Made by a program: the position numbers and the translations under genes. Shown in pieces: positions 1-64,000 of a DNA stretch of 64,000 nt; positions within the stretch are counted from its first letter, which is position 1; every line of letters begins with the position of its first letter. The stretch is taken from positions 1-64,000 of the forward strand of contig WGNB01000018.1 in assembly GCA_016124795.1 (NCBI GenBank). The letters are read 5' to 3'. This stretch comes from Rhodopseudomonas sp. GTDB lineage: Bacteria; Pseudomonadota; Alphaproteobacteria; Rhizobiales; Xanthobacteraceae. The notes under the pieces were generated by a model. It was not told the origin of the DNA and made no database searches. It saw only the letters and a program-made list of their open reading frames with translations.

Positions 1-47
1 CCGAAATACTTCCTTACGCGCTTGCGACCGGTAAACGTCTGCGCCAT
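1..47 (-). CDS. rpoB: RNA polymerase beta subunit, N-terminal fragment
   Basis: Only the first 15 codons are in the window. They read MAQTFTGRKRVRKYF, the characteristic alphaproteobacterial RpoB start. The gene runs off the left edge. It follows rplL on the same strand, the standard rplKAJL-rpoBC arrangement, and encodes the catalytic beta subunit of RNA polymerase. Confidence 0.93.
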   Translation of the reverse strand, partial: MAQTFTGRKRVRKYF

Positions 48-287
48 CGTTTTTTTCTCTCGATTCGATTTGCCGGGGCCAGCGCTCAGCGCTTCTCCGA
101 ACAGCCGCAATCCATCGTGGCTATCAGGACAAGCGTCGGGGCTACCCGCTTTTTAATGTGATTCGGACCGCTTCCGAACCGCCGCTTACTTCACAACTCG
201 TCGTGACCGGGCCTTCCGACGGGCTTCGATACGACCTCTCATCAGGGCATCGTCGGTAGCTAAATACTCTACCCTCTCAAGAACGAC

Positions 288-312
288 ATCCCGGAGGCTT
301 TACCCCCGGGAT
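288..312 (-). promoter_or_regulatory. Stem-loop in the rplL-rpoB intergenic region
   Basis: The 348 bp between rplL and rpoB carries no gene. It holds a hairpin with arms ATCCCGG (288-294) and CCGGGAT (306-312). In other bacteria this interval contains a partial attenuator and an RNase processing site that lower rpoB expression relative to L12. That role is inferred here from position and structure only. There is no T-tract, so it is not a classic terminator. Confidence 0.45.
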
Positions 313-395
313 ATCGGAACTCTTGTCCTGGCATCCACCGGATCGAATGAGGCACAGCCTCGCCCGACCGGAGATACCGCTTAAGTAAGCGCTGC

Positions 396-773
<378 letters not shown>

Positions 774-827
774 TTGTCAGTTCCTATCTAGGTTCGAACC
801 AGTCGGGTTTGTTTGTTCAGTGAGCCG

Positions 828-1346
828 TCAGGCCGCTTCGCTCTTGGAGGCATAAGCCTGGACGACGCGCGCGACCTTGGCCGCGGGAGCGTTGGTGAGC
901 TGCGCGATCTTGGTCGCCGGCGCCACGAGGAGGCCGAGGATCTTGGCACGCAGTTCATCCAGAGACGGCAGCGAGGCGAGCGCCTTGACGCCATTCTGGT
1001 CCAGAGCAGTTTTGCCCATCGATCCGCCGAGAATGACGAACTGTTCGTTCGTCTTGGCGAAATCGACGGCCACCTTCGGCGCCGCGATCGGATCGCTTGA
1101 ATAAGCGAGCACGGTCGGCCCTTTCAGCAAGGGCGCGATCGAGGCAGCGTCGGTGTCCTTGAGAGCGATTTGGGCGAGACGGTTTTTTGCCACCTTCACG
1201 TGACCGCCGGCCTGCTTCATCTGCTGACGCAGAGTCTGCATTTGGGCGACCGTGAGGCCTGCATAGTGAGCCACCACCACAACATTCGCGGTTTTGAAAA
1301 CGCCGCTCAGTTCGGTGATCGACTCTGCTTTTGCCGCTCGATCCAC
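828..1346 (-). CDS. rplJ: 50S ribosomal protein L10
   Basis: 172 residues, full length. It starts at a GTG (MDRAAKAE...) preceded by an AAAGAG-like ribosome binding site. The N-terminal rRNA-binding region contains [13 protein letters not shown], and the C-terminal helix binds the L12 dimers encoded just downstream. L10 is also the translational autoregulator of the rplJL operon through the leader immediately upstream. Confidence 0.98.
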
Positions 1347-1800
1347 TGCAAGCTCTTTCCGGTTTTGGCGGCTGGACCGCGCGATGCGGGAGCCACCGGG
1401 GTTAGACCCAGCCGTCCCGCTTCAAAGTTCACGCCGAGCGCTTTCACGCCGGGCCAACCCAAAGGCAGGACGACACACGAAAATTCCTGCCCCCCGATCC
1501 GGCACCGCCGGGATCGAGTCTTTCCGAGGTTCGAACCGACTTGGCGCACCGGTGAGGATGCGCAAATTCGGGCCGCTTCCCCGTCTATGCTGGCCCCGCT
1601 GCAACTGCCCGCCCTGCGCATTCAAGGAGAACCCGCGAAAGGTCCTCCAGGCAGAGGGGCCGGGATTAAGTCTCGACCCAATGAAGGGTCTCGACACCGG
1701 CAGTCTTGGACAGGTCGACCGCTTTCAGAATGTTCGATGACAGCCCCTCAAATAGAGGTTTCTGTCTTCGAACCTCACCCTTGCGGGAGAGCCTGAAACC
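1347..1800 (-). promoter_or_regulatory. Long rplJ leader with probable L10 autoregulatory RNA
   Basis: There is no convincing gene between rplJ and the cytochrome gene (692 bp). The part nearest rplJ looks like an L10 leader. On the minus strand at about 1671-1700 it has a short GACCC/GGGTC stem with a six-base loop, followed by a purine-rich GGAGGACC segment. Such leaders bind L10-L12 and block rplJ translation. This is inferred from position and general resemblance; an Rfam L10_leader search would settle it. I see nothing identifiable in 1800-2038. Confidence 0.5.
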
Positions 1801-2038
1801 GGCTTCGCACGCTCAAAAATCACTGAAATTGGCCTCTTGTCCCTTCCAGATGTCCCGCGGGATGTCTAAAAAGGCCGAGCTCCTATCACCATGTGTTTGT
1901 AGAGACGCGCAAAGGCGTGCCGACAAATAGGGCCGGCACGCCCGATGCACTCCATTTAGACCTTCTTAAACGGTTTGCCAAGACCCTTCAGAAGACCTTC
2001 GAACAGGCGCGCGCACTACTAAAATACCGCTGCCCGGA

Positions 2039-2674
2039 TCACGACGGACAATAAGCGCCCGTGGCAGCCCAGGCCCTGATCAAGCCGCCGAATTCCTTCT
2101 GGGTGCCCGGCGCCGGCTTGCGCTTGCCGCCTGGATGCCAGGCCCAGCCAACAAGTTCGTCATTGGCCATATGGTCGATCAGCGCCTTCATATCCTTACC
2201 GCCGTTGCGCTTGGGGTCCTTGATCTGGGCGCAGATCTGGCCAAGCGTCTTGCCTTGCCAGGCCATTTCGGCTGGGGCCAGATGCCATTCCGGATTGCCC
2301 GGCACGCCGGCCGGATCGAAATTCGCGCTGTGATGGCAGGTCGCACAGCGCAAACCGGATTCGGCGCCAAAACCATCCGGTCCGCGCACTACCCACGGAA
2401 TATGGGGCCGCATCGCGTCGGTCTGCGTCGGACGATCGCCGGCCGGATGGCAATTCAGGCAACGCGGACTTTCGATCACCTTGCCCGCCTCCTCGAACAA
2501 GGCGACCGAACGGGCCCGCCGGTTCTTGATGCCATTAAAGCTTTCCGCCGCGCGCAGATCGCCGCTCTGCGCCACGGCGAGCGTCTTGCCGACCGACCGG
2601 GACGCCAACAACAACGGAGCACCCGCAGCGACACCGGCAACAACCAGAGCAACAACCGCAATCGACCAACGCAT
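2039..2674 (-). CDS. Diheme cytochrome c of a molybdenum hydroxylase operon
   Basis: 211 residues. An N-terminal membrane/signal segment (about residues 4-25) is followed by two c-type heme attachment motifs, CLNCH and CATCH, so it is exported and probably periplasmic. Its start overlaps the stop of the molybdopterin subunit by one base. Proteins of this size and context are often annotated as a third subunit of isoquinoline 1-oxidoreductase-like enzymes. By inference it takes electrons from the 2Fe-2S subunit to the respiratory chain. Confidence 0.8.
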
Positions 2675-4899
2675 CAGACCGTCCCCCGTACCATCGGCAG
2701 CCGGCGCGGCCGCTCGCGACCGAGCCGCGCCAAAGCATTGGCCACCGCCGGACCGATCGGCGGAACGCCCGGCTCGCCAACGCCTGTTGGTTTCTCATTC
2801 GATTTAACGATCGTGACTTCAACCTCCGGCATCTCGTTGATGCGCAGCGAGCGATAGCCGTCGAAATTGGACGGCACGACATGGCCGGAATCGAGCGGCA
2901 CCTCGGCGTAAAGAATATGGCCGAGGCCATAGCCGATGCCGCCTTCCATCTGGGCGCGGATAATGTCCGGATTGATCGCAACACCGCAATCGACGGCGCA
3001 CCACACTTTGTGAACATTCGGCTCGCCGCCGTCGCCAACAGACACCTCGGCAATCTGCGCAATGTAACTTTCGAAGCTTTCGACCACCGCGACGCCGCGG
3101 GCGCGACCCTCGGCCGGCTTGCTGTCCGACCACTTCGCCAGGTCCGCGACCGCCTTGAGCACTCCGGCGGCGCGCGGATGCTTGGCCATCAATTCGAGAC
3201 GGCCAGCGACCGGGTCCTTGCCTGCCACCTGAAGCAATTCATCGACAAAGCATTCCACGGCATAACCGGTGTGGGTATGTTCCACCGAACGCCACCATAA
3301 AGTCGGCACGCCGACATCCGTCATGTGAACATCGCAGTTGAAATCGGCGACGTCGTAGAAAATCTCCCTGGCGCCGCCGACCATCGTCGGATCGATGCCG
3401 TCCTTGATCATCGCCGCGAAAGGCGTCCCGGCCATGAAGGATTGGCCGACAATGGTATTCGACCAGGCAACGATCTTGCCGTTTTCGACAGCACCGCGCA
3501 GCCGGTGCACAAACATCGGCCGATAATAGCCGCCGCGAATATCGTCCTCACGGGTCCACACCAGTTTCACCGGCGTGCCGGGGCCGATCGCCTTGACGGC
3601 CTGCGCCAGTTCGGCGGCCAGATGCGACGTCGCCTGCGCACGCCGACCGAAGCTGCCGCCAGCGAGCAAAGTCTCGATCTGCACCCGGTCCGGCGTAATA
3701 CCGAGAATACCGGCAATCGCGCCCTGATCGAGCGTCTGGATTTGGCTACCGAAGCGCGCCTTGGCCGTCGTTCCATCCCACATCATGAAGCCGTCGAGCG
3801 GCTCCATCGGCGCATGCGCCAGATAGGGGAAGGTGAATTCCGCCTCGATTACCTTGCCGGCCTTCTTCAACGCGGCTTCCGCGTCGCCTTTGGCGCCGGC
3901 AATTTTGCCCGGCGTTTTTGCCTGCTGCCGATAGGCTTCGAACAATTCGGCAGAGCCACGTTTCTCGGCCTTGCTTTCATCCCAGACGATACGCAACGCC
4001 TCGCGACCCTTGATCGCCGGCCACATGCCATTGGCATAGACCGCAACACCGGTCGGCAAAGTCTTGACCGCGACCACACCCGCAACCTTGCGCGCCGCGC
4101 CGTCGTCGACATGCGACACCGTCGCGCCGAAGCGAGGCGGATGCGCGACAACAACGGTGAGCATTCCGGGTTCGTATTGGTCGATGGTGAACTTCGCCGT
4201 GCCGTTGGTCTTGCCGGGCACATCGAGTTTCTTGACGATGCCGTCATGGCCGATCAGCCGGAATTGCGACGGATCCTTGAGCTGGACATCCCCCGTCGGC
4301 GCCTTCAGTCGTGCCGCGGCTTCGGCAAGCTGCCCGAAAGTCGCCTGACGACTTGACGCCGCGTGCTTAACCGTACCCCGCTCGACCGTGATCTCAGCCA
4401 CCGGCACTTTCCACTCGGCAGCGGCGGCTTCGACGAGCATCGCCCGCGCGGTCGCACCCGCCTTGCGCAACTGTTCGTAGGAGTTGGCGATTGCCGACGA
4501 TCCACCAGTGCCTTGCAAGCCACCGAAAATCGAATTGCCGTAAAGCTTGGCGTTCGCCGGCGCGCTGGCGACCCGCATCTGCGACCAGTCGGCATCAAGC
4601 TCTTCGGCAACAATGGTGGTGAGACCAGTATAAGGCCCCTGCCCCATTTCGAGATGCTTCGACAAAACCGTTACGATGTTGTCCGGCGTAATGCGGATGA
4701 AGGCATTCGGCGCGAAGGTTTCCGGTTGCGCGACCACTGTCTGCGCCTTGGCCAGACGCGGCAGATAAAATGCAATCGTCAAGCCGGCCGCCCCCTTGAG
4801 CAATGCGCGGCGTGACATCGACGCGGCTTGCGAAGACACGGTTTGCGAAGTTTCGCCAAGCACGTTTTGACCATGCAAAGTCTTGTCGTAAATGCTCAT
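2674..4899 (-). CDS. Xanthine dehydrogenase family molybdopterin-binding subunit (IorB-like)
   Basis: 741 residues. A twin-arginine signal ([11 protein letters not shown], about residues 29-39) indicates export of the folded protein. The body has aldehyde oxidase/xanthine dehydrogenase-type molybdopterin repeats, including GGSFGRRAQ and the [18 protein letters not shown] segment near the C-terminus that carries the catalytic-glutamate region. It lies between the 2Fe-2S subunit (3 bp upstream) and the cytochrome (1 bp overlap). Order and Tat signal match IorAB-type dehydrogenases that hydroxylate N-heterocycles or oxidise aldehydes. The substrate cannot be told from sequence. Confidence 0.88.
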
Positions 4900-4902
4900 G
4901 AT

Positions 4903-5367
4903 TTAACCTCGCAAGGATTGGGCGGCATCGTGAATGGCGGCACGGATGCGGACATAAGTTGCGCAGCGGCAGATATTGCCATTCATGGCAAGATCGATGT
5001 CCTGATCGGTCGGGTTCTTATTCGCCTGCAAGAGCGCGATCGCGCTCATGATCTGGCCTGATTGGCAATAACCGCATTGCGGCACATCCCGCGCCACCCA
5101 GGCTTTCTGCACCGCCTCGGCTTCGCGCCCGGCCAAACCTTCAATTGTCGTAATTTCGCTATTTTCGACGCCTGACACCGGCATCGAACAGGCTCGCAGC
5201 GGGCTGCCGTCCATATAAACGGTGCAAGCGCCGCATTGCGCGACGCCGCAGCCGAATTTCGTGCCGGTCATGTGAAGGTTGTCACGCAGCACCCACAACA
5301 GCGGCGTATCGGGCAACGCTTCGATATCGTGCGTTTGCCCATTCACTTTGAGTCGATATGTCGCCAT
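4903..5367 (-). CDS. (2Fe-2S)-binding subunit of molybdenum hydroxylase (IorA-like)
   Basis: 154 residues from the ATG at 5367, which has a GGAGG seven bases upstream. The plant-ferredoxin cluster is [12 protein letters not shown] with a further cysteine in LRACSMP. The second all-helical 2Fe-2S domain has CGYCQSGQ and NICRCATY. The protein passes electrons from the molybdenum cofactor subunit, probably to the diheme cytochrome. It is the first gene of a three-gene operon. Confidence 0.92.
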
Positions 5368-5607
5368 CTCGCGCCTCCGTCGCCAACATCGCTTGCCCAG
5401 GAAAAGCATCTGGGGTGACGGCTCGGTGGCAACAAGACGGCGAAATTGGAAATCTTATGCGACCTTCGTCGATCGATGGCGGTTCCATCGATCGTTCCGA
5501 CAATCGCGGACCGCATATTCAAGCATCTATCAGCAGTCGCAAACCGGATCTCGTCGCGACAAACAGAATCATAGCCGGCCATCGCCGACAAGAACGCAGG
5601 ATGGATC

Positions 5608-5644
5608 AAAAGAAAAAGGCCCGGTTCTTGCGAACCGGGCCTTT
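5608..5644 (-). terminator. Intrinsic terminator after rplA
   Basis: A perfect 11 bp stem (AGGCCCGGTTC / GAACCGGGCCT, 5617-5642) with a four-base loop. On the minus strand it is followed by a T-rich run. It lies 24 bp after the rplA stop, so the rplKA transcript ends here and the molybdenum-hydroxylase operon needs its own promoter. The remaining bases to 5367 hold nothing I can name apart from that presumed promoter. Confidence 0.85.
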
Positions 5645-5667
5645 CGTATTGCTATCGGGACGGTCGA

Positions 5668-6369
5668 TCAGACCGGCGCGGTGAACAAGGTCGAGGTTTC
5701 CACCTTCACGCCCGGGCCCATCGTCGACGAAACGGCGACGCGGTTGATGTAGTGCCCCTTGGCGCCCGGCGGCTTTGCCTTCTGCACGGCATCGACGAAA
5801 GCCTTGACGTTCTCGACAAGCTGCTGCTCGCCGAACGACGCCTTGCCGACACCGGCCTGGACAATGCCCGCCTTCTCAACGCGGAACTCGACCGAACCGC
5901 CCTTGGCGCCCTTGACCGCGCCAGCGACGTCCATCGTCACTGTGCCGACTTTCGGGTTCGGCATCATGCCGCGCGGGCCGAGCACCTTACCGAGACGGCC
6001 GACCAGCGGCATCATGTCCGGAGTCGCGATGCAGCGGTCGAAGTTGATTTCGCCGCCGTTGACCTTTTCAACCAGATCTTCGGCGCCAACGACATCGGCG
6101 CCGGCAGCCCGGGCTTCGTCGGCCTTCGCGCCGCGGGCGAACACGCCGACGCGCACCGAACGTCCGGTGCCATTCGGCAGGGTCACCACGCCGCGAACCA
6201 TCTGGTCAGCATGCTTGGGATCGACGCCGAGATTCATCGCGATTTCGATGGTCTCGTCGAACTTCGCCTTGGCGCGCTCTTTCACGAGCTTGATCGCCTC
6301 GTCGATGGAGTAAGCCTTGGCGGGGTCGATACCTTCGCGAACAGCCTTGGTGCGTTTTCCGATCGTCAT
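5668..6369 (-). CDS. rplA: 50S ribosomal protein L1
   Basis: 233 residues, full length. It opens [15 protein letters not shown] and contains the conserved [22 protein letters not shown] block. L1 binds 23S rRNA at the L1 stalk and, in many bacteria, its own mRNA as a repressor. The gene starts 5 bp after rplK and ends at a strong terminator. Confidence 0.98.
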
Positions 6370-6374
6370 GGCTG

Positions 6375-6803
6375 TTACTCCGTCACCGTCAGGCCCATGG
6401 CGCGGGCCGAGCCTTGAATCATCTTCACCGCGGATTCGATCGAGTCGCAGTTCAGATCTTTCATCTTCTCCTTGGCGATGTCCTTGAGCTGGGCCATCGT
6501 CACCGAACCCGCGACGTCACGGCCCGGCGCCTTGGAACCGCTCTGGAGATTGGCGGCCTTCTTCAGGAAGAAGGACACCGGCGGCGTCTTCAGTTCGAAC
6601 GTAAACGAACGATCCTGATAGGTCGTGATGACCACCGGGATCGGCGTGTTCTTTTCCATCTTCTGGGTCTGGGCGTTGAACGCCTTGCAGAACTCCATGA
6701 TGTTCAGACCGCGCTGACCGAGCGCCGGACCGATGGGCGGCGACGGGTTGGCAGCGCCGGCCGGCACTTGCAGTTTGAGGTAGCCGGTAATCTTTTTAGC
6801 CAT
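6375..6803 (-). CDS. rplK: 50S ribosomal protein L11
   Basis: 142 residues. It has the typical start [16 protein letters not shown] and the conserved [24 protein letters not shown] segment. L11 is part of the GTPase-associated centre and of stringent-response sensing. It is cotranscribed with rplA. Confidence 0.98.
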
Positions 6804-6997
6804 CTTGCACTCCTGTAGAGGACCAGCCTGCGCCGGTCCTGTCAGTTACAGTCCGTGGTTCGGATTTCGGCGGTTGGCAAAACCGCCTCACCTCCCACGA
6901 CTTTGTCCGCGAGAACCGAATGTCCCCGCGGCCTTGTCATCGCGCACGACCCAGACCGGCAGCGGATGCCCGCTTGCCGCGATCCTGCGCGCAACGG

Positions 6998-7561
6998 TCA
7001 GATCTTCTCGACCTGACCGAATTCCAGTTCCACCGGCGTGGCACGGCCGAAGATCGACACTGCGACCTTGACGCGCGAACGGGCTTCGTCGACTTCCTCG
7101 ACGACGCCGTTGAACGAAGCAAACGGGCCGTCCGACACCCGCACCTGCTCGCCGACTTCGAAGGAGACCGACGGCTTCGGCCGTTCGATACCTTCCTGCA
7201 CCTGGTGCAGGATGCGATTGGCCTCAGCTTCGGTGATCGGCATCGGCTTGTTGTCGGAGCCGAGGAAACCGGTGACCTTCGGCGTATTCTTGATGAGATG
7301 ATAGACCTCGTCGGTCAGGTTCATCCGCACCAGCACGTAGCCGGGAAAAAACTTGCGCTCGGCGTTGACCTTGCGGCCGCGGCGCATCTCGGTGACGGTT
7401 TCGGTCGGCACCATGATCTCTTCGAAAAAATCCGTCAGCCCGCGCTGCTTGGCCTGCTCGCGAATCGACTCGGCGACCTTCTTTTCGAAGTTCGAATAGG
7501 CGTGGACGATGTACCAGCGCTTCGGCCGGCTCGTCACGGATGTTTCGGCGGTGTCGCTCAT
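6998..7561 (-). CDS. nusG: Host transcription elongation/antitermination factor NusG
   Basis: 187 residues. The NGN domain begins at about [16 protein letters not shown] and includes [13 protein letters not shown]. The KOW domain [14 protein letters not shown]...VEKI is at the C-terminus. The gene sits in the canonical secE-nusG-rplKA order. It is the chromosomal counterpart of the divergent NusG-like protein encoded by the prophage at 41987-42664. Confidence 0.97.
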
Positions 7562-7673
7562 CGTTTCAGCCTTAAGAATCTCGTCGGCCCGATTCGGGCC
7601 AAAACCATGTCCGTGTTTCTGCTGCGCCCGATCTCAACGCAAAACCGGCAACCGGCTTCCAAGGATCGCAGCG

Positions 7674-7868
7674 TCAGTTTCCGATGCCGAGCACAAAAGT
7701 CACAGCGATGCGGATGAATTGATCCGCCAGCAAGAAAAACACCGAGGTAATCGCCACCATGACGAAGACCATCGCGGTCGTAATCATGGTTTCCTTGCGC
7801 GACGGCCAGGTAACCTTGCGGGTTTCCTCACGTACTTCCTGGATAAATTTGAACGGGGAAGTTGCCAT
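7674..7868 (-). CDS. secE: Preprotein translocase subunit SecE
   Basis: 64 residues. It has a short cytoplasmic amphipathic part containing EVREETRKVTWPSRKE, followed by one transmembrane helix (about residues 30-58). SecE clamps SecY in the Sec translocon. It lies just upstream of nusG and downstream of tRNA-Trp, the usual order. Confidence 0.96.
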   Translation of the reverse strand: MATSPFKFIQEVREETRKVTWPSRKETMITTAMVFVMVAITSVFFLLADQFIRIAVTFVLGIGN

Positions 7869-8017
7869 TCAGTCCGATCCTAACACCAACGTCGCGGGCC
7901 GCCTGTTTGATCCAGGGACGCCGAATTATCCAGCTACGCTAGGAGCGGAAATGCCCCTCTCATCAATCGACCGTTTCCATGTGGACCTGCGGACGTCCAA
8001 TATCAAGCTGGACGCCT

Positions 8018-8093
8018 TGGCAGGGGCGGCAGGGATCGAACCCGCGACCCCCGGTTTTGGAGACCGGTGCTCTACCAGCTGAGCTACACCCCT
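8018..8093 (-). tRNA. tRNA-Trp (CCA anticodon)
   Basis: 76 nt including an encoded 3' CCA. The acceptor stem pairs AGGGGTG with CGCCCCT, and the anticodon loop is CTCCAAA within the CCGGT/ACCGG stem. The D and T arms are intact. Its position before secE is conserved in the group. Confidence 0.96.
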
Positions 8094-8371
8094 CCGGAAG
8101 CGGATGCGGCGGACCATAAGGGCCCGCCGCGCCGTTGTCATGCATTATAGAGCGCGACTTGGCAAGGGTGTCGGTGGCCGCAGTGGGCCAGAATCGCACC
8201 CAGCTGGCTGCTTATACCGCCGGTTCCGGGCGACAACGCCACAATCGCGGTTGAATCGGACAGACGCGGCGGCAAACCGGCGCCAGAGCCTCACTTTTGG
8301 CGATTTCGCGCCGGAACAAGCATTGATCCGGCGGCCGTTCCGCGTGCTTCCGGTCCGCCATCGAGGTTACC

Positions 8372-8815
8372 GTGAAGGCAATTCTGGCACTTATGGGGTT
8401 TCTGGCGACCGGCGCTTGCGCCGCCGTCGCCGAACCCACCGAATTTGATAGCGAATTCGCCGACCGCCCAGCTTTTTCGCCCGCCGAGTTGCCGGCGATG
8501 ACGACCGCGCGCTGCGATCAGGTCCGGGCGATGGCCGAAGGGATCAGCAATCCGGAACGCCGCGTCGACCTGAGCGTCCGCGGCCCCCTGACCTCGGCAC
8601 GCACAGACGGCGCGCTCTGGTATCTGACCATTTGCAATCTGCCGGACGTGCGGATCATGTGCGTCACTTACCAGGCCAACGACATGAAGACCGGCGACAC
8701 CGTCTTCTTCAAAGGCGGATACCGACGGATTGACCGCAACCACATCCTGCTCGATCCCTGCCTGGCCAACTGGCCCGACGCCGATGAGACGGACGGGACC
8801 GCGCCGGTGAAATAG
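8372..8815 (+). CDS. Small exported protein of unknown function
   Basis: 147 residues from a GTG with GAGG upstream. The N-terminus (MKAILALMGFLATGACAAVAEP) looks like a signal peptide and could be a lipoprotein signal. The mature part has several cysteines (TARCDQV, LTICNL, IMCVTY, LDPCLA) that may form disulphides. It is convergent with the chemotaxis gene. I do not recognise the family. Confidence 0.7.
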   Translation: MKAILALMGFLATGACAAVAEPTEFDSEFADRPAFSPAELPAMTTARCDQVRAMAEGISNPERRVDLSVRGPLTSARTDGALWYLTICNLPDVRIMCVTYQANDMKTGDTVFFKGGYRRIDRNHILLDPCLANWPDADETDGTAPVK

Positions 8816-8844
8816 CGACCGACTGACAGCCCCACTCCAGCCGG

Positions 8845-11607
8845 TCAGCCGTGCGTCCCGGTCCGCTTGCCGGCATGGTCGGTCATCGGAACCGGGCGCT
8901 TTGCCACAGGTCTTGCCGTAGCCGCCTTCGCCACTGGTTCCACCCTATCGTCCTCATCGGCCGCGTCGCGCTGTAAAACGGAAATCCGCTCATCCATTTG
9001 CGTCGCCTGCCATTCCAGCGTTTTGGCTGTCGCGGCGTTCTGTTCGACCAAAGCCGAATTCTGCTGTGTAACCTCATCCATCTGAGCCAAGGACCGATTG
9101 ATCTGATCGATGCCGGCGGATTGCTCATGGCTGGCGCTGGCGATCGCGGCGACGACGTCGGTCACCTTCTGGATCGATGCCACCACGTCCTTCAAGGCCG
9201 CGCCCGTGGCGTTCACCAGTTCGACGCCCTCTTTGACCTGAGCGGCGCTATTGGTGATCAGTCCCCTGATATCCTTTGCAGCCTGTGACGACCGCTGCGC
9301 GAGGCTGCGAACCTCGGAAGCCACCACCGCGAAACCGCGGCCGGCATCGCCAGCACGCGCCGCCTCAACGGCAGCATTCAACGCCAGCAAATTGGTCTGG
9401 CGCGCGACTTCGTCAATCACCGAGATGATGTCCGACATCTTGCCGGACGACTCTTCGATCCGCGCCATTGCCCCGATCGTCTTGGCGACCACCGCGCCGC
9501 CGCGATCGGCTACTGCACGGGTGTCCTTGGCCAGCACATCGGCATGTTTGGCGTTCTCAGCGTTCCTGGTCACTGTCGTCGCCATCTCCTCCATCGAAGC
9601 GGAGGTTTGTTCCAGACTAGCGGCATGCTCTTCGGTGCGTTGCGACAAATCGCCGGTACTGGTCGATATCTCGGTAGCGCTGCGGGCAACTTCGGCCGCC
9701 GCGGACCGGATATCGACGATGGTGGCAACGATCTGCCGCGCCAGCCGGCCGATGCTGCCATCGATGGCCGATAACGGCCGCACCAGCTTGCGCTGCACAT
9801 AGAAAATCCCGATACCGCCCGCCGCCAGAACGCTGATCAAGGCCACGCCGATCAGAACCTGACGATAACGATCCAGACTCGCCAGCAATTGACCTTCGCT
9901 GGATTTCATACCGGCTTCGGACGTCTTCACCAGCGCCGCGACGGCCTGATCAAGGTCGTGCTGGATCGCCAGATTGTCCTTCACCGACTCATTGGCGGCA
10001 TGGCCGGCGGCTAACTCCTGGGCCCGTAATCCGAACACGCCATCAGCGTCGGTGCCGAAGGCGATGAGCTCATCGATGCTTTTCTTGATCGCCGGGTCGG
10101 TCAGCGAGGCCGATACTTTGCGCAGCAGGCTTGCGGCAGCTTTAAACCGATCCTGAACCGGCGCCAACTGATCGAGCTCGCGCGCTGTCGCGCCTTCGCT
10201 GAGCAGCGTGGTCAGCAAATGAGTCTGCGCCGAGGTCTCGAGAGCGTTGCGCAATGCGACGATCTGTTTGTCGACCAGAGTCTTGAGCAGGCTGCTCGAC
10301 TTCCGGGCTGCATCCTGACCGTTCATCATCAGCCGGAAATTGAGATCGTCGACCAGCTTGACCAAAATCCCGGTCAAAGACTCGTGGGCGCGGAATACTT
10401 CCTTAAGTCGATCGCTGCCGTCGGCGACGACCGGCACAACCGCGGGTGCGGCAACCGGGGTCGGCGGCTCGGCCGCTCGTTTGGCGGCCAGCTCGGCAGC
10501 GGGCGCGTCTGCAGATTTGGCATCGGCCGCAACAGCAGGCGTCACAGCGGGCACGACGGCGGCCGGAGTGACGGCATCGGTTTTGGCCGAGGCAGCAGCG
10601 GGTGCGGGCTTGACCTCACCACCGGCAGGACCGTCAGCTTGCGGAATCGGCTGAGCCGTCGGCGGAACAGCCGTCGAAGCAACCGCCAGCGCGGGCGTCG
10701 CGGCAGCCGGGGCTGCGACCGGCTCATCCCGCTTGAATTCGCCGGCCTTGAGCAGCGCATCGATCTGCGTTCGCATCGCCCTGAACTCAGGCTCGTCCGG
10801 CAATCGGCTGAGCAGCCGCCGCGCCCGTTCGGCCGCGACCTGATAATGCTGCCGCAGTTGCGCCAGCATCGGCGGCGACATCGACGCGGTGCCGGCGGCC
10901 AGCAGGCCGGTCATCATGTTGGTTTCGGCGCCGAGATCGAGGATGGCATGCAGCCGCCGGATGCCACCGTTGATCAAGGACAGGATCGCGCGGTTTCCGC
11001 CTTTGCCGATTTCATCGGCCGCGCTGACCACTTCAAAATAGGAATCGTCGACAATCGGCGTCAGCTTCGCCGACAGGCCGCCGTGGACCTTCTGAACTTC
11101 AGCCTGCTTGGCTTCAAGCCGGGCGCGCAATTGCGTACGTTGCAGAATGGTCTTTTCCAGGGTCGCCAGGTTCTGGTCGAGCCGCCGCGCCGCGCCATCG
11201 ACGGCATCGAAGGAAACGCCGGCGGTATAGCCATCACGCAGCCGCTGCATCATCGCGTGGGCATCATCACGTCGCGCCACCATCAGCGCCGCGTCGGCGC
11301 GCTGTTCTTCGTTGGTTTCGGCACTGACGAAACGAGCCGCCGCCGCCGAAACCGCACCCGACATCGCCGAAAGCCGCAGCGCGTCGGTCATCATCGGCAC
11401 GTCGCGACGGGCGACCCGCTTGAATTCATGTTCGGTCGCAGAGAACGCCAATAGACCGACCGCGACCGCCGCCACCGTCATCAGCGCCACTGCACCGAAG
11501 GCGATCTGCAACTTGCGCCGTACGCCAACGCTGATCGACTTCGTCAAATCGCCGACCTGACGCAGGGACAGCGATTTTTCGGCCAGAGTGGAATCTCGAT
11601 CGGTCAT
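8845..11607 (-). CDS. Methyl-accepting chemotaxis protein with Ala/Pro/Val-rich insert
   Basis: 920 residues from the ATG at 11607, with GAGG seven bases upstream. It has TM1 at about residues 35-60, a long helical sensor region, a second TM just before [11 protein letters not shown], and a C-terminal signalling domain. That domain has the conserved hairpin tip containing [18 protein letters not shown] roughly 110-residue Ala/Pro/Val-rich segment splits the sensor region into two helical modules. It probably transmits an extracytoplasmic signal to CheA/CheW. The ligand is unknown and no chemotaxis partners are nearby. Confidence 0.9.
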
Positions 11608-11992
11608 CGGTCGCCTCAAACGCGGACTGGCGGAACGCACAGCGCCCGAGCGTTATTCAGCGGGTCGGAATCGTGACTTAAATAATATGGTAACTGGATC
11701 GTAGCGGCCGCAGCCAACCGCCCTTCCGGCCCCGCCGGCTCCTCACACAAGCCATAAAATTTTTTAAATTCAATAGTTTATGAAATCGACGCCGTTAACG
11801 CGGCGCTAAGCAAGACAACAACTGGAAGGCCTGGCGCGGGCCGGATCGCGGAGCGCGGCACGATTGCCAATGATGTCGCAAGATGCGGGTCGCAACGAAT
11901 GGCCGGACATGATGCCGGCAATGTCGCAATGCCTGAAGCCTGACTTTGCGCAAAACCTAAACCGAAACTGGGCGTGACACCGGAGGAAAACT
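11608..11992. other. Intergenic region between the chemotaxis gene and tRNA-Gly
   Basis: No gene is visible. An AT-rich patch (about 11756-11790) stands out from the GC-rich surroundings. It may hold the promoter of the leftward chemotaxis gene or the end of the tRNA transcript. I see no clear hairpin or repeat. Confidence 0.4.
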
Positions 11993-12066
11993 TGGAGCGG
12001 GTGAAGGGAATCGAACCCTCGTATTCAGCTTGGAAGGCTGCTGCTCTACCATTGAGCTACACCCGC
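11993..12066 (-). tRNA. tRNA-Gly (TCC anticodon)
   Basis: 74 nt with an encoded CCA. The acceptor stem is GCGGGTG/CACCCGC and the anticodon loop is CTTCCAA. In the uninterrupted chromosome it would follow tRNA-Tyr directly; the prophage now separates the two genes by about 48 kb. Confidence 0.96.
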
Positions 12067-12182
12067 GGAAGTCTAAAGCCCCATCATAATATCGGAAATT
12101 TCGTCCGCTACCGCTCTCGCGCCTGCCTGAACCACGGCCGATCTGGGCTCGATCACCAACCCAGGCCCGGTTGAGGCGAAGA

Positions 12183-12199
12183 ATGGTGGGAGAGGTAGG
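12183..12199. repeat. Left prophage attachment core (att)
   Basis: The sequence atggtgggagaggtagg matches the 3' terminus of tRNA-Tyr, including its CCA, and recurs exactly at 60533-60549. The flanking bases differ on both sides. This end lies 116 bp from tRNA-Gly. Confidence 0.93.
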
Positions 12200-12226
12200 G
12201 CCACACTTTTCATTCAAAATCAAGGC

Positions 12227-12291
12227 GTGGGACCAAAAAGGCCCCCAAAAAAAAGCCTTCGAAACCCCTTATATTGGTGAATTGGTCCCAC
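12227..12291. repeat. Candidate integrase arm sites near the left end
   Basis: Two copies of the 9-mer TGGTCCCAC lie in opposite orientation at 12227-12235 (minus) and 12283-12291 (plus). The same 9-mer occurs at 60465-60473, and an 8/9 match at 60484-60492, beside the right core. Short repeats flanking both cores are typical of tyrosine-integrase arm sites. The function is inferred. Confidence 0.6.
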
Positions 12292-12322
12292 ATTTTCTGG
12301 CTACAGGCAAACGCTAGCGACG

Positions 12323-12559
12323 ATGCTCACACGATCCCCTACGGATTTAAGTTCCGGTCCGATTCCCGACGATTACATCATCAAGGATGACGGACGCGCG
12401 ATTGGGCGCGTTCTCTGGAGCCATTCGTCGCCGGCCGACCGTCGCTGGGGCTGGTCCATCTATAGCCGCGAGCCGCAGAAACCAACCGACCGTGGTTACG
12501 CCGCGACCTTGGACGACGCCTTGGCGGCGTTTAAAGCGGCCTGGGAGGCCGGACCATGA
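12323..12559 (+). CDS. Small prophage protein, unknown
   Basis: 78 residues, acidic and aromatic-rich in the middle (GRVLWSHSSPADRRWGWSIY). It is the first gene inside the left end and reads rightward against the late operon. Its stop overlaps the next start (ATGA), suggesting a two-gene accessory operon. No family recognised. Confidence 0.6.
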   Translation: MLTRSPTDLSSGPIPDDYIIKDDGRAIGRVLWSHSSPADRRWGWSIYSREPQKPTDRGYAATLDDALAAFKAAWEAGP

Positions 12560-12774
12560 GTGCGGCAAAAGAGAACGCATTCAGCATCTGCGAGCGCGTG
12601 GCGGAGGCTCAGACCATCCTTAACGACCACTTCGCGGGCGGGCGAGGCGCGCCGGTCGATGTACTGACCAAACTCAATGCCCTTTTCAACGAACAGGGCC
12701 TCCTGCGCGCCATGTGGGAAGTCGGATATTTCCCGCCAGACACACTACCGCCAGCGGTCATTGCCGACCACTAA
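12556..12774 (+). CDS. Small prophage protein, unknown
   Basis: 72 residues, predicted mostly helical, translationally coupled to the gene before it by a four-base overlap. No membrane segment or known motif is visible. It is placed in the accessory zone at the prophage end where lysogenic conversion genes often lie, but nothing specific supports such a role. Confidence 0.6.
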   Translation: MSAAKENAFSICERVAEAQTILNDHFAGGRGAPVDVLTKLNALFNEQGLLRAMWEVGYFPPDTLPPAVIADH

Positions 12775-12839
12775 ATCGGTTTGACCGATCTCAGATATCC
12801 TCGGAAACAGCCGCAGGCCGTGCGCGCGTATCGAATTGA

Positions 12840-13064
12840 CTAGTACGCCCGCTTACGATTGGCGTCCGCCGCGCTTGGCGGCTGCGGTGAAATCGACTCA
12901 CCAGCGACATGCGGACCATCGACGCCGGATGCCTCATGCTCGGCTAAATCGAAAATGTAGGCCAAAGTCGGCAGATTGTTACTTCTGGCGATCTTCGCCA
13001 TCTCGCCGGCCATACTGTGCAGATAGGCTCGAATGTCGGAGTTGGGCTGGAATTTCACCGTCAT
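12840..13064 (-). CDS. Small hypothetical protein
   Basis: 74 residues from the internal ATG at 13064 (MTVKFQPN). The sequence contains SMAGEMAKIARSNNLPTLAYIFDLAEHEA, a helical pattern seen in small alphaproteobacterial phage and chromosomal proteins of unknown role. It reads leftward and is separated from both neighbours. Confidence 0.6.
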   Translation of the reverse strand: MTVKFQPNSDIRAYLHSMAGEMAKIARSNNLPTLAYIFDLAEHEASGVDGPHVAGESISPQPPSAADANRKRAY

Positions 13065-13229
13065 GACGGACACCCCCATACCGGGGTCGAATTAAACCTC
13101 CTTATATCACTGGTTGCAATACGCGAGATTGCAAGCGCCGGCTATTGCCGAAATTTATCGTGATTTCATAGCTTTCGGCGAGAATTCAAGCCGGCTCCCG
13201 GCTCGTGACGGCAACGGAAAGGGCGGCTA

Positions 13230-13256
13230 AAAAATATCGCTTAACGCGATATTTTT
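13230..13256. promoter_or_regulatory. Perfect 11+11 bp palindrome upstream of the toxin-antitoxin operon
   Basis: Arms AAAAATATCGC and GCGATATTTTT are separated by TTAAC. A second small palindrome (TATAGCTATA) and a further GCGATAT half-site follow before the toxin start. Such sites normally bind the XRE antitoxin or toxin-antitoxin complex for autorepression. Binding is inferred. Confidence 0.7.
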
Positions 13257-13294
13257 CCTTGACCATGAATATAGCTATATGCGATATTATCGCC

Positions 13295-13534
13295 ATGGAC
13301 ATCAACTTCACCCCGACCGCCCTGCGCCAGTGGACCCAGCTCGATAAGAAGGTCCGCGCCCAGATTTCGAAGAAAATCCATGCCTTCGCCGCCTCCGGCG
13401 CGGGCAATCTGAAGCGCCTTCAGGGTCGGCCGGAGTCGCGCTTGCGGATGGGCGACTGGCGCGTCATTTTCGTTGTCGAGAACAACACGATGCTGATCGT
13501 AGCCGTCGGAAACCGCCGCGACATTTACGACTGA
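13295..13534 (+). CDS. RelE/ParE-superfamily toxin
   Basis: 79 residues from MDINFTPTALRQW, the usual family start. The central RLQGRPESRLRMGDWRVIF segment matches the RelE-fold pattern with its conserved basic and aromatic residues. It is probably an mRNA-cleaving or gyrase-poisoning toxin. It is followed 12 bp later by an XRE antitoxin, a toxin-first order like HigBA. There is no obvious ribosome binding site, and an upstream ATG at 13265 is possible. Confidence 0.87.
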   Translation: MDINFTPTALRQWTQLDKKVRAQISKKIHAFAASGAGNLKRLQGRPESRLRMGDWRVIFVVENNTMLIVAVGNRRDIYD

Positions 13535-13546
13535 GGAAGCAAAGCC

Positions 13547-13930
13547 ATGACTGTACGATTTGAAAACACCGACAGCGGCGAGGTCGCGATCATGCCGCGC
13601 CAGGAATATGAAGCCCTGCTCGCCAAAGCGGCCGAAGTCGACGAGGATGCCGGCATGGTGCGCCTGGTCGCCCGCGCCCGCGAGGAAATCGCGGCCGGCG
13701 CGCCGCTCATTCCCATGGATGTGGCCGAACGCATCGCCGACGGCGAAAACCGGATCAAGGTACTGCGCAACTGGCGCGACCTGACGCAGATCGACATGGC
13801 GCAAAAGACTGGTTTGAGCCAGAGCTACCTGTCGGAAATCGAAAGAGGCGATCGGACCGGTACTGTCGCCGCGTTGCGCAAAATCGCCGGCGCATTGGGC
13901 GTGCCGCTCGATATGCTGCTGACCGACTGA
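13547..13930 (+). CDS. XRE-family antitoxin
   Basis: 127 residues. The N-terminal part (about 1-60) probably binds the toxin. The C-terminal helix-turn-helix includes LTQIDMAQKTGLSQSYLSEIERGDRTG and a following helix. It neutralises the upstream RelE-like toxin and probably represses the operon at the palindrome near 13243. It ends at a bidirectional terminator. Confidence 0.88.
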   Translation: MTVRFENTDSGEVAIMPRQEYEALLAKAAEVDEDAGMVRLVARAREEIAAGAPLIPMDVAERIADGENRIKVLRNWRDLTQIDMAQKTGLSQSYLSEIERGDRTGTVAALRKIAGALGVPLDMLLTD

Positions 13931-13958
13931 CGAACCGCCGGACTTGTAGACGCCAACG

Positions 13959-13999
13959 CAAAACGCCGCCACGACTGCCCGTGGCGGCGCTTGTTTTTC
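13959..13999. terminator. Bidirectional terminator between TA pair and late operon
   Basis: A 10 bp stem CGCCGCCACG/CGTGGCGGCG (13964-13989) is flanked by an A-run on the left and a T-run on the right. It can stop the rightward toxin-antitoxin transcript and the leftward late operon, whose last gene ends at 14026. Confidence 0.85.
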
Positions 14000-14025
14000 G
14001 AGCAGTCGATAACCGCCCAAGAATC

Positions 14026-14511
14026 CTACACGCCACCGTTCTGCACATAGCAGTAGACGTCGTTATTGACGCTCAAGAAGATCACGATATGCCCTGTCGG
14101 GTTGCCGCGATCCCATTTAATCTTATTCGACGGGACCACGATGCGCGTACCGGCTGGCACATGATGGCGACCGAGAGGTCCATCGTTCCGGTCATCCGTG
14201 ATGATCGCCAACGTCTCGCCGTTCGGCCCGGTCTCGACCTTGTCGGCCCAATAAGCGTCAGCCTCGCCGCAACAGGAAATCGTCGGTTGATCCGGCTGCA
14301 TCAGCGAACGATACCATTGTGCGATGGCTGACGCGTCATCCCATTGGCCGAGATCCCGCGCTCGTGCCTGCCAGCCGCCGACGGCCAATAAGCCCAGCAA
14401 AATCGCGCCCAGAACAACGGCGCCAAGCAAGGCCGCCGAACCGGAGCCGATCGCGATGCCGATGCCCGTCTCGCCGCGCGGCCGGCTGATATCGGGAAAG
14501 CGGCGGCTCAT
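14026..14511 (-). CDS. Membrane-anchored late protein, unknown
   Basis: 161 residues. One strong transmembrane helix (about 20-47, Gly/Ala/Leu-rich) is followed by an extracytoplasmic domain with two adjacent cysteines (ISCCGEADAYWADKV). It is the last gene of the leftward late operon and overlaps the upstream gene by four bases. Similar short proteins of unknown function occur in rhizobial chromosomes and phages. Possibly a lysogenic-conversion gene. Confidence 0.65.
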   Translation of the reverse strand: MSRRFPDISRPRGETGIGIAIGSGSAALLGAVVLGAILLGLLAVGGWQARARDLGQWDDASAIAQWYRSLMQPDQPTISCCGEADAYWADKVETGPNGETLAIITDDRNDGPLGRHHVPAGTRIVVPSNKIKWDRGNPTGHIVIFLSVNNDVYCYVQNGGV

Positions 14512-15116
14512 TGGAAATGTCCCGCCTTCAGGTCGGCGAGCCGCGCCGGCCACGGGATCTTCGCTATCCCGCGCCCGCTGTCGATATGACCGCAGTCGCG
14601 GAACGTACAGCCGTCGCGCAGCCCCCATTTCCGCGCCAAATCGGCGACGCGGTACATCGGCCGCACGGTCTTACCCCAGCCGCGCTGGGCGAAGTCGCAG
14701 GCCTCGGCGCGGTAGTGCAACGAATAACGGACGTGCCCGCCGAGGGCGAAGCAATGCACCCTGCCCTTGAAGCCGCGCGCCACGACATCGGCGATGAAGC
14801 CAACCATCTGCCGCCGCAAGCCGCAGGCGATGACGATAGGGCCGGCCGCTGTGTCGGTGCGGCAATAGCCGCGCGCAACCGCTACGGCCGCCTCCCGCGC
14901 GGCAATCGGGTTTCCGGCACCATCGCGGCGGCGCGAAGCCCGATGGCCCTCCACCGCCCCTGACAGGCCCGGACAGGCCACACGGTAACTCTGATCCTTG
15001 GCGCAATAGATAAGGTCTGCCGCGCCGGCATGTGCGCGCTTCGAATGCGCGTTCGCGGCCGTCCCGGCGAGCGCCAGAGCGCAGGCCAGCACGGCGGCGG
15101 CGTAAAGCCGTCGCAT
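14508..15116 (-). CDS. Exported peptidase M15-like protein
   Basis: 202 residues with a clear signal peptide (about 1-23, ending AANAHS). The C-terminal half has GHVRYSLHYRAEACDF, which resembles the SxHxxGxAxDF zinc motif of D-Ala-D-Ala endopeptidases of family M15. The glycine is replaced, and the second zinc histidine may lie in CGHIDSG. A second lytic enzyme or a modified inactive relative is plausible. It is coupled to the membrane protein gene downstream. Confidence 0.55.
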   Translation of the reverse strand: MRRLYAAAVLACALALAGTAANAHSKRAHAGAADLIYCAKDQSYRVACPGLSGAVEGHRASRRRDGAGNPIAAREAAVAVARGYCRTDTAAGPIVIACGLRRQMVGFIADVVARGFKGRVHCFALGGHVRYSLHYRAEACDFAQRGWGKTVRPMYRVADLARKWGLRDGCTFRDCGHIDSGRGIAKIPWPARLADLKAGHFQ

Positions 15117-15147
15117 AGGCAGTCTCCATGTGGTGAACAGGATCGGA

Positions 15148-15513
15148 CTAGTGGCGAAGCCCGGCTTCCAGCAGCCGGTCGAGCCGCTTATTCAGGCCCT
15201 CAAGGGCATCAACCAGGCGCTGCTCGCTTTTCGCCTGGCTTTCCACCAGACGCTTTTCCAGCTCGATGATCGCATGGTGCGTCACGAATTTCTCAATGGC
15301 ATTTTCGCGATATAGAGAAAAACTGGCGATGAGCGAAGTCACGCGCTGTTCGCATTCCTTGATGTCGTTTTCCGCCGTCGCGGCGACTTGTAATGCATTG
15401 TCGGCGGTTGCCTCGGCCTTAGTGATCCGACCGCCGAGCATCATCCAAAAACCGGCGACGGCGAAGCCAGCCGACACGATGCCGGATGCCGCACCAATAA
15501 CTGCTGGCTCCAT
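15148..15513 (-). CDS. Membrane protein with cytoplasmic or periplasmic coiled coil
   Basis: 121 residues. There is a transmembrane helix at about 5-28, then a long heptad-rich helix (about 33-118) without prolines. Its length and topology are like phage XhlA-type or tail-lysis accessory proteins. It lies in the lysis/accessory block after the tail genes. Confidence 0.65.
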   Translation of the reverse strand: MEPAVIGAASGIVSAGFAVAGFWMMLGGRITKAEATADNALQVAATAENDIKECEQRVTSLIASFSLYRENAIEKFVTHHAIIELEKRLVESQAKSEQRLVDALEGLNKRLDRLLEAGLRH

Positions 15514-15528
15514 CCTCGAAGGCCCCCG

Positions 15529-15741
15529 TTATTGAGTGGCGAGCCGCAACATCGCGGCATCAAGAGATTTAATTCGTCGGTTAATTCGAGCGAGCTTTCG
15601 ACCAGCCTCCCCTGGGGGAATATCCCACGCACCATCATCAGCGCGCGCCATGACGCCGTAATTGCGCGCCGACTGCTCCCAACGATCTCGCGTCTCGGCA
15701 ACGGCCGCCATGATGATTTTTTTGTGGTCCTTAGTCAGCAC
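15529..15741 (-). CDS. Small hypothetical phage protein
   Basis: 70 residues from a GTG preceded by AAGGAGG at good spacing, which fixes this start. Mostly helical and basic (RDRWEQSARNYGV, GRKLARINRRIKSLDA). No family recognised. Confidence 0.65.
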   Translation of the reverse strand: MLTKDHKKIIMAAVAETRDRWEQSARNYGVMARADDGAWDIPPGEAGRKLARINRRIKSLDAAMLRLATQ

Positions 15742-15761
15742 GCGGACCCTCCTTTTCTGCC

Positions 15762-16043
15762 TCAGCAGTTTTCCCATACGCCGTTGCGCAGGTAACCGTG
15801 CCAGTGCGTCTTGCCGTTCGAAATGTCGTGAACGCTTGGCGAGAGCGTCGGTTGCTCCTGGTTGCCGTCCCATTCCCACGACGGCGAGGCGTGAGGCCGG
15901 AACGCGAGCGCGCCGATCCTTTTACAACCGCACGGGCATTGATAGATCATGCCAGCCGGATAACGGTCACCGGATTTGTAAAGCTCATACCCGCCCGCCG
16001 GTCCTTCGTCTGCATCGCGGACAAGTTGCGCTTTGACGCCCAT
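15762..16043 (-). CDS. DUF6527-like small protein with cysteine cluster
   Basis: 93 residues from the ATG at 16043, which has GGAGGG seven bases upstream. CPCGCKRIG together with SWEWDGN and PTLSPSVHD is the pattern of small phage/plasmid proteins grouped as DUF6527. The cysteines may bind zinc. Function unknown. Confidence 0.65.
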   Translation of the reverse strand: MGVKAQLVRDADEGPAGGYELYKSGDRYPAGMIYQCPCGCKRIGALAFRPHASPSWEWDGNQEQPTLSPSVHDISNGKTHWHGYLRNGVWENC

Positions 16044-16069
16044 GTTCCAGCCCTCCCACGGCACCTGGA

Positions 16070-16192
16070 TTAATTAAACGGGTCGTATTGCTGAACGAGT
16101 GCGACAGCGAGACCCGCAAATATGGCGACCGGGATCAGCGCGGCGATCGCGCCGAGTACGTTGACCGCAATCGCCTTGAGAGCTTTGCACAT
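16070..16192 (-). CDS. 40-residue membrane peptide
   Basis: Opens MCKALKAIAVNVLGAIAALI. One hydrophobic helix (about 6-32) leaves a short polar tail QQYDPFN. It sits in the lysis neighbourhood and could be a small holin-type or antiholin peptide, but it may be merely a short ORF. The ATG has weak ribosome-binding support. Confidence 0.45.
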   Translation of the reverse strand: MCKALKAIAVNVLGAIAALIPVAIFAGLAVALVQQYDPFN

Positions 16193-16234
16193 GGTCGGCG
16201 TTCCCTTCATGGACATGTATCGATGGGCTGGGCC

Positions 16235-16396
16235 TTACGGCTTCGGAACGACGAGCACCGTCGACAGAAAGGCGATCAGGCCGGGCGCCAGATAGCCGTT
16301 GAAACCCGTCACGGCGCTGATGACGACAATGACGCCGGCGATGCCATAGCCGCCGAGGCCGACCGCCAGGTCGGTCCGATACCCTCGATCAACCAT
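16235..16396 (-). CDS. Small two-helix membrane protein
   Basis: 53 residues. After MVDRGYRTD it is almost entirely hydrophobic, with two predicted helices (about 10-30 and 33-50). It directly precedes the downstream lysis cassette on the minus strand and may contribute to membrane permeabilisation. No family recognised. Confidence 0.5.
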   Translation of the reverse strand: MVDRGYRTDLAVGLGGYGIAGVIVVISAVTGFNGYLAPGLIAFLSTVLVVPKP

Positions 16397-16398
16397 GA

Positions 16399-16620
16399 TT
16401 ATGTCCCCTTCGGTCGTTGCCAGCCGCAGACCGAAATGCCCTTTTCCTGTGTGGCGCCGATCCATTGCTTGTCCTTGAGCCGCTCGCCCTGGACCGCAAA
16501 GCCGGGATCTTTGAAGATCGCATTTGGCCCCCGGCATAGCGCACCGGTTGTGGCGGGGCCTGCGGTCTGACAGCCGGCCAGCAGGCACAGCGCGCCGAGC
16601 GCAATCATGAGTTTTGTCAC
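16399..16620 (-). CDS. Outer-membrane spanin-like lipoprotein
   Basis: 73 residues from a GTG that overlaps the preceding stop (GTGA). The signal ends in the lipobox LLAGC (Cys16). The gene begins inside the end of the inner-membrane partner gene, the arrangement of Rz/Rz1 spanin pairs that fuse inner and outer membranes during lysis. It is less proline-rich than classical Rz1, so the assignment rests on topology and context. Confidence 0.65.
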   Translation of the reverse strand: MTKLMIALGALCLLAGCQTAGPATTGALCRGPNAIFKDPGFAVQGERLKDKQWIGATQEKGISVCGWQRPKGT

Positions 16621-16895
16621 GGTTCGTCCTCCAATTTGCAGCCTTGGCTGATGACATCCCAATAGGCGCTGCGAGCTGTGCAATCTGCGGCGCGCTGCTC
16701 GACTTTGTTGGCCGCCGACACCGCGCGGTCGTCCTGCTTTTTCACCGCGGCGATCGCGCTGGCATAACCTTTGTTGATGTAATGCTGCCGCACCACGACC
16801 AGGCCACCGGCAACGACGACTGCGATGCCGGCATAGGCCACCAGCCGAAAAATGCTGATGCCGAACAGGTCCGCGATGAATCTGATGATGGCCAT
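16617..16895 (-). CDS. Inner-membrane spanin-like protein (Rz-type)
   Basis: 92 residues from MAIIRF at 16895. An N-terminal transmembrane helix (about 13-33) precedes a periplasmic helical region containing KGYASAIAAVKKQDDRA, with two cysteines near the end. It starts 2 bp after the endolysin stop and overlaps the lipoprotein gene by four bases. Topology and order fit an i-spanin. Confidence 0.65.
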   Translation of the reverse strand: MAIIRFIADLFGISIFRLVAYAGIAVVVAGGLVVVRQHYINKGYASAIAAVKKQDDRAVSAANKVEQRAADCTARSAYWDVISQGCKLEDEP

Positions 16896-16897
16896 GG

Positions 16898-17425
16898 TCA
16901 GTCGTTCCTCATGCACCAGGCGATCTCGCCCCACTTCGGGTCGAACCGCCGGTTTTGCAGTCCTTTGAGCACCTTGCCGTCGGCGCGGACGTATTGACCC
17001 AGCGCGCGGCAGCCCGCCGCTACTTTGCCGGCGTTAAAGGCGCGCGCGACCGGACCGTTGCAAATCCGCGCGGGGCCGAGGTTATAAGCGCCCGACAGCA
17101 GCGCGACCTGTCGATGCGGGGGCATCGCGTAGTAGGACGGCATGCAGGCCGCGAGCGGGTCGATGTATTTCGGCAGAACTTTCTTGAACGCCTCGGCACA
17201 TTGTGCCTCGGTGAACTTCATGCCCGGCCTGATCCATCTGTAGTCGGGGTCGAGGTTGGTGATGCCGTCGCACACGGTATAGACGCCGCGCGGATCGAAG
17301 CTCTGATGCCGCACGGTAGTATCCATGTGACCACCGCTTTCCCAATGCGGTATGAAGACGGCGGCGAGCGCGATCGCGCCTGCGCTCAAACCGCCCGCGA
17401 CCTTCTGTCGATTGCTGATGGCCAT
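16898..17425 (-). CDS. Endolysin, GH24 lysozyme with N-terminal signal-anchor
   Basis: 175 residues. A Gly/Ala-rich weakly hydrophobic N-terminal helix (about 9-28) looks like a signal-arrest-release anchor. The lysozyme domain has the candidate catalytic Glu in HWESGG and the downstream DPRGVYT (D-x5-T) motif. The Glu-Asp spacing (14) is longer than the usual 8. LSGAYNLGP and ICNGPVARAFNAG follow, as in the family. It degrades peptidoglycan during host lysis. Flanked by a holin-like gene and the spanin pair. Confidence 0.88.
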   Translation of the reverse strand: MAISNRQKVAGGLSAGAIALAAVFIPHWESGGHMDTTVRHQSFDPRGVYTVCDGITNLDPDYRWIRPGMKFTEAQCAEAFKKVLPKYIDPLAACMPSYYAMPPHRQVALLSGAYNLGPARICNGPVARAFNAGKVAAGCRALGQYVRADGKVLKGLQNRRFDPKWGEIAWCMRND

Positions 17426-17429
17426 TGAT

Positions 17430-17687
17430 TTAAGCCTTCCTTGGCTGGCGCGGAGAGCTTTCGAATTGACGTTGTGCGACGAAGCGCGACACGAACGACG
17501 CCACAGTCGCGGCGAAGGCCAGCACCAAAAACCAGCCCGGTGACAGCGGCAGCCAGCCCTGCACATAGGGCACGGCGGCCTCGACGCCCTGGAAAAGCGC
17601 GGCCAACGCCAGCAGGCGCACACTCCACGCATGACGCGCGACCAGCCGCCAATCGGCGACCAGCCGCGCCTTGATCAAGTCGATCAT
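17430..17687 (-). CDS. Holin-like membrane protein
   Basis: 85 residues. The N-terminus is cytoplasmic and basic (MIDLIKARLVADWR), followed by two transmembrane helices (about 22-43 and 50-68) and a charged tail. It lies 4 bp before the endolysin start. Proteins of this type from rhizobial phages are annotated DUF7940/holin. It probably permeabilises the membrane to activate lysis. Confidence 0.7.
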   Translation of the reverse strand: MIDLIKARLVADWRLVARHAWSVRLLALAALFQGVEAAVPYVQGWLPLSPGWFLVLAFAATVASFVSRFVAQRQFESSPRQPRKA

Positions 17688-17738
17688 GGCTCGTCCCTTG
17701 ATGCTAGAAACTGCGATAGCGCCCTGCTGGCGCGGTGC

Positions 17739-18269
17739 TTACGGCCAGCCGGCCGTGATATCGGCCGGCGGGTTGCCGGCTAGAATGGCGTCCTTGGTCG
17801 CACGGGCGTGCAAAATGGTTGCCGACACCCAGGGCATCACACGACTGTTGAACAGCGCGAAGGCATCGGCTACCGACAGCGTCATTGTCGAATTATCGGC
17901 CGCGATCAGATCGCAGGGCGGTGCCGGGTTCACATTCATCAAGATCGCGAAGCCGGCCGACGACGCCAGCGCGGTCCATTTTCCGACGCTGTCGGCGTCG
18001 CACTGCCAAGTCTTTCCGGTCGTTGCGTCGGCATAACCGGCGGCCAGACGCTCGATGCAGAACACGGTGACCTGCTCGCAAAGTTCGTCGGCCGACGGCG
18101 TCATGCCGGCCGCCCATTGCGCGCGCACCGCCGTGGCTTCATCCACCGAAAGCAGGATTTCGTAGCCGCTGTCATTGGCGAACAGGCTGTTAACGTCAGC
18201 GCGCGCCGCCGCCTCGTCGGCATCCGACAGCAATTCGAAACCATCCGTCGTCTTACGATATAGCGTCAT
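17739..18269 (-). CDS. DUF4376-type tail fiber-associated protein
   Basis: 176 residues. The pattern of a helical C-terminal part with SVADAFALFNSRVMPWVSATI, and a preceding cysteine-containing region, matches DUF4376-type proteins found after phage tail fiber genes. It overlaps the tail fiber stop by four bases. It is probably a fiber assembly chaperone or a fiber tip component. Confidence 0.65.
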   Translation of the reverse strand: MTLYRKTTDGFELLSDADEAAARADVNSLFANDSGYEILLSVDEATAVRAQWAAGMTPSADELCEQVTVFCIERLAAGYADATTGKTWQCDADSVGKWTALASSAGFAILMNVNPAPPCDLIAADNSTMTLSVADAFALFNSRVMPWVSATILHARATKDAILAGNPPADITAGWP

Positions 18270-19852
18270 GACGTTCTGATCCCGTAAACGCGGATAACGC
18301 CGATGGCGATATTGCTGCTCTGCCCGAAAAACTGGACGCCATTCACCGCGGCCTGATCGGCGTCGTAATATCCGGTCACGCTGGCGCGGATCGGCTTGTT
18401 AGACGAGACAGTGGGGTAAGAACCGCTGCCTTCCAGTGTCTTGGTATTTGTAGTGCCGGACGGCTTTCGCAGCGTCAGTGTGCCGGACCAACCCCGCCCC
18501 GACGCATTCGACATACCGTAAGACGCCGCGTTGACTGACGACAACGCGATGAAGGTCGTTTGCGGATCGGCATAGGCCGGCGCCGAACCGGATGTAATCG
18601 CCGGTGCGACGGACAGGCCAGCGAGATAACCCGTCGCCTTCCAGGTCGATCCGGCATCCTCCGAAAACCGCGCGCAAAGCCGCGTATCATCGGTCGCCAG
18701 GACGACATGCTGCAAATCGAACTCATAGCGATCATATGCCGAGGTCAAATGCGTCGTGTCGGCGAGCGACGCCGAATTGCTGGCCGTCAGTGTCGCGAGC
18801 AGCACACGGCCGGAATTTCCGATACCGGTGATCTGCGAGCCGTCGCCCGCCGGATATTTCCCGCTGCCATCGAACTGCACGACCTTGTTGGCGCCGGTGC
18901 CAACATCCTTCGTCGCCGCCGTGCCGAGGCCAAGCACGACGAAGGCGGCAGCGGCATCGACACAGGCCACGATCGAACGGCCGAAGCTGGTGAAGGTCGC
19001 CAGCGCCTTGGCGCCGAGCCCGGTAAAATAGGATACCTTGTCGGCCGCGCCGGTCAGACCGGCTTCCGCCGATAAATTGGCGACGCTCGCCAGACCGGCC
19101 AACGTCGTTAGAATCGCGCTCGACGGCTGGAACAATCCCGAGCCGTAAAACCTCGAACAGGCGATTGCCGTGGTGTCGAGCGTACCGGCGGGGTCGGCGT
19201 TGCAGAACCAGCCGGTGTCATGCAGCGTGTCGCCGCTTTCGACCAGCACCAGCGAACCGGGAATCTCCGACCAGTCGTTGAAATCCGCCGCCCGGGTCAG
19301 AGGCGCGCCGGCGGCGCTGAAAACATAGATGCCGTTCTGCGCCGTCCCGGTCTGGTTCGGCAAGAGCCAGCGATCGCCGACGACGCCGGCGCGGCCGTCG
19401 CAAGAGGCCGGCGCACTGGCGATATCGATATTGCCGGGCGCGGCCGCAATCACCGGCGCTTTCGGGCGCAGGCCGGCCAGCGCATTGTCGAATTGCTGCT
19501 TGGTCACCGGGTTGAGTGCCGCGGTAGCGTCGCCGCTGAGTACCAGCGGCCCGGTCATGGTGTCGCCGGCCTTGTTCAGTGACGCGAGCAGGCCGCGCAA
19601 CGCCGACACGTTGGCCGCATTGAGCACGTTGTCGCGCGCGAAATCGGACAGAGTCGCAAGCGCCAGCGATGTCGGCGTGTCGAAGTAAGGCAGCTTCCCG
19701 GCCGAAGGTGACAGCAGATCGAACGCGGCCAGCGCCACGCTCAACGCGAGGACATGATCGGCGTCCCAATCCTTGCGCTGCACCTCGTCGGGGTTGTCCG
19801 CCTCTTCCGGCGCGGCCAGAACCTTGGCATGTGTGATCTTTGTCGGCGCCAC
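18266..19852 (-). CDS. Phage tail fiber protein
   Basis: 528 residues from a GTG with GGAG at good spacing. The N-terminal part (APTKITHAKVLAAPEE...DWDADHVLAL) is followed by long low-complexity, beta-rich, Ala/Gly/Thr-rich repeats. The C-terminal domain, ending FFGQSSNIAIGVIRVYGIRTS, resembles receptor-binding domains. It lies after a baseplate/tail module and before lysis genes, so it is probably the host-recognition fiber. It is not a DGR target. Confidence 0.8.
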   Translation of the reverse strand: MAPTKITHAKVLAAPEEADNPDEVQRKDWDADHVLALSVALAAFDLLSPSAGKLPYFDTPTSLALATLSDFARDNVLNAANVSALRGLLASLNKAGDTMTGPLVLSGDATAALNPVTKQQFDNALAGLRPKAPVIAAAPGNIDIASAPASCDGRAGVVGDRWLLPNQTGTAQNGIYVFSAAGAPLTRAADFNDWSEIPGSLVLVESGDTLHDTGWFCNADPAGTLDTTAIACSRFYGSGLFQPSSAILTTLAGLASVANLSAEAGLTGAADKVSYFTGLGAKALATFTSFGRSIVACVDAAAAFVVLGLGTAATKDVGTGANKVVQFDGSGKYPAGDGSQITGIGNSGRVLLATLTASNSASLADTTHLTSAYDRYEFDLQHVVLATDDTRLCARFSEDAGSTWKATGYLAGLSVAPAITSGSAPAYADPQTTFIALSSVNAASYGMSNASGRGWSGTLTLRKPSGTTNTKTLEGSGSYPTVSSNKPIRASVTGYYDADQAAVNGVQFFGQSSNIAIGVIRVYGIRTS

Positions 19853-19893
19853 GATCGTCTCCGCTTATTAGGGCTGCGCGAATGCGCGCGAGG

Positions 19894-20427
19894 TCAGGAC
19901 CACTTGACCGCGCCGACCGCGACCGCGGTCGTGGCCGCATCAACCTGAGTGGTCAACGAAACCAGGCGACTTTGACAGCCGACGATAAAGGCCTTGCCGT
20001 CGCCGCCGACCTGGATGATCTGGGCGGCACTGTGCGCGGCGAAGGTCCAGTTGCCGGCGAGATCGGCGCACCAGAATGGCGTCTTCCAGCCGTCGGGATG
20101 GCTCTGGCCGGCATCGACGACGCTGGCCGTCAGGTTGCGCTGGCTGACGTCGTCGCTCGGATAAAGATGCGGCGCGCCCAGCGCCGACGACTGGAAGCCG
20201 CCGACAATCGCCGCGGCGCACGCCGCGCTCAAGGCCGCGATGGCGTCGGCCTTGACGATCGACAGCGGCAACGTCTTGCTGGCGGCGTTGATCTGCTCGG
20301 CGACCTGGTCGTTGCAGGTGAGCATGCCGTCCGCATAGGTCGTGCCCGAACCGGGCGCGAATGAGGCATCCGGAAGCTGTCGCCGCACGGCAGTTAATTC
20401 GTCGATTGGAAGCTTGATGTTCTGCAT
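19894..20427 (-). CDS. Second DUF4376-like tail protein
   Basis: 177 residues. It contains MLTCNDQVAEQINAAS, AALSAACAAAIVGGFQSSALG and a beta-rich end, similar in layout to DUF4376 proteins. It sits between two fiber-type proteins, mirroring the gene after the downstream fiber. A structural or assembly role is inferred. Confidence 0.6.
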   Translation of the reverse strand: MQNIKLPIDELTAVRRQLPDASFAPGSGTTYADGMLTCNDQVAEQINAASKTLPLSIVKADAIAALSAACAAAIVGGFQSSALGAPHLYPSDDVSQRNLTASVVDAGQSHPDGWKTPFWCADLAGNWTFAAHSAAQIIQVGGDGKAFIVGCQSRLVSLTTQVDAATTAVAVGAVKWS

Positions 20428-20453
20428 GGAAACCCCGTTGCTCGCGACCAGAC

Positions 20454-21389
20454 TTAATCGCCCAGCCGCGCGATGGTGATGGCGCCGCCGCCATTGGCGC
20501 TGATCGGATAGATCGACGAATAGAAGGAAACGGTGTCGCCTTCGGCGAGCCGGGCGAAGCCGACGGCTGTGGTCATGCCGCCCGACCAGGCATTGTCGTG
20601 CGACGATCCGAAGGCCAGCGCCGCAATGGCGTTGATCTGAATGAAAGTCGAGATTTCGACCGGCTTCTGCTCACTGGTCGTGCCCAACTGGAAGGCCCAT
20701 AGTCCGCCCTCGCCGGCGCCAACCGTGAAGGTGCCGGCGGCATAGGTCGAGGTCGACAGAGAGTTCGACACCAGCGTCAGACCGCTCGGCGCCATCTGCA
20801 CCCCGGCGACGTAGGACATCTCATATGTCGCCTGATAGAACGGCTGCGCGCCGCTGCCGCCGACCGGCGCGGAAAAGGCCACGATCAACTGGTAGACCGT
20901 ACCAACCTTGACGACGAAAGCGACCTGCCCGGCCTTCAACTGACCGTTCGATAATGCCGACCCGTCGCCGTTCTTGAGCGGCAAGGCGCCGGTGGCGTCG
21001 GCGGCAACCGTCGTCGCGCCTGTCACGTTGTTGGCGATCTTGATCAGAAATGGCAGCCCGTTATAGAGCGACAATACCGGCGGCGCGAAGGCCGCGACGA
21101 TGACATTGGCGGTTCCGCTCGAATCTTCGGCATAGCGAATGCCGTAAGACTGAACCGCCCGCAGCAACATGTCGTCGGCATTATCAACCGCGATGCCGGC
21201 GCCGGTGAACAGGGTCCGGAATTGCGCCAGCATGTCATTGAAGAAATCGGCGCCCAGAAAGGTCCCATCCTTCAAGGCCGGGTCCGTGCAATCTTTCAGC
21301 CACGTCGCCACCGTGCCACGCACGATGCTGCGGGCAGGCCGCGTCGTCACGGCATTAAGCGAAGCGGGACCGAGCGGGTCGACAGCCAT
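20454..21389 (-). CDS. Phage tail fiber/collar protein
   Basis: 311 residues. The N-terminal WLKDCTDPALKDGTFLGADFFNDMLAQ region is common in tail proteins that attach fibers to the baseplate. The C-terminal half (about 180-311) is beta-rich with a TNF/C1q-like jelly-roll pattern (FTVGAGEGGLWAFQLG, FSSIYPISANGGG-type ending). It follows the gp48-like gene, where Mu-like phages place the fiber. Confidence 0.7.
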   Translation of the reverse strand: MAVDPLGPASLNAVTTRPARSIVRGTVATWLKDCTDPALKDGTFLGADFFNDMLAQFRTLFTGAGIAVDNADDMLLRAVQSYGIRYAEDSSGTANVIVAAFAPPVLSLYNGLPFLIKIANNVTGATTVAADATGALPLKNGDGSALSNGQLKAGQVAFVVKVGTVYQLIVAFSAPVGGSGAQPFYQATYEMSYVAGVQMAPSGLTLVSNSLSTSTYAAGTFTVGAGEGGLWAFQLGTTSEQKPVEISTFIQINAIAALAFGSSHDNAWSGGMTTAVGFARLAEGDTVSFYSSIYPISANGGGAITIARLGD

Positions 21390-21404
21390 GGTGAGAATCC
21401 CTGA

Positions 21405-22124
21405 TTAAACGGTGATGTAATCGACGCGGACATGCGCCTGGGCGATACGCTCGATCACGCATCGCAGGCCGACGATATCGACATCGGCGCATTGCAAGGG
21501 CGTTCCGGCGACCATGCAACCGGCCTGCGGCGGCGGCACGATCGCGCCGGTGAAGGCCGGGCTTTCGTTGAGATAGACCGTCAGTTTCAATACACAGGCG
21601 GTCGCCGTACCGGCCAGTGCCAGTCCGACCTGGTCGCAGCCGGCTTGCGAGCCGCAACCGTCGACCTCATCGCTGCATGTGATCGACCAGCCAAGACGCG
21701 CCGCCACGGCCTGGTAATACTCGCAGCGCGCGCCGCCGATCGCCGCCGCCTTGGCGCATACATCGGGATAAGGATCGCACTCGTCGGGCAGGCCGTAGTC
21801 GATCAGCCAGAGATCGCGCGTCTCACGCATGGTCGCGCAGAAAAACTCAAGCCGCAGATCGCAGAGCCGCAACTCGATAAAATGATAGACCGCCGCCACC
21901 GCCGCCCAGAACCGATAGAGGATCGTCCCCTGCACCGCGCGGGTATCGAAGGCGGCCGGATCGAAAGCGTTGCCGTCAAACGCCGGATCGTGCGGCGCAG
22001 AAGCCCGGCCGCTGTCGGCGGCCCAAGCCCGCCCGGTCGGCAGCAACGCCAACGTCGCGGCGATGCGTTCCGGCAAGGTCGGACACCGAAACGGCGCCGG
22101 CCGCGCGCTTGCGCAAGTCGTCAT
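21405..22124 (-). CDS. Mu gp48 / YmfQ-family (DUF2313) baseplate protein
   Basis: 239 residues. ATLALLPTGRAWAAD near the N-terminus and LRLCDLRLEFFCATMRETRDLWLIDYGLP are typical of YmfQ/DUF2313 proteins that form the baseplate wedge with J-type proteins. It directly follows the baseplate J gene. Several paired cysteines (ITCSDEVDGCGSQAGCDQ) are notable. Confidence 0.8.
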   Translation of the reverse strand: MTTCASARPAPFRCPTLPERIAATLALLPTGRAWAADSGRASAPHDPAFDGNAFDPAAFDTRAVQGTILYRFWAAVAAVYHFIELRLCDLRLEFFCATMRETRDLWLIDYGLPDECDPYPDVCAKAAAIGGARCEYYQAVAARLGWSITCSDEVDGCGSQAGCDQVGLALAGTATACVLKLTVYLNESPAFTGAIVPPPQAGCMVAGTPLQCADVDIVGLRCVIERIAQAHVRVDYITV

Positions 22125-22143
22125 GATGCGGCCTTTATGAAGA

Positions 22144-23277
22144 TCAGGACGCCCAGGTCACGTCGCCGAGCACCGCCATATCGCCGGCGGTCAGCACGGG
22201 ATCGGACGATGGCAAGGACAGCACATGACGCTTTTCGCCGGCGGCATTGGCGATGGCCTGCCAGAGCCATGATCTGGAAAAGCCCGTCGGGTAAGCCAGG
22301 AACGGCAGACCGCCGATTTCACGATCGTTGCCGGCGACGCGGGACAGCCGCAGAAAGGCCGAGCGCAATTCGGTCAGGGCCGCTTCGCGCACCGTCGTCG
22401 TATCCGGCGACAACCCGGTCACGGTCAGGTCAACGGTCACCGGGTTCGGTGCCGCCACGGTGAACAGACATCCGGACGGCGCGACACTTTCAAGGTGATC
22501 CTGCACCCGCGCCAGCGCGGCGGTATCGGGAATGCCGTTGTCGAACAGTCCATCCATCAGGGGAAAGACGCGCACGGTACCGACGCCGCCCCAGCGGCGC
22601 TCGACAAAGGTCCGGGTCACGCCCGAGACTTCGCCGCACCAGGTCACATAGTCGGGCGGCGCACCGCCATGCGGCGGGTTGCGTTTGCGAAACAGCACGC
22701 GACCGCGCAAGGTCGCCAGATCTGTGGTGAAGAAATCGCCGGACAGTTCGACATCGAGGCCACCCTTGATGCCGCCGGCGGCCACGGCGGCCGTGGCGTC
22801 GCCGGTGACGCCCGACACGATATCGAGCGACACACCGGCATCGGCATTTCCGGCCGCGCCATCCACGACCGCGACCACGGACACATCGAGACTGCCGGCG
22901 CCGAGCCGGGAAGCCGGCAAGGTAGCACGGTATTGCACGCCGTCGAGACGGGCGAAGACCGCGCCGACATCGGCCGAACAATCGCCGGCCGTGGTCAGCG
23001 TAACGCCGGTCACGCTGGATGCCGGCTGCGCCGGCTTGCGCGCAAGGCCGACCTCGGCCGCGTGCAGTTCCAGATTTTCATCGTCGGCGGTGACTACGAA
23101 TTTCTGCCGCGAAATATAATCGGCGAAATCCATAATCTCCTTGGTCTGGCCGCCGATTACCTTCGACGACACATAGACATTGTTCGGAAACAGATAGGCA
23201 TCGGCGCCGCGCAAATTGGCATTGAACGATTGCCGGGCGCGGCCGATCAATTCTGGCAAGGTCGAAATATTGAACAT
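22144..23277 (-). CDS. Baseplate J-like protein (Mu gp47)
   Basis: 377 residues. It opens MFNISTLPELIGRARQSFNANLRG, with ADYISRQKFVVTADDENLELHAAEVGLARKPA, the conserved N-terminal signature of Mu gp47/baseplate J. The SGCLFTVAAPNPVTVDLTV segment follows in the C-terminal half. It forms baseplate wedges of the contractile tail. Flanked by gp46- and gp48-type genes as in Mu. Confidence 0.9.
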   Translation of the reverse strand: MFNISTLPELIGRARQSFNANLRGADAYLFPNNVYVSSKVIGGQTKEIMDFADYISRQKFVVTADDENLELHAAEVGLARKPAQPASSVTGVTLTTAGDCSADVGAVFARLDGVQYRATLPASRLGAGSLDVSVVAVVDGAAGNADAGVSLDIVSGVTGDATAAVAAGGIKGGLDVELSGDFFTTDLATLRGRVLFRKRNPPHGGAPPDYVTWCGEVSGVTRTFVERRWGGVGTVRVFPLMDGLFDNGIPDTAALARVQDHLESVAPSGCLFTVAAPNPVTVDLTVTGLSPDTTTVREAALTELRSAFLRLSRVAGNDREIGGLPFLAYPTGFSRSWLWQAIANAAGEKRHVLSLPSSDPVLTAGDMAVLGDVTWAS

Positions 23278-23286
23278 GGTGCGGCG

Positions 23287-23838
23287 TTAACCCGTGATTT
23301 GTTTCCAGACCAAAGCCAGTCTTTGCGCATAGACGGCTTGCCCGTCGCGGCCGAACAGATTGACGGTCAGGTATAGCCGGCCGGCGGCCGTATCGGCCGT
23401 CGCCGCAACATCCATCCGCACGACGGCGCCCTGATCGAGCAGCGGTTGCAAGGCCTCACGCGCGAACTGTTCGGCCCAGCGTTCGACCGGTATGCCGTTA
23501 ATGGTCATCGGCGCCCGCGCCAACAGCCACAACAGCGAACCCATCTCGGTTTCGCCGAGATCGTCACGGACATCGACGCCATCGCCCCACCAGCCGCGCG
23601 GATCGCCATCGCACAGCCAGAACAGCGGATGCGTCGGCTCGACACGTTTGTCGGTGAACAGGCACAGGGTCACCGCCGTCGCCAGCATCGCTTTCGCGCG
23701 CAGGCCGCCGACATTGCCGGCTTCATCGGCCGCCGCGACCTGCCAATCGGCAAAGCCCTTCAGCGGGTCCCAAACCGAATCCCAGAACAGCGGCGCTTCG
23801 TCCTCGCCGCAGACCTCGGTCAGACGCACATCCACCAT
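23287..23838 (-). CDS. Phage GP46-family baseplate protein
   Basis: 183 residues. AMLATAVTLCLFTDKR, followed by GDPRGWWGDGVDV and GSLLWLLAR, is the GP46-family signature. The family resembles the T4 gp25 wedge component. The Mu order gp45-gp46-gp47 is retained. Confidence 0.9.
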   Translation of the reverse strand: MVDVRLTEVCGEDEAPLFWDSVWDPLKGFADWQVAAADEAGNVGGLRAKAMLATAVTLCLFTDKRVEPTHPLFWLCDGDPRGWWGDGVDVRDDLGETEMGSLLWLLARAPMTINGIPVERWAEQFAREALQPLLDQGAVVRMDVAATADTAAGRLYLTVNLFGRDGQAVYAQRLALVWKQITG

Positions 23839-23839
23839 A

Positions 23840-24334
23840 TCAGTCGACCCGCGCCTTGACGTTGGTGGAAGGGCCGGCCAGCGTCACCACTGGCGAGTAA
23901 ACATGGCCGTCATCGCCGGTACCGCCGAGATAGACGAATTCGCCATCCGCCGGGCGCACGTAAATTTTGCCCAACTTGGCGTGGATCTGGATGCCGTTGT
24001 CGGTCTTGGCAAAAATGCAATTGCCTTTGTGGTCGTAAAGAACCGCCGCGCCTTCCGGCAGATTGCGCTGGCGAAAGTCCTGGTGCTCGAAACCGAGCCC
24101 ATAGAGCCGATCGGAACGCCCGCCCAACGCCAGAAACAGCCCAGACGACCCGCTCGGCGGATTCGCGGCAAAGCCGTGCGATTGCAGACGCGGCACCTTG
24201 CTGAATTGCTCGCCGGCATGACCCGACACCCGCGCCAGCAATTGCTGGTCGCCACTATCGTCGATTAACGAGACGGTCGCGCGGCGGATCGAACCGATCA
24301 AGCCGTCGCGCCCTTCCGGGTAGTGTTGAAACAT
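23840..24334 (-). CDS. Baseplate assembly protein V / Mu gp45 spike
   Basis: 164 residues. It opens MFQHYPEGRDGLIGSIRRATV, with an OB-like domain (SGHAGEQFSKVPRLQSHGF) and a C-terminal beta-helix region (KGNCIFAKTDNGIQIHAKLG). It forms the trimeric membrane-piercing spike below the tail tube. Confidence 0.87.
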   Translation of the reverse strand: MFQHYPEGRDGLIGSIRRATVSLIDDSGDQQLLARVSGHAGEQFSKVPRLQSHGFAANPPSGSSGLFLALGGRSDRLYGLGFEHQDFRQRNLPEGAAVLYDHKGNCIFAKTDNGIQIHAKLGKIYVRPADGEFVYLGGTGDDGHVYSPVVTLAGPSTNVKARVD

Positions 24335-24344
24335 CGTCAGACTT

Positions 24345-25403
24345 TCAATCCGTTTGCCCAGCGTCGCTTTTCCAGGCCCCGGCGGTTTTGCCGCCCTTGC
24401 GCGATTTCTTCGCGCCCAGGGCCAGCGGGTCGACCAGCGACAACATGGTCAGCGAACCGGAATGCCGGTCTTGTCTGCATTTCACGGCTTCGATCGCCAT
24501 ATCCTGGGCGATGCCAAGAAACGGAATTTCAGAGTAGGTCAGAAAACCGGGCTGCCAGAGCACGCCGGCATCGTCATGAAATCCTTGCGTCACGATATGG
24601 GCGCGCAGGGAATTACCGACTTCACTATCCCGCCGATGGTCGGCGCGCTTTTGCGCCCGGCCCTTGTCGGTGTCATCATCCTGGATCACGACGATCGGAC
24701 GATAACGGCCAAGACTGGCGTCGCGCGCCATGGCCTCGATCTGCGTCACCGCCGCGCCGTGGCCGAGCGCGCCCTGACCTCTGACAATGACGTGGCTGTG
24801 CCTGTTCGCCCAATTATGATCGCCCTCGGCGTCAAGGATATTCTTGCCTTCGATCAAGGCGCCGTTGCGGCCCCGGCCGGCGGTCGTGATCGCGATCGAG
24901 CCATCAGCCTGGCCGCTCATCCACGCGCCCTGCGACCGGCAGATTTTCTCGACGGCGCGGTGCGCCAGTTCGCCCGGCGTCACGCGCCAGTTGATCTTGT
25001 CGAGGTTCAGGTCGCTGGTGATGCCGACGCCGAACTTGTCGAGCGCCTTGGCGATATCCAGCGGCGATTTGCCGATGAATTCGCCGGTATCGTGCATTGC
25101 CGCGCTGTCAATGAAATCCTGACCGCGCGACCGCCCGGAAATATTGATTTCGGCGCGCTTGTGCCGGGTGATTTTCGGCTTGTAACGGTCGACAAAAGCC
25201 CGCAGCGCCAGATCGCCATTGAACAGGATATCGATCTCGGTGCCGGCCACGAATTTCGCGGCGGTCGCGAAGGCGCCGGCTTCGGCGGCGATATGAAGAT
25301 GAAATGAACCGGCGGCATGGGTGAATTTGCGATCCACCTCGACGCTGGTGAAGCCGGTAAAGCGCTCCCCGGCGGCCAATACCGTGACCAGTTCTTCCAC
25401 CAT
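24345..25403 (-). CDS. Baseplate hub protein (Mu gp44 / gpP)
   Basis: 352 residues from MVEELVTVLAAG at 25403. GSFHLHIA, the KITRHKRAEINISGRSRGQDFIDSAA stretch and GDHNWANRHSHVIVRGQG follow the gp44 hub pattern. The C-terminal part includes MLSLVDPLALGAKK. It joins tail tube and spike. It lies between the N-type and gp45 genes as in Mu. Confidence 0.88.
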   Translation of the reverse strand: MVEELVTVLAAGERFTGFTSVEVDRKFTHAAGSFHLHIAAEAGAFATAAKFVAGTEIDILFNGDLALRAFVDRYKPKITRHKRAEINISGRSRGQDFIDSAAMHDTGEFIGKSPLDIAKALDKFGVGITSDLNLDKINWRVTPGELAHRAVEKICRSQGAWMSGQADGSIAITTAGRGRNGALIEGKNILDAEGDHNWANRHSHVIVRGQGALGHGAAVTQIEAMARDASLGRYRPIVVIQDDDTDKGRAQKRADHRRDSEVGNSLRAHIVTQGFHDDAGVLWQPGFLTYSEIPFLGIAQDMAIEAVKCRQDRHSGSLTMLSLVDPLALGAKKSRKGGKTAGAWKSDAGQTD

Positions 25404-25404
25404 C

Positions 25405-25836
25405 TCAGGACGCCAGGGCTTCGAAGGCAACCGGCATGAACGACGGATGCCGCACGGCGTTGCGGGCGACCAGTTCGGCGGCGCGCGCCGGATCGGCATA
25501 GAGCCGCCAGGCCATCACCACCGCCGGCAGTCGCATCGCGGTCTCGACCGTCACCAGCGGCTTAAGGTCGGTGATCAGCCGCGACAGATAATCGATCAGC
25601 GCCGCGCGCAGGTTCTGGATCGCGATGTAGAGAGCCGCATCGGCAGCGCCATTGCATAGCGCCAGTTCCGATTCAAACCGCGCATTGGCCAAGGCGCGCG
25701 CGGAGACGCCATCGGGCCGGCTGTCATAAGTCCGGCGCGCCAGTTGGTCGGCGAAGGCGCTCAAGGCCGCCAGCCGGGCCAGACGCGCGGCGGCTGCCGC
25801 GTTCGCGTCGGTGCGCTCGGCCGTCGATCCTGGCAT
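25405..25836 (-). CDS. C-terminal part of Mu N-like (gp43) DNA circularisation protein, separate ORF
   Basis: 143 residues from the ATG at 25836, with AGGAG nine bases upstream. It is helical, with FADQLARRTYDSRPDGVSARA and LPAVVMAWRLYADPARAAELVARN, the pattern of the C-terminal half of gp43-type proteins (tape-measure/baseplate adaptors). It lies in the same frame as the preceding ORF; only an amber codon at 25849-25851 separates them. It could be reinitiated, read through, or the result of a nonsense mutation. Confidence 0.7.
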   Translation of the reverse strand: MPGSTAERTDANAAAAARLARLAALSAFADQLARRTYDSRPDGVSARALANARFESELALCNGAADAALYIAIQNLRAALIDYLSRLITDLKPLVTVETAMRLPAVVMAWRLYADPARAAELVARNAVRHPSFMPVAFEALAS

Positions 25837-25848
25837 GACCACTGTCTC

Positions 25849-26625
25849 CTAGGCGGCAAACATATCGATGACATCGGACATCGCGGTCGACGCCGGCAAG
25901 GCCGCCATGCCATCCGACAAATCCCGCGCCAGCGAAACCGCCGATCCCGCCATGGCGGCCATCGCCGTCCGGTCTCCGGCGGCGATGGTATCCGGCGCCG
26001 AAGCGATGAAATCCGCGATCCGGTCGCGGATGCTCGCCGACACCGCGACATCGACCCGCGATGTGATCCTGACGGCATCGAGCGCACCGGCCAATAATGT
26101 GACGCCATCCGTCGCCGCCGCGACGACAAAATCGGGAGCGCCGACGACATCGAGCGCATCGGCAAAGGCCGATGCGGCGGCATCCTGCAAAGCATCGACC
26201 GCGCCAAAGACGCTATTGGCCAGCGATCCGAGCGAAATGATCGCACCGGCCGCGCCTTCGCGAACGAAACTGACCTCGAACGATACGACGCCGGCGCGGT
26301 CGCGCTCGGCCTTGCGTTTAAACTTATGCAATCGGACCAGCACCATGCCGGTCAGCGGCAGCACCAAGGGACCGGCGCCGCGCGAAGCAAAAGCAGCCTT
26401 GAGCGCAACCTCCTGGGCATCCACGTCGTCGCCATGCACGTAAGCGTGCCCGCTGTAGTGGCGCGGGTCTTCGCCCAGATCCTCGACAAAGGGTTTATCG
26501 CTGTTGACAAAGCTATGCACGACAAGGCCACGGCCGCCGTCTTCGCTGTCGCTTTCGAAGAAAAACGGCACACCTTTGTATGACGCCGGCCATAACGTCT
26601 TGAGCCAGTTGCGAACGTCGGTCAT
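25849..26625 (-). CDS. DNA circularisation protein N-terminal domain (Mu gp43/N)
   Basis: 258 residues. It opens MTDVRNWLKTLWPASYKGVP with FVEDLGEDPRHYSGHAYVHGDD, the DNA_circ_N signature of Mu N, a baseplate/tail component. The ORF ends at an in-frame TAG, after which the same frame continues into the C-terminal part. Family members are often longer (roughly 400-490 residues), so this is either a split gene or an interrupted one. Confidence 0.83.
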   Translation of the reverse strand: MTDVRNWLKTLWPASYKGVPFFFESDSEDGGRGLVVHSFVNSDKPFVEDLGEDPRHYSGHAYVHGDDVDAQEVALKAAFASRGAGPLVLPLTGMVLVRLHKFKRKAERDRAGVVSFEVSFVREGAAGAIISLGSLANSVFGAVDALQDAAASAFADALDVVGAPDFVVAAATDGVTLLAGALDAVRITSRVDVAVSASIRDRIADFIASAPDTIAAGDRTAMAAMAGSAVSLARDLSDGMAALPASTAMSDVIDMFAA

Positions 26626-26653
26626 CGCCGCGCGATCCTGTCGGTCGTGTGCG

Positions 26654-28783
26654 TTAAGGCCCGGATGGCGCGGCTTCCGGCATCGAACCGCCGGTCGAGC
26701 CGGAACTGCCGGTCGGCGACGTGCCGTTCACCGAAATGCCATGGATGGCATTGCTGATCATCGTCTCGATCCGGGTAATGAAATCCGGCGATGGCGACAC
26801 GTCGACCTTGGTATGAATTTCCGCGCTACCCTCGATATAGCCGCCGCCGACACGGCCGCGCACATCCTCGACCCGCAATGGGCGCATGGCCTCCGGCGTA
26901 ACGTGTTCGTGATCGTCGATCAGCGGGATGCCGAGCCGCGCGCGATCGCGATTGAAGGATTCGCGCTGGACCTGTTGGATCGATTTGCCGCCGCGCCAGT
27001 GCTTGGTGCGGTCATTGAGCGGAAGCCCGGCGAATTGAGTGGCGTTGTCGTGCAGCATGACCCCGCCAGCGATCAGACCGCCGGCCGCGATCGCGATGGG
27101 CGCAACGCCGGCTGCGGCGGCGACCGCGCCGCCAAAGCGGGAGCCGCCGGCCGCCAGGGGAATCTTCGACACCGGGCCGCCAGCGGCCAGGCCGAGCCGC
27201 GCCGCGGCCCCGTTCAAGGCAGCCGCCGATTCTGATAACGCCAGCGCCGAGCCTTTCAACGCTGTCGATCCGGTCAACAGGCCGAATGTCGCCTGCATGC
27301 CTTTCAGGCCGACATAACCGAGGCCGGCAGCGCCAGCGACCGACGCGCCTTTGGCGGCCCAGGGATGCGCCTTGTCGAGCGCGTGATAGGACGACGCAAG
27401 GAACCGCGCGCCATCGGCGAGCTTGTTCATCGTCGCCGTCGCGGCCGAAGCCAGCGGATTGCCAAAGGCCGACAACAGGGAGTTGATCGCCGCACTCAGA
27501 TCGAGCGCGGCGGCGGTCGGGTCCTGACCACGCAACTTTTCCAACGCTTCCGAACCGGGCGCTTCACCGATCAAGGCGCGATCTTTCTCGATCCGCTGCG
27601 ATTGCGTCAGCAGGATCGACGCCATTTGTTCGGAGAATCGGTTCGAGAACAGATGTGCCATTTCCTCGGCGATCTTGTTCTTGTCGACGATACCGGCCTT
27701 ATCGAGCGCGGGTTTCAGATGCTTCTGGATCCACTCATACGGGTTTTCACTGGCTAGCCCGCTGTCGACCAGCCCACCCGGCCGGATGCCCTTGACCGAG
27801 CCGGTCTTGGTATGAATGACGGCGGCCGGATCAATCAGGCCGAGCTTGACCCATTCCTCGGCCGACTTGTTGGTCATCTTGCCGCCGACCAGCGTTTGGC
27901 GGAAACTCGACAGCGCCATGCCGGCGGAATGACCGCCCAATTCCTGAATCAAGGTCGGCGCCACACGAGTATAGAAATCGTCGGACAGCCGGGCCGCGCC
28001 GCCGCGGGCATATTTGGTGAATTCGAAAAACTCGGAGCCGGTGATCTTGCCGCGCGAGGCGTTGACCGCCTGCACCATCATGTTCGACAGTTTGGTAAAG
28101 TGCGCCGGATCGTTCGAGACACCCTTCAATTCCAGCGCGCGCGCCAGATTATAGGACTCTTCCTCGCCATTCATATGCGGATTGACGGCCTTCATCATCG
28201 CCGCCGCGCGCTGCACCGAGGCCAGGTTTTCAATAGCGTGCTCGGTCGAGCCGAACACCATGCGCAGTTCGCCGATCGCCTTGAGATTGTCGGACGCCGA
28301 CATCATCGGCACCCGCAACGAGATCGCCTGATCGACGGCGCGCGAGACTTCGTTCGGCTTCATGCCGGATGTGGCGGCTAGCAAAGCGCGCTGGTGCGCG
28401 AATTCCGCCGTGTCCCCGGCGACCTTATGCGCCAGCCGGCCCGATGCCAGACCGCCCATCATCCAGCCCATGCCGGACATCTGCGCCATGCCCTGGGCGT
28501 GCTGTTTCAGGCGGCCGAACAGGCCGACGCGAGCCGCGAGTGCCTCGTTGCCGGCGCGGAACGTCCGGTTGATCTCCTGCGCCGCCATCCGCTCGGCCCG
28601 CAACAGCGCGGTATTCTTGCGGATCTCGGCGCCCTGCTCGGCCAATCCGACATTGCCGGCCTTGAAATTGACTCCGCGCAGCTTCGATTGCAGTTCCTCG
28701 GCGTGCTTGATGACGCCGGCAAAGGCCGCCGCCGTGCGGTCCGAGCCTTTCAGTCGAAGTTCGGCCTCGACAACTGTTCCCAT
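26654..28783 (-). CDS. Tail tape measure protein
   Basis: 709 residues. There is a coiled-coil N-terminal region (about 1-110) and several glycine/alanine-rich membrane-like segments at about 430-600. The central region includes LGGHSAGMALSSFRQTLVGGK and MAHLFSNRFSEQMASILLTQ. The protein sets tail length and may help DNA passage through the host membrane. It lies downstream of the gp41/GpE-like chaperone genes, as in P2 and Mu. Confidence 0.88.
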   Translation of the reverse strand: MGTVVEAELRLKGSDRTAAAFAGVIKHAEELQSKLRGVNFKAGNVGLAEQGAEIRKNTALLRAERMAAQEINRTFRAGNEALAARVGLFGRLKQHAQGMAQMSGMGWMMGGLASGRLAHKVAGDTAEFAHQRALLAATSGMKPNEVSRAVDQAISLRVPMMSASDNLKAIGELRMVFGSTEHAIENLASVQRAAAMMKAVNPHMNGEEESYNLARALELKGVSNDPAHFTKLSNMMVQAVNASRGKITGSEFFEFTKYARGGAARLSDDFYTRVAPTLIQELGGHSAGMALSSFRQTLVGGKMTNKSAEEWVKLGLIDPAAVIHTKTGSVKGIRPGGLVDSGLASENPYEWIQKHLKPALDKAGIVDKNKIAEEMAHLFSNRFSEQMASILLTQSQRIEKDRALIGEAPGSEALEKLRGQDPTAAALDLSAAINSLLSAFGNPLASAATATMNKLADGARFLASSYHALDKAHPWAAKGASVAGAAGLGYVGLKGMQATFGLLTGSTALKGSALALSESAAALNGAAARLGLAAGGPVSKIPLAAGGSRFGGAVAAAAGVAPIAIAAGGLIAGGVMLHDNATQFAGLPLNDRTKHWRGGKSIQQVQRESFNRDRARLGIPLIDDHEHVTPEAMRPLRVEDVRGRVGGGYIEGSAEIHTKVDVSPSPDFITRIETMISNAIHGISVNGTSPTGSSGSTGGSMPEAAPSGP

Positions 28784-28795
28784 GTCGTCACAGAC

Positions 28796-28915
28796 CTATG
28801 ATTTTTTGAAGAACGCGGCGGCGCGCTCTTTCCAGTCGAGAATTTCGGGAATGGTCAGGGCGTAAATGTCGGCTGGACGCCAACCGAGGGCGAACACCAG
28901 GGAATCGGCGACCAC
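28796..28915 (-). CDS. GpE-like tail chaperone, probable -1 frameshift product
   Basis: 39 residues from a possible GTG. SLVFALGWRPADIYALTIPEILDWKERAA is the classic GpE motif. The frame is -1 relative to the tail assembly protein that ends at 28918, and it stays open back into that gene. It is therefore likely expressed as a frameshift extension, the conserved strategy for tape-measure chaperones. No perfect slippery heptamer is obvious; the CGAGGGC at the stop is a weak candidate. Confidence 0.7.
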   Translation of the reverse strand: MVADSLVFALGWRPADIYALTIPEILDWKERAAAFFKKS

Positions 28916-28917
28916 CT

Positions 28918-29262
28918 TCAGCCCTCGGTAGGGCGCATGATCATCGCCACCTTGTCGAAGGCGTCCAGCACATCGAGCGGGTGCAACTGTCCAAGCAAAC
29001 CGGAATTGATCCCGGTCATCTCGGCGAGATATTCCGCCGCCAGAGGCGGCAGCACCTTGGCTTCCATGGTCTTGCCACCGTCGGGCGAATAATGAAACAC
29101 GGTCGTCGTCGGGTCGCCGAGCCGCATCGCCAGGCGGCCACTCGGCAACTTGAATTTCAGCTCATCGACGTTTTCCGCAATTTCCTTGCCGTGCACGGTG
29201 ATCGGCTTGCGCAGTTTCATCGACGCGATCACTTCACTGTCGGGAATATCCGTCATGGTCAT
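28918..29262 (-). CDS. Tail assembly chaperone (Mu gp41 type)
   Basis: 114 residues. The order KLRKPITVHGKEIAENVDELKFKLP... LAAEYLAEMTGIN ... LHPLDVLDAFDKV is that of the gp41/GpE-like tail assembly family. It lies between the tube and tape-measure genes, the expected place for the tape-measure chaperone pair. Confidence 0.87.
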   Translation of the reverse strand: MTMTDIPDSEVIASMKLRKPITVHGKEIAENVDELKFKLPSGRLAMRLGDPTTTVFHYSPDGGKTMEAKVLPPLAAEYLAEMTGINSGLLGQLHPLDVLDAFDKVAMIMRPTEG

Positions 29263-29318
29263 AGCTCTTATTGTGCGGGATTACGAAAGGATGACAGGTG
29301 AAAAGCCGCAGCGCAGCG

Positions 29319-29696
29319 TCAAGCGTCGATCCGCCGGTAGGTACCGCCTTGCCCCATCATGCCTGTAACTGCGCCAGTGCCAAGATCGACGACCGGCTTG
29401 CCGGTCATGCGGGTCCCGGTCCACATATGGGTCCGACCGTTATTTTCTTCGTCAACGGTCAGATTGCCCTTCTTGAACATCAACGCGTTGTAATCGACGC
29501 CGTCTTGGTGCCGCAGCTCGAATTCGACAGCCGCCAAAGACGGTTTCAGCTCGTAGGCCGCGCTGCCGTCCCAATTCGCTTTTGCCGTCACCTCGACAAG
29601 CGCCGGATGCAGTTTGACCGATGCATCGCCGAGAGAGATTTTCTGGCCGTCGAATTCCCAAGTAATGCGACCGCCGAATTGACCATCGACCGACAT
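29319..29696 (-). CDS. Phage tail tube protein (Mu gp40 type)
   Basis: 125 residues, beta-rich. VKLHPALVEVTAKANWDGSAAYE and LTVDEENNGRTHMWTGTRMTG follow the tail-tube pattern. It lies directly after the sheath gene. It forms the inner tube of the contractile tail. Confidence 0.87.
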   Translation of the reverse strand: MSVDGQFGGRITWEFDGQKISLGDASVKLHPALVEVTAKANWDGSAAYELKPSLAAVEFELRHQDGVDYNALMFKKGNLTVDEENNGRTHMWTGTRMTGKPVVDLGTGAVTGMMGQGGTYRRIDA

Positions 29697-29774
29697 AAAT
29701 ATGCCCTCTTGCGTTGCGGTCAGCCGCGCGGAAGGCGGCCGCCAGATTTATGAAGCGGATGCAGGAACGCTGGA

Positions 29775-31289
29775 TTAGACCGCCGCCTGACCGCTGGCGG
29801 TGCGGTATTGCAGATAGGTGGTGAAATTACCGGCGAAGATGCGCAACTGATTCACCACATCGAACGGCAGGAAGCCGTTGGCGCGGTCCGCGTTGTTCGC
29901 GTCGCGCTCAATGACGAGCGCCTGAGCGAACAGGTCGATATTTTCCATCACGCCAAGCGCGCAGAGATCGGTTGCGGCATGGATCGACGTATTCCGGAGA
30001 TCTTTCGGCGTGGCGATCGTGGCAACGTTGAACGGATTGTCGTCGGCCCATGAATGCCGGGGATACTTGTTGCTGATTGCGTTGCGAAAGTAACGCGGCA
30101 CAAACTGCGCCTGAGCCATCGTTTCAATGTCAAGAAAAGTCTGATCAGGCGCGCCGACCGCGGTCGTCTGGTAGGTCGTCACCAGGCGATCAATTTTGAC
30201 CTTCTTATCGGCCGAAACCGTATAGCCGCCGATGCCGCTCGAATAGAGCGCCTGTCTGTTCTCGGTATCGAACCATTTGGTCTGATCATCCGGCGGCAAG
30301 ACGCCTTCCAAGACCAATGTCTGCAAGGGCCGCGACAGCTCCGGCGCAGTGCTCAGATGCTCGACTTCCTGAGCTGCAAGGGCTGCCGCCCATTCCCAGA
30401 CAGGCGTGGGCGACACGACAGAACCCATAATGGAGGCATGTTGATCGTTGCGTGCCAGGCCGAACGTCGTGAGGTTCGACAAGGTGTCAAACATCACAGT
30501 GGTATAATGACCGTAGCGCTGCTTGTACGGCGACCAGCGGCCGGAGACGTCATTGAGAAAATCGCGCATGACGTTAAGCGATTCAGTATCGGCGTACGGC
30601 CCCGCTATCCAGTCATATTCTTGGTCGCCGAGATTGCCGAGCGCGGTGTCCAGCGCGGGCGTACCGGAACCGCCAGACATTGCCGTCACGGTCACGGTCG
30701 ACGACGTGATGGCATTGGGTTCGTCGGTCGCGACCTTGACGACCATGCCGTTACCAAGTGCGCCAACATGGCGCGCGGTCAGGTCGACCTTATAGGTGTC
30801 GGTGCCGTCGACCGCCGCGATGATCGGCAGCAAGGCGGCATTGATCGCGGTGGCGATCGCGGCCGCAGTCTGCGCCGCCGTGTCCGTCGCCTTAGCCTGT
30901 ACAGCGATACGCCGGCCCATCAGTCGGAAAATCGCTGCGCCGGTCACGCCAAGCGGATCGCCGGCATTGACACTGATCGAACCGGTCGCAGCGGCGCCGG
31001 CAGGATCAGCCAGCGGCAGCATATAGACCGGTTGAAACGGCGCATTGCGCTTGGCGAGGTTATACATCGTATGCAGCATCGAACCGACGCCCGCCTGCGC
31101 GATAACATCGCTTTCCGATTGTATCGGACCATAGGGGACATTTTCTGCGGCCGTCCCAGCGCTGGTCTTCTGGCCGACCAAGAGTTGGCGGGCCTGGCCC
31201 GCATATGGCGTACCGCCGGAATTGACCTCCGCGTAGAAGAACGGAACCAGCAGATTGCCGGGGATGGCGTTAAATGAAACAGCGGTCAT
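29775..31289 (-). CDS. Tail sheath protein (Mu gpL type)
   Basis: 504 residues, the usual size. It opens MTAVSFNAIPGNLLVPFFYAEV and includes RQLLVGQK, EYDWIAGPYADTESLNVMRDFL and the C-terminal LCALGVMENIDLFAQALVIERD region. It makes the contractile outer layer, which places the phage among myoviruses. Confidence 0.93.
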   Translation of the reverse strand: MTAVSFNAIPGNLLVPFFYAEVNSGGTPYAGQARQLLVGQKTSAGTAAENVPYGPIQSESDVIAQAGVGSMLHTMYNLAKRNAPFQPVYMLPLADPAGAAATGSISVNAGDPLGVTGAAIFRLMGRRIAVQAKATDTAAQTAAAIATAINAALLPIIAAVDGTDTYKVDLTARHVGALGNGMVVKVATDEPNAITSSTVTVTAMSGGSGTPALDTALGNLGDQEYDWIAGPYADTESLNVMRDFLNDVSGRWSPYKQRYGHYTTVMFDTLSNLTTFGLARNDQHASIMGSVVSPTPVWEWAAALAAQEVEHLSTAPELSRPLQTLVLEGVLPPDDQTKWFDTENRQALYSSGIGGYTVSADKKVKIDRLVTTYQTTAVGAPDQTFLDIETMAQAQFVPRYFRNAISNKYPRHSWADDNPFNVATIATPKDLRNTSIHAATDLCALGVMENIDLFAQALVIERDANNADRANGFLPFDVVNQLRIFAGNFTTYLQYRTASGQAAV

Positions 31290-31319
31290 GGCAGCGATGC
31301 CTCCGATGGGGGTGCGAAA

Positions 31320-32096
31320 TCAGGATTGCAGGCCGTCGATGACGGCGTTGATCTGGGGCTTGCTATCGTCGCGCGCCGAGGGCGGCGATGACGGTTGCAG
31401 CACTAACGAAACGCCATCGAGCGGCGCGAACGGCGGCATTTGCGGCGCGGTGGCGGCAAGGCCGGCGGCGATCTTGTCAGCATAGCCGCCGGTCGCGAGT
31501 GCAGCGACCACGCTTTTCAATGGCTCCGGCAATTTGTCGTTGCCGGATTCGGTTCCGGTCGGCGCGGCGACATAGGCGTCATCCGGCACCGTACATTTCA
31601 TCCGTAGCGTGCGCAGCGCGAGCCGGCCGCCTTCCTCGGACGAAGCGTGACGCATCGAATGAATTTCCGTGACGCGGCGGCCGGTCAACTGCCGCCACAG
31701 CGCGCCGGTCGGGCCATAGAACAAGGCAAAGCGGACCTGCGCCTCGAAGGCATCGAGCGACGCTTCGAGCTGGGCGTCGGTAAAGGGCGTGCCCGGATAG
31801 AAGTCCGTGCCATCGGCGGTGACCATGGCCATCACCGACATTTCAATGACCAGGTCGATAAAGCGCTTGAACGGCGGGCCGCCGGCGGCCTGAGACTTTT
31901 CGCCGTTGTCATCCTCGGTATAGACAACAGCGATCGGACGACGTTCGTCGTCGTTCAGATCGTCGATCGGATCGAGCCGGCTGTCGAAGACGTACCGGCC
32001 GGCGAGCGTCGGCCAGGTCGGCGCGTCGGCGGCAAGCGCCGCCGGGCGCATCGCCTCGACCGTGGTCAGGCGCAAGGCGGTACGGGCAAAGGACAT
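31320..32096 (-). CDS. Head-tail connector/tail completion-type protein
   Basis: 258 residues. It follows a head-tail joining gene and precedes the sheath, the slot of Mu gp37/38-like tail terminator proteins. IAVVYTEDDNGEKSQAAGGPPF and IDLVIEMSVMAMV suggest a mixed alpha/beta fold as in terminators. Assignment is mainly by position. Confidence 0.6.
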   Translation of the reverse strand: MSFARTALRLTTVEAMRPAALAADAPTWPTLAGRYVFDSRLDPIDDLNDDERRPIAVVYTEDDNGEKSQAAGGPPFKRFIDLVIEMSVMAMVTADGTDFYPGTPFTDAQLEASLDAFEAQVRFALFYGPTGALWRQLTGRRVTEIHSMRHASSEEGGRLALRTLRMKCTVPDDAYVAAPTGTESGNDKLPEPLKSVVAALATGGYADKIAAGLAATAPQMPPFAPLDGVSLVLQPSSPPSARDDSKPQINAVIDGLQS

Positions 32097-32099
32097 GAA

Positions 32100-32495
32100 T
32101 CAAGTCCGGTTGAGATCGACAATGACGCGGACGAGATCGGGCGAGCGCGGCTCGGCCAGGTGATAGGTCACGCCATCCTTGGCGCGCAGCACACGATCGC
32201 CACGGCGAACCGCGTAAGGCAGCGCCGCGCGATCGAAGGATAATTGCGGCCGGTTCGATGCATGGCCGGGCCGCTCGGCCTTCACGCCCTGCGTGCGCGC
32301 CGCGCCGCTGTCGACGCGCGCATAGGCATCGAGAAAGTTGCCGATAAAAGGGAGCGACGCGCGGACCTGGTCGGCCGCGACGAGGTCGTTGACATCACCC
32401 GCCGCCGTCATCGGCAACAAGGTGAAGGTCTCGCCATAAACGCTGTCGACGGCGGCCGACGCCAGACCAGCCAGATCTTCGAACAGAGTGGACAT
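32100..32495 (-). CDS. Head-tail joining protein
   Basis: 131 residues with an acidic, helical N-terminus (MSTLFEDLAGLASAAVDSVYGE) and a beta-rich remainder, ending RVIVDLNRT. It occupies the slot after capsid genes where lambda FII/gp36-like stoppers lie. The following gene starts 4 bp later. Confidence 0.6.
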   Translation of the reverse strand: MSTLFEDLAGLASAAVDSVYGETFTLLPMTAAGDVNDLVAADQVRASLPFIGNFLDAYARVDSGAARTQGVKAERPGHASNRPQLSFDRAALPYAVRRGDRVLRAKDGVTYHLAEPRSPDLVRVIVDLNRT

Positions 32496-32504
32496 TGGCG
32501 ATCC

Positions 32505-32756
32505 TCAAATGCGATTTGATTTTCGCCCGGCGCGCCAATGCGCGATTGTCTTTAACCACTCCCAGCCGATCCACAGCAGCACAATGACGATTGAGGCCGT
32601 GATGATGAACGCGGAAAAAGTCGCCATCAGCATAATGGGCCAGCCAAAAACCCAAGCGAAGGTCCAGGCTGAAGACCAATCCAAAGCTGCACCGACGACA
32701 AGCGCGTGCAGCATCGCGCCGACTGCTATGTAGACCGCAAGCAAGATCAACCGCAT
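32505..32756 (-). CDS. Small membrane protein inside the head operon
   Basis: 83 residues with two transmembrane helices (about 4-27 and 36-64). It is unusual in the middle of capsid and connector genes. It could be a superinfection-exclusion or moron protein. No family recognised. Confidence 0.6.
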   Translation of the reverse strand: MRLILLAVYIAVGAMLHALVVGAALDWSSAWTFAWVFGWPIMLMATFSAFIITASIVIVLLWIGWEWLKTIAHWRAGRKSNRI

Positions 32757-32834
32757 GAATTACTCCGTAGATCGGAATGGCGCCGCCAGCTCCCTTCTCC
32801 GGCGGCGCGCGATTGTCACGATGGCGAAATGGCC

Positions 32835-33896
32835 TTAGATGGCCGCGCCGCTCAACTGCACCAGCACTTCCGGCCGGTTGCAGACCGCGAGCGGATCGGA
32901 TTCCGATTTCAGTTCGACGCCCTGGCCATGTTCGAGGATCTTCGGCGAGACATAGAGTTCCTGACCGGTCTGGTTGACGAAGCGAAGATCGTTGGCCGGC
33001 GCGAAGTAGGTCCGGAACGTGTTCATGGTGCCGACCGGAAAGGCGGTGCCGGTATTCGAGGCCCAGAACGGCGTCGAGGTGATCGCCGCCGTTGGCGACG
33101 ACTTCACCGGCGCGGTGCCGTAATATTCGCGGAACAGGATATTCTGGAACAGGAATTCGCGGCCCCACATGGCGCCCGCGCTCTGACGCCGCACCAGATT
33201 GGCCAGCATCAGCGCCTGTTCGGCGTTCTGATAGAACGCCTTGACCGCCGTATGGCCGACCAGCTTGTTGAAGAATGTCGGATCGACCACCGCCTCGATG
33301 GCGCGCATGGTCTCGCCCTTGAGATTGCCGGTGACCGCCTGCCAGACGGCGGCGCATTTGCCGACGATATCGGATGCGGTATTGTCGAGGTCGAAGAAAA
33401 CCGTGGTCTTCTGGATGTCGAAAGCCGCGTAAAGATCGTAAACCGTGCCGCTGTTGCCGTCTTTGATCACGCCTTGCAGCGCCGATGACCGGCACCATTC
33501 CAGCGTGATCGCATGGGTGTTGCGGATATTGATCAGCCGCTTGGCGACTTCTTCCTCCAGCGTGATCGGCCGTTTGGTGCGGGCGTTGATCACGGTGAGA
33601 TTCTGCAAGTCCTTCGGCGTGATCACATCCATCGCCGGAAAATGCGGAATTTCCAGAAACACCGTTTTGCCGACGCGCTCGGCCATCGGCGTCGAAGGCG
33701 AGCCGCGCTCCTTCGACGGCAGCACGCGCAGCACGCCGTCTTCGTAGCGGATCTCGACGATGGTCGAGATCGAGCCCTCGACCGGAAACAAATCCATCTC
33801 GTTGACGAGGCCGAACAGGTTGGGCACCCGGTTGACCTGATCGGTCAATTGGGTCGCGGTATAGGGAAACGTCAGGGCGAGGTCCTGCTCGGACAT
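32835..33896 (-). CDS. Major capsid protein (lambda gpE family)
   Basis: 353 residues, as in the family. It contains LTDQVNRVPNLFGLVNEMDLFP near the N-terminus, LEIPHFPAMDVITPKDLQNLTV and the C-terminal QELYVSPKILEHGQGVEL. It forms the HK97-fold procapsid lattice. It follows a GpD-type decoration gene, as in lambda. Confidence 0.93.
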   Translation of the reverse strand: MSEQDLALTFPYTATQLTDQVNRVPNLFGLVNEMDLFPVEGSISTIVEIRYEDGVLRVLPSKERGSPSTPMAERVGKTVFLEIPHFPAMDVITPKDLQNLTVINARTKRPITLEEEVAKRLINIRNTHAITLEWCRSSALQGVIKDGNSGTVYDLYAAFDIQKTTVFFDLDNTASDIVGKCAAVWQAVTGNLKGETMRAIEAVVDPTFFNKLVGHTAVKAFYQNAEQALMLANLVRRQSAGAMWGREFLFQNILFREYYGTAPVKSSPTAAITSTPFWASNTGTAFPVGTMNTFRTYFAPANDLRFVNQTGQELYVSPKILEHGQGVELKSESDPLAVCNRPEVLVQLSGAAI

Positions 33897-34012
33897 GGCC
33901 GGGATTCCTTTTCGAATGTTGCGGGGAAAATCGGCCGAGCCGGCCGTGGTCGAATCAGTGGAGAAGGCAGCCGCCGCGCCCTGCGGACGCGGCGGGCTCT
34001 ATCGGCGCCGCA

Positions 34013-34702
34013 TCAGGCGGCGCGGACGATAATGCCGAGCGCAGCCAGTTTCACGGTGTCGGCGGCGATCTGGTCACTGGTGTAACCCGACGGCCAGATC
34101 AGGCCGGTGTCGACCACCACGGCCGGACCGCGCGGCATGGTCACGATCGGCGCGTCGACACCGTCCGGCGCCGAGGCCGGCCGCGCCGCGATGGCGTAGG
34201 GTTCCTGCGAGCCGTCGATAGCGGCGGAGTCCATCTGCACCACCTTGCCGGAACCGGCGGCATACGCGACGGTCACCTTGCCGATGTCGCCGGGCGTCAG
34301 ATCGGTGCTGCCGTCGGCCAGCGTGAACTTCACGGTGCCGTCATAGGCAACCGCGACATTACCGACGCCGTCGAGCGTACCGTCCGGTTTGTAGACCTCG
34401 AACTCGCCGGCATTGGTCGCGGCGGCATTGCCGACGATCTTGTAATCGCCGGGCGCGGCCGTGGCCGTGGCCGCCGGCGACGCCAGCGTGATCGCGCCAC
34501 GGCTGCCGCCGATATCGGTCTTGGTCACGGTCTGCGCGCCGCGCCCGATCTTGCCGAGCACGGTGCCCAACTCGATCGAACGCGCGGCGCCGGAACCGGC
34601 GAGCAAGGTATCCTGTTCGAAATTGAAATCCTCGTCGACGAACCATTTCAGCACCGCGCTTTGCAGCTTCGGCTGCGTGACGGTCTTGGCGGGCATCACC
34701 AT
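34013..34702 (-). CDS. Head decoration protein (lambda gpD type) with extra domain
   Basis: 229 residues, twice lambda gpD. The start at 34702 has GGAG nine bases upstream. After a short N-terminus comes an Ala/Gly/Thr-rich domain (about 35-150). The gpD-like end then includes EPYAIAARPASAPDG ... DQIAADTVKLAALGIIVR. It stabilises expanded capsids. The additional middle domain is not recognised. Confidence 0.8.
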   Translation of the reverse strand: MVMPAKTVTQPKLQSAVLKWFVDEDFNFEQDTLLAGSGAARSIELGTVLGKIGRGAQTVTKTDIGGSRGAITLASPAATATAAPGDYKIVGNAAATNAGEFEVYKPDGTLDGVGNVAVAYDGTVKFTLADGSTDLTPGDIGKVTVAYAAGSGKVVQMDSAAIDGSQEPYAIAARPASAPDGVDAPIVTMPRGPAVVVDTGLIWPSGYTSDQIAADTVKLAALGIIVRAA

Positions 34703-34772
34703 CGTTCTGGTCTCCGGATGAATAGTGTGTTGTTGCGATCAGGCGTGGCGAATGCCGCGCCGGTTGAACCGG

Positions 34773-35240
34773 TCAGGCCGCGTTACGCGGCGCGATTTTG
34801 GCGATCTCGCGGTCGAGCGCCGCCGCGAGCCCGTCGACAGGGTCGGCCGGCTTGTCATTGGCGTCGACATTCGGCTGCGCGCCGGCCATCGCCGCGTCGA
34901 GCCTGCTGCCGGGCTTGGCCGGGGCGGCGGCCGGAGCTGCGCCGAGCATGGCAACCGCCTGCTCGACGGGCAGATCGGTTTCGAAGGCCAGATGCTGCGC
35001 CAGGCCGTCCCGACCCTTGGCCTGCTCGCTGCCAAGGATTCCCTTGACGCGCGCGCGTTCCGCTGTCGCGCCTTCCTTGACGCCGTCGGCCTTGGCCTTG
35101 GCGACGCCTTCGGCGAGCAGCTGATCGGCCGACGCGGTGACGTCGGCCAGTGCCTTGTCGTGATCGGCTTTACTGACGGCGCCGGCGGCGGCATCGACAG
35201 CCGCCAGACCGGTAGCGAGGTTCGTGCCCATGGTGGACAT
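34773..35240 (-). CDS. Probable scaffolding or protease-associated assembly protein
   Basis: 155 residues, helical and Ala-rich (KADHDKALADVTASADQLLAEG, ERARVKGILGSEQAKGR). A proline-rich linker precedes a short C-terminal helix, LAAALDREIAKIAPR. It lies between the S49 protease and decoration genes, where lambda-type phages keep the scaffold. Function inferred from position. Confidence 0.65.
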   Translation of the reverse strand: MSTMGTNLATGLAAVDAAAGAVSKADHDKALADVTASADQLLAEGVAKAKADGVKEGATAERARVKGILGSEQAKGRDGLAQHLAFETDLPVEQAVAMLGAAPAAAPAKPGSRLDAAMAGAQPNVDANDKPADPVDGLAAALDREIAKIAPRNAA

Positions 35241-35287
35241 CTCCTTTCAGAACAGACCGAGCGGCCTGACGGGGTTGAAAAACTCGT

Positions 35288-36205
35288 TCAGTTGATGCGC
35301 GACAGAAACCGGTCGAACATTTCGGACGGGCGGCCGACGCCATCGGCCAGGCCAGCGGCGACCGCGTCGGCGCCGCGATAGGTCAAGGCCTCGGTCGCTA
35401 GCGCCGCTTCCTTGGTCAGACGCGCACCGCGATAACGGCCGACGGCAGCGGCGAACATGTCGCGCGAAGCGTCGACGCGGGCCTGCACCCGCGCCAGCGT
35501 ATCGGTCGACAACGGCGCGGCCGGATGTCCGTCGGCTTTATGCGCGCCGGACGAGATCACCGTGACCTTGACGCCGTCTTTTTCCAGCTTCGCCGAGTAA
35601 TCGGCGTGCATGGCGATGACGCCGATCGAGCCGACACCGCCGGTTTCCGGCAACACGACATGGCCGGCAGCCGATGCCAGCAAGTATCCGGCCGAATAGG
35701 CATCGTCGGTCAGGATCGCCAAGGTCGGCTTTTCCGCCGACAATTCCGCGATCATATCGGCGGTGTCGAAGGCACCGGCGACCTCGCCGCCATAACTGTC
35801 CACTTCGAAGACGACGGCGCGGATATTGGGGTCGCGCCGCGCCCGCCGAACCTGTGCTTGCAGGCCTTCGTAAGACGTTTGGCCGGACGATTGGCCGATG
35901 AAGCGACCCTTGTGAACCAGTGTCCCTTCGATCGCGATGACGGCGATAGAGCCGATCGTGCTCAGCATGCGATGCCCTTCGCCGGCGGACTCGTAACGGC
36001 TGCCGAGCGGATCGCCCAGGCGACCCATCGACGGCCGGCCATTGGCGAAGGCAATATGTTGCACGGCCTCGACCTGGTCGATCACCATGCCACCCTCGAC
36101 GATACGCGCACCGAGCCCGGCCATGATCGCGGCGCATTTGCCGGCCTCGATCATCAGGGGCGTGTCAAAAATGCGTGACGCGATGTGCGGCATCAGGATC
36201 GTCAT
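35288..36205 (-). CDS. Phage head maturation protease, S49 family (lambda gpC type)
   Basis: 305 residues from MTILMPHIASRIF at 36205. AVVFEVDSYGGEVAGAFDTADM and DDAYSAGYLLASAAG contain the SppA-like strand and the likely catalytic serine region. The order portal-protease-scaffold-decoration-capsid matches lambda. Overlaps the portal stop by four bases. Confidence 0.9.
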   Translation of the reverse strand: MTILMPHIASRIFDTPLMIEAGKCAAIMAGLGARIVEGGMVIDQVEAVQHIAFANGRPSMGRLGDPLGSRYESAGEGHRMLSTIGSIAVIAIEGTLVHKGRFIGQSSGQTSYEGLQAQVRRARRDPNIRAVVFEVDSYGGEVAGAFDTADMIAELSAEKPTLAILTDDAYSAGYLLASAAGHVVLPETGGVGSIGVIAMHADYSAKLEKDGVKVTVISSGAHKADGHPAAPLSTDTLARVQARVDASRDMFAAAVGRYRGARLTKEAALATEALTYRGADAVAAGLADGVGRPSEMFDRFLSRIN

Positions 36206-37830
36206 GCGGCTTGGCTCGTTGGTTCGTCGGCGCGCGGGTCCGGCGCCGGCGCATCGTTCGGATCGTTGGCGATATGGCCAGGGGCCGCGACGACGCGGGT
36301 CAAGCCGCGCTCCTTGAGGGCTTCTTCCTCGATCGCGATCTGATCGAGGTTTTCCTCCCAATCGACGCCGGCGTCGGCGCATTCCTTTTCGAGCGTCGAC
36401 GTGAGGTTGCTCATGCGCAGCCCGGCCGCTTCGGCTTCCTTGGTCGGATCGACATAGCCACGCGCCGGACCGATCCAGCGCGCGCTGAGATAGGCCGCCG
36501 GCGCGTCCCAGAAATCGGGCGCACCCGGCGGCGGCGTGATGAAGCCGCGGTCGAAGGCTTCCTCGACCTGCGCGTAATAAATCGGCGTCACCACCTGTTC
36601 GGTGAAGACCGCGAACAGCGTCTGAATGTGACGCCAGACCTCGTTCAGCGCGGCGCGGGCGCTCGAATAATTGACCTTCGACCAGTCCATCGACAACTGC
36701 TCGTAGGACACGCCGAGCGCGGATGCTATCGATTGCAGGAAAGCGGTCTGGAACGCCGGAAACGCCGTCGTCTGGCGCGGCGAACTGTTCATCTTGATCT
36801 CATCGCCGACCGGCAAGGTCGGGATACGCACACCGTTCAGCGACGCCGGATTCTTCGCGTAATAATCCATCCGCTTGTCGGCGAACGTCATCCCCTGCGG
36901 CGTAAAGGCCTGCGTGACCGCATCCGGCGGCAGGTTCGACGACACAAAAGCGGAAAACAGCGCGTTGACGGTGGCTGAGGCCAGTTCGGTGTCGGCGAAT
37001 TTGCCGATCATGCGCAGGCGCGTCATCAGCGACGCGAACGGTGTCACCGCGCGCGATTGATCCTCGCGATCCGGCTCGAACGCATGAATGAAGACCGGTC
37101 GGCCCCAGCTGGTGACGCGCGGGATGCGCTCCCATTGCAGCAACTGCGAATAGCGGAAGTAATCCGCCGGGTGACCGTTGCGGACATGATAGGCGACCGG
37201 GCCGCCGTGCTTGTCGAACTCGATGCCGCCGCGCAGTTCGACCGTGTCGGGCTGGCCCATCGGGTTCGACAGCCGGTCCGGATCGATGGCGCGCAGGCAA
37301 GTCGCATAACGCGCGTTCGGGTCCTTGCGCCAGGTCAGAAAGGCCGTAGCCTCGCCGCGCCGCGACATCGTGCGCGCCAGCAGGCGGAACTGGCCATTGA
37401 GCGACAGCCGCCGCTGGGCGTCATTGAAGCGGCGTGGATCTTCGGCGAATAGCGCGAATTCGCTTTTCAGCGCCGCCGCCAGCGCCTTTAACGCCTTACG
37501 ATCTTTCGCATTGGTCGGGTCGAGGCCGAGCGCCCGCGCATTCGGCGTCGGCGACAGCCGCAGTCCGGCGCCGACGAGCATATCGACGAGGCGGTTGATG
37601 CCGGCGACCGCGTGCGGATCGTTGCGCACGATATCGTCGACACGCGGTTGCGTGACTTGCCGTTCCCACAACGACGCTGAGTCGCCGGAGGTGACCGGCG
37701 GACGCCAGGCATAGGTCTCCTGCTGGTCGAGCGACGCGGCCCGGAACGAGGTCGGCGAGGTGCGGTTATAGCCGCCGCCGACACTGGCCGATTCCGGCAT
37801 TGCGTCATCGTGATCGACAAGACCGAACAT
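36202..37830 (-). CDS. Portal protein (lambda gpB family)
   Basis: 542 residues. It shows WERQVTQPRVDDIVRNDPHAVAGINRL near the N-terminus and FIHAFEPDREDQSRAVTPFASLMTR. SSARAALNEVWRHIQTLFAVF follows in the C-terminal half, as in lambda-type portals. It forms the dodecameric DNA gate at the capsid vertex. Confidence 0.93.
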   Translation of the reverse strand: MFGLVDHDDAMPESASVGGGYNRTSPTSFRAASLDQQETYAWRPPVTSGDSASLWERQVTQPRVDDIVRNDPHAVAGINRLVDMLVGAGLRLSPTPNARALGLDPTNAKDRKALKALAAALKSEFALFAEDPRRFNDAQRRLSLNGQFRLLARTMSRRGEATAFLTWRKDPNARYATCLRAIDPDRLSNPMGQPDTVELRGGIEFDKHGGPVAYHVRNGHPADYFRYSQLLQWERIPRVTSWGRPVFIHAFEPDREDQSRAVTPFASLMTRLRMIGKFADTELASATVNALFSAFVSSNLPPDAVTQAFTPQGMTFADKRMDYYAKNPASLNGVRIPTLPVGDEIKMNSSPRQTTAFPAFQTAFLQSIASALGVSYEQLSMDWSKVNYSSARAALNEVWRHIQTLFAVFTEQVVTPIYYAQVEEAFDRGFITPPPGAPDFWDAPAAYLSARWIGPARGYVDPTKEAEAAGLRMSNLTSTLEKECADAGVDWEENLDQIAIEEEALKERGLTRVVAAPGHIANDPNDAPAPDPRADEPTSQAA

Positions 37831-37854
37831 GCAGGGACTTTCTTTGACTTCAAC

Positions 37855-38088
37855 TCAGCCGACGAGCTGGCCGTGAGCGTCATAACTGCGCCGCACGAAA
37901 TGACGACCGGTACGCTTGCCGGCGGAAGGCCGATCCGGTGCCAGACGATCGACCGGCAAGCCAAAGCCTTCGGCAAGAGATTGCGTGGTTCGCGCCGAGA
38001 ACGCCGCGAACGACGACGCGGCGTCGCCGGTCGTTGGTTCGCGGCGCACGATCTGCGCGACTTGATGAGCGCGACGCCTATGCTTCAT
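37855..38088 (-). CDS. Small basic protein between gpW and portal genes
   Basis: 77 residues from MKHRRRAHQVAQIV at 38088, with AGGTGG just upstream. A GTG at 38097 is an alternative start. Very basic (many Arg/His/Lys). Position suggests packaging or connector assembly, but no motif is recognised. Confidence 0.5.
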   Translation of the reverse strand: MKHRRRAHQVAQIVRREPTTGDAASSFAAFSARTTQSLAEGFGLPVDRLAPDRPSAGKRTGRHFVRRSYDAHGQLVG

Positions 38089-38120
38089 TAGGTCCACCTT
38101 TTGCGCGCGCTGCGGCGCAT

Positions 38121-38330
38121 TCAGAAGACAATGCCGACCGCGCCGCGGCGCGGCGCGCAGCCGGAAATGCGAGCGCTCAATTCGGCGATATAGGATTCAA
38201 GCGCCTCGCGATTGGCGGGCGTGAACCGGGCGCGATAAGTGCCCATGTCGACCTCGACCGCCGACGTGCCGGTCAACAGCTTGTGGCGAGCAGCATTGGC
38301 CTGATCGAGCAAATCCTGGTCGGTTGCCAT
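38121..38330 (-). CDS. gpW-like head-tail joining protein
   Basis: 69 residues. QANAARHKLLTGTSAVEVDMGTYRARFTPANREALESYIAELSARI is the gpW-family pattern. The start overlaps the TerL stop by one base. gpW caps the filled head before tail attachment in lambda. Confidence 0.9.
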   Translation of the reverse strand: MATDQDLLDQANAARHKLLTGTSAVEVDMGTYRARFTPANREALESYIAELSARISGCAPRRGAVGIVF

Positions 38331-40345
38331 TACAAGCCCTTGTTGAGTTCAGCGAGCCGGGCGAAGGGATCGAGCGCCGCGGGCGACGCCACCTTGCCGC
38401 CATCGGTTTCGCGGTTGCCTTCGATCGCCGGCAACTGGTTGAACAGGTCAGGCGTCATCAAATCGTCGGGCACGCCGCGCTCGCGCGCACGCCTGGCCCA
38501 ATCGTCCGAGGTGAAGGTCGCCAGATAGGCATCCGCCAGGGCCATGTTGCCGATGCGGCAATCGAGAAAATGGTTGTCGGACTCGCGTTGCTTCCAGACC
38601 TTGCGCGTCTTTCCGCGATATTTTTCCTCGGCGAGATATTCCGACGTGAGTTGGCGGAAATAACGATCGTCGAGGAACGTGCCGAAGTGGCAATAGCCAC
38701 GCGGCGGCAGCAAGGCGCCATCTTCGCCACGCAATTCCACGTTCAGGTAAGCGTAGAACGTGCCCTTGAGCGGCCATGTGCCGACGACGCGAATCTTGGC
38801 GCCGCCTTTGATCCGCTTGCCGCGATAGTCGATATCTGCGTCGCTGGCGATGCCCAGCGGCGGCCGATGCCAGCCGTCCTCGCCCTTGAGCGCCTTCGTG
38901 CCGGGATGGCTGCGCGTCCAGGTCGTCACGACATGCTGGCGATAGCCGCAGTCAACCCCGAATTCATCGACGCCCCAGCGATTACCGTAAGCATCCGGCC
39001 AGGTGCGGTGATAGACTTCCGACAAGGCGGCGAAAGCGCCGTCATCGTGATCCGTGGTCGCGCCGTCGAGATAGTCGGCCTCGATCGTGTAAGACCGCCG
39101 ATCCGCCGTCCAGACGACAACCTCGTAATAGATACCGCGCATCTGCACGTCGCACATCACCGTCACCAGCAAGCCGCCGGGCGGAATATGACCGCGCTTG
39201 TATGGCTCAGCGCGCTGCATCAGCAGCTTGTGGTCGGGCGCGTCGCCTTTGATCTCAAACGGCAGGCCGAGCGTCAGGTTGTAGAACGGCTTCAGCTTGG
39301 CCGGATCGTCGCCGGCCTCGACGGCCTCCTTGGCGATTTCGTCCCACGGCACAAACCGCGACGACAACGCATCGAAGTGATAGGACAGCTTCTTTCCGGG
39401 CCCAGGCGCCGTCGCGATCCAGCGGCCGGACAGATAGACCTCAATCTTCCGCCAGCCTTCGATGACGACGCCGCAGCACGGCGCGACATAATAGGCGTTG
39501 TACGGATAGGTCTTGTTGAAGCAGAAGTTCGGACCATACTCGAACACGAATTCGTAAGGCTGCGCCGGATCGTTTTCGTACAACCGCGGCGCATCGGCCG
39601 GCGTGCAATGCGGGCAGCGCACGAACCAGCGGCGCTTGTCGCCGGATTCGTAGCCTTCCTCGATCGCCGACGCACCTTTGACCGTCGGCGTCGAGATGCA
39701 AGCCCTTTTCCAAGTTCCGGAAGCCAGGAACATGGTCTGGCGCTTCACCACCAGCGAATAAGGCGAACCCTGCCCGTCGACATCGTCCGGATAGCGATCG
39801 ATTTCGTCGAGATAGGCCTTCTTGATCGTCTTCGACGACAAGTCGGCCGACGAGGTCGAGATCGCCAAAAACAGCGAATGCGAACCGAACTTCTTTTCGT
39901 AAGTCTTCGATGCCGTTCCGGCGCGCGACGTTTGCGGCCGCACTTTCTTGGATAGCGCCGGACTTTTCTCGATCAGCCGCGACAGCTTTTGCGAATTGAA
40001 GTCCGACAGCGCCGAGTCAATCGGCTGCACGATGATCATGTCGCAGGGATCGCGGTCGATCGAATGACCGACCGAAGCCAGCAACATCGTGGTGAAGGCG
40101 CTTTGCGCCGACTTCATCACGAAGATTTCGTTGTCGAGACAATCCGGCCCGAGTTTGTCCAAAGGCTCGATCAGATGCGGCGTCAACGACAGGTCGAGCG
40201 CGGCGCCGGCATATTCGCCGTCCGGGACCTTCAGGTTATCCGGTGCCCATTTGGACGGCGGAATCGGCTCCAGCGGCTCGAGCGCGTCGGCGAGCGCGAC
40301 CGCGACGATCACGCGGGCGTTCGGCGTCGCTGCGGGATTGATCAT
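38330..40345 (-). CDS. Terminase large subunit (lambda GpA family)
   Basis: 671 residues. The ATPase domain has the Walker-A-like segment VMKSAQSAFTTMLLASVGHS. YLDEIDRYPDDVDGQGSPY carries the Walker B/DE region. The C-terminal nuclease half includes EADYLDGATTDHDDGAFA. It pumps DNA into the procapsid and cuts it at cos-type sites by analogy with lambda. Overlaps the small subunit by four bases. Confidence 0.93.
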   Translation of the reverse strand: MINPAATPNARVIVAVALADALEPLEPIPPSKWAPDNLKVPDGEYAGAALDLSLTPHLIEPLDKLGPDCLDNEIFVMKSAQSAFTTMLLASVGHSIDRDPCDMIIVQPIDSALSDFNSQKLSRLIEKSPALSKKVRPQTSRAGTASKTYEKKFGSHSLFLAISTSSADLSSKTIKKAYLDEIDRYPDDVDGQGSPYSLVVKRQTMFLASGTWKRACISTPTVKGASAIEEGYESGDKRRWFVRCPHCTPADAPRLYENDPAQPYEFVFEYGPNFCFNKTYPYNAYYVAPCCGVVIEGWRKIEVYLSGRWIATAPGPGKKLSYHFDALSSRFVPWDEIAKEAVEAGDDPAKLKPFYNLTLGLPFEIKGDAPDHKLLMQRAEPYKRGHIPPGGLLVTVMCDVQMRGIYYEVVVWTADRRSYTIEADYLDGATTDHDDGAFAALSEVYHRTWPDAYGNRWGVDEFGVDCGYRQHVVTTWTRSHPGTKALKGEDGWHRPPLGIASDADIDYRGKRIKGGAKIRVVGTWPLKGTFYAYLNVELRGEDGALLPPRGYCHFGTFLDDRYFRQLTSEYLAEEKYRGKTRKVWKQRESDNHFLDCRIGNMALADAYLATFTSDDWARRARERGVPDDLMTPDLFNQLPAIEGNRETDGGKVASPAALDPFARLAELNKGL

Positions 40346-40947
40346 GACGCTTCGGCCACGGGAGACCCCGTCACCTCGTTGGCGACGGCGCGCATATCGC
40401 TCGCGATCCGCTTGCGGACATCGAAGATCGCCTGCTTGAGCACCCGACGGGCGCCTTGCTCGCCGTCCTTACCGACGGCGGCGGCAAGTTCGCCGGTACA
40501 CAACAGAATACGGTCGAGATCGGCGGCAATCTTACGGCCGAATTCGTCCTGGGCGGCGGAGACCTCAGCAGCGAGCACCAGCTTGCCGGTGCGTTCCTCG
40601 TATTCCAGCCGTTTGAGTTCGCCGGCGTAGAAGGCGTCGGTCGCCTTGGCGTCGCGGTAGGTGGGATCGCGCGATTCCGAGTCGCCGCCGCCGGATTTGG
40701 TTGCCGCGCCCGCTTCCTTCGCTGGATCGCCGACCTGGCCGACAGCGCGGTCATATTCGGCGATATTGACGAGCTTCGAGCGTCCCGGACCCGGCTTGGT
40801 GCCGAGCAACCCATCGGTTTCAAGCCGGGCGACCCGCTCCGAGATCGTCTGCTTTTTGACGCCCTTGCGCTTTGCCAGTGCGGAAATACTGAGCCAAAGC
40901 CCATTTTCCAGCAGGTCGCCCGACACCGTGTCAGGTGTCTGGTACAT
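40342..40947 (-). CDS. Terminase small subunit (Nu1-like)
   Basis: 201 residues. The N-terminal winged helix-turn-helix (LSISALAKRKGVKKQTISERVARLE) resembles lambda Nu1. The remainder is helical for oligomerisation and TerL contact (ELKRLEYEERTGKLVLAAEV). It recognises the packaging site. It precedes TerL and is the first of the head genes. Confidence 0.85.
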   Translation of the reverse strand: MYQTPDTVSGDLLENGLWLSISALAKRKGVKKQTISERVARLETDGLLGTKPGPGRSKLVNIAEYDRAVGQVGDPAKEAGAATKSGGGDSESRDPTYRDAKATDAFYAGELKRLEYEERTGKLVLAAEVSAAQDEFGRKIAADLDRILLCTGELAAAVGKDGEQGARRVLKQAIFDVRKRIASDMRAVANEVTGSPVAEAS

Positions 40948-41046
40948 GTGTCAGCCGTGTCAGGTCAACTTTTTTCGGTTGTCGCTAGCGCTTTTCCGGG
41001 CCCGTATCGGTCGCGAGGCATGGGGGGCCGGGGAAGGACCCGTGCG

Positions 41047-41628
41047 CTACCGGGCAGCTACCCCGAGGATACGGCCAACCTCATGGGCAACCCGGCCCGG
41101 CAAGAGCGCCAGTCCCGTCGCAATGAATGTTTCGGCGACCTCGGCGCTGACCATATCGGTCGGGATGAAGACCCCAGACCGCGCCCGCTTGAACATCGGC
41201 CGGCCATGGCCGGAGCCGATCCGTTCGAATACCTCACCGCCCATATGCAGGCCGACCCGGTTCGGAAACTGGCCGCCCTTGATGAACGTATTCGGGAATA
41301 CCCGCCTCTGCCCGCGCGGCGCGGCGCTGACACCGCGTTGCGTCTCGCGTGGCTTGAAGAACTTCAGTCGGACATTGCCGCCGCGCGCCTTGATCGAATA
41401 GACCAGCGCGCCGTAATTGGCATGCGTCGTGTGTGTTGCTGCCTTGATCACCCGATATGGCAGCCCGGTTTTCTCGGTCAGCGCCCGCCGCATCTTGGTG
41501 CGAGCGATATCGCCGGAATGGTTAAGCGCTCGCCGCACCGCGTCGGGCGTCCGGTTGCCGGCGGCTTTCATGTATTGTGCCAGCGCGGCTATCGGCGCGG
41601 CATCGAGATTGATCTCGACCAGGTCCAT
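41047..41628 (-). CDS. Minor tail protein Z-like
   Basis: 193 residues from MDLVEINLDAAPIAA at 41628. ARTKMRRALTEKTGLPYRVIKAA, YGALVYSIKARGGNVRLKFF and GQFPNRVGLHMGGEVFERIG follow the GpZ/tail-completion pattern. In this phage it lies upstream of the terminase instead of among tail genes, which is unusual. Confidence 0.75.
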   Translation of the reverse strand: MDLVEINLDAAPIAALAQYMKAAGNRTPDAVRRALNHSGDIARTKMRRALTEKTGLPYRVIKAATHTTHANYGALVYSIKARGGNVRLKFFKPRETQRGVSAAPRGQRRVFPNTFIKGGQFPNRVGLHMGGEVFERIGSGHGRPMFKRARSGVFIPTDMVSAEVAETFIATGLALLPGRVAHEVGRILGVAAR

Positions 41629-41629
41629 G

Positions 41630-41821
41630 CTACTTGCGCACAGCGCGGATCGCCGCAACGCGGGCCAGCGCCGCACGGCGCAAATCGCCGCTTCGAGCAT
41701 CCTCGGCCAAAGTCCGCGCCGCATGCGTCGCGGCCTTCACCGTTCCCGCGATATCGCCCTTGGCAAGCCGGGAGGTCATTTCGCGCAGATCGTCGGCGCG
41801 CTCCGAGCAACGGCAGGCCAT
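41630..41821 (-). CDS. Small helical protein before the GpZ-like gene
   Basis: 63 residues from MACRCSERADDLREMTSRL at 41821. Paired N-terminal cysteines (CRC) are followed by a mostly helical, Ala/Arg-rich sequence. The stop lies 1 bp before the next ATG, suggesting coupling. Similar small genes precede GpZ in related prophages. Function unknown. Confidence 0.6.
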   Translation of the reverse strand: MACRCSERADDLREMTSRLAKGDIAGTVKAATHAARTLAEDARSGDLRRAALARVAAIRAVRK

Positions 41822-41955
41822 AAACTTTAACCCTTTGGAAAACGATGCCTTGCGACAACAGCAGAGAACAGCCGCGCGCAAAACCATCATCGCGAATGAA
41901 ACGAGCCAGCCCGCCTTTGCGCGCGCTTCGCACTCCGAGTGGTTCGGATGTGGCC

Positions 41956-41973
41956 AGGGGTGTGGTTACCCCT
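41956..41973 (-). promoter_or_regulatory. Hairpin just after the phage nusG-like gene
   Basis: Perfect 6 bp inverted repeat AGGGGT/ACCCCT with a six-base loop, 13 bp downstream of the NusG-like stop. The late genes begin after it. It could be a weak attenuator or a recognition element for the antiterminator. There is no T-tract. Confidence 0.4.
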
Positions 41974-41986
41974 GTGGTTTCGCGCT

Positions 41987-42664
41987 TCACAGCTTTTCAA
42001 TATCGGCGATGGTCATGTCGGCCGGAACCGAGCCGCCGAACAGGTCGAGAAGCAATCTGATTCTCCCGGCGTCGTCGAGTCTTTCCAGCGTGCCTGTTGA
42101 TCCCTCGAATGCACCGGCCTTCGTAATGCGCACAGTCTCGCCGACCGCGAAAACATCAGAGGCCTTGATCGTGGCCGGAATTGCGCCGTTAATTTCGGAT
42201 GCCCGCAGGGTGGCGATGAAGTTATCGGATACCGGCGCCGGCAGATTATTCTCGCACAGCATTCCGCGAACACCGATGACCCGAAAAATATCGTGCCAGG
42301 GATCGGTAACCGGGTTGAAACGGACGAATTCATAACCGGGAAACATCGGCTCGATTTTCTCTTTGGCAAAGAGATGCCGCACCTTGCGTTGTTCGCGGCT
42401 AAGTTGGTTGGCGCGCGGCACGATCATCCGGCGCAACTTAACCGAATAGACCTCAAAACCCGCCTGTGCGATCTGCTTGGCGACGAAGCTGCTCTCTTCG
42501 GCGGCCTGCCGCTCGAACTTCGCGCCGACGCTGACAACATGCCAATGCCGCGCTGTATCATCGCCCGCCGCCCTCGGCGCAATGCGCCGTTCATCGGCAC
42601 GCGATGCAAGGTCGAGCGCCGAAAGCGCCGCTTGGCGCATCTTCAGATTGATTGATCCAGCCAT
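41987..42664 (-). CDS. Phage-encoded NusG paralogue, probable late antiterminator
   Basis: 225 residues. After an N-terminal extension (about 1-38) the NGN domain starts RHWHVVSVGAKFERQAAEE and includes EPMFPGYEFVRFN, matching host Nus[11 protein letters not shown]. The KOW domain is FAVGETVRITKAGAFEGSTG at about 169-188 and ends DIEKL, like host VEKI. The sequence is otherwise very divergent from host nusG in this window. It lies between replication genes and the late head operon, behind a structured 374 bp leader. A specialised RfaH/LoaP-type role on late transcription is inferred. Confidence 0.85.
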   Translation of the reverse strand: MAGSINLKMRQAALSALDLASRADERRIAPRAAGDDTARHWHVVSVGAKFERQAAEESSFVAKQIAQAGFEVYSVKLRRMIVPRANQLSREQRKVRHLFAKEKIEPMFPGYEFVRFNPVTDPWHDIFRVIGVRGMLCENNLPAPVSDNFIATLRASEINGAIPATIKASDVFAVGETVRITKAGAFEGSTGTLERLDDAGRIRLLLDLFGGSVPADMTIADIEKL

Positions 42665-42685
42665 CGTCAGTTTTCCCTTTCATCC

Positions 42686-42712
42686 GACCTTGGGGGAATT
42701 TCCCCTAAGGTC
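42686..42712. promoter_or_regulatory. 27 bp near-perfect palindrome upstream of the nusG-like gene
   Basis: Arms GACCTT-GGGGAA and TTCCCC-AAGGTC (13 nt each, one mismatch, one central base) lie 21 bp before the ATG. It could be an operator for a phage regulator or an mRNA hairpin that controls translation. Confidence 0.6.
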
Positions 42713-42854
42713 ATTCATCCGTTTTTGCTCACGGGAGCCGAACCGGGAGGCCTATGGGAGCCTCACCGGATATGCAACACCCTCACCACACCAACCAAAA
42801 CACGCGATAAACAAAGGCAAAAAGATGAGTCTTATGAATCACTTAATCAATCTA

Positions 42855-43034
42855 TGGGAGGGTAGGGAGGGTTTATGCGATATCAGCCTCGCGTGTGTGC
42901 GCGCGCCCGCGCCCGCATGTGAGTCCGACCCCGCAAAAACCCTCCCTTCCCTCCCACAACCCTCCCGCAGCCCTGTGCCGCAGGGCTTTCTGCAATTCAC
43001 CAACCCTCCCGTTTACGGGAGCTACGGGAGGGTT
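42855..43034. repeat. Cluster of GGGAGGGT/ACCCTCCC iterons with quadruplex motifs
   Basis: Six exact copies of GGGAGGGT or its complement (starting at 42856, 42865, 42939, 42959, 43003, 43026) and one partial copy lie in 180 bp. They form a 20+20 nt inverted repeat (42855-42874 / 42937-42956, one mismatch) and a perfect 11+11 bp inverted repeat (43002-43012 / 43024-43034). The tract gggagggtagggaggg is a canonical G-quadruplex motif, with a second on the other strand. A small hairpin lies at 42969-42987. The cluster fills the gap between the primase/helicase and nusG-like genes: a replication origin or a regulatory leader are both possible. Confidence 0.7.
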
Positions 43035-43038
43035 GACA

Positions 43039-45114
43039 TCAGAACGGCACCTCATCATCGCGCCGGTGCGAATCCGCGCGTGTTGATTCCTCACCGGAAA
43101 GTGGCCGGCCGAGATGATCGACGAAGTCGGAAACCTTTTTGGTGAGGCGAATGCCCATGAAGAACATCACGCTGATCTTGCGGGTCTCGATGCCCTTTTC
43201 CTTCATCACATTGGTGAAGCCGGTATGCTTCCATTCCGGCCCGCCCGTGGCTTTCGCCCAGGCGATGAACACCTCGTGCATGAGCGTCGACTGCACCTTG
43301 CCCTCCGGGTCCGGCTCGGTGCAGTCCACGAGGAAGCGACCGCACGGGTCGCTGTCCTCTCGATATTGCTTGGTTGCCGCCTCCGAGGCCTGCGACCGCA
43401 CCAGACCGTTCACGAGCCAACTGCGCAGGCCATCGAGCAGCACGTTGAGCACACCCGAGGCTTCGGCCCTGAGCTTGTCGTCAAGCTTCAGATCCCATTC
43501 CGAGCGCGGGATCACGACATCCCACGGCACCAGGTTCATGCGCCGCCAGATACCCTCGGTGGTGTCACCGATGCGGGGCTTGTGGTTCGCAGAGATGGTC
43601 AGCTTAAACTGCGGCAGGAACTCGAATTGCGATTTGTTCAGGTCGCGCGCCGATACCTTATCGCCGCCGGTGACCATCTTGATGAAGCCTTCGTCGAAGC
43701 GCGCGTTTTTCTGCGGTTCCGAAGCGGTCAGCAGGCGAACGCCCGGCAGCGCTGCGCGCTCCGGTGTCGGCGCCGAGGCGTTGCGCGTCGCGCCCTCGGC
43801 CAGGAAGGTCTCGATCGGCGTGGCGCGGGCATAGTCGCCGGCAACGTAAGTCGCGATGCGGGTTACGACGCCCTTGCCGTTGCCGCCAGCGCCGTGGAAC
43901 ACGACGAGCTGTTGCTCGGTGGCGTCCCCCGTCAGCGAATAGCCGAGCCAATCGATGATAAAACGACGATTGTCTTCGTCGGGCTGCGCCCGCTTCAGGA
44001 AGGCGTCGAAAACGGCGCAGCCGGCCCGCGGGTTATAATCCACCGGCGATATCTTGGTGATGAGATCGGCCGGGTCGTGCGGCTTAAAGCCGATCATGCC
44101 GGGCAGCGACTTGTCGACGAACAGCGTGCCGTTGTTGACGTTGATCATCCACGGGTCGGCGTCGAAGGCGTCGATCGACGTCGCCAGATAAGGCGCGGCG
44201 TGACCGTCGATCGGCGTCATCTTCGAATTCATCTCAGAGGCTTTGCCCCAATCCGCCAGCGCGCCCGCATCCGCGTGCAGGAACATCACCTTGAGCACGC
44301 GCTTGATCCGAGCCTCTTTCGCGGCCTTGGCCTTCCGCTTTTTCTCGACCTTGTCGGCAAATTCGGGATCGTCGGCGCTGTGGACCAAGTGCAGCCGGCC
44401 GGCGGCCTGGTCCTTTTTGGTTTTGTATAGCTTCTCGAAATCCTTCCGGGCCTTGGCGACCTCGCCCGGCTGAATGTCATGCTCCTTGCTCAGGTCGCGC
44501 GCGATATCGCGCAGCGCCCTCGCCTCATCCTGAATGGCGCGCACGGTCTCATGGCTGGCAATGCGCACGCGCGCGTCGGCGCCCTGGCGTGACCAACGTT
44601 TGCCGTCCCAGAAAAACCAGCCGAGCTCCTTCGACCATTTGAACTGATCGCCGAAGCGCTTGCGGAAGCGTTCGACGTTGCCAAGGTCGGTCATCGGCAG
44701 GCGGGCCAGTTCGCGATTGAGCGCATCGCGCCTCAACTCTTGTTCGCGGTGACGTTGTTCCGCCGCCGCTTCATCATCGATGTCGCCCCCCGCCCCCAAC
44801 GAGCCCTCAATTTCGGCTATCGCTCCCGAATGGGAGGGTGCGGAAATTTCACCGTCACGTGGGGGCGCGGGGGCGTCGGATGACGCGGGAGGGTTAGAAG
44901 GTTCTGGGTCCGCCTGGTCGGGGGGCGCGAGGGGTGACGCCATGTCGCCACGCGGCGCGCTATTCGCCGCGCCTTTCGGCGCGGCGGCGCGCCGCGTGCC
45001 ATTTGTCGACTTTCTCTCAGACTCGGCCGGCGCCGAGACAAGAACCGGCGCCACCGGCGGCCGCGCGCCGTCGACGATCGACAGAATGAGATCGATAGCG
45101 TCTTGCCTAATCAT
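43039..45114 (-). CDS. D5/P4-type primase-helicase (SF3)
   Basis: 691 residues. A disordered Pro/Ala-rich N-terminus (about 25-100) precedes a D5_N-type domain (about 270-400). The SF3 helicase has Walker A GAGGNGKG at 408-415, with SANHKPRIGDTTEGIWRRMNLVPW as motif C and sensor region. It unwinds DNA at the phage origin. It follows a CHC2/Toprim primase gene and is followed by the iteron cluster, which supports an origin nearby. Confidence 0.9.
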   Translation of the reverse strand: MIRQDAIDLILSIVDGARPPVAPVLVSAPAESERKSTNGTRRAAAPKGAANSAPRGDMASPLAPPDQADPEPSNPPASSDAPAPPRDGEISAPSHSGAIAEIEGSLGAGGDIDDEAAAEQRHREQELRRDALNRELARLPMTDLGNVERFRKRFGDQFKWSKELGWFFWDGKRWSRQGADARVRIASHETVRAIQDEARALRDIARDLSKEHDIQPGEVAKARKDFEKLYKTKKDQAAGRLHLVHSADDPEFADKVEKKRKAKAAKEARIKRVLKVMFLHADAGALADWGKASEMNSKMTPIDGHAAPYLATSIDAFDADPWMINVNNGTLFVDKSLPGMIGFKPHDPADLITKISPVDYNPRAGCAVFDAFLKRAQPDEDNRRFIIDWLGYSLTGDATEQQLVVFHGAGGNGKGVVTRIATYVAGDYARATPIETFLAEGATRNASAPTPERAALPGVRLLTASEPQKNARFDEGFIKMVTGGDKVSARDLNKSQFEFLPQFKLTISANHKPRIGDTTEGIWRRMNLVPWDVVIPRSEWDLKLDDKLRAEASGVLNVLLDGLRSWLVNGLVRSQASEAATKQYREDSDPCGRFLVDCTEPDPEGKVQSTLMHEVFIAWAKATGGPEWKHTGFTNVMKEKGIETRKISVMFFMGIRLTKKVSDFVDHLGRPLSGEESTRADSHRRDDEVPF

Positions 45115-45323
45115 TGTTCAGAATGCACAACGGGCCGATCCGCGATTGGATAGAGATCATCAAGGTCGAAGCCTGCCTCAATGATCAGCGCTTTCGCCGC
45201 AGCGACCTCGCCTTGCCATTCGGATAATTCACCTTCGGCGAATTGCAGCGTCAGTTCAGACTCGACAAGATGAAAGGCGAGGCTGCGGCACAAGCGTTCG
45301 ATTAAATCGGGTGAGTCCTTCAT
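45111..45323 (-). CDS. Small acidic protein before the primase-helicase
   Basis: 70 residues from MKDSPDLIERLCRS at 45323, with an ATGA overlap onto the helicase gene. Helical and acidic (ELTLQFAEGELSEWQGEVAAAKALI). Function unknown. Confidence 0.6.
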   Translation of the reverse strand: MKDSPDLIERLCRSLAFHLVESELTLQFAEGELSEWQGEVAAAKALIIEAGFDLDDLYPIADRPVVHSEQ

Positions 45324-45327
45324 CGTG

Positions 45328-45579
45328 TCATTCGCCCGCCGCCTGCATGCGCTCACACCGACGCGCGATGAAGTCAGCGCCGGCGTCGTCGGTCAGCTGA
45401 AGCTCAGAGGTCGCGAAGGCCTGATTATGCTTTCTGATTGCGTCAAGCTTTCTACCCTCACACGAACTGATCCAGTCGCAACTGGAGCATTCGGTGCGCG
45501 ACCAGCCGCTTTCGTAGGTCCATATATCGACGGCATCAACGCCGCATTTCGGACAGGGCTTCAAGCGCGGATAAGTCAT
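45328..45579 (-). CDS. Lar-like restriction-alleviation family protein
   Basis: 83 residues from MTYPRLKPCPKCGVDA at 45579. Two CxxC pairs (CPKC and CSSC) with the spacing of Lar-type zinc ribbons, followed by a helix. Lar of Rac modulates host restriction; here the role is inferred from the motif only. Confidence 0.7.
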   Translation of the reverse strand: MTYPRLKPCPKCGVDAVDIWTYESGWSRTECSSCDWISSCEGRKLDAIRKHNQAFATSELQLTDDAGADFIARRCERMQAAGE

Positions 45580-45887
45580 AGGGGGTCGATCCCCCACGCC
45601 ACAGCGTCGCGAAGCCAAGATGTCAGGGAAGTCCGATCGACAATCTTATTGATGCTATCGCGCAATTCTTCGACCGGACCCCGCCACTCGGCCTGCATCC
45701 ACTGACGCAAGTAAGCCCGCATGACGCCGATCTGGCTCGGCGTCATGTCCGATTCGTTCAGATACGCTTGAACTGCCGGCCTTAGAACGCCTGTTGTTTC
45801 GTTCATCCAATAGCCCGGCATGTTTCTAGAGCGCCCACAATTGGTCACTTTGCATTCTTCGCATCCGCAATTTGGTCCGTGGCCCAT
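45576..45887 (-). CDS. Small cysteine-rich phage protein
   Basis: 103 residues from MGHGPNCGCEECKVTNC at 45887. Four closely spaced cysteines suggest a zinc site; the remainder is helical (MTPSQIGVMRAYLRQWMQAEW). Its start touches the end of the primase gene. No family recognised. Confidence 0.6.
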   Translation of the reverse strand: MGHGPNCGCEECKVTNCGRSRNMPGYWMNETTGVLRPAVQAYLNESDMTPSQIGVMRAYLRQWMQAEWRGPVEELRDSINKIVDRTSLTSWLRDAVAWGIDPL

Positions 45888-47077
45888 CACGCCGCCTCCC
45901 TCAATAGATCGTCGAAGTCGCTTCCGTCCGGAGCCCAGGCCACCACGATCTCGCGGCCGGCCCGCATATACCGGTCGCCGGCGCGCGCCATCACGCATTG
46001 CGTCGAAAAGCGATCGGAGGTGGAATCGCCGAGCAGCACCAGGCGCCGCACTGTGTCCGGTACGTCGATCGCCGGCGCCAACAAATCCGCCGCGGGCCCC
46101 GGCACGCGCTTGACCCGCCCGGTTGGCGTCTTCGCCGTCGGATGTGGCACCGGCTCTTTCGCCTTGCCGGCAATGTTGCCGAGGTCGGCCGCCGACCAGA
46201 AGCCGATGGTCGACGGGTCCCGGGCAGCCCCATGCATCGCGGTCCAGATCGCCAGCACCTTCTCAATGCCCTCGCCCAGCACCAGCGTGTGCGGTTCAGG
46301 GCATGGCGTCAGTTCGATATGACCGCCCTTTTTCGAGCCGCGCATTTTCTTGGTGCCCAGGGCCTCGCCGGTCTTCGGATCGACGATCAGCGCCTTGCCC
46401 TTCGGCCGATCGAGATCGAACCAGGTGGTGTGAACGCCCGCGAAATGACCGTCGCGGCGGATGGCGCCGAGCAGCGCCGGGCCGGTATGGATCAACCGCG
46501 CGCGCGGCTTGTCGGGCACATAGAAGCGCGCCGCCGGGTCGAAGCGGAGCAGCACGTTGTCCGGGAAGTCGAGCCCGCGCGCCTGGCGCAGATAGTCCCG
46601 CGCCGGCTGAGCGGCCGGTTCGGACAGCGGGATGCCGTATTTGTAATAGAGGTCGTAAGCCTGCCCGCGCTCACGCTCGCGCCATTCATTTTGCTGCGCG
46701 TCTTGCGCGGCGGCGCGCGCCGCACGCTCGGCCTCGAGTCGCTTTTCCTCGGCCGGGTCGATCTGCCGCGTGCCGCCGAGGATCTCCACCACCTTTGAAA
46801 AATCGCGTCTCGGGTCGAGGCCGTGGCGCAATGCCACCAGCTTGAAGATGTCGCCGCCGTCGCCGCAGGTCGCGCAAACCCAGCCTTCGGCGTCACATTC
46901 GAAGCTGGTTGAATCGCGCGCGTCCGTCCGCAGCGAATGCAGCGGGCACGGCCCGGTGAAGCCGGCGCGTTTGAATTTCGATGAACCGGGGCGCAGGCTG
47001 ACCCAGGTCGCCGCCCACTTGCTGACCGGCTCGCGCGCGCGCAGTTCGTCGATTTGTGCGCGGCTAAAGGAACTCAT
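45887..47077 (-). CDS. CHC2-type zinc-finger/Toprim DNA primase
   Basis: 396 residues. The zinc finger CPLH...C...CATC at about 44-71 matches CHC2. The Toprim part contains HTLVLGEGIEKVLAIWTAMHG and RRLVLLGDSTSD, with the acidic residues of the fold. It synthesises primers for phage replication with the D5-type helicase. Its start lies 14 bp inside the end of the reverse transcriptase gene, so the DGR and replication genes are translationally linked. Confidence 0.88.
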   Translation of the reverse strand: MSSFSRAQIDELRAREPVSKWAATWVSLRPGSSKFKRAGFTGPCPLHSLRTDARDSTSFECDAEGWVCATCGDGGDIFKLVALRHGLDPRRDFSKVVEILGGTRQIDPAEEKRLEAERAARAAAQDAQQNEWRERERGQAYDLYYKYGIPLSEPAAQPARDYLRQARGLDFPDNVLLRFDPAARFYVPDKPRARLIHTGPALLGAIRRDGHFAGVHTTWFDLDRPKGKALIVDPKTGEALGTKKMRGSKKGGHIELTPCPEPHTLVLGEGIEKVLAIWTAMHGAARDPSTIGFWSAADLGNIAGKAKEPVPHPTAKTPTGRVKRVPGPAADLLAPAIDVPDTVRRLVLLGDSTSDRFSTQCVMARAGDRYMRAGREIVVAWAPDGSDFDDLLREAA

Positions 47078-48074
47078 GCGATTGCCCCTCGATTGCCGCC
47101 ATCCCCAGGCTGCGGATCAAGTTCGCGCTGTCCGCCCATCCGGCATGGCCAAGCCACGCGCCGAGAAACGTGCGAAGGCGATCGCCGTCGCCGGCGGCAC
47201 GATAAGCCGCGATCTTGCGCCGCGCCCGTACAACGCTGTCGCGCCGCAAAAGCTTATGCGTCGACCAGATCCGATAGCCGAGGAAATTGATCCCGCGCGT
47301 CGCCGGCGCGATTGACCATTTTGAGAAGCGCAGGCCGAGCTGGCCGGCCGCGAAGCTTTCAATGCTGGCCTTCACCGCCCGCAGGTGGCCGCTGCTGTGG
47401 CCGAGCACCACCAGATCATCCATATATCGATACCAGTAGTCCTCACCGAGCGTCTGTTGCAGATGCCGGTCCAGCGTGGCGCCGGTGTAGAGGTTAGCGA
47501 ACACTTGCGACGTCAGGCTGCCGATCGAAATGCCAATGCCGGCGCGCGGCACCATCGCCTCGATCAGCTTCAACGTCGCCCGGCAGGAAATTTTGGCCTC
47601 GATCAGGTTCCACAAGGTGGCGCGCTCGATCGACGCGAAATAGCGCGAGAAGTCCGTCTTAAGGACAGAGACCGCGCCGCGCTTTTCGAGGCGTCGCAGA
47701 TCGGACTGTAGAGCGACGACGCCGGCATGGGTGCCCTTGCCCTTGCGACAGGCAAAGGCGCGCGGCAACAAGGCGCGGTCGATAATCGGCCCGATGACGA
47801 GGCACAGCGCCTGCTGCGCCACGCGATCGCGAAACGGCAAAGCCGTGATCAACCGCCGCTTCGGATCGAGAATATAGAATTCATGTGGTGCGCCTGGCTG
47901 ATAAGAGCCATCCGCCATCTCGACCGCCAGCCTGTCGAGGTTTAGCGCGTCTTCTTCCTTAAAATGCAGATAGCCGGCCGTCAGCCGTTTGCCCTGGGCG
48001 GTCAGGCGATAGGCTTGCCGCATCGTCACCGGTGACGTGATGTGGCCGATCAGATTGCGATAACGTTTGGTCAT
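47064..48074 (-). CDS. Diversity-generating retroelement reverse transcriptase
   Basis: 336 residues from MTKRYRNLIGHITSP at 48074. Motif A is LKTDFSRYFASI (Asp141), the catalytic box is YRYMDD (215-220), and GISIGSLTSQVFANLY (181-196) replaces the usual QGxxxSP of other reverse transcriptases, a hallmark of DGR enzymes. No nuclease or maturase domain follows. It copies the adjacent template repeat into adenine-mutagenised cDNA. It lies 216 bp after the TR and after an Avd-like gene. Confidence 0.95.
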   Translation of the reverse strand: MTKRYRNLIGHITSPVTMRQAYRLTAQGKRLTAGYLHFKEEDALNLDRLAVEMADGSYQPGAPHEFYILDPKRRLITALPFRDRVAQQALCLVIGPIIDRALLPRAFACRKGKGTHAGVVALQSDLRRLEKRGAVSVLKTDFSRYFASIERATLWNLIEAKISCRATLKLIEAMVPRAGIGISIGSLTSQVFANLYTGATLDRHLQQTLGEDYWYRYMDDLVVLGHSSGHLRAVKASIESFAAGQLGLRFSKWSIAPATRGINFLGYRIWSTHKLLRRDSVVRARRKIAAYRAAGDGDRLRTFLGAWLGHAGWADSANLIRSLGMAAIEGQSHEFL

Positions 48075-48215
48075 GAAAGTTCCGAATAAATCGCCAGCCG
48101 CGGGTCTCGACAGGTCGAGGTCGCAACCTCGCCCACTACGCCCCGTTCTGCCGGACCGTGAAATGTGTTCGCCGAAGCGGGACAAGTGGGCTGACCACCG
48201 ACCTTGATCGTTTGT

Positions 48216-48234
48216 CGGGGGCGTCGCGCCCCCG
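48216..48234 (-). promoter_or_regulatory. Hairpin in the TR-RT spacer
   Basis: Perfect 8 bp GC stem (CGGGGGCG/CGCCCCCG) with a three-base loop in the 216 bp between template repeat and reverse transcriptase. In the Bordetella phage DGR the spacer RNA folds and primes cDNA synthesis, so this may be part of that structure. I see no gene in the spacer. Confidence 0.5.
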
Positions 48235-48290
48235 GTGACCGGCCGGCGCGACCGTGACCGACGCCGAGCCCTAAGCCGATAATTCCGATC

Positions 48291-48413
48291 GTCACTGCGG
48301 CCGCGCGCACCCAAGTTCTCGTTCGAGTTGTCGGGCCAGTTGTCGACGTTTGCCTGGCGCGAGCCGGCGTTGTCGTCGTTCCACCAGGAACCGCCGAAGA
48401 TGGACGGACGCGG
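48291..48413 (-). repeat. DGR template repeat (TR)
   Basis: 123 bp matching the 3' ends of both variable-protein genes. On the coding strand it has 24 adenines; 16 are changed in at least one VR. It would encode PRPSIFGGSWWNDD...NLGARGRSD and is enriched in AAC codons (seven), as is typical of TRs. The flanks diverge sharply from the VR flanks after GTGAC, the IMH*/IMH difference. It lies 8 bp after the Avd stop. Confidence 0.96.
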
Positions 48414-48421
48414 CTGCATCA

Positions 48422-48838
48422 TTACCCCTCTTGCCCCATCGCACGGGCGGCGACGAAGCCCCGTCCATGCGAATTTTGTAGCTTGTGCTGCCAGGCATTG
48501 AGCATCCCGCCCGGCTCCGACAGCAGCGCCAGCGCGACGCCGTGTTGTTTGGGGGTCACGACGCGGACGTCCGGCAGCACAAGAAAGCGCAGGTAGGACC
48601 GCAAGGTCGCGAACTCGGCATCGACGCCGTAGAGCCGGGATACCTGTTGCGACTTCGCGGCGTGATAGAGGCCGCCGATGGGTCTGAACAACGCAGCCAG
48701 CACGGCATCGCGAAGGACGCCGTGCGCGCGCGGGCTGCGTTGCAGGATCGGGTAAAGGTAGCGCACAAAGGCCTCATACTTTTCAACGATCGCCAGAGCA
48801 TCGGTCGAAGTGTGCTGATCTCTGGCGGTCATGCGCAT
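48422..48838 (-). CDS. avd: DGR accessory variability determinant (Avd-like)
   Basis: 138 residues from ATG 48838; a TTG at 48847 or the ATG at 48832 are alternatives. It is an all-helical four-helix-bundle candidate. SRLYGVDAEFATLRSYLRFL and VRVVTPKQHGVALALLSEPGGMLNAWQHKL follow the Avd pattern (LRLA...KQ...L.E.G.mLG.W). Avd pentamers bind the RT and TR RNA and are required for mutagenic cDNA synthesis in Bordetella phage. It sits directly between variable protein 1 and the TR. Confidence 0.85.
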   Translation of the reverse strand: MRMTARDQHTSTDALAIVEKYEAFVRYLYPILQRSPRAHGVLRDAVLAALFRPIGGLYHAAKSQQVSRLYGVDAEFATLRSYLRFLVLPDVRVVTPKQHGVALALLSEPGGMLNAWQHKLQNSHGRGFVAARAMGQEG

Positions 48839-48849
48839 CGGTCTCAAAC

Positions 48850-48869
48850 GCCGTCGCTGTCGCGACGGC
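48850..48869 (-). repeat. Target-site hairpin after VR1
   Basis: Perfect 8 bp stem GCCGTCGC/GCGACGGC with loop GACA on the coding strand, 17 bp beyond VR1. The loop fits the GRNA consensus of DGR target hairpins or cruciforms that stimulate retrohoming. It abuts the stop codon of variable protein 1. No equivalent follows the TR at that spacing. Confidence 0.85.
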
Positions 48870-49780
48870 TAGGCAAGTTGCAGGTGGTCACTGCGGCCGC
48901 GCGCACCCAAGTACTCGTTCGAGTAGAAGGGCCAGACGCCGACGTGGGCCCGGCGCGAGCCGGCGTTGCCGTCGTTCCACCAGGAACCGCCGAAGAAGGA
49001 CGGACGCGGCGTGTCGGGGTCGCCGTCATGACCCCAGACCCAGAGATTGCCGGTCGCCTGCATCAGGCCGAACCGGCTAGTGCGCACTGTGTCGAGCTGG
49101 GTGGTTTTCGGATCGTCATCGCGCGACGTCCGCTCGGTCACGCCGAAGGCCGCCGCGAAGAACTCGTCGATCGACAACAACCCCTTGCCGTGGTGCTTCA
49201 TCACCGCGGCGGCGGTCTCATAATCAAGTTTGCTATAGTTGCCGCCGGCCAGGTTCTGCGGCGGGCTGTTACCATCGGCGATCTCGACGCCGAACTTGCT
49301 GGTGCCATCGGTCAGATGATTGACGCCGAGCAAATAGATATCCGCCCAGAACGGCGCGCGAGTCGTGTCGACCAGCACCATGCCGCGCGGATCGGCGCAG
49401 GCTGGCCGAAAAGCGATATCCCACACCGAATAGGGGTTGATCGCCGGCGTGTCATCGCCACCGGCCCGCGCCGTAGCGTCGCCGCCTGGCGCGAAGTGGA
49501 AACCGCCCAGAACCGTCGGATCGTCGAGGTCCGGCTTACCGGTCAACATCTCAGCGACCGCGCTGCCATCGCGCACGACGACCACATAGTCCGCGCCCGG
49601 CTGTAGCGCCAGACTGCTCGCCACCGGCGCTTCGTCGTCAAAGACGGCGTCGCCGAAGCGGGTGCCGGCGCGGATCGCGATTGTATCGCGACCGGTGACG
49701 ACAAGTGCCGGCGCGCCTGGATCATGCTTCACCATCGCTGGTGTCGAATTGCCGGCGATGCCGCTGGTCGATGTGTTCAT
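48869..49780 (-). CDS. DGR variable protein 1 (FGE-sulfatase/C-type-lectin-like)
   Basis: 303 residues. An N-terminal beta-rich region (about 25-90, TGRDTIAIRAGTRFG ... GADYVVVV) is followed by the conserved core FWADIYLLGVNHLTDGTS and KHHGKGLLSIDEFFAAAFGVTE. The C-terminal lectin-like fold has NLWVWGHDGDP and GGSWW. Residues 258-298 are encoded by VR1, and the changed positions are surface-type residues (N->Y, H, V; D->F, G). No signal peptide. It begins the DGR module directly before avd. A ligand-binding display protein is inferred; its location in the virion or the host is unknown. Confidence 0.93.
   Translation of the reverse strand: MNTSTSGIAGNSTPAMVKHDPGAPALVVTGRDTIAIRAGTRFGDAVFDDEAPVASSLALQPGADYVVVVRDGSAVAEMLTGKPDLDDPTVLGGFHFAPGGDATARAGGDDTPAINPYSVWDIAFRPACADPRGMVLVDTTRAPFWADIYLLGVNHLTDGTSKFGVEIADGNSPPQNLAGGNYSKLDYETAAAVMKHHGKGLLSIDEFFAAAFGVTERTSRDDDPKTTQLDTVRTSRFGLMQATGNLWVWGHDGDPDTPRPSFFGGSWWNDGNAGSRRAHVGVWPFYSNEYLGARGRSDHLQLA
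48887..49009 (-). repeat. DGR variable repeat 1 (VR1)
   Basis: 123 bp aligned to the TR without gaps. It has 12 substitutions, 11 at TR adenines and one at a TR guanine (GAC codon changed to TTC). The downstream initiation-of-mutagenic-homing region, GCGCGCGGCCGCAGTGACCA, is shared with VR2 and differs from the TR after GTGAC. Confidence 0.95.
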
Positions 49781-49828
49781 GTGTCATGCCCTTTCAGAAA
49801 AAGCCGGCGATCCGCGCCGGCGCGGCCT

Positions 49829-50212
49829 TCAAGAATCCGTTTGAAGTGCGTTAATTGCCGAGATCGCGGCTGGAAACGGCGCTGACGACCAGCGCCACTG
49901 CACGTGCCGCCACTGGAACCAGGAGCGAAAAGATCGTGTTGGCAGGCCCGGCACTGCTGTGACCGTCATCCGCGCCAGGAAGTCGCAACCTGAAAGCCCT
50001 GTGAGGCCCTGCGGCCTTTGCCAGCTCTCGCAGGCGATCGCGGTGGCCGTCAGCTGTTGCCAGCAAAGCCGCTGGGTCAGTTCGCCGAGCATCGCGTCAA
50101 GCGCCGCACCGGCCGGCGCCGGGCCGGTGCTGCGTGTGCTCGACGCACACCAGCGCTGAGCAACAAGCGTCAGTTCTTTCGCCGCTACGGCCAGGTCACG
50201 CGATTGCGTCAT
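49829..50212 (-). CDS. Hypothetical protein upstream of variable protein 1
   Basis: 127 residues, translationally coupled to the gene before it (ATGA). The first two thirds (LVAQRWCASSTRST, LCWQQLTATAIACESWQ) look coding. The Trp/Arg-rich end (FQWRHVQWRW) looks odd, and another frame at 49851-50066 gives a smoother hydrophobic C-terminus, so a frameshift is possible. No family recognised. Confidence 0.5.
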   Translation of the reverse strand: MTQSRDLAVAAKELTLVAQRWCASSTRSTGPAPAGAALDAMLGELTQRLCWQQLTATAIACESWQRPQGLTGLSGCDFLARMTVTAVPGLPTRSFRSWFQWRHVQWRWSSAPFPAAISAINALQTDS

Positions 50213-50544
50213 CGCCGGCCGCCCTTCTCAATCAACAGGGCCTTGATCGCGTCGCTGGCCTCAACGCGCACGACAATGGTCAGTATCTTGTTGATCTCGG
50301 CCAGCCGACGGCGGGCCATGTCGGGATCGGCTGGGCCGCCCTCCGCCTTGATTGCGGTGACAACGCGCAATGACGCTTCTGCGCGCGTCGCCTCGGACAC
50401 CATGCGCTCGACCAGCGTCTTATAGGTAATCGGATCGCAAGCGGGCGGCGTCGCGCCCGTGAGCCATTCGAAGGCGCAGCGCTCACAGATCATCAGGTCA
50501 TCGCGGCGCTCAACGCCGCACGAAGCCGGCGGAGAATGGGTCAC
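50209..50544 (-). CDS. Small phage protein with N-terminal zinc-like cysteines
   Basis: 111 residues from a GTG overlapping the previous stop (GTGA). CGVERRDDLMICERCAFEWLTGATPPAC has three to four cysteines that may bind zinc. A helical C-terminus follows, RRRLAEINKILTIVVRVEASDAIKAL. Part of the leftward early operon. Function unknown. Confidence 0.6.
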   Translation of the reverse strand: MTHSPPASCGVERRDDLMICERCAFEWLTGATPPACDPITYKTLVERMVSEATRAEASLRVVTAIKAEGGPADPDMARRRLAEINKILTIVVRVEASDAIKALLIEKGGRR

Positions 50545-50954
50545 GGCCGTTTCTCCATCGCGAACGACAGCGCCGGGTCGTATTCCCAGACCACGCACAG
50601 GCCGCGACTCTCCATGGCTTTCAAAAGCGCGGCGGCCTGCGCCATGCAGCCGGACACGGCGTGGCCGTCCGTCCGGGTTTCGTAATGGCAATGGCCGTCT
50701 TTCGGCGCGCAAAGGCCATTCGTCAGATCGGTGGCGCAGCGATGCGACGCCAGGGCGATCTGCGCGCGCTTGCGATGGAGCGCGCGCAATTCCGCGCCGT
50801 CGGCGCAAGCGAACGATTTCGGCGCGCGAACATGCTCGGCCGCGCCGAGGGCCTGCCGGATCATCTGCCGCAATAATTCGTCCGTGCGCGGCATAGCGCG
50901 CGACGCTCCGAACAATTCGGAAAATGCGGCTTCAACCTCTTGCTCGGTCGGCAT
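50541..50954 (-). CDS. Cysteine/histidine-containing early protein, unknown
   Basis: 137 residues from MPTEQEVEAAFSELFG at 50954, chosen because GGAG lies nine bases upstream. A helical N-terminus is followed by HRCATDLTNGLCAPKDGHCHYETR. Other starts (50967 or 50999) lack a ribosome binding site. No family recognised. Confidence 0.6.
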   Translation of the reverse strand: MPTEQEVEAAFSELFGASRAMPRTDELLRQMIRQALGAAEHVRAPKSFACADGAELRALHRKRAQIALASHRCATDLTNGLCAPKDGHCHYETRTDGHAVSGCMAQAAALLKAMESRGLCVVWEYDPALSFAMEKRP

Positions 50955-51038
50955 CGGACAAATCTCCATCGTGGCGCGAAGCGGGATCGCGCGAAGCATC
51001 TCGGAACGGTTAAGGAAGGCGCTTGAGCGCCGGCCGGA

Positions 51039-51326
51039 TCAGGCCAGCAGATTGAAGGCGGCCGCCTCCATCTCACTGAACGTCAAGGCGGCCTTGTCGC
51101 GCTCGGCGGCCTGGACCGCGTTGTAGCAATCCATGGCCATCTCACGCGCCTTGGTCAGCATCGTCATGGCTTCCGCCAGGGCGGCGCGGCGCGCGGCGCA
51201 GGCATCGATCGCCATTTGCATCGGGGTCGGCTCCGGTTTGACCACTGTCTCGATCTTCGCGGCTGCCTTGAGGTCGGCCTTGGCCGGTGCGGTTTTGGAT
51301 TTGGACATCGAAGCTCTCCGGTTCAT
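51039..51326 (-). CDS. Small helical early protein
   Basis: 95 residues. The Lys/Ala-rich N-terminus (SKSKTAPAKADLKAAAKIE) is followed by a helical region (AIDACAARRAALAEAMTMLTKAREMAMD). The start at 51326 overlaps the preceding stop (ATGA). Function unknown. Confidence 0.6.
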   Translation of the reverse strand: MNRRASMSKSKTAPAKADLKAAAKIETVVKPEPTPMQMAIDACAARRAALAEAMTMLTKAREMAMDCYNAVQAAERDKAALTFSEMEAAAFNLLA

Positions 51327-51592
51327 CGATCAGGGGACGCGGTGGGCACTGGCATCTGGGGAATCGCGTCGACGCTGGGCAACAGCGCGGCGGTCGGCCG
51401 AGCCGCACGCGCACAAACGAACATGCGCCGGAAATCGCCGCCGAAGGCCGGCACGATCACGTTGTCCGCGATCGTCATGTGGGGGTTGAGCTGCTGGACC
51501 CTCTGCGGCGCGGCGGCGAAGCGCGCCACGCGCACGATATTGGCGGTGTCCGACGCCATGCCTTCACAAGCCACCGGTGCGCGCTTCATCAT
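51323..51592 (-). CDS. Hypothetical early protein
   Basis: 89 residues coupled on both sides by four-base overlaps. It contains ASDTANIVRVARFAAAPQRV and AFGGDFRRMFVCARAARP. No recognisable motif; the tight overlaps argue it is translated. Confidence 0.5.
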   Translation of the reverse strand: MMKRAPVACEGMASDTANIVRVARFAAAPQRVQQLNPHMTIADNVIVPAFGGDFRRMFVCARAARPTAALLPSVDAIPQMPVPTASPDR

Positions 51593-51753
51593 GCCGCCTC
51601 CCGCTGCTTTACCGCCGGCCGCGCCATCAGCACCGCGTCAGGAGCAATGTCCGCAATCGACCAGCCGTTGAGCAGATGGGCTTCGACGTCGTCATTCGGG
51701 ACCCAGACGCCGCGCTTGCGGCCGAGGTCGTGTTTGTCGGCGCGCGTTGTCAT
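51589..51753 (-). CDS. 54-residue early protein
   Basis: Starts MTTRADKHDLGRKRGVWVPN and includes DDVEAHLLNGWSIADIAPDA, resembling short helix-turn-helix-like or DNA-associated peptides. It overlaps both neighbours (ATGA), so it is probably real despite its size. Confidence 0.55.
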   Translation of the reverse strand: MTTRADKHDLGRKRGVWVPNDDVEAHLLNGWSIADIAPDAVLMARPAVKQREAA

Positions 51754-53459
51754 TCCGCCGCCTCGCTGGTTTGTTCACGCCGCAGAAACGCCGGGAACGT
51801 GAGATCGTCGTCGTCAGGAACAGGGGCGGACTCGGCGTCGATCGGCGTCGGCGAGGTAATGATTTCCGCCTTCTCCGGTTCGGCGTCGTTTCCGCCCCTG
51901 TCGGCTGCCGGGGGCACGGCAGCCGGTTCCGCGGGAGGTTCATCCGCGGTCGACTGGATTTCTTCGCGCAGATCACGCGTCTTGCGAGTGCCCGGCTTTT
52001 TCCGGACTTCGCCAAGAAGCTCGCTCTCGGCTGCCCGCGCAACAGCCGGCGCGAACTTGCCAGCCTGGTCGCCGTGGCAATCCCATTTGTCGTTGAGGCC
52101 GCCGCGCGAGAACAGTTCGAAATAGCGCGCCGCCGGGCTCAATTCCTCGACCAGCGCATAGAAGGCATCCGGCTTGCGCGAGTCCTCGCGCACCTCCCAG
52201 CCATCGCCCCGCCAGTCCGTCGTCTGGTTGGTCAGGTTGATTACCGGCGCGCCGCGCGTCGCGATGATGCAATGCTCGGTCTTGCCGCGCAGCACCTGCC
52301 CGCGCCCCATCTTGTTCTTCGCCCAGGTGCCCATCGTCGAATGCGTTTCGAAGCCTATCGCCTTCAACAAGATGAAGGCCTGATCGATGTGATGGTTGGT
52401 CGTCCAGAACCAGATGACGAGGTCGGGACCAAGCAAGGCCTGGAATTCTTCCGACTGGAACAGCTTGCAGCCTTCCGCGATCGACATTTCCGGATAATCG
52501 CGCATCGCCCGGCCGCGCGCGTCGATGTCGGCCTGGTCGGCGTCCTTTTCCGCCGGCCAAGGGAAATCAATAACGCCGACGCCGTAAGGACCGTGCATCG
52601 GCAGCCCCGGCGCGGCTTCGCGCAGCGCCTTTGTCTGCTTGATGATTTGCAGTCGCTTGAACGGACCGTTGACCTTGCCGGTCCGGTCCATGTCGTCCTT
52701 GAGCTTGCCGAATTGTTCCGGATCGGCGTCGGCGGCCGCGACCACTTCCTTGATCTTGTCGATCGTCCGGCGATCGAAACCGGTCGCCCGCGCGGCATGA
52801 TCGGCGGCGCGGCCCTTTTGCGCCGGCGCGGCCGCTTTGCCGGCATGCTGACGCGCCCGCGCCAACGTCGATAGCTGTCGATTGACCTCGTCGCTGATCG
52901 TGGCCGCCTCGCTCGGTGTGAAATCCTTGCGCTTGGCGTTTTCGTCCCATTCGCCGGCGATGATTGAATCCACCGTGATTTCGCGAACGGGAATCGGCTG
53001 GTCTTTAAACTGGCTCAAGGGCCAGGCCCGCAATCGCCGTTCGCCGGCAATCAGCGTGTCATCGGGCATGATCGCAATGGCCTGAAGCAAGCCGCCACGG
53101 TCGTTGATCGAGTCGGCGAGATCCTGAAGATTGCCGAAGTCCTTGCGGTGCCGTTTGCCGATCCTGATTTCGTCCGGCCAGCGGGTATCGACCGGGCGCG
53201 GCGGAAATCCGGTCGGCCGCACCAAAGCCACCTTGCGTTCGATCCGCGCCGTCATCGCGTCGGTCTGGGCCGGCGTGTTGCGGTCCAGCTTGGCCACGGG
53301 CGCGGCCACAAATGTTGGTGCTATGGCTTTTGCCTTCGTCGCGCGCCCCGCCACCTTCGCGGTCTTGACAGCCTTCGGCTTGCCGACTTTGGTGGCCGGC
53401 TTGTTCGCCGGCTTTTTGGCCTGCTTCGCAACCACCTTCTTCTTTTCGCGCCCGACCAT
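51750..53459 (-). CDS. ParB-like nuclease domain fused to MT-A70 adenine methyltransferase
   Basis: 569 residues from MVGREKKKVVAKQ at 53459. A lysine/alanine-rich tail (1-50) precedes a ParB N-terminal-type domain (about 95-150, with DSINDRGGLLQAI and GERRLRAW). A helical linker leads to an MT-A70-like N6-adenine methyltransferase with the DPPW-type motif as DFPW at 298-301 and SRKPDAFYALVEELSP...RYFELFSR downstream. It may modify phage DNA to evade restriction or regulate early genes. It lies at the head of the early operon. Confidence 0.88.
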   Translation of the reverse strand: MVGREKKKVVAKQAKKPANKPATKVGKPKAVKTAKVAGRATKAKAIAPTFVAAPVAKLDRNTPAQTDAMTARIERKVALVRPTGFPPRPVDTRWPDEIRIGKRHRKDFGNLQDLADSINDRGGLLQAIAIMPDDTLIAGERRLRAWPLSQFKDQPIPVREITVDSIIAGEWDENAKRKDFTPSEAATISDEVNRQLSTLARARQHAGKAAAPAQKGRAADHAARATGFDRRTIDKIKEVVAAADADPEQFGKLKDDMDRTGKVNGPFKRLQIIKQTKALREAAPGLPMHGPYGVGVIDFPWPAEKDADQADIDARGRAMRDYPEMSIAEGCKLFQSEEFQALLGPDLVIWFWTTNHHIDQAFILLKAIGFETHSTMGTWAKNKMGRGQVLRGKTEHCIIATRGAPVINLTNQTTDWRGDGWEVREDSRKPDAFYALVEELSPAARYFELFSRGGLNDKWDCHGDQAGKFAPAVARAAESELLGEVRKKPGTRKTRDLREEIQSTADEPPAEPAAVPPAADRGGNDAEPEKAEIITSPTPIDAESAPVPDDDDLTFPAFLRREQTSEAAE

Positions 53460-53836
53460 TATTCGCCTCCCCGCCTGTGCTTGAAATCGTGATCGCTGGT
53501 CGATGGCCGCGCATTCGCGGCGTATAGATGCGCGTCGAGGCTGTCCGCGATGACGTGCTCCCGCACGACGGCGGCGACAGTCATTGCCCGCTTGATCTCG
53601 CGCGCATCGCCGAGAGGCCCGTGTCGCTCCAGCTTGCGCAGCATGGTCAGCAACAGCAGCGTCCATTCGTTGACAAAGGCGCGCGGGCCATCATGCAGCC
53701 GCGCCGCGAACCGCGAAGCCTCCTCGAACAGCAGTTCGATGCGGTCGAGCCGGCGCATATCACCAGTCGCACGATCGAGCGTCTTGTCCGAGACTTCGAG
53801 GATGCGCGAAAGAAGATCAGCCGCAGGCGCCGTCAT
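53459..53836 (-). CDS. Early operon protein, helical, unknown
   Basis: 125 residues, predicted largely helical (LSRILEVSDKTLDRATGDMRRLDRIELLFEEASRF). Its stop overlaps the ParB-methyltransferase start (TAATG). No family recognised. Confidence 0.6.
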   Translation of the reverse strand: MTAPAADLLSRILEVSDKTLDRATGDMRRLDRIELLFEEASRFAARLHDGPRAFVNEWTLLLLTMLRKLERHGPLGDAREIKRAMTVAAVVREHVIADSLDAHLYAANARPSTSDHDFKHRRGGE

Positions 53837-53992
53837 GGCTGGGTCCTTTCAGATCCAGCGCCTTGCGCGGCATCGCGCCAGAAGCGATCATTGTGGCCTT
53901 TGTCTTCACCGGACAATTGCAACTTGAACAGAGGCGCAAAATGAAAGGCGGGCCGACGAACATCGACGCGCCCAACAGAAGGACTTGGAAAG

Positions 53993-54304
53993 ATGAGGTT
54001 GGTATTCGGAACGAAAGAAATCGCGCTATGGGAAGCGGCGCTGGACAACCAGCCCCGCGCGATTTCCGAAAGCGAATGGGCCGCGGCGACGATTCCGCAA
54101 ATCGAGGCGTTCAAGCCGAGCATATTGAACGCCGGGATATTGTTTCGCTTTCGAACCCGCGACCATGGCGATTTCGATTTTGAAATCAACCCGGTCGCGG
54201 CGCGGCACCTCGCCATTAGCATCGTTAACATGGGCCAGGAGGTTGGTTGGTTGAACGCCGAGGGCAACATCATTTTGCCTCCCCGGCCGCCGTTAGATGC
54301 CTGA
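53993..54304 (+). CDS. Hypothetical phage protein, rightward
   Basis: 103 residues. It opens MRLVFGTKEIALWEAALDNQ and contains RFRTRDHGDFDFEINPVAARHLA, a well-formed mixed sequence. It lies on the opposite strand to the surrounding early genes and its end overlaps an antisense ORF. AAGGA lies upstream of the start. Function unknown. Confidence 0.6.
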   Translation: MRLVFGTKEIALWEAALDNQPRAISESEWAAATIPQIEAFKPSILNAGILFRFRTRDHGDFDFEINPVAARHLAISIVNMGQEVGWLNAEGNIILPPRPPLDA

Positions 54305-54461
54305 TGAAATCCGGGGGGAAAGCCTCGCCGCGATCAGGCTCTCGCGCCTGGAGCATTTTGACGCCGGCGAGACGCGGTCTCGCCGGTGGTGCTGACGCCG
54401 GGCAAACCGGCTCGTCGGCAATGCGACGATCAGCGCTGCGGTCGGTGCGTTCGATAGTCAT
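54270..54461 (-). CDS. Small ORF antisense to the previous gene's end
   Basis: 63 residues from MTIERTDRSADRR. It overlaps the rightward gene by 35 bp. It is preceded by a 13-codon ORF (MKRAREALERDGL) whose start and stop overlap the neighbours as ATGA, as if coupled to the membrane protein gene. Sequence is proline/arginine-rich. It may not be real. Confidence 0.35.
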   Translation of the reverse strand: MTIERTDRSADRRIADEPVCPASAPPARPRLAGVKMLQAREPDRGEAFPPDFIRHLTAAGEAK

Positions 54462-54495
54462 AGACCATCCCTTTCCAAAGCTTCGCGCGCGCGCT

Positions 54496-54681
54496 TCATG
54501 CTGCGATCCTTTCGACGATAACGACGGTCGCGGCGAACATGGCCCAGGCCAGAGCCAGCACAATCCAGCCAATCGGAAGCCGCACGACAGATGGTCGAAC
54601 GACAAAGCCGAGCGACGCAGGAATCGGCGGCAAAGCGCGGGCCGGAATGAAGGGGGGCGTGGTGCGATAAGGCATAGCCAT
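54496..54681 (-). CDS. Small membrane protein coupled to variable protein 2
   Basis: About 61 residues. A proline-rich N-terminus (PYRTTPPFIPARALPPIPAS) is followed by one transmembrane helix (about 38-60, IGWIVLALAWAMFAATVVIV). Its start (ATG 54681, or GTG at 54684) overlaps the stop of variable protein 2, so the two are probably made together. That raises the possibility that variable protein 2 acts at the membrane. Confidence 0.6.
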   Translation of the reverse strand: MAMPYRTTPPFIPARALPPIPASLGFVVRPSVVRLPIGWIVLALAWAMFAATVVIVERIAA

Positions 54682-55631
54682 CACCGCGCCCGTCGCCGCT
54701 GCCGCGGCGACGATTCAGGGATCAGGTGGTCACTGCGGCCGCGCGCACCCAAGTCCTCGTACGAGTAGCCGGGCCAGACGTCGACGTTCGCCTGGCGCGA
54801 GCCGGCGCTGCCGCCGAGCCACCAGGAACCGCCGAAGAAGGACGGACGCGGCGTGTCGGGATCGCCGTCGTGACCCCAGACCCAGAGATTACCGGTTGCC
54901 TGCATCAGGCCGAATTTGCTGGTCCGTGGCGCGTCGATTTTCGTCTGTCCGGGATCGCCGGCGCAGACCGTCTTTTCGGTCACGCCATAGGCAGCGGCGA
55001 CGAATTCCTCGATCGACAAGAGCCCCTTGCCGTGATGCTTCATCACCGCTTCGGCGGCAGCGTAATCGAACTTCTTGAAGTGACCGCCGGCCGGATTTTT
55101 CGGGCGATCATTACCGTCGGCGATGGCCACGCCATGCCGGCTCGTGCCATCGGTCAGATGATTGACGCCGAGCAGATAGATATCGCACCAGAACTTGCCG
55201 CGCGGACCGTCGATCAGCACCATGCCGCGCGGATCGCGGCACGCAGGCCGGAAATTCGCATCCCACAGCGAACAGGGATTGATCGCCGGCACGTCGTCGC
55301 CGCCGGCCCGCGCCGGCGCATTGCCGCCGGGCGCGAAGTGGAAGCCGCCGATGAGGCTGCGCTGTCCGATCGCCGGGGCGGCGAGCTCGCGCACCTCAAA
55401 CGATGATCCAGTGGCGAACACGCCGTAATCGCAGCCGGCGCGATAGCCGCCCGGCGGCGGCAACAACGGCATGGCCTTCGCGATGACGCGGCGGCCGATG
55501 ACGGCGCCGCGCCGGATTGCGATCGTGTCGCGGCCGGTGACGATAAACACCGGGCGGCGCGCCGGCTTTAACGGCGCGGCGACGAAGGTCGCGTGTTTCG
55601 ACTTCGCGCGCGCGCGCTGACGCTGCGTCAT
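54681..55631 (-). CDS. DGR variable protein 2 (FGE-sulfatase/C-type-lectin-like)
   Basis: 316 residues, a clear paralogue of variable protein 1 (shared GGFHFAPGG, DIYLLGVNHLTDGTS, MKHHGKGLLSIEEF, LMQATGNLWVWGHDGDP). Residues 261-301 are encoded by VR2. It continues 15 residues past the VR with a basic tail (SSPRQRRRAR) that is also the hairpin sequence. A basic N-terminus (MTQRQRARAKSKH) is unlike variable protein 1. It lies 5.8 kb upstream of the TR in its own small operon with a membrane protein gene. Confidence 0.92.
   Translation of the reverse strand: MTQRQRARAKSKHATFVAAPLKPARRPVFIVTGRDTIAIRRGAVIGRRVIAKAMPLLPPPGGYRAGCDYGVFATGSSFEVRELAAPAIGQRSLIGGFHFAPGGNAPARAGGDDVPAINPCSLWDANFRPACRDPRGMVLIDGPRGKFWCDIYLLGVNHLTDGTSRHGVAIADGNDRPKNPAGGHFKKFDYAAAEAVMKHHGKGLLSIEEFVAAAYGVTEKTVCAGDPGQTKIDAPRTSKFGLMQATGNLWVWGHDGDPDTPRPSFFGGSWWLGGSAGSRQANVDVWPGYSYEDLGARGRSDHLIPESSPRQRRRAR
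54691..54712 (-). repeat. Target-site hairpin after VR2
   Basis: Perfect 9 bp stem CGTCGCCGC/GCGGCGACG with loop GGCA on the coding strand (GRNA type), 16 bp past VR2. It overlaps the end of the variable-protein coding region. Same spacing and loop class as the VR1 hairpin, a known requirement for efficient DGR target recognition. Confidence 0.85.
54729..54851 (-). repeat. DGR variable repeat 2 (VR2)
   Basis: 123 bp aligned to the TR with 13 substitutions, all at TR adenines. The flanking IMH sequence matches VR1. Codons that are AAC in the TR have become TAC, GAC, GTC, AGC or CTC. Confidence 0.95.
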
Positions 55632-55732
55632 GATGTGGCCTCCGAGTTGTTGAGGAATGCGGAGCGCGCCATCGGGTCGTTGCCGCGCATCGACGCGCCG
55701 CGATGGTGAAACTTCGCGGCGCTACCACCCAT
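55628..55732 (-). CDS. 34-residue ORF before variable protein 2
   Basis: Opens MGGSAAKFHHRGASMRGN and ends with an ATGA overlap onto variable protein 2. It may be a leader or small accessory protein coupled to it. Short, so reality is uncertain. Confidence 0.35.
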   Translation of the reverse strand: MGGSAAKFHHRGASMRGNDPMARSAFLNNSEATS

Positions 55733-55790
55733 GCGGGCGGCTACGAAAACAGCCTGAAGTTGAAGTAAAATCGACCGAAAATAAAATTCT

Positions 55791-55813
55791 AGCGTAAAGC
55801 GGAACTTCACGCT
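55791..55813. promoter_or_regulatory. Inverted repeat in the VP2 promoter region
   Basis: Arms AGCGTAAAG and CTTCACGCT (one mismatch) are separated by five bases. They lie in the non-coding gap (55733-55864) between the leftward VP2 operon and a rightward gene. On the minus strand TAGAAT follows as a possible -10. An operator is plausible; binding protein unknown. Confidence 0.45.
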
Positions 55814-55864
55814 GTAATTGCACAACCACTGGTTTTGCGTGCAAGTAAAGAGGAATGCAGCGTT

Positions 55865-56179
55865 ATGACGAATTGGATTATCGAGCCGAGCGACATCGTT
55901 GAGCCGGTGCCCGCACCGATTGTCTGGGTCGAGGGAACCTGCGCGATCTCGCTCAGCAATGGCATCGTCACGCGCTACCTTTTCGCCCGACACGACCGTC
56001 TCGACGGAACATCCGACCGGGTCCTTGAACTGGTCCTGAAGTACCCGGCCGCTAACGTGGCCGATGAAGTCATGCTCGCGGCGAAACTGACCGCTGCCTG
56101 CCTGCGCGGGGACAAAGTCGCGCGCCAGCCGCAATCTCCGCCCGGCGGCTTCACGCCCCATTTGGTAAAGCTCGACTGA
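55865..56179 (+). CDS. Hypothetical phage protein
   Basis: 104 residues from MTNWIIEPSDIVEPVP at 55865, with AGGA upstream. VLELVLKYPAANVADEVMLAAKLTAACL looks helical. It ends 2 bp before the convergent Cro-like gene. No family recognised. Confidence 0.6.
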   Translation: MTNWIIEPSDIVEPVPAPIVWVEGTCAISLSNGIVTRYLFARHDRLDGTSDRVLELVLKYPAANVADEVMLAAKLTAACLRGDKVARQPQSPPGGFTPHLVKLD

Positions 56180-56181
56180 CC

Positions 56182-56463
56182 TCATGAATCGGCTCCCGCG
56201 TCGGCCGCTTCGGTGAAAATCGAATTTTCGCCGCCAGCGGCCGCCAGATAGGCGAGCCGAACCTTGTGCCAAGACATCGCATCAACCGCGCCGTCCGACA
56301 GACGCCTTACGTTTTCGACGATTTGCGTGGGGCAAAGGTATTGCCCCCGCTCATACCGGTCGTAGGTCCGCGCCGGGTTCGATCCCGTAATGCCCGCGGC
56401 ACGCGCGACGGTGGCCTGACTCAGGCTTTTCGCTATCCGCCAATCTCGTGGGTTCTGGCTCAT
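56182..56463 (-). CDS. Cro-like helix-turn-helix regulator
   Basis: 93 residues from MSQNPRDWRIAKSLSQ at 56463. The helix-turn-helix (SLSQATVARAAGITGSNPARTYDRYERGQ) resembles Cro/CII-type proteins that read the boundary of phage operators. Divergent from the S24 repressor, with two operators in the 49 bp between them. Probably controls the switch to lytic growth. Confidence 0.75.
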   Translation of the reverse strand: MSQNPRDWRIAKSLSQATVARAAGITGSNPARTYDRYERGQYLCPTQIVENVRRLSDGAVDAMSWHKVRLAYLAAAGGENSIFTEAADAGADS

Positions 56464-56472
56464 TGCCAAATG

Positions 56473-56489
56473 TTAGCCTGATTCGCTAA
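56473..56489. promoter_or_regulatory. Switch operator O1
   Basis: TTAGCCTGATTCGCTAA, a TTAGC-N7-GCTAA palindrome between the divergent repressor and Cro-like genes. It is one of four sites with the same 17 bp architecture in the switch region. Confidence 0.8.
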
Positions 56490-56490
56490 T

Positions 56491-56507
56491 ATAGCGTCAA
56501 GGGCTAT
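56491..56507. promoter_or_regulatory. Switch operator O2
   Basis: ATAGCGTCAAGGGCTAT, an ATAGC-N7-GCTAT palindrome, one base after O1 and 5 bp before the repressor start. It probably overlaps the repressor's own promoter or start, giving autoregulation. Confidence 0.8.
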
Positions 56508-56512
56508 TAGCA

Positions 56513-57280
56513 ATGAGCGCTATCGAGACTGTGAGTAAGCCGGGTTACGCGCCATTCATGCGCAAGCCCACGCACGTCTCCACGCCACGCCCCAAAGCCC
56601 CGCCGCACACTCGCGAGCGGCCGAGCGCCAAGCCACGGCAACATCCCAACCGCATTTACGAACTGACAAAGACGCGCAGGACGACCTACGAGGCAATCGC
56701 CGAGGCCGCAGGCGTCCATCGCATAACGATCGCAAAGCTGGCCAACGGGACGTCAAAGCTCACCCAGGACTGGATGAACGTCCTCGCGACGATCCTTCAG
56801 GTCCGCCCCGAAGAACTGATCGCGGCGCCGGCAGATACTCACCTCCGCCGCGTCAAAGTGCGCGGAGCCTTGCAGGCCGGAGATTGGTCGGAAAGCCACG
56901 AATGGTCGCCCGAAGAACAGTTCGAGGTCGCCATTCCGGATGAGCCACAGTTGCGCAAATTGCAGCTCTACGCCGGCAAGATCATCGGGGAATCGATGAA
57001 TCTGAGGTTTCCCCAAGGATCAATCGTGGTGTTCTCACGGATCGGTCAACGCCCTGGCGAAATCGAAGTTGGCAAACGTTACCACGTCCGCGTCACCCGC
57101 AGCGACGGGCAAACCGAAGAAACCCTGAAAACGCTCGTCGCCGACGAACATGGCACGTATTGGCTCAAACCCGAATCCAGCCACCCCGCGCACCAGAATT
57201 GGCTGCCGCTCGACAACACACCGGGCGCCACGGTTGAACTTATCGGGCGCGCCCGGTACGTCGTGCACCGCGAGGACTAA
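56513..57280 (+). CDS. CI-type repressor with S24 peptidase domain
   Basis: 255 residues. A basic, Pro-rich N-terminus (about 15-45) precedes a helix-turn-helix (TTYEAIAEAAGVHRITIAKLANGTS). The C-terminal S24/LexA-like domain has GKIIGESMNLRFPQGSIVVFSRI, with the likely catalytic Ser in GESM. Lysine is not certain. It maintains lysogeny and may be cleaved on RecA activation. Flanked by four operators. Confidence 0.88.
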   Translation: MSAIETVSKPGYAPFMRKPTHVSTPRPKAPPHTRERPSAKPRQHPNRIYELTKTRRTTYEAIAEAAGVHRITIAKLANGTSKLTQDWMNVLATILQVRPEELIAAPADTHLRRVKVRGALQAGDWSESHEWSPEEQFEVAIPDEPQLRKLQLYAGKIIGESMNLRFPQGSIVVFSRIGQRPGEIEVGKRYHVRVTRSDGQTEETLKTLVADEHGTYWLKPESSHPAHQNWLPLDNTPGATVELIGRARYVVHRED

Positions 57281-57293
57281 CGGGTCTTATAAA

Positions 57294-57310
57294 TTAGCCA
57301 ATATCGCTAT
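57294..57310. promoter_or_regulatory. Switch operator O3
   Basis: TTAGCCAATATCGCTAT: TTAGC-N7-GCTAT, directly after the repressor gene. With O4 it lies upstream of the rightward small gene at 57373. Confidence 0.75.
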
Positions 57311-57328
57311 TTTTATCCATTGAACATA

Positions 57329-57345
57329 ATAGCGCATTGCGCTAA
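57329..57345. promoter_or_regulatory. Switch operator O4
   Basis: ATAGCGCATTGCGCTAA: ATAGC-N7-GCTAA, 27 bp before the ATG of the gene at 57373. Together with O3 it probably controls that gene's promoter. Confidence 0.75.
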
Positions 57346-57372
57346 CATTCTCCCGTACATCAGGAGAGTGTC

Positions 57373-57585
57373 ATGGTCGACCAGCAACCTAAAGCTCCCA
57401 CCATCGATCTAATGTTTACGTGCGCCGGCACTGTGCGCGGCGAAAAGACCCGGCGCGGCGGCGCGTTGTTTTCCGCCTCGCTGGTCGCCGCGCGAGAAGA
57501 AGGCGCCGAGCGCCGCCGTAACGCCGAGACCATCGACCAGATGTTCGATTGCGCCGGCGCCGTCCGCCGCCGCTTCGCGCGGTGA
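57373..57585 (+). CDS. Small protein with duplicated motif under operator control
   Basis: 70 residues with AGGAGAG upstream. A motif occurs twice: TIDLMFTCAGTVRG near residue 10 and TIDQMFDCAGAVRR near residue 53. The internal duplication and its place behind two repressor operators suggest a regulatory or lysogenic function. No family recognised. Confidence 0.65.
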   Translation: MVDQQPKAPTIDLMFTCAGTVRGEKTRRGGALFSASLVAAREEGAERRRNAETIDQMFDCAGAVRRRFAR

Positions 57586-57625
57586 TGTCACGACCATGCA
57601 TCACCGGCAGAGTTGTTCATCAATG

Positions 57626-58186
57626 CTATTCAAACGGCGCGCCGACCACAAAATCGACGTTGCCGGGCATTGCGTGGAATTGAACGGTATAGCCGCCGGA
57701 TATTTTTTGCTCGACGCTGGCACCGGAAGGATCGACCTCGCCGCGCACCTTAGCCCGAACAAAGTCCTTGATCGCCGCCGAAAGATGCTTTTCCGCGAGC
57801 TTGGCACATGCTGCCGCGCGCTGATTGGGCGACACCGCACAAACGGCGGCCGCCGCCAATGCGGTCAGGCGATGAATTCGAATAACGTCTTCGCCGGGAA
57901 CAAGGTCTGTTGCGGCGTCGAAAGTGTCCATCTTACCGTTATCCTTGCACCGCAGCGTTACATTGAGGCCAGCGATGCTCTTCACGTCGATCAAAGACGC
58001 GCCGCTCGGCGTCGTTGTTGGCTTTTCAAAGACCGGCTGTGCGACCTTGTCGCCGGCGGCGCTGACCGCGTCCTGCAAGGAATTTTGAAATCCGGCGCAA
58101 GTCATGGATGCCGCCGTCACCGGCGTCAGCGCCGACGCGCCGGCCACAGCCAAAGCCGCCGCCATCAACCCAATTCGAGCGCGCAT
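57626..58186 (-). CDS. Exported protein of unknown function (lysogenic conversion candidate)
   Basis: 186 residues from MRARIGLMAAALAVAG at 58186, with a signal peptide to about residue 27 (VTAAS). Cysteines occur in MTCAGF, LRCKDN, AVCAVS and AAACAK. The gene is independent of the lytic modules and could alter the lysogen's envelope. No family recognised. Confidence 0.65.
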   Translation of the reverse strand: MRARIGLMAAALAVAGASALTPVTAASMTCAGFQNSLQDAVSAAGDKVAQPVFEKPTTTPSGASLIDVKSIAGLNVTLRCKDNGKMDTFDAATDLVPGEDVIRIHRLTALAAAAVCAVSPNQRAAACAKLAEKHLSAAIKDFVRAKVRGEVDPSGASVEQKISGGYTVQFHAMPGNVDFVVGAPFE

Positions 58187-58334
58187 CGCGTTCGTCCCTT
58201 TTATTCCTGCAACCCCAAAGCGGCATACCGCCATGACGCCACCCGGCCGTCAAGGCGCGGCAAGAGCCGCATCACCGCAGATCGAATGACCGCCGCCCGT
58301 CCCCAGGCGCTCGACACGCTGGCCGGCGGCCATG

Positions 58335-58376
58335 GGCCGCGACCGTTTCCCCCCAACGGTCGCGGCCATTTTTTTT
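58335..58376 (+). terminator. Strong intrinsic terminator with no obvious gene before it
   Basis: A 13 bp perfect stem (58335-58347 / 58355-58367) followed by ATTTTTTTTT. It would end a rightward transcript, but no convincing rightward gene lies between 57585 and here. A small RNA or an antisense transcript of the exported-protein gene is possible. Confidence 0.85.
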
Positions 58377-58398
58377 CACAGCCCCGGAGGAAGTCGCA

Positions 58399-58731
58399 AT
58401 GACCGACGTTGCAAGCTTTGACGCCGCCCCGCCCTCAACCATCCCGGCCGACGCAACAGCCCCCGCGCTTCGCAAGCACTCGATCGTCCTGTCCGGCCGC
58501 AAGACCAGTATCACCATGACCGATCGAGACTGGGCCTTGCTGAAAGGCCTCGCTGCCGCGCGGCGCATCGGCATCAGCGAATTGATGTTCGACATCGACA
58601 TCGCGCGAGCGCGCTATCCGGACGGCACGTCGCTGTCGGAGGCCGCCCGACGCTTTGTTCGCGACGAATTGGCCAAAGGTGTCGAAACCGCCGCCTGCGC
58701 GCCAGCTGCCCCGCTCGAGACAGTGTCATGA
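58399..58731 (+). CDS. Ribbon-helix-helix protein (RHH_4 type)
   Basis: 110 residues with GGAGGAA upstream. The order LRKHSIVLSGRKTSITMTDRDWALLKGLAAARRIGISELMFDIDIARA matches RHH_4 proteins, DNA-binding dimers common in alphaproteobacteria. Probably a regulator of the excision or lysogeny genes that follow. The stop overlaps a small downstream ORF. Confidence 0.8.
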   Translation: MTDVASFDAAPPSTIPADATAPALRKHSIVLSGRKTSITMTDRDWALLKGLAAARRIGISELMFDIDIARARYPDGTSLSEAARRFVRDELAKGVETAACAPAAPLETVS

Positions 58732-58952
58732 ACCTGATTGGCGGCTCTCACATTAGCGGCGCCAACGCCGAGCATGCGTGGCTGTCCTGGAACGCAGCCA
58801 ACAAGCAATGGCAACCATCGTCCGTCAGTTTCGCCCGGGTGTCCCTGGGGTCCGTGGCGAGTTTTCGATCAAAGCGACGACGAGGGTTTCGACGGCTTTG
58901 GGACCTAGTCCTATCGAAAATTCGTGGCCGTCGTAGGAACGAACAGTCATGA
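58728..58952 (+). CDS. Doubtful small ORF
   Basis: 74 residues, coupled (ATGA) to the ribbon-helix-helix gene. Its second half is very basic and overlaps an opposite-strand ORF that looks more protein-like. Only one of the two is likely real over that stretch. Confidence 0.3.
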   Translation: MNLIGGSHISGANAEHAWLSWNAANKQWQPSSVSFARVSLGSVASFRSKRRRGFRRLWDLVLSKIRGRRRNEQS

Positions 58953-59031
58953 AAGCCGCTAAATCCTCGCTCGGATGCGGATCGACCGCAAGCGCCAGGA
59001 CCTCGGCAATCGTAAATTGCAATAACGGCAT
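58825..59031 (-). CDS. Small hypothetical protein
   Basis: 68 residues from MPLLQFTIAEVLALAVD at 59031, with AGGGGAAA upstream. It includes MTVRSYDGHEFSIGLGPKAVETLVVALIEN, an amphipathic, globular-looking sequence. It reads against the flanking genes. No family recognised. Confidence 0.6.
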   Translation of the reverse strand: MPLLQFTIAEVLALAVDPHPSEDLAAFMTVRSYDGHEFSIGLGPKAVETLVVALIENSPRTPGTPGRN

Positions 59032-59076
59032 GATGGTTTCCCCTTGCGGAAAACATCCCATCACACGGCGCCGCCG

Positions 59077-59286
59077 ATGACCAGAGCCCTCCCCTTCACC
59101 AAGGCATCGATCCGCCGCGCCGTCGAAGGCGCGCGGCAGGCCGGCCTGACGGTGATCGGGATCGCGGCGGACGGCACCGTGCTGACCGAGGATAGCGCGG
59201 CGAACGGCCTTGCAACCGGCACCCGGCGTGCGCACACTACGGCCATTCCAGCCGACAGTCCCGTGTGGAACGATCTACAGGTCTGA
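59077..59286 (+). CDS. Small protein next to integrase
   Basis: 69 residues from MTRALPFTKASIRRAVEGARQAG. This short family (MTRALPFT..SI.RA......G) is common directly before tyrosine integrases in rhizobial prophages and islands, possibly an excisionase-like or accessory factor. Its stop is 1 bp before the integrase ATG. Confidence 0.7.
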   Translation: MTRALPFTKASIRRAVEGARQAGLTVIGIAADGTVLTEDSAANGLATGTRRAHTTAIPADSPVWNDLQV

Positions 59287-59287
59287 T

Positions 59288-60463
59288 ATGGCAGGTCCCG
59301 ACCAGCAAGTTTGCGTTGAAGGCCCGGCCGTGACCAAAGATTTCCGCTACCTGGTGCGAGACAAGGATCGGCACGGACGGCCGCGTTTTCTTGTGCGCAT
59401 GCCGGTCGGCGGCAGCCGACGTAAAATCACCATCACCGCGCCTTATGGCACGCCCGAATTCGCGCGCGCCTACCTGGACGCTGTCGAAACCCTCGTGTCC
59501 GGCGGCCCGCGCACGGGAGCTGGCAAAGCCCGCATCGAGCGCGCCGCGCCCGCGACGCTGGGCTGGCTGGCCGCGCAATATTTCGGATCGGTCGAATTCC
59601 AGAATCTCGATCGGACATCACAGCGCACCCGCCGCGCCGTCATCGAACAATGCCTGCGCGAACCGCTTAAGCCTGGGTCGAAGCTCACGATGGCCCAGGT
59701 GCCTTATCTGCGGATTGACGCCAACCACATGCTGCTGATCCGCGACCGCCGCCGCGACAAGCCCGGCGCCGCCAACAACCGACTCAAATACATGAGCGCC
59801 ATGTTCGGCTGGGCGATCGAGCGCGCCGTCTATAAGCTCGGTGCGAACCCGTGCCGCGACGTTAAAGCGATCCGCTATGCCTCGTCGGGTTATTACACCT
59901 GGACCATCGCGGATGTCCGGCAATACGTCGAGCGACATCCGGTCGGCACCATGGCCTACCTCGCCTTTGCGCTCATGCTGTTCCTCGGCGCCAGGCGCGG
60001 CGATGCCATCCGCCTCGGCCCTCGCAACGTGCGCGATGGCACGATGGCCTATGTGCCGCGTAAAACCGCCCACATTCGGCCAGAGGAAAGCGTCAAGCCG
60101 ATTTTACGGCCCCTCGCCGACGCTATCAGCCAAACGCTGGGAACGGGCCTCAGAACCTTCCTGATGACCGGCCACGGCCAGCCGTTCACCGATGCTGGTT
60201 TTGGCAACAAAATGCGCGAATGGTGCGATCAGGCTGGTTTGCCGGAATGCTCGGCCCATGGCCTGAAAAAAATCGCCGCCACCATCTGCGCCGAGATGGG
60301 CGCGACCGACAGGCAAATGATGGCGCTGTTCGACTGGCACAGCGAGAAGATGGTCAAAAAATATACCGGCGCGGCGCGCAACCGGTTGCTGGCCGCCGAA
60401 GCGGCCAAGCTGCTCGGCAGTTTATCCTGGGCACCAATCGAGAACAAAGCCGAGGCTGGCTAG
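59288..60463 (+). CDS. int: Tyrosine-family integrase
   Basis: 391 residues from the ATG at 59288. The catalytic domain has Arg236 (LGARRGD), Lys259 (PRKT), His324 in SAHGLKK, Trp350/His351 in FDWHSE and the nucleophile Tyr359 (KKYTG). The usual HxxR box is HxxK here (Lys327), an unusual change. It recombines the 17 bp tRNA-Tyr core. It sits 70 bp from the right core with candidate arm sites between. Confidence 0.93.
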   Translation: MAGPDQQVCVEGPAVTKDFRYLVRDKDRHGRPRFLVRMPVGGSRRKITITAPYGTPEFARAYLDAVETLVSGGPRTGAGKARIERAAPATLGWLAAQYFGSVEFQNLDRTSQRTRRAVIEQCLREPLKPGSKLTMAQVPYLRIDANHMLLIRDRRRDKPGAANNRLKYMSAMFGWAIERAVYKLGANPCRDVKAIRYASSGYYTWTIADVRQYVERHPVGTMAYLAFALMLFLGARRGDAIRLGPRNVRDGTMAYVPRKTAHIRPEESVKPILRPLADAISQTLGTGLRTFLMTGHGQPFTDAGFGNKMREWCDQAGLPECSAHGLKKIAATICAEMGATDRQMMALFDWHSEKMVKKYTGAARNRLLAAEAAKLLGSLSWAPIENKAEAG

Positions 60464-60464
60464 A

Positions 60465-60492
60465 TGGTCCCACAGTTGCTAAATGGTCCCCC
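60465..60492. repeat. Candidate integrase arm sites near the right end
   Basis: TGGTCCCAC at 60465-60473 and TGGTCCCCC at 60484-60492, direct repeats 19 bp apart between the integrase stop and the core. The exact 9-mer recurs twice at the left end. Function inferred. Confidence 0.6.
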
Positions 60493-60532
60493 GGCGTAAA
60501 AAATATAACAAAATCAATATGAAAAGCGGTGG

Positions 60533-60549
60533 ATGGTGGGAGAGGTAGG
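60533..60549. repeat. Right prophage attachment core (att), within tRNA-Tyr
   Basis: 17 bp identical to 12183-12199. It forms the 3' end of the intact tRNA-Tyr including CCA, so integration leaves the tRNA functional. Confidence 0.93.
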
Positions 60550-60618
60550 ACTCGAACCTACGAAGGCGTAGCCAGCGGATTTACAGTCCGCCCCCTTTGC
60601 CGCTCGGGACACTCTCCC
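60534..60618 (-). tRNA. tRNA-Tyr (GTA anticodon), prophage target
   Basis: 85 nt with long variable arm, as for class II tRNAs. The acceptor pairs GGGAGAG with CTCTCCC, and the anticodon loop is CTGTAAA. The encoded CCA lies in the att core. The 225 bp between it and the methyltransferase hold nothing further I can identify. Confidence 0.96.
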
Positions 60619-60843
60619 CCAAAACCCGCCCTACCGTCTTGATCGTTAAAGATAAACGGCAATACCGTCCGGACGTCCGGGATTGGCAGGGTTTATGGGC
60701 AGACCGTCCGCGTAAGTCAATGGAAGGTTGGCAAGAAGTGCAGCAAGACTGTTCGCCAACCGCCGGATCGGTTAAGCCACGCCTGAAAACCGCCTTTCGG
60801 GACGCCATAGGGGAGCCCGGCGCGGCTTGTGGACAGCGAATCA

Positions 60844-61725
60844 ATGGCGTCACGCCCTCCAAATGGCCGGCCCGGATTCGGCTCGAAATCCAATTCGAGG
60901 CCGGATTTTGCCGGCAAAGCCGGCGCAAAGCCGGGCGCGACCCGCGAACAGGTCGAGCGGCGCGAGCGTTTCATGCGGGCACGGCGCGAATCGCTGCGGG
61001 GAACCGACAACGACGGCCCGGTCATCATGTATGGCTGGCACACCGTCACGGCAGCCCTGCGCAACCCGGCCCGCCACCTGCGCCGGCTGCTGCTGACTGA
61101 AAATGCCGCCCGTCGGCTGACCGAGGACGGCATTACCCCTGCCATCGAGCCCGAACTGGTGCGGCCATCATCCATCGCAGAACGGCTGCTGCCCGACGCG
61201 GTGCATCAAGGCTTCTATCTGGAAGCCGACCCGCTGCCGTCGCCGGCAATCGAGAGCCTGCCTGGCAAGGGACTGGTCCTCGTGCTCGACCAGATCACCG
61301 ATCCGCACAATGTCGGGGCGATCTTCCGCACGGCGGCCGCCTTCAGTGCCGCCGCCATCGTCACGACCCAGCGCCATTCACCGGACGCCACCGGCGCGCT
61401 GGCCAAAGCCGCCTCCGGCGCACTCGAACATGTGCCGCTGATCAACGTGCAGAACCTGGCGCGCGGTCTGGCGGCGCTCAAGGAAGCCGGCTTCCTGGTC
61501 GTCGGCCTGGATTCAACCGGCGAAGCCGACCTCGACGACCTGCCCTTGCGCGCGCCGCTGGCGCTGGTGCTGGGCGCGGAAGGCAAGGGCTTGCGGCAAT
61601 TGACCAGAGACACCTGCGATCACGTTGCCCGCATCGACCTGACCGGCGCGATCAAGAGCCTGAACGTTTCCAACGCCGCCGCGCTGTCACTTTATATCGC
61701 CAGCCGGAAACTCAAGCGCGGCTGA
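60844..61725 (+). CDS. rlmB: 23S rRNA 2'-O-methyltransferase, SpoU family (RlmB-like)
   Basis: 293 residues from ATG 60844; a GTG at 60829 is an alternative. A disordered N-terminus (about 1-40) precedes a substrate-binding domain (YGWHTVTAALRNPARHL). The SPOUT domain has DQITDPHNVGAIFRTAA, VLGAEGKGLRQLTRDTCD and SLNVSNAAALSLY, the knot motifs that bind SAM. It probably methylates G2251 of 23S rRNA. Conserved neighbour of tRNA-Tyr. Confidence 0.92.
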   Translation: MASRPPNGRPGFGSKSNSRPDFAGKAGAKPGATREQVERRERFMRARRESLRGTDNDGPVIMYGWHTVTAALRNPARHLRRLLLTENAARRLTEDGITPAIEPELVRPSSIAERLLPDAVHQGFYLEADPLPSPAIESLPGKGLVLVLDQITDPHNVGAIFRTAAAFSAAAIVTTQRHSPDATGALAKAASGALEHVPLINVQNLARGLAALKEAGFLVVGLDSTGEADLDDLPLRAPLALVLGAEGKGLRQLTRDTCDHVARIDLTGAIKSLNVSNAAALSLYIASRKLKRG

Positions 61726-61801
61726 AGCATAGTGAACCTGAAATGCGAACGGCGAGCCCCCGCTCGCCGCCCGCGTCCCACTAACGGTTCGATCCGGCGC
61801 G

Positions 61802-62419
61802 CTATGGCGCGCGAGCATTGGCCTTGCGACCGTCGTCCTTGCGCAATAACCGGATGCTCATACGATCCGGCCCGAGAATCGTGATTTCGGCATCAGCCTG
61901 AATGACGCGGCCGCCGGCGCCGGTCTGTTTGCCGTTGAGCTGACCGACCATGCCGTCTCTTGCCGTGTCCGGAGTTTTAGCCAGCGCGGTCTGTCCGACG
62001 TCGACCTTGGTCACCTGCGCCGATTTCCGCTTATCGGCCGCGGTACGGTAGCGCTCAATCACGCGCGGCTTTTCATCGACATAGCGCCGGGTCTCGATCA
62101 CGATTGGCGGTTCGTGAACGACATTAACGCGCGCATGAGACCGGCGTCGCTCAGCATGATAACGGTGGGCGCTGGCTTCGCCGGCATAGGGCCGCATGTC
62201 CAGGTAACGTGGCGGCTCGGACAGCCGATAAGGATAGAGCGGCGGCGGGGTTTGCGCGGTGCCGGCGCCAAAGACTTGCGCGCGCACGTTGCCGCCCGAA
62301 AGCACCGCACCAACTGACAAAACGGCACACGCCAGAGCAGCAACAGACCGCCCGGCTCGGTAGGCCCCCCGGGACCGGCGGCAGACATTGCCGAAAAATA
62401 CGGCCAATTCAAAATTCAT
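61802..62419 (-). CDS. Exported protein of unknown function
   Basis: 205 residues with a long basic N-terminus and a hydrophobic export signal (SVAALACAVLSVGAVLSGGNVRAQ, about 25-48). It contains LYPYRLSEPPRYLDMRPY and an Arg-rich middle. Coupled to the gene before it (TAATG overlap). Possibly a cell envelope protein. Family not recognised. Confidence 0.65.
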   Translation of the reverse strand: MNFELAVFFGNVCRRSRGAYRAGRSVAALACAVLSVGAVLSGGNVRAQVFGAGTAQTPPPLYPYRLSEPPRYLDMRPYAGEASAHRYHAERRRSHARVNVVHEPPIVIETRRYVDEKPRVIERYRTAADKRKSAQVTKVDVGQTALAKTPDTARDGMVGQLNGKQTGAGGRVIQADAEITILGPDRMSIRLLRKDDGRKANARAP

Positions 62420-62862
62420 TTCAGAGGCTCACCGTAAGGCGACGCATCGCCATAGCGTGGATCGACGTAACGCGGGTCGACATAACGCGGACCGCTGTCG
62501 CGAAGCACGGCTTTCGGCAACGGTTCCAACGGCACCGGATCCGGCGATGTCGACCATTCGTGATAATAGGTTTCCGCCGGCTTCAGCGGCCGGCGCGGCG
62601 CATTCAATCGCTCAAGACGACCGACCTTCGGCTTCTTGCCGGTAAACGGATAATAATGATGACCGTGCCAGGGCTCGCGCCAGTACGACCGCACATAGAC
62701 GCCGGGCTGATCGTCATAAACATAAACCTGAGGCGCGCGCACACCACCTTGCGAATAAACCGCAACGCGAGGCGCCCAGCCCGTCGGCATATCGGCGGCC
62801 TGCGCCGGATTGAAGCCGAATACACCAACCGCAAAACATGCCAACGACAACAGGATGCGCAT
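62416..62862 (-). CDS. Exported Tyr/Pro-rich protein
   Basis: 148 residues from ATG 62862, chosen for the AAAGG eight bases upstream. Signal peptide to about residue 21 (AQAAD). Tyr/His/Pro-rich (GVYVRSYWREPWHGHHYYPF) with a short C-terminal repeat PRYVD-PRYVD-PRYGD. Forms an operon with the next exported protein. Function unknown. Confidence 0.65.
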   Translation of the reverse strand: MRILLSLACFAVGVFGFNPAQAADMPTGWAPRVAVYSQGGVRAPQVYVYDDQPGVYVRSYWREPWHGHHYYPFTGKKPKVGRLERLNAPRRPLKPAETYYHEWSTSPDPVPLEPLPKAVLRDSGPRYVDPRYVDPRYGDASPYGEPLK

Positions 62863-63106
62863 TCGCGGGCCTTTCATATCCGCAGCGCCTGTCGCAAAAA
62901 CTGCAACCGCTGCCCGAGTCAATTCGCAACGAAAATCGCGAACCGATTGGCTTGCATTTTATACGATGACTTTACGGAACGGGGTCCAATCGTCGGGTAA
63001 CATTAATTGGGCTTGCGGCGCGCCTTGCCATCGAATAGCCAGCATCGTCGACCATCTTTCCACCGCACTTTCGATCGCACGCCTGCCTTGTTAAAGTTAA
63101 TCCGCC

Positions 63107-63394
63107 ATGTCGAACGAACCCAACTCCGGCGTCGCCGTTAATGGCACGGCCAAAGCGAAGCCGGCGCGCGACGAATTCCGGCAACGCTATGCCGAAATCG
63201 AAATGCGCCGTGTCGAATTAATCGACAGACTGCGCCGGCTCAGCGCCAGGACGCAGGCCCATCCCGGCCATAAACGCGCGCTGACCCTGCTCAACGAGAC
63301 ATTTCGGAAATCGAAACTGGCGCAGCGCCTGGCGGTGCTACAGGCCGCGGCCTGGCTGATCGATATCCTGGAGCGGCTGGCGACATCGTTGTGA
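63107..63394 (+). CDS. Small helical protein of unknown function
   Basis: 95 residues. After a flexible N-terminus it is strongly helical and basic (RQRYAEIEMRRVELIDRLRRLSART, LNETFRKSKLAQRLAVLQAAAWLID). No membrane segment. The 244 bp before it hold only divergent promoters. Confidence 0.65.
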   Translation: MSNEPNSGVAVNGTAKAKPARDEFRQRYAEIEMRRVELIDRLRRLSARTQAHPGHKRALTLLNETFRKSKLAQRLAVLQAAAWLIDILERLATSL

Positions 63395-63668
63395 ACCGGC
63401 GCGTATCTTTCCCGTAATAAAGATGGCAGAAGCCATATCTTCAGGGTCAAAATGGAACTCTGAACACGCCGCGTAAAATCGTCGTTTTTCGAATATCGAC
63501 ATAGACTTAGACCGACGTCGTTAGACTTATGATACTTTCGGTTTAAGACCTCCGCTCCCCTGACGCGAGTTCCCCGTCGGCGTAACGATATTGCGGGGGC
63601 GGCGAAGACGACAAAAACGATAACGACGAAGGCTGCCCCGCAACAACAAGACAAACGGGGAAACGCCT

Positions 63669-64000
63669 ATGACAACCACTACCGCAGCCGACATTCCGGC
63701 CCGCGGGATGACCTCCGAACAGCGAATGGTCATCTTCGCATCGTCGCTCGGCACCGTATTCGAATGGTATGACTTCTACATCTACGGAACGCTCGGCGCG
63801 TTCCTGGCCAAGTACTTCTTCTCCAACGTGCCGCCCAATGTCGGCTTCATTTTCGCGCTGCTCGCCTTCGCCGCCGGCTTTGCGGTGCGCCCGTTCGGCG
63901 CGCTGATCTTCGGGCGTCTCGGCGACACCATCGGCCGCAAATACACCTTCCTCGTGACCATGTCGCTGATGGGCGTCGGCACCTTCTTCATCGGCGTGCT
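63669..64000 (+). CDS. MFS transporter of the metabolite:H+ symporter type, N-terminal fragment
   Basis: The first 110 residues are in the window. FEWYDFYIYG, VRPFGALIFGRLGDTIGRKYTF and the transmembrane spacing match the MHS family (ProP, KgtP, ShiA relatives). The substrate cannot be told. The 274 bp before it show no gene. Confidence 0.88.
   Translation, partial: MTTTTAADIPARGMTSEQRMVIFASSLGTVFEWYDFYIYGTLGAFLAKYFFSNVPPNVGFIFALLAFAAGFAVRPFGALIFGRLGDTIGRKYTFLVTMSLMGVGTFFIGV

Follow-up and report, generated by a model that had tools for sequence, protein, structure and literature searches.

A BPP-1-type diversity-generating retroelement with two Mtd-type target genes in a Rhodopseudomonas prophage

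The diversity-generating retroelement (DGR) of Bordetella phage BPP-1 (mtd, avd, TR and brt; NC_005357) is the closest well-described counterpart of the element analysed here. Its target gene, avd, template repeat (TR) and reverse transcriptase (RT) follow one another in this order on one strand, and the variable repeat (VR) of a BPP-1-type target is followed by a hairpin with a 7-10-bp GC-rich stem and a GRNA loop (PMC3240598). DGRs with more than one target have already been published, as in the phage DGRs nd4 and nd12, in which one TR serves a tentaclin and another protein that differs from it in topology (PMC10743442). Another report raises the possibility that the targets of a single DGR may be diversified at unequal rates (PMC12875486).

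The window, i.e. the whole 64,000-nucleotide stretch of Rhodopseudomonas sp. contig WGNB01000018.1 that was analysed, holds on its minus strand a complete DGR cassette in the order target gene, avd, TR, spacer RNA and RT, with the RT, avd and both of its target genes in open frames. As in BPP-1, the TR/VR changes are adenine-specific (17 of 24 adenines are changed in the viral-set record of BPP-1, L067) and a GRNA-loop hairpin follows the VR; the RT is 51.9% and the target 42% identical to those of BPP-1, and the Avd proteins are homologous. The differences lie in the targets and the tail: there are two Mtd targets instead of one, both shorter at the N terminus, with homology beginning at Mtd residue 56 or 65; they do not sit with the tail genes, in contrast to BPP-1 mtd, which adjoins a putative tail fibre gene; and the prophage carries a sheath gene, and hence a contractile tail, unlike BPP-1. 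As far as it can be tested, the element is a complete BPP-1-type DGR with the published BPP-1 landmarks, judging by sequence, and we consider it very probable that it operates in a temperate contractile-tailed prophage, with TR cDNA rewriting the 3′ ends of two Mtd-type genes.

The RT (47064-48074, minus strand, 336 aa) contains both the GISIGSLTSQ and the YMDD motifs by which it had been recognised, and matches the BPP-1 RT chain 8ub7_A with an E-value of 4.2e-103 (phmmer), Brt itself (tblastn, at the identity given above) and the PHROG reverse transcriptase family at 3.1e-101. The phylogeny that the original prediction had proposed as a check recovers it within a DGR group (support 97/97) and separates it from the RTs of retrons and group II introns, and a topology uniting it with the group II enzymes is rejected (p-AU 0.0004); the DGR group in this tree consists of the window RT and 22 DGR rows taken from the RT search, including one without a TR/VR pair (L127) and one with only doubtful pairs (L145). 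No second RT was found elsewhere in the genome.

The enzyme is encoded within a longer, 452-aa ORF (47064-48422), in which homology to BPP-1 Brt starts at an inner Met (48072-48074), with the spacer RNA and the TR lying upstream of it in an open frame. Translation of the TR as an N-terminal extension of the RT is highly improbable. The RT frame does remain open through the TR in 46 of 71 loci, the window included, and coincides with the VR reading frame, as it does here, in 49 of 96 loci, somewhat above one in three; however, a stop lies between the TR and the RT or at the TR end in 25/71 loci, the frames mismatch in 47/96, and Brt homology begins only at the inner Met. We therefore reject a TR-RT fusion protein, as stops and frames vary among relatives.

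The 123-bp TR with its 24 adenines is located at 48291-48413 on the minus strand, as had been stated, and a genome-wide comparison yields only three matches, namely the TR itself, VR1 (48887-49009, minus strand) near the 3′ end of target gene 1, and VR2 (54729-54851, minus strand) near the 3′ end of target gene 2; no further VRs were found elsewhere in the whole genome. The differences from the TR were reproduced exactly as counted before, 24 out of 25 being at TR adenines (11/12 in VR1 and 13/13 in VR2), and such concentrations would arise by chance with hypergeometric p-values of 1.7e-8 and 2.0e-11, respectively, so that both TR/VR pairs display the adenine bias that marks membership in the DGR class. 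The sole exception is a G to T difference in VR1 opposite TR position 48332. Upstream of the VR, 24 of 116 mismatches between the target genes fall at target 1 adenines, which make up 88 of 497 bases, indicating no comparable adenine bias outside the VR. One or both VRs depart from the TR at 16 of its 24 adenines, and none of the TR codons can be turned into a stop by adenine changes. Eight adenines are changed in both VRs, five of them to the same new base (about 2.7 expected if changes were equal and independent), which could reflect common history or selection.

Downstream of each VR is a perfect stem capped by a GRNA loop, at 48850-48869 for VR1 (8-bp stem, loop GACA) and at 54691-54712 for VR2 (9-bp stem, loop GGCA), both on the minus strand, and no hairpin follows the TR. 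In the broader survey, such hairpins were seen after 43 of 90 VRs, including these two, as opposed to 0/71 TR ends and 0/1800 shuffled stretches, with the remaining 47 VRs lacking the strict form. Past the shared 3′ part, CACCTG is found in both VRs and GATCGG in the TR, an IMH-like difference of the BPP-1 type, in which the IMH of the VR differs from the IMH* of the TR.

The Avd-like gene that had been noted beside the RT and TR is avd (accessory variability determinant; 48422-48847, minus strand), encoding 141 aa from a TTG, with an ATG a few codons in. Its product exceeds the cut-offs for both NCBIfam NF033474 (99.4 bits vs 80) and Pfam bAvd (79 bits vs 40), and matches the PDB entries for Avd and Bbp7 with E-values of 2e-20 and 3e-20. 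Members of the Avd family occur in 13 of 149 family genomes, six of them above the cut-off, with the window's own genome counted in both figures. Between the TR and the RT lies a DGR spacer RNA (48093-48236, minus strand; Rfam RF03022 Phage_DGR, 66.2 bits vs the gathering score of 50), which, by analogy with BPP-1, we take to be the cDNA-priming region. The same RNA family was detected in 19 of 20 relatives scanned, the one miss being L048, for which only 9 bases are available upstream of the RT.

Target gene 1 (48869-49780, minus strand, 303 aa) encodes an Mtd homologue that passes the Pfam mtd_2nd cut-off (29 bits vs 24.6) and matches Mtd structures with an E-value of 6.1e-54 (phmmer) and a PHROG tail protein at 9.7e-80. 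The paralogous variable gene that had been claimed corresponds to target gene 2 (54681-55631, minus strand, 316 aa), which is 65% identical to target 1 over the matched part and whose product matches the same structures (1.5e-48) and the PHROG tail protein (7.6e-79), with mtd_2nd at 22.7 bits, below the cut-off. The span initially assigned to the element, 47064-49780, does enclose the RT, TR, avd and target 1, but leaves out this second target, whose VR2 is situated 5.8 kb from VR1. The VRs start at 85% and 82% of target length, that is, in the last fifth of each gene, and thus occupy the 3′ ends of putative ligand-binding (C-type lectin) targets homologous to the solved Mtd, from which a role as virion receptor-binding proteins is predicted. 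The target tree was built with the VR removed, from targets of at least 250 aa, and omits five loci of confirmed redundant pairs (L036, L043, L045, L123 and L124). In it, L004 is the partner of target 1 (100/98) and target 2 is placed elsewhere, although pairing of the two window targets with each other is not rejected (p-AU 0.208), and the tree decides neither for nor against a recent duplication of target 1 as the source of target 2.

As originally proposed, the element resides in a prophage (12183-60549, 48 kb) inserted in tRNA-Tyr and bounded by a 17-bp direct repeat, a putative att, the right copy of which covers the 3′ end of the tRNA gene. It carries an integrase (59210-60463), an S24-type repressor (56513-57280), and genes for terminase, portal, sheath, baseplate and endolysin. 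Both targets sit in the replication/early stretch rather than by the tail genes, which makes their role on the virion less certain.

Loci from Hyphomicrobiales genomes and related viral contigs (L004-L046, L050 and L120-L126) carry the same cassette, with RTs 66-82% identical to that in the window, and differ in the position of the second target. Two VR-bearing targets per TR are present in at least 19 of 44 non-redundant close-relative loci, and in 51 groups at greater distance no Mtd-type locus showed a second target in the flanking sequence covered; two distant loci with three VR-like matches each (L142 and L145) gave no Mtd match by tblastn and were kept apart. In 12 of the 19, the second target is in tandem, with its VR 1.8-2.1 kb upstream of the RT, and in the remaining ones the second VR is at -3.3, -3.4, -5.2, +4.1 or about -12.5 kb from the RT, or inverted at -7.3 or about -13 kb, as compared with -6.8 kb for VR2 in the window. 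In two subgroups of the target tree (L013/L015 and L034/L046/L126/L039/L044), proximal and distal targets tend to group with their counterparts in other phages and not with one another, with several of these branches falling short of firm support. We suggest, tentatively, that one TR may keep two separate Mtd paralogues varying in parallel, so that a single phage would make two kinds of receptor-binding trimer that vary independently (or mixed trimers), and that this may be a lasting trait of a Hyphomicrobiales phage clade and not a passing duplication. Both targets in the window are Mtd paralogues, in contrast to the nd4/nd12 pairs (PMC10743442); among the results of searches of open-licence PMC papers, none described a Hyphomicrobiales phage in which one TR serves two Mtd genes, and we make no claim to a first report.

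Near-identical relatives also bear out the expectation that VR substitutions concentrate at TR adenines. L057 and L058 differ at 14 of 119 VR bases, 13 of them at TR adenines, vs 19 of 6121 aligned bases outside, and L055 and L056 at 14 of 69 (11 at TR adenines) vs 11 of 2867 outside, which on sequence grounds indicates that the DGRs of relatives diversify in nature. Some relatives enter these comparisons of near-identical pairs more than once, L066/L068 and L077/L078/L079 being alike. Close two-target pairs (L035/L036, L042/L043, L044/L045, and L041 vs L042/L043) have no VR difference, and tell little about VR change because they are at most one base apart over the whole aligned length. Pooled over relatives, the changes amount to 639 at adenines and 35 others in 56 VRs of the closer group; the distant group, with 48 VRs, has 585 at adenines and 24 others. 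These counts lean towards DGRs since the TR/VR finder forgives adenine changes and only pairs with no more than three other changes were kept. The window's own adenine count and the gene-body control are independent of this leaning.

Could the three similar stretches have been produced by plain gene duplication and divergence, or by gene conversion, without a retroelement? The targets are indeed paralogues, but 24/25 differences at one base of one copy, the lack of such bias in the gene bodies, and the adjoining DGR RT, Avd and spacer RNA leave this reading a negligible probability, and we regard the base bias, together with its polarity, as sufficient to refute it. The assignment to DGRs stands, as RT clade, adenine bias, Avd, Mtd-type targets, spacer RNA and target hairpins all agree.

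A functioning DGR has also to be weighed against a dead one, whose VRs still bear the marks of earlier mutagenesis although the RT, Avd or the prophage has lost its function. The remaining 59 of the 60 relatives searched yielded no match to target 1, and therefore recent change in the window lineage is not visible; nevertheless, the RT, avd and both targets are open, the spacer RNA scores above threshold, the TR and VRs are identical outside adenines except for one base, and the prophage retains its integrase, repressor and structural genes, making such a loss of function rather unlikely. Slightly less probable still is that only target 1 works, with target 2 being a relic or diversified far more rarely: VR2 does lie at a distance, in a separate phage region, and target 2 scores lower against the Mtd domain, but its VR signature is purer, its hairpin longer and perfect, its IMH end identical and its frame open, and two-target loci, some with a remote second target, are common among close relatives. 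The sequence analysis itself shows the components with their family assignments, the adenine signature and a pair of equipped target sites; we further infer RT activity in this prophage, and that both Mtd proteins are on the virion and both choose receptors.

By analogy with BPP-1, the TR-spacer RNA would be copied into cDNA by the RT together with Avd, random bases would be inserted opposite TR adenines, and the cDNA would replace the 3′ end of either Mtd-type receptor-binding protein gene, each target presumably being recognised through its own IMH and hairpin, so that the phage population would carry two kinds of variable receptor-binding tip. The element is a complete yet ordinary DGR of a well-studied type that leaves the understanding of DGRs unchanged, and its main point of interest is the second, distant target gene: two equipped targets on one DGR constitute a natural test of whether targets diversify at unequal rates, and of what benefit two variable tips bring to a phage.

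The template repeat (TR; 48291-48413, minus strand) of this diversity-generating retroelement (DGR) contains 24 adenines among its 123 bases, and its two variable repeats depart from it almost exclusively at these adenines. VR1 (48887-49009, minus strand), in target 1 (48869-49780), has 12 differences from the TR, of which 11 sit at TR adenines, and VR2 (54729-54851, minus strand), in target 2 (54681-55631), has 13, all at TR adenines (hypergeometric probabilities 1.7e-8 and 2.0e-11, respectively), which reproduces exactly the 24 of 25 adenine substitutions counted in the original prediction. As a control, we compared the two target genes upstream of the VRs, where 116 of 497 aligned positions differ; 24 of the 116 fall at target 1 adenines, which make up 88 of the 497 bases, and the bias is therefore a property of the repeat, not of the genes. 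The single change at a G site in VR1 is not unusual: in one collection of 850 VRs, 379 carry non-adenine changes, according to PMC6642488. In the whole 5.1-Mb genome, the TR matches only itself, VR1 and VR2. Adenine changes in its codons cannot create a stop, and 4.5e13 protein variants are possible if every TR adenine varies. At five of the eight adenines changed in both VRs (TR 48401, 48373, 48341, 48340 and 48329) the new base is the same; the cases are too few to separate from chance, and common history or selection is possible.

Both targets are homologous to Mtd, the receptor-binding protein of Bordetella phage BPP-1 (E 6.1e-54 and 1.5e-48 to solved Mtd structures for targets 1 and 2, with the Pfam Mtd domain slightly below cut-off in target 2), and both carry the VR in the last fifth of the gene. 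Immediately 3′ of the shared part, both VRs read CACCTG as opposed to GATCGG in the TR, resembling the IMH/IMH* difference of BPP-1. Perfect hairpins follow VR1 (48850-48869, minus strand, 8-bp stem, loop GACA) and VR2 (54691-54712, minus strand, 9-bp stem, loop GGCA), and none was found after the window TR. Phage DGR targets have GC-rich stems of 7-10 bp with 4-base GRNA loops, as described in PMC3240598; we found such hairpins in 43 of 90 scored VRs, the window's two included, at 0 of 71 TR ends and in 0 of 1800 shuffled stretches, the strict form being absent from the remaining 47 VRs.

The reverse transcriptase (RT; minus strand, start Met at 48074, 336 aa) is 51.9% identical to that of BPP-1 (brt) across 95% of its length, and matches the solved enzyme 8ub7 with E 4.2e-103. 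In a phylogeny alongside 22 further DGR RTs (including, by TR/VR scan, locus L127 without a TR/VR pair and L145 with doubtful pairs only), five group II intron RTs and five retron RTs, it falls inside the DGR group with 97/97 support, and placement among group II RTs was rejected (p-AU 0.0004). The phylogeny thus agrees with the predicted DGR identity, and the proposed Avd-like gene scores above curated Pfam and NCBIfam cut-offs. The 144-base stretch between TR and RT scores 66.2 bits to the Rfam Phage_DGR model (gathering 50), which was also detected in 19 of 20 relatives scanned, the exception (L048) having just 9 bases upstream of RT.

The surrounding prophage appears to extend over 12183-60549 (~48 kb), bounded on either side by a copy of a 17-bp direct repeat. 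The one on the right spans the 3′ end of tRNA-Tyr (60534-60618), beside an integrase gene; the left copy lies 117 bases beyond a tRNA-Gly gene (11993-12066). Sheath and baseplate genes, found together with portal, terminase and endolysin genes, indicate a contractile tail. While BPP-1 mtd adjoins a putative tail fibre gene, the two window targets are found in the early or replication region, the cassette with target 1 being flanked by a ParB/MT-A70 gene and a primase-like gene, and target 2 by the same ParB/MT-A70 gene and the S24-type repressor (56513-57280). The ParB/MT-A70 protein (51750-53666, 638 aa) combines a ParB N-terminal match, under cut-off, with an MT-A70 methyltransferase match. 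In some further loci (L005 and L020) relatives of it adjoin the DGR, with the gene upstream of the cassette and primase-like and D5-type genes downstream, as in the window; in many others these genes were unmatched within the limited flanks searched. An inverted repeat (42855-42956; 49-nt arms, 4-nt gap, 78% complementary) lies between one ORF that ends at 42664 and another that starts at 43039.

The best 80 of 280 viral loci from RT searches were analysed together with 29 loci from genomes, and a TR/VR pair was found in 70 and 25 of them, respectively. Between near-identical relatives, the VR had changed more than the rest: L057/L058 differ at 14 of 119 VR positions (13 at TR adenines) vs 19 of 6121 outside, L055/L056 at 14 of 69 (11) vs 11 of 2867, L049/L051 at 7 of 117 (7) vs 326 of 9740, L066/L069 at 18 of 126 (15) vs 376 of 11374, and L072/L077 at 11 of 79 (11) vs 55 of 2176, while L068/L069, L072/L078 and L072/L079 duplicate two of these comparisons. 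Nine other VR-covering pairs, which differ at no more than one position overall, show no VR difference. The adenine-directed change foreseen for related elements is thus borne out, and the wider DGR family is active in nature; the window's own element may be active too.

Clustering of these loci (viral ones again the best 80 of 280) at 99% identity gave 95 groups, 44 of which form a close set with RTs at least 66% identical to that of the window. Within limited flanks, 17 of the 44 have two VR-bearing targets, 22 have one, and none was found in 5; the 51 distant groups comprise 42 with one target, 7 with none found, and 2 (L142 and L145) with three VR-like hits and no Mtd match. In L142, an Achromobacter contig, the three stretches lie within less than 500 bases (6468-6952), two of them inside one 542-aa frame, reflecting either internal target duplication or an assembly fault. 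When other Mtd homologues encoded on these contigs were considered, two of the 22 one-target groups gained a remote second target with a VR (L096 for L010, with 16 adenine changes and no other; L087 for L012, with 11 and one other), so that at least 19 of the 44 close groups have two targets, a lower bound given the limited flanks and many short loci. Of these 19, 12 carry the second target in tandem and 7 at another site, inverted in two cases.

In the target tree, in which several deeper branches are weak, the two targets of L035 are sisters (100/96), whereas distal targets group across phages in L013/L015 (100/100) and L034/L046 (100/98), so the two-target state seems to have more than one origin, or to have been retained repeatedly. 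Holding the window's two targets together is not rejected (p-AU 0.208), and the pair may be either old or recent. Multi-target DGRs have been published: PMC6642488 gives multiple VRs in 271 of 948 non-redundant DGRs, and PMC10743442 reports phages whose two targets differ in topology, citing a figure of ~13% of DGR cassettes with two targets. The window element therefore belongs to an established kind; a clade with a single TR serving two Mtd paralogues may be less well documented.
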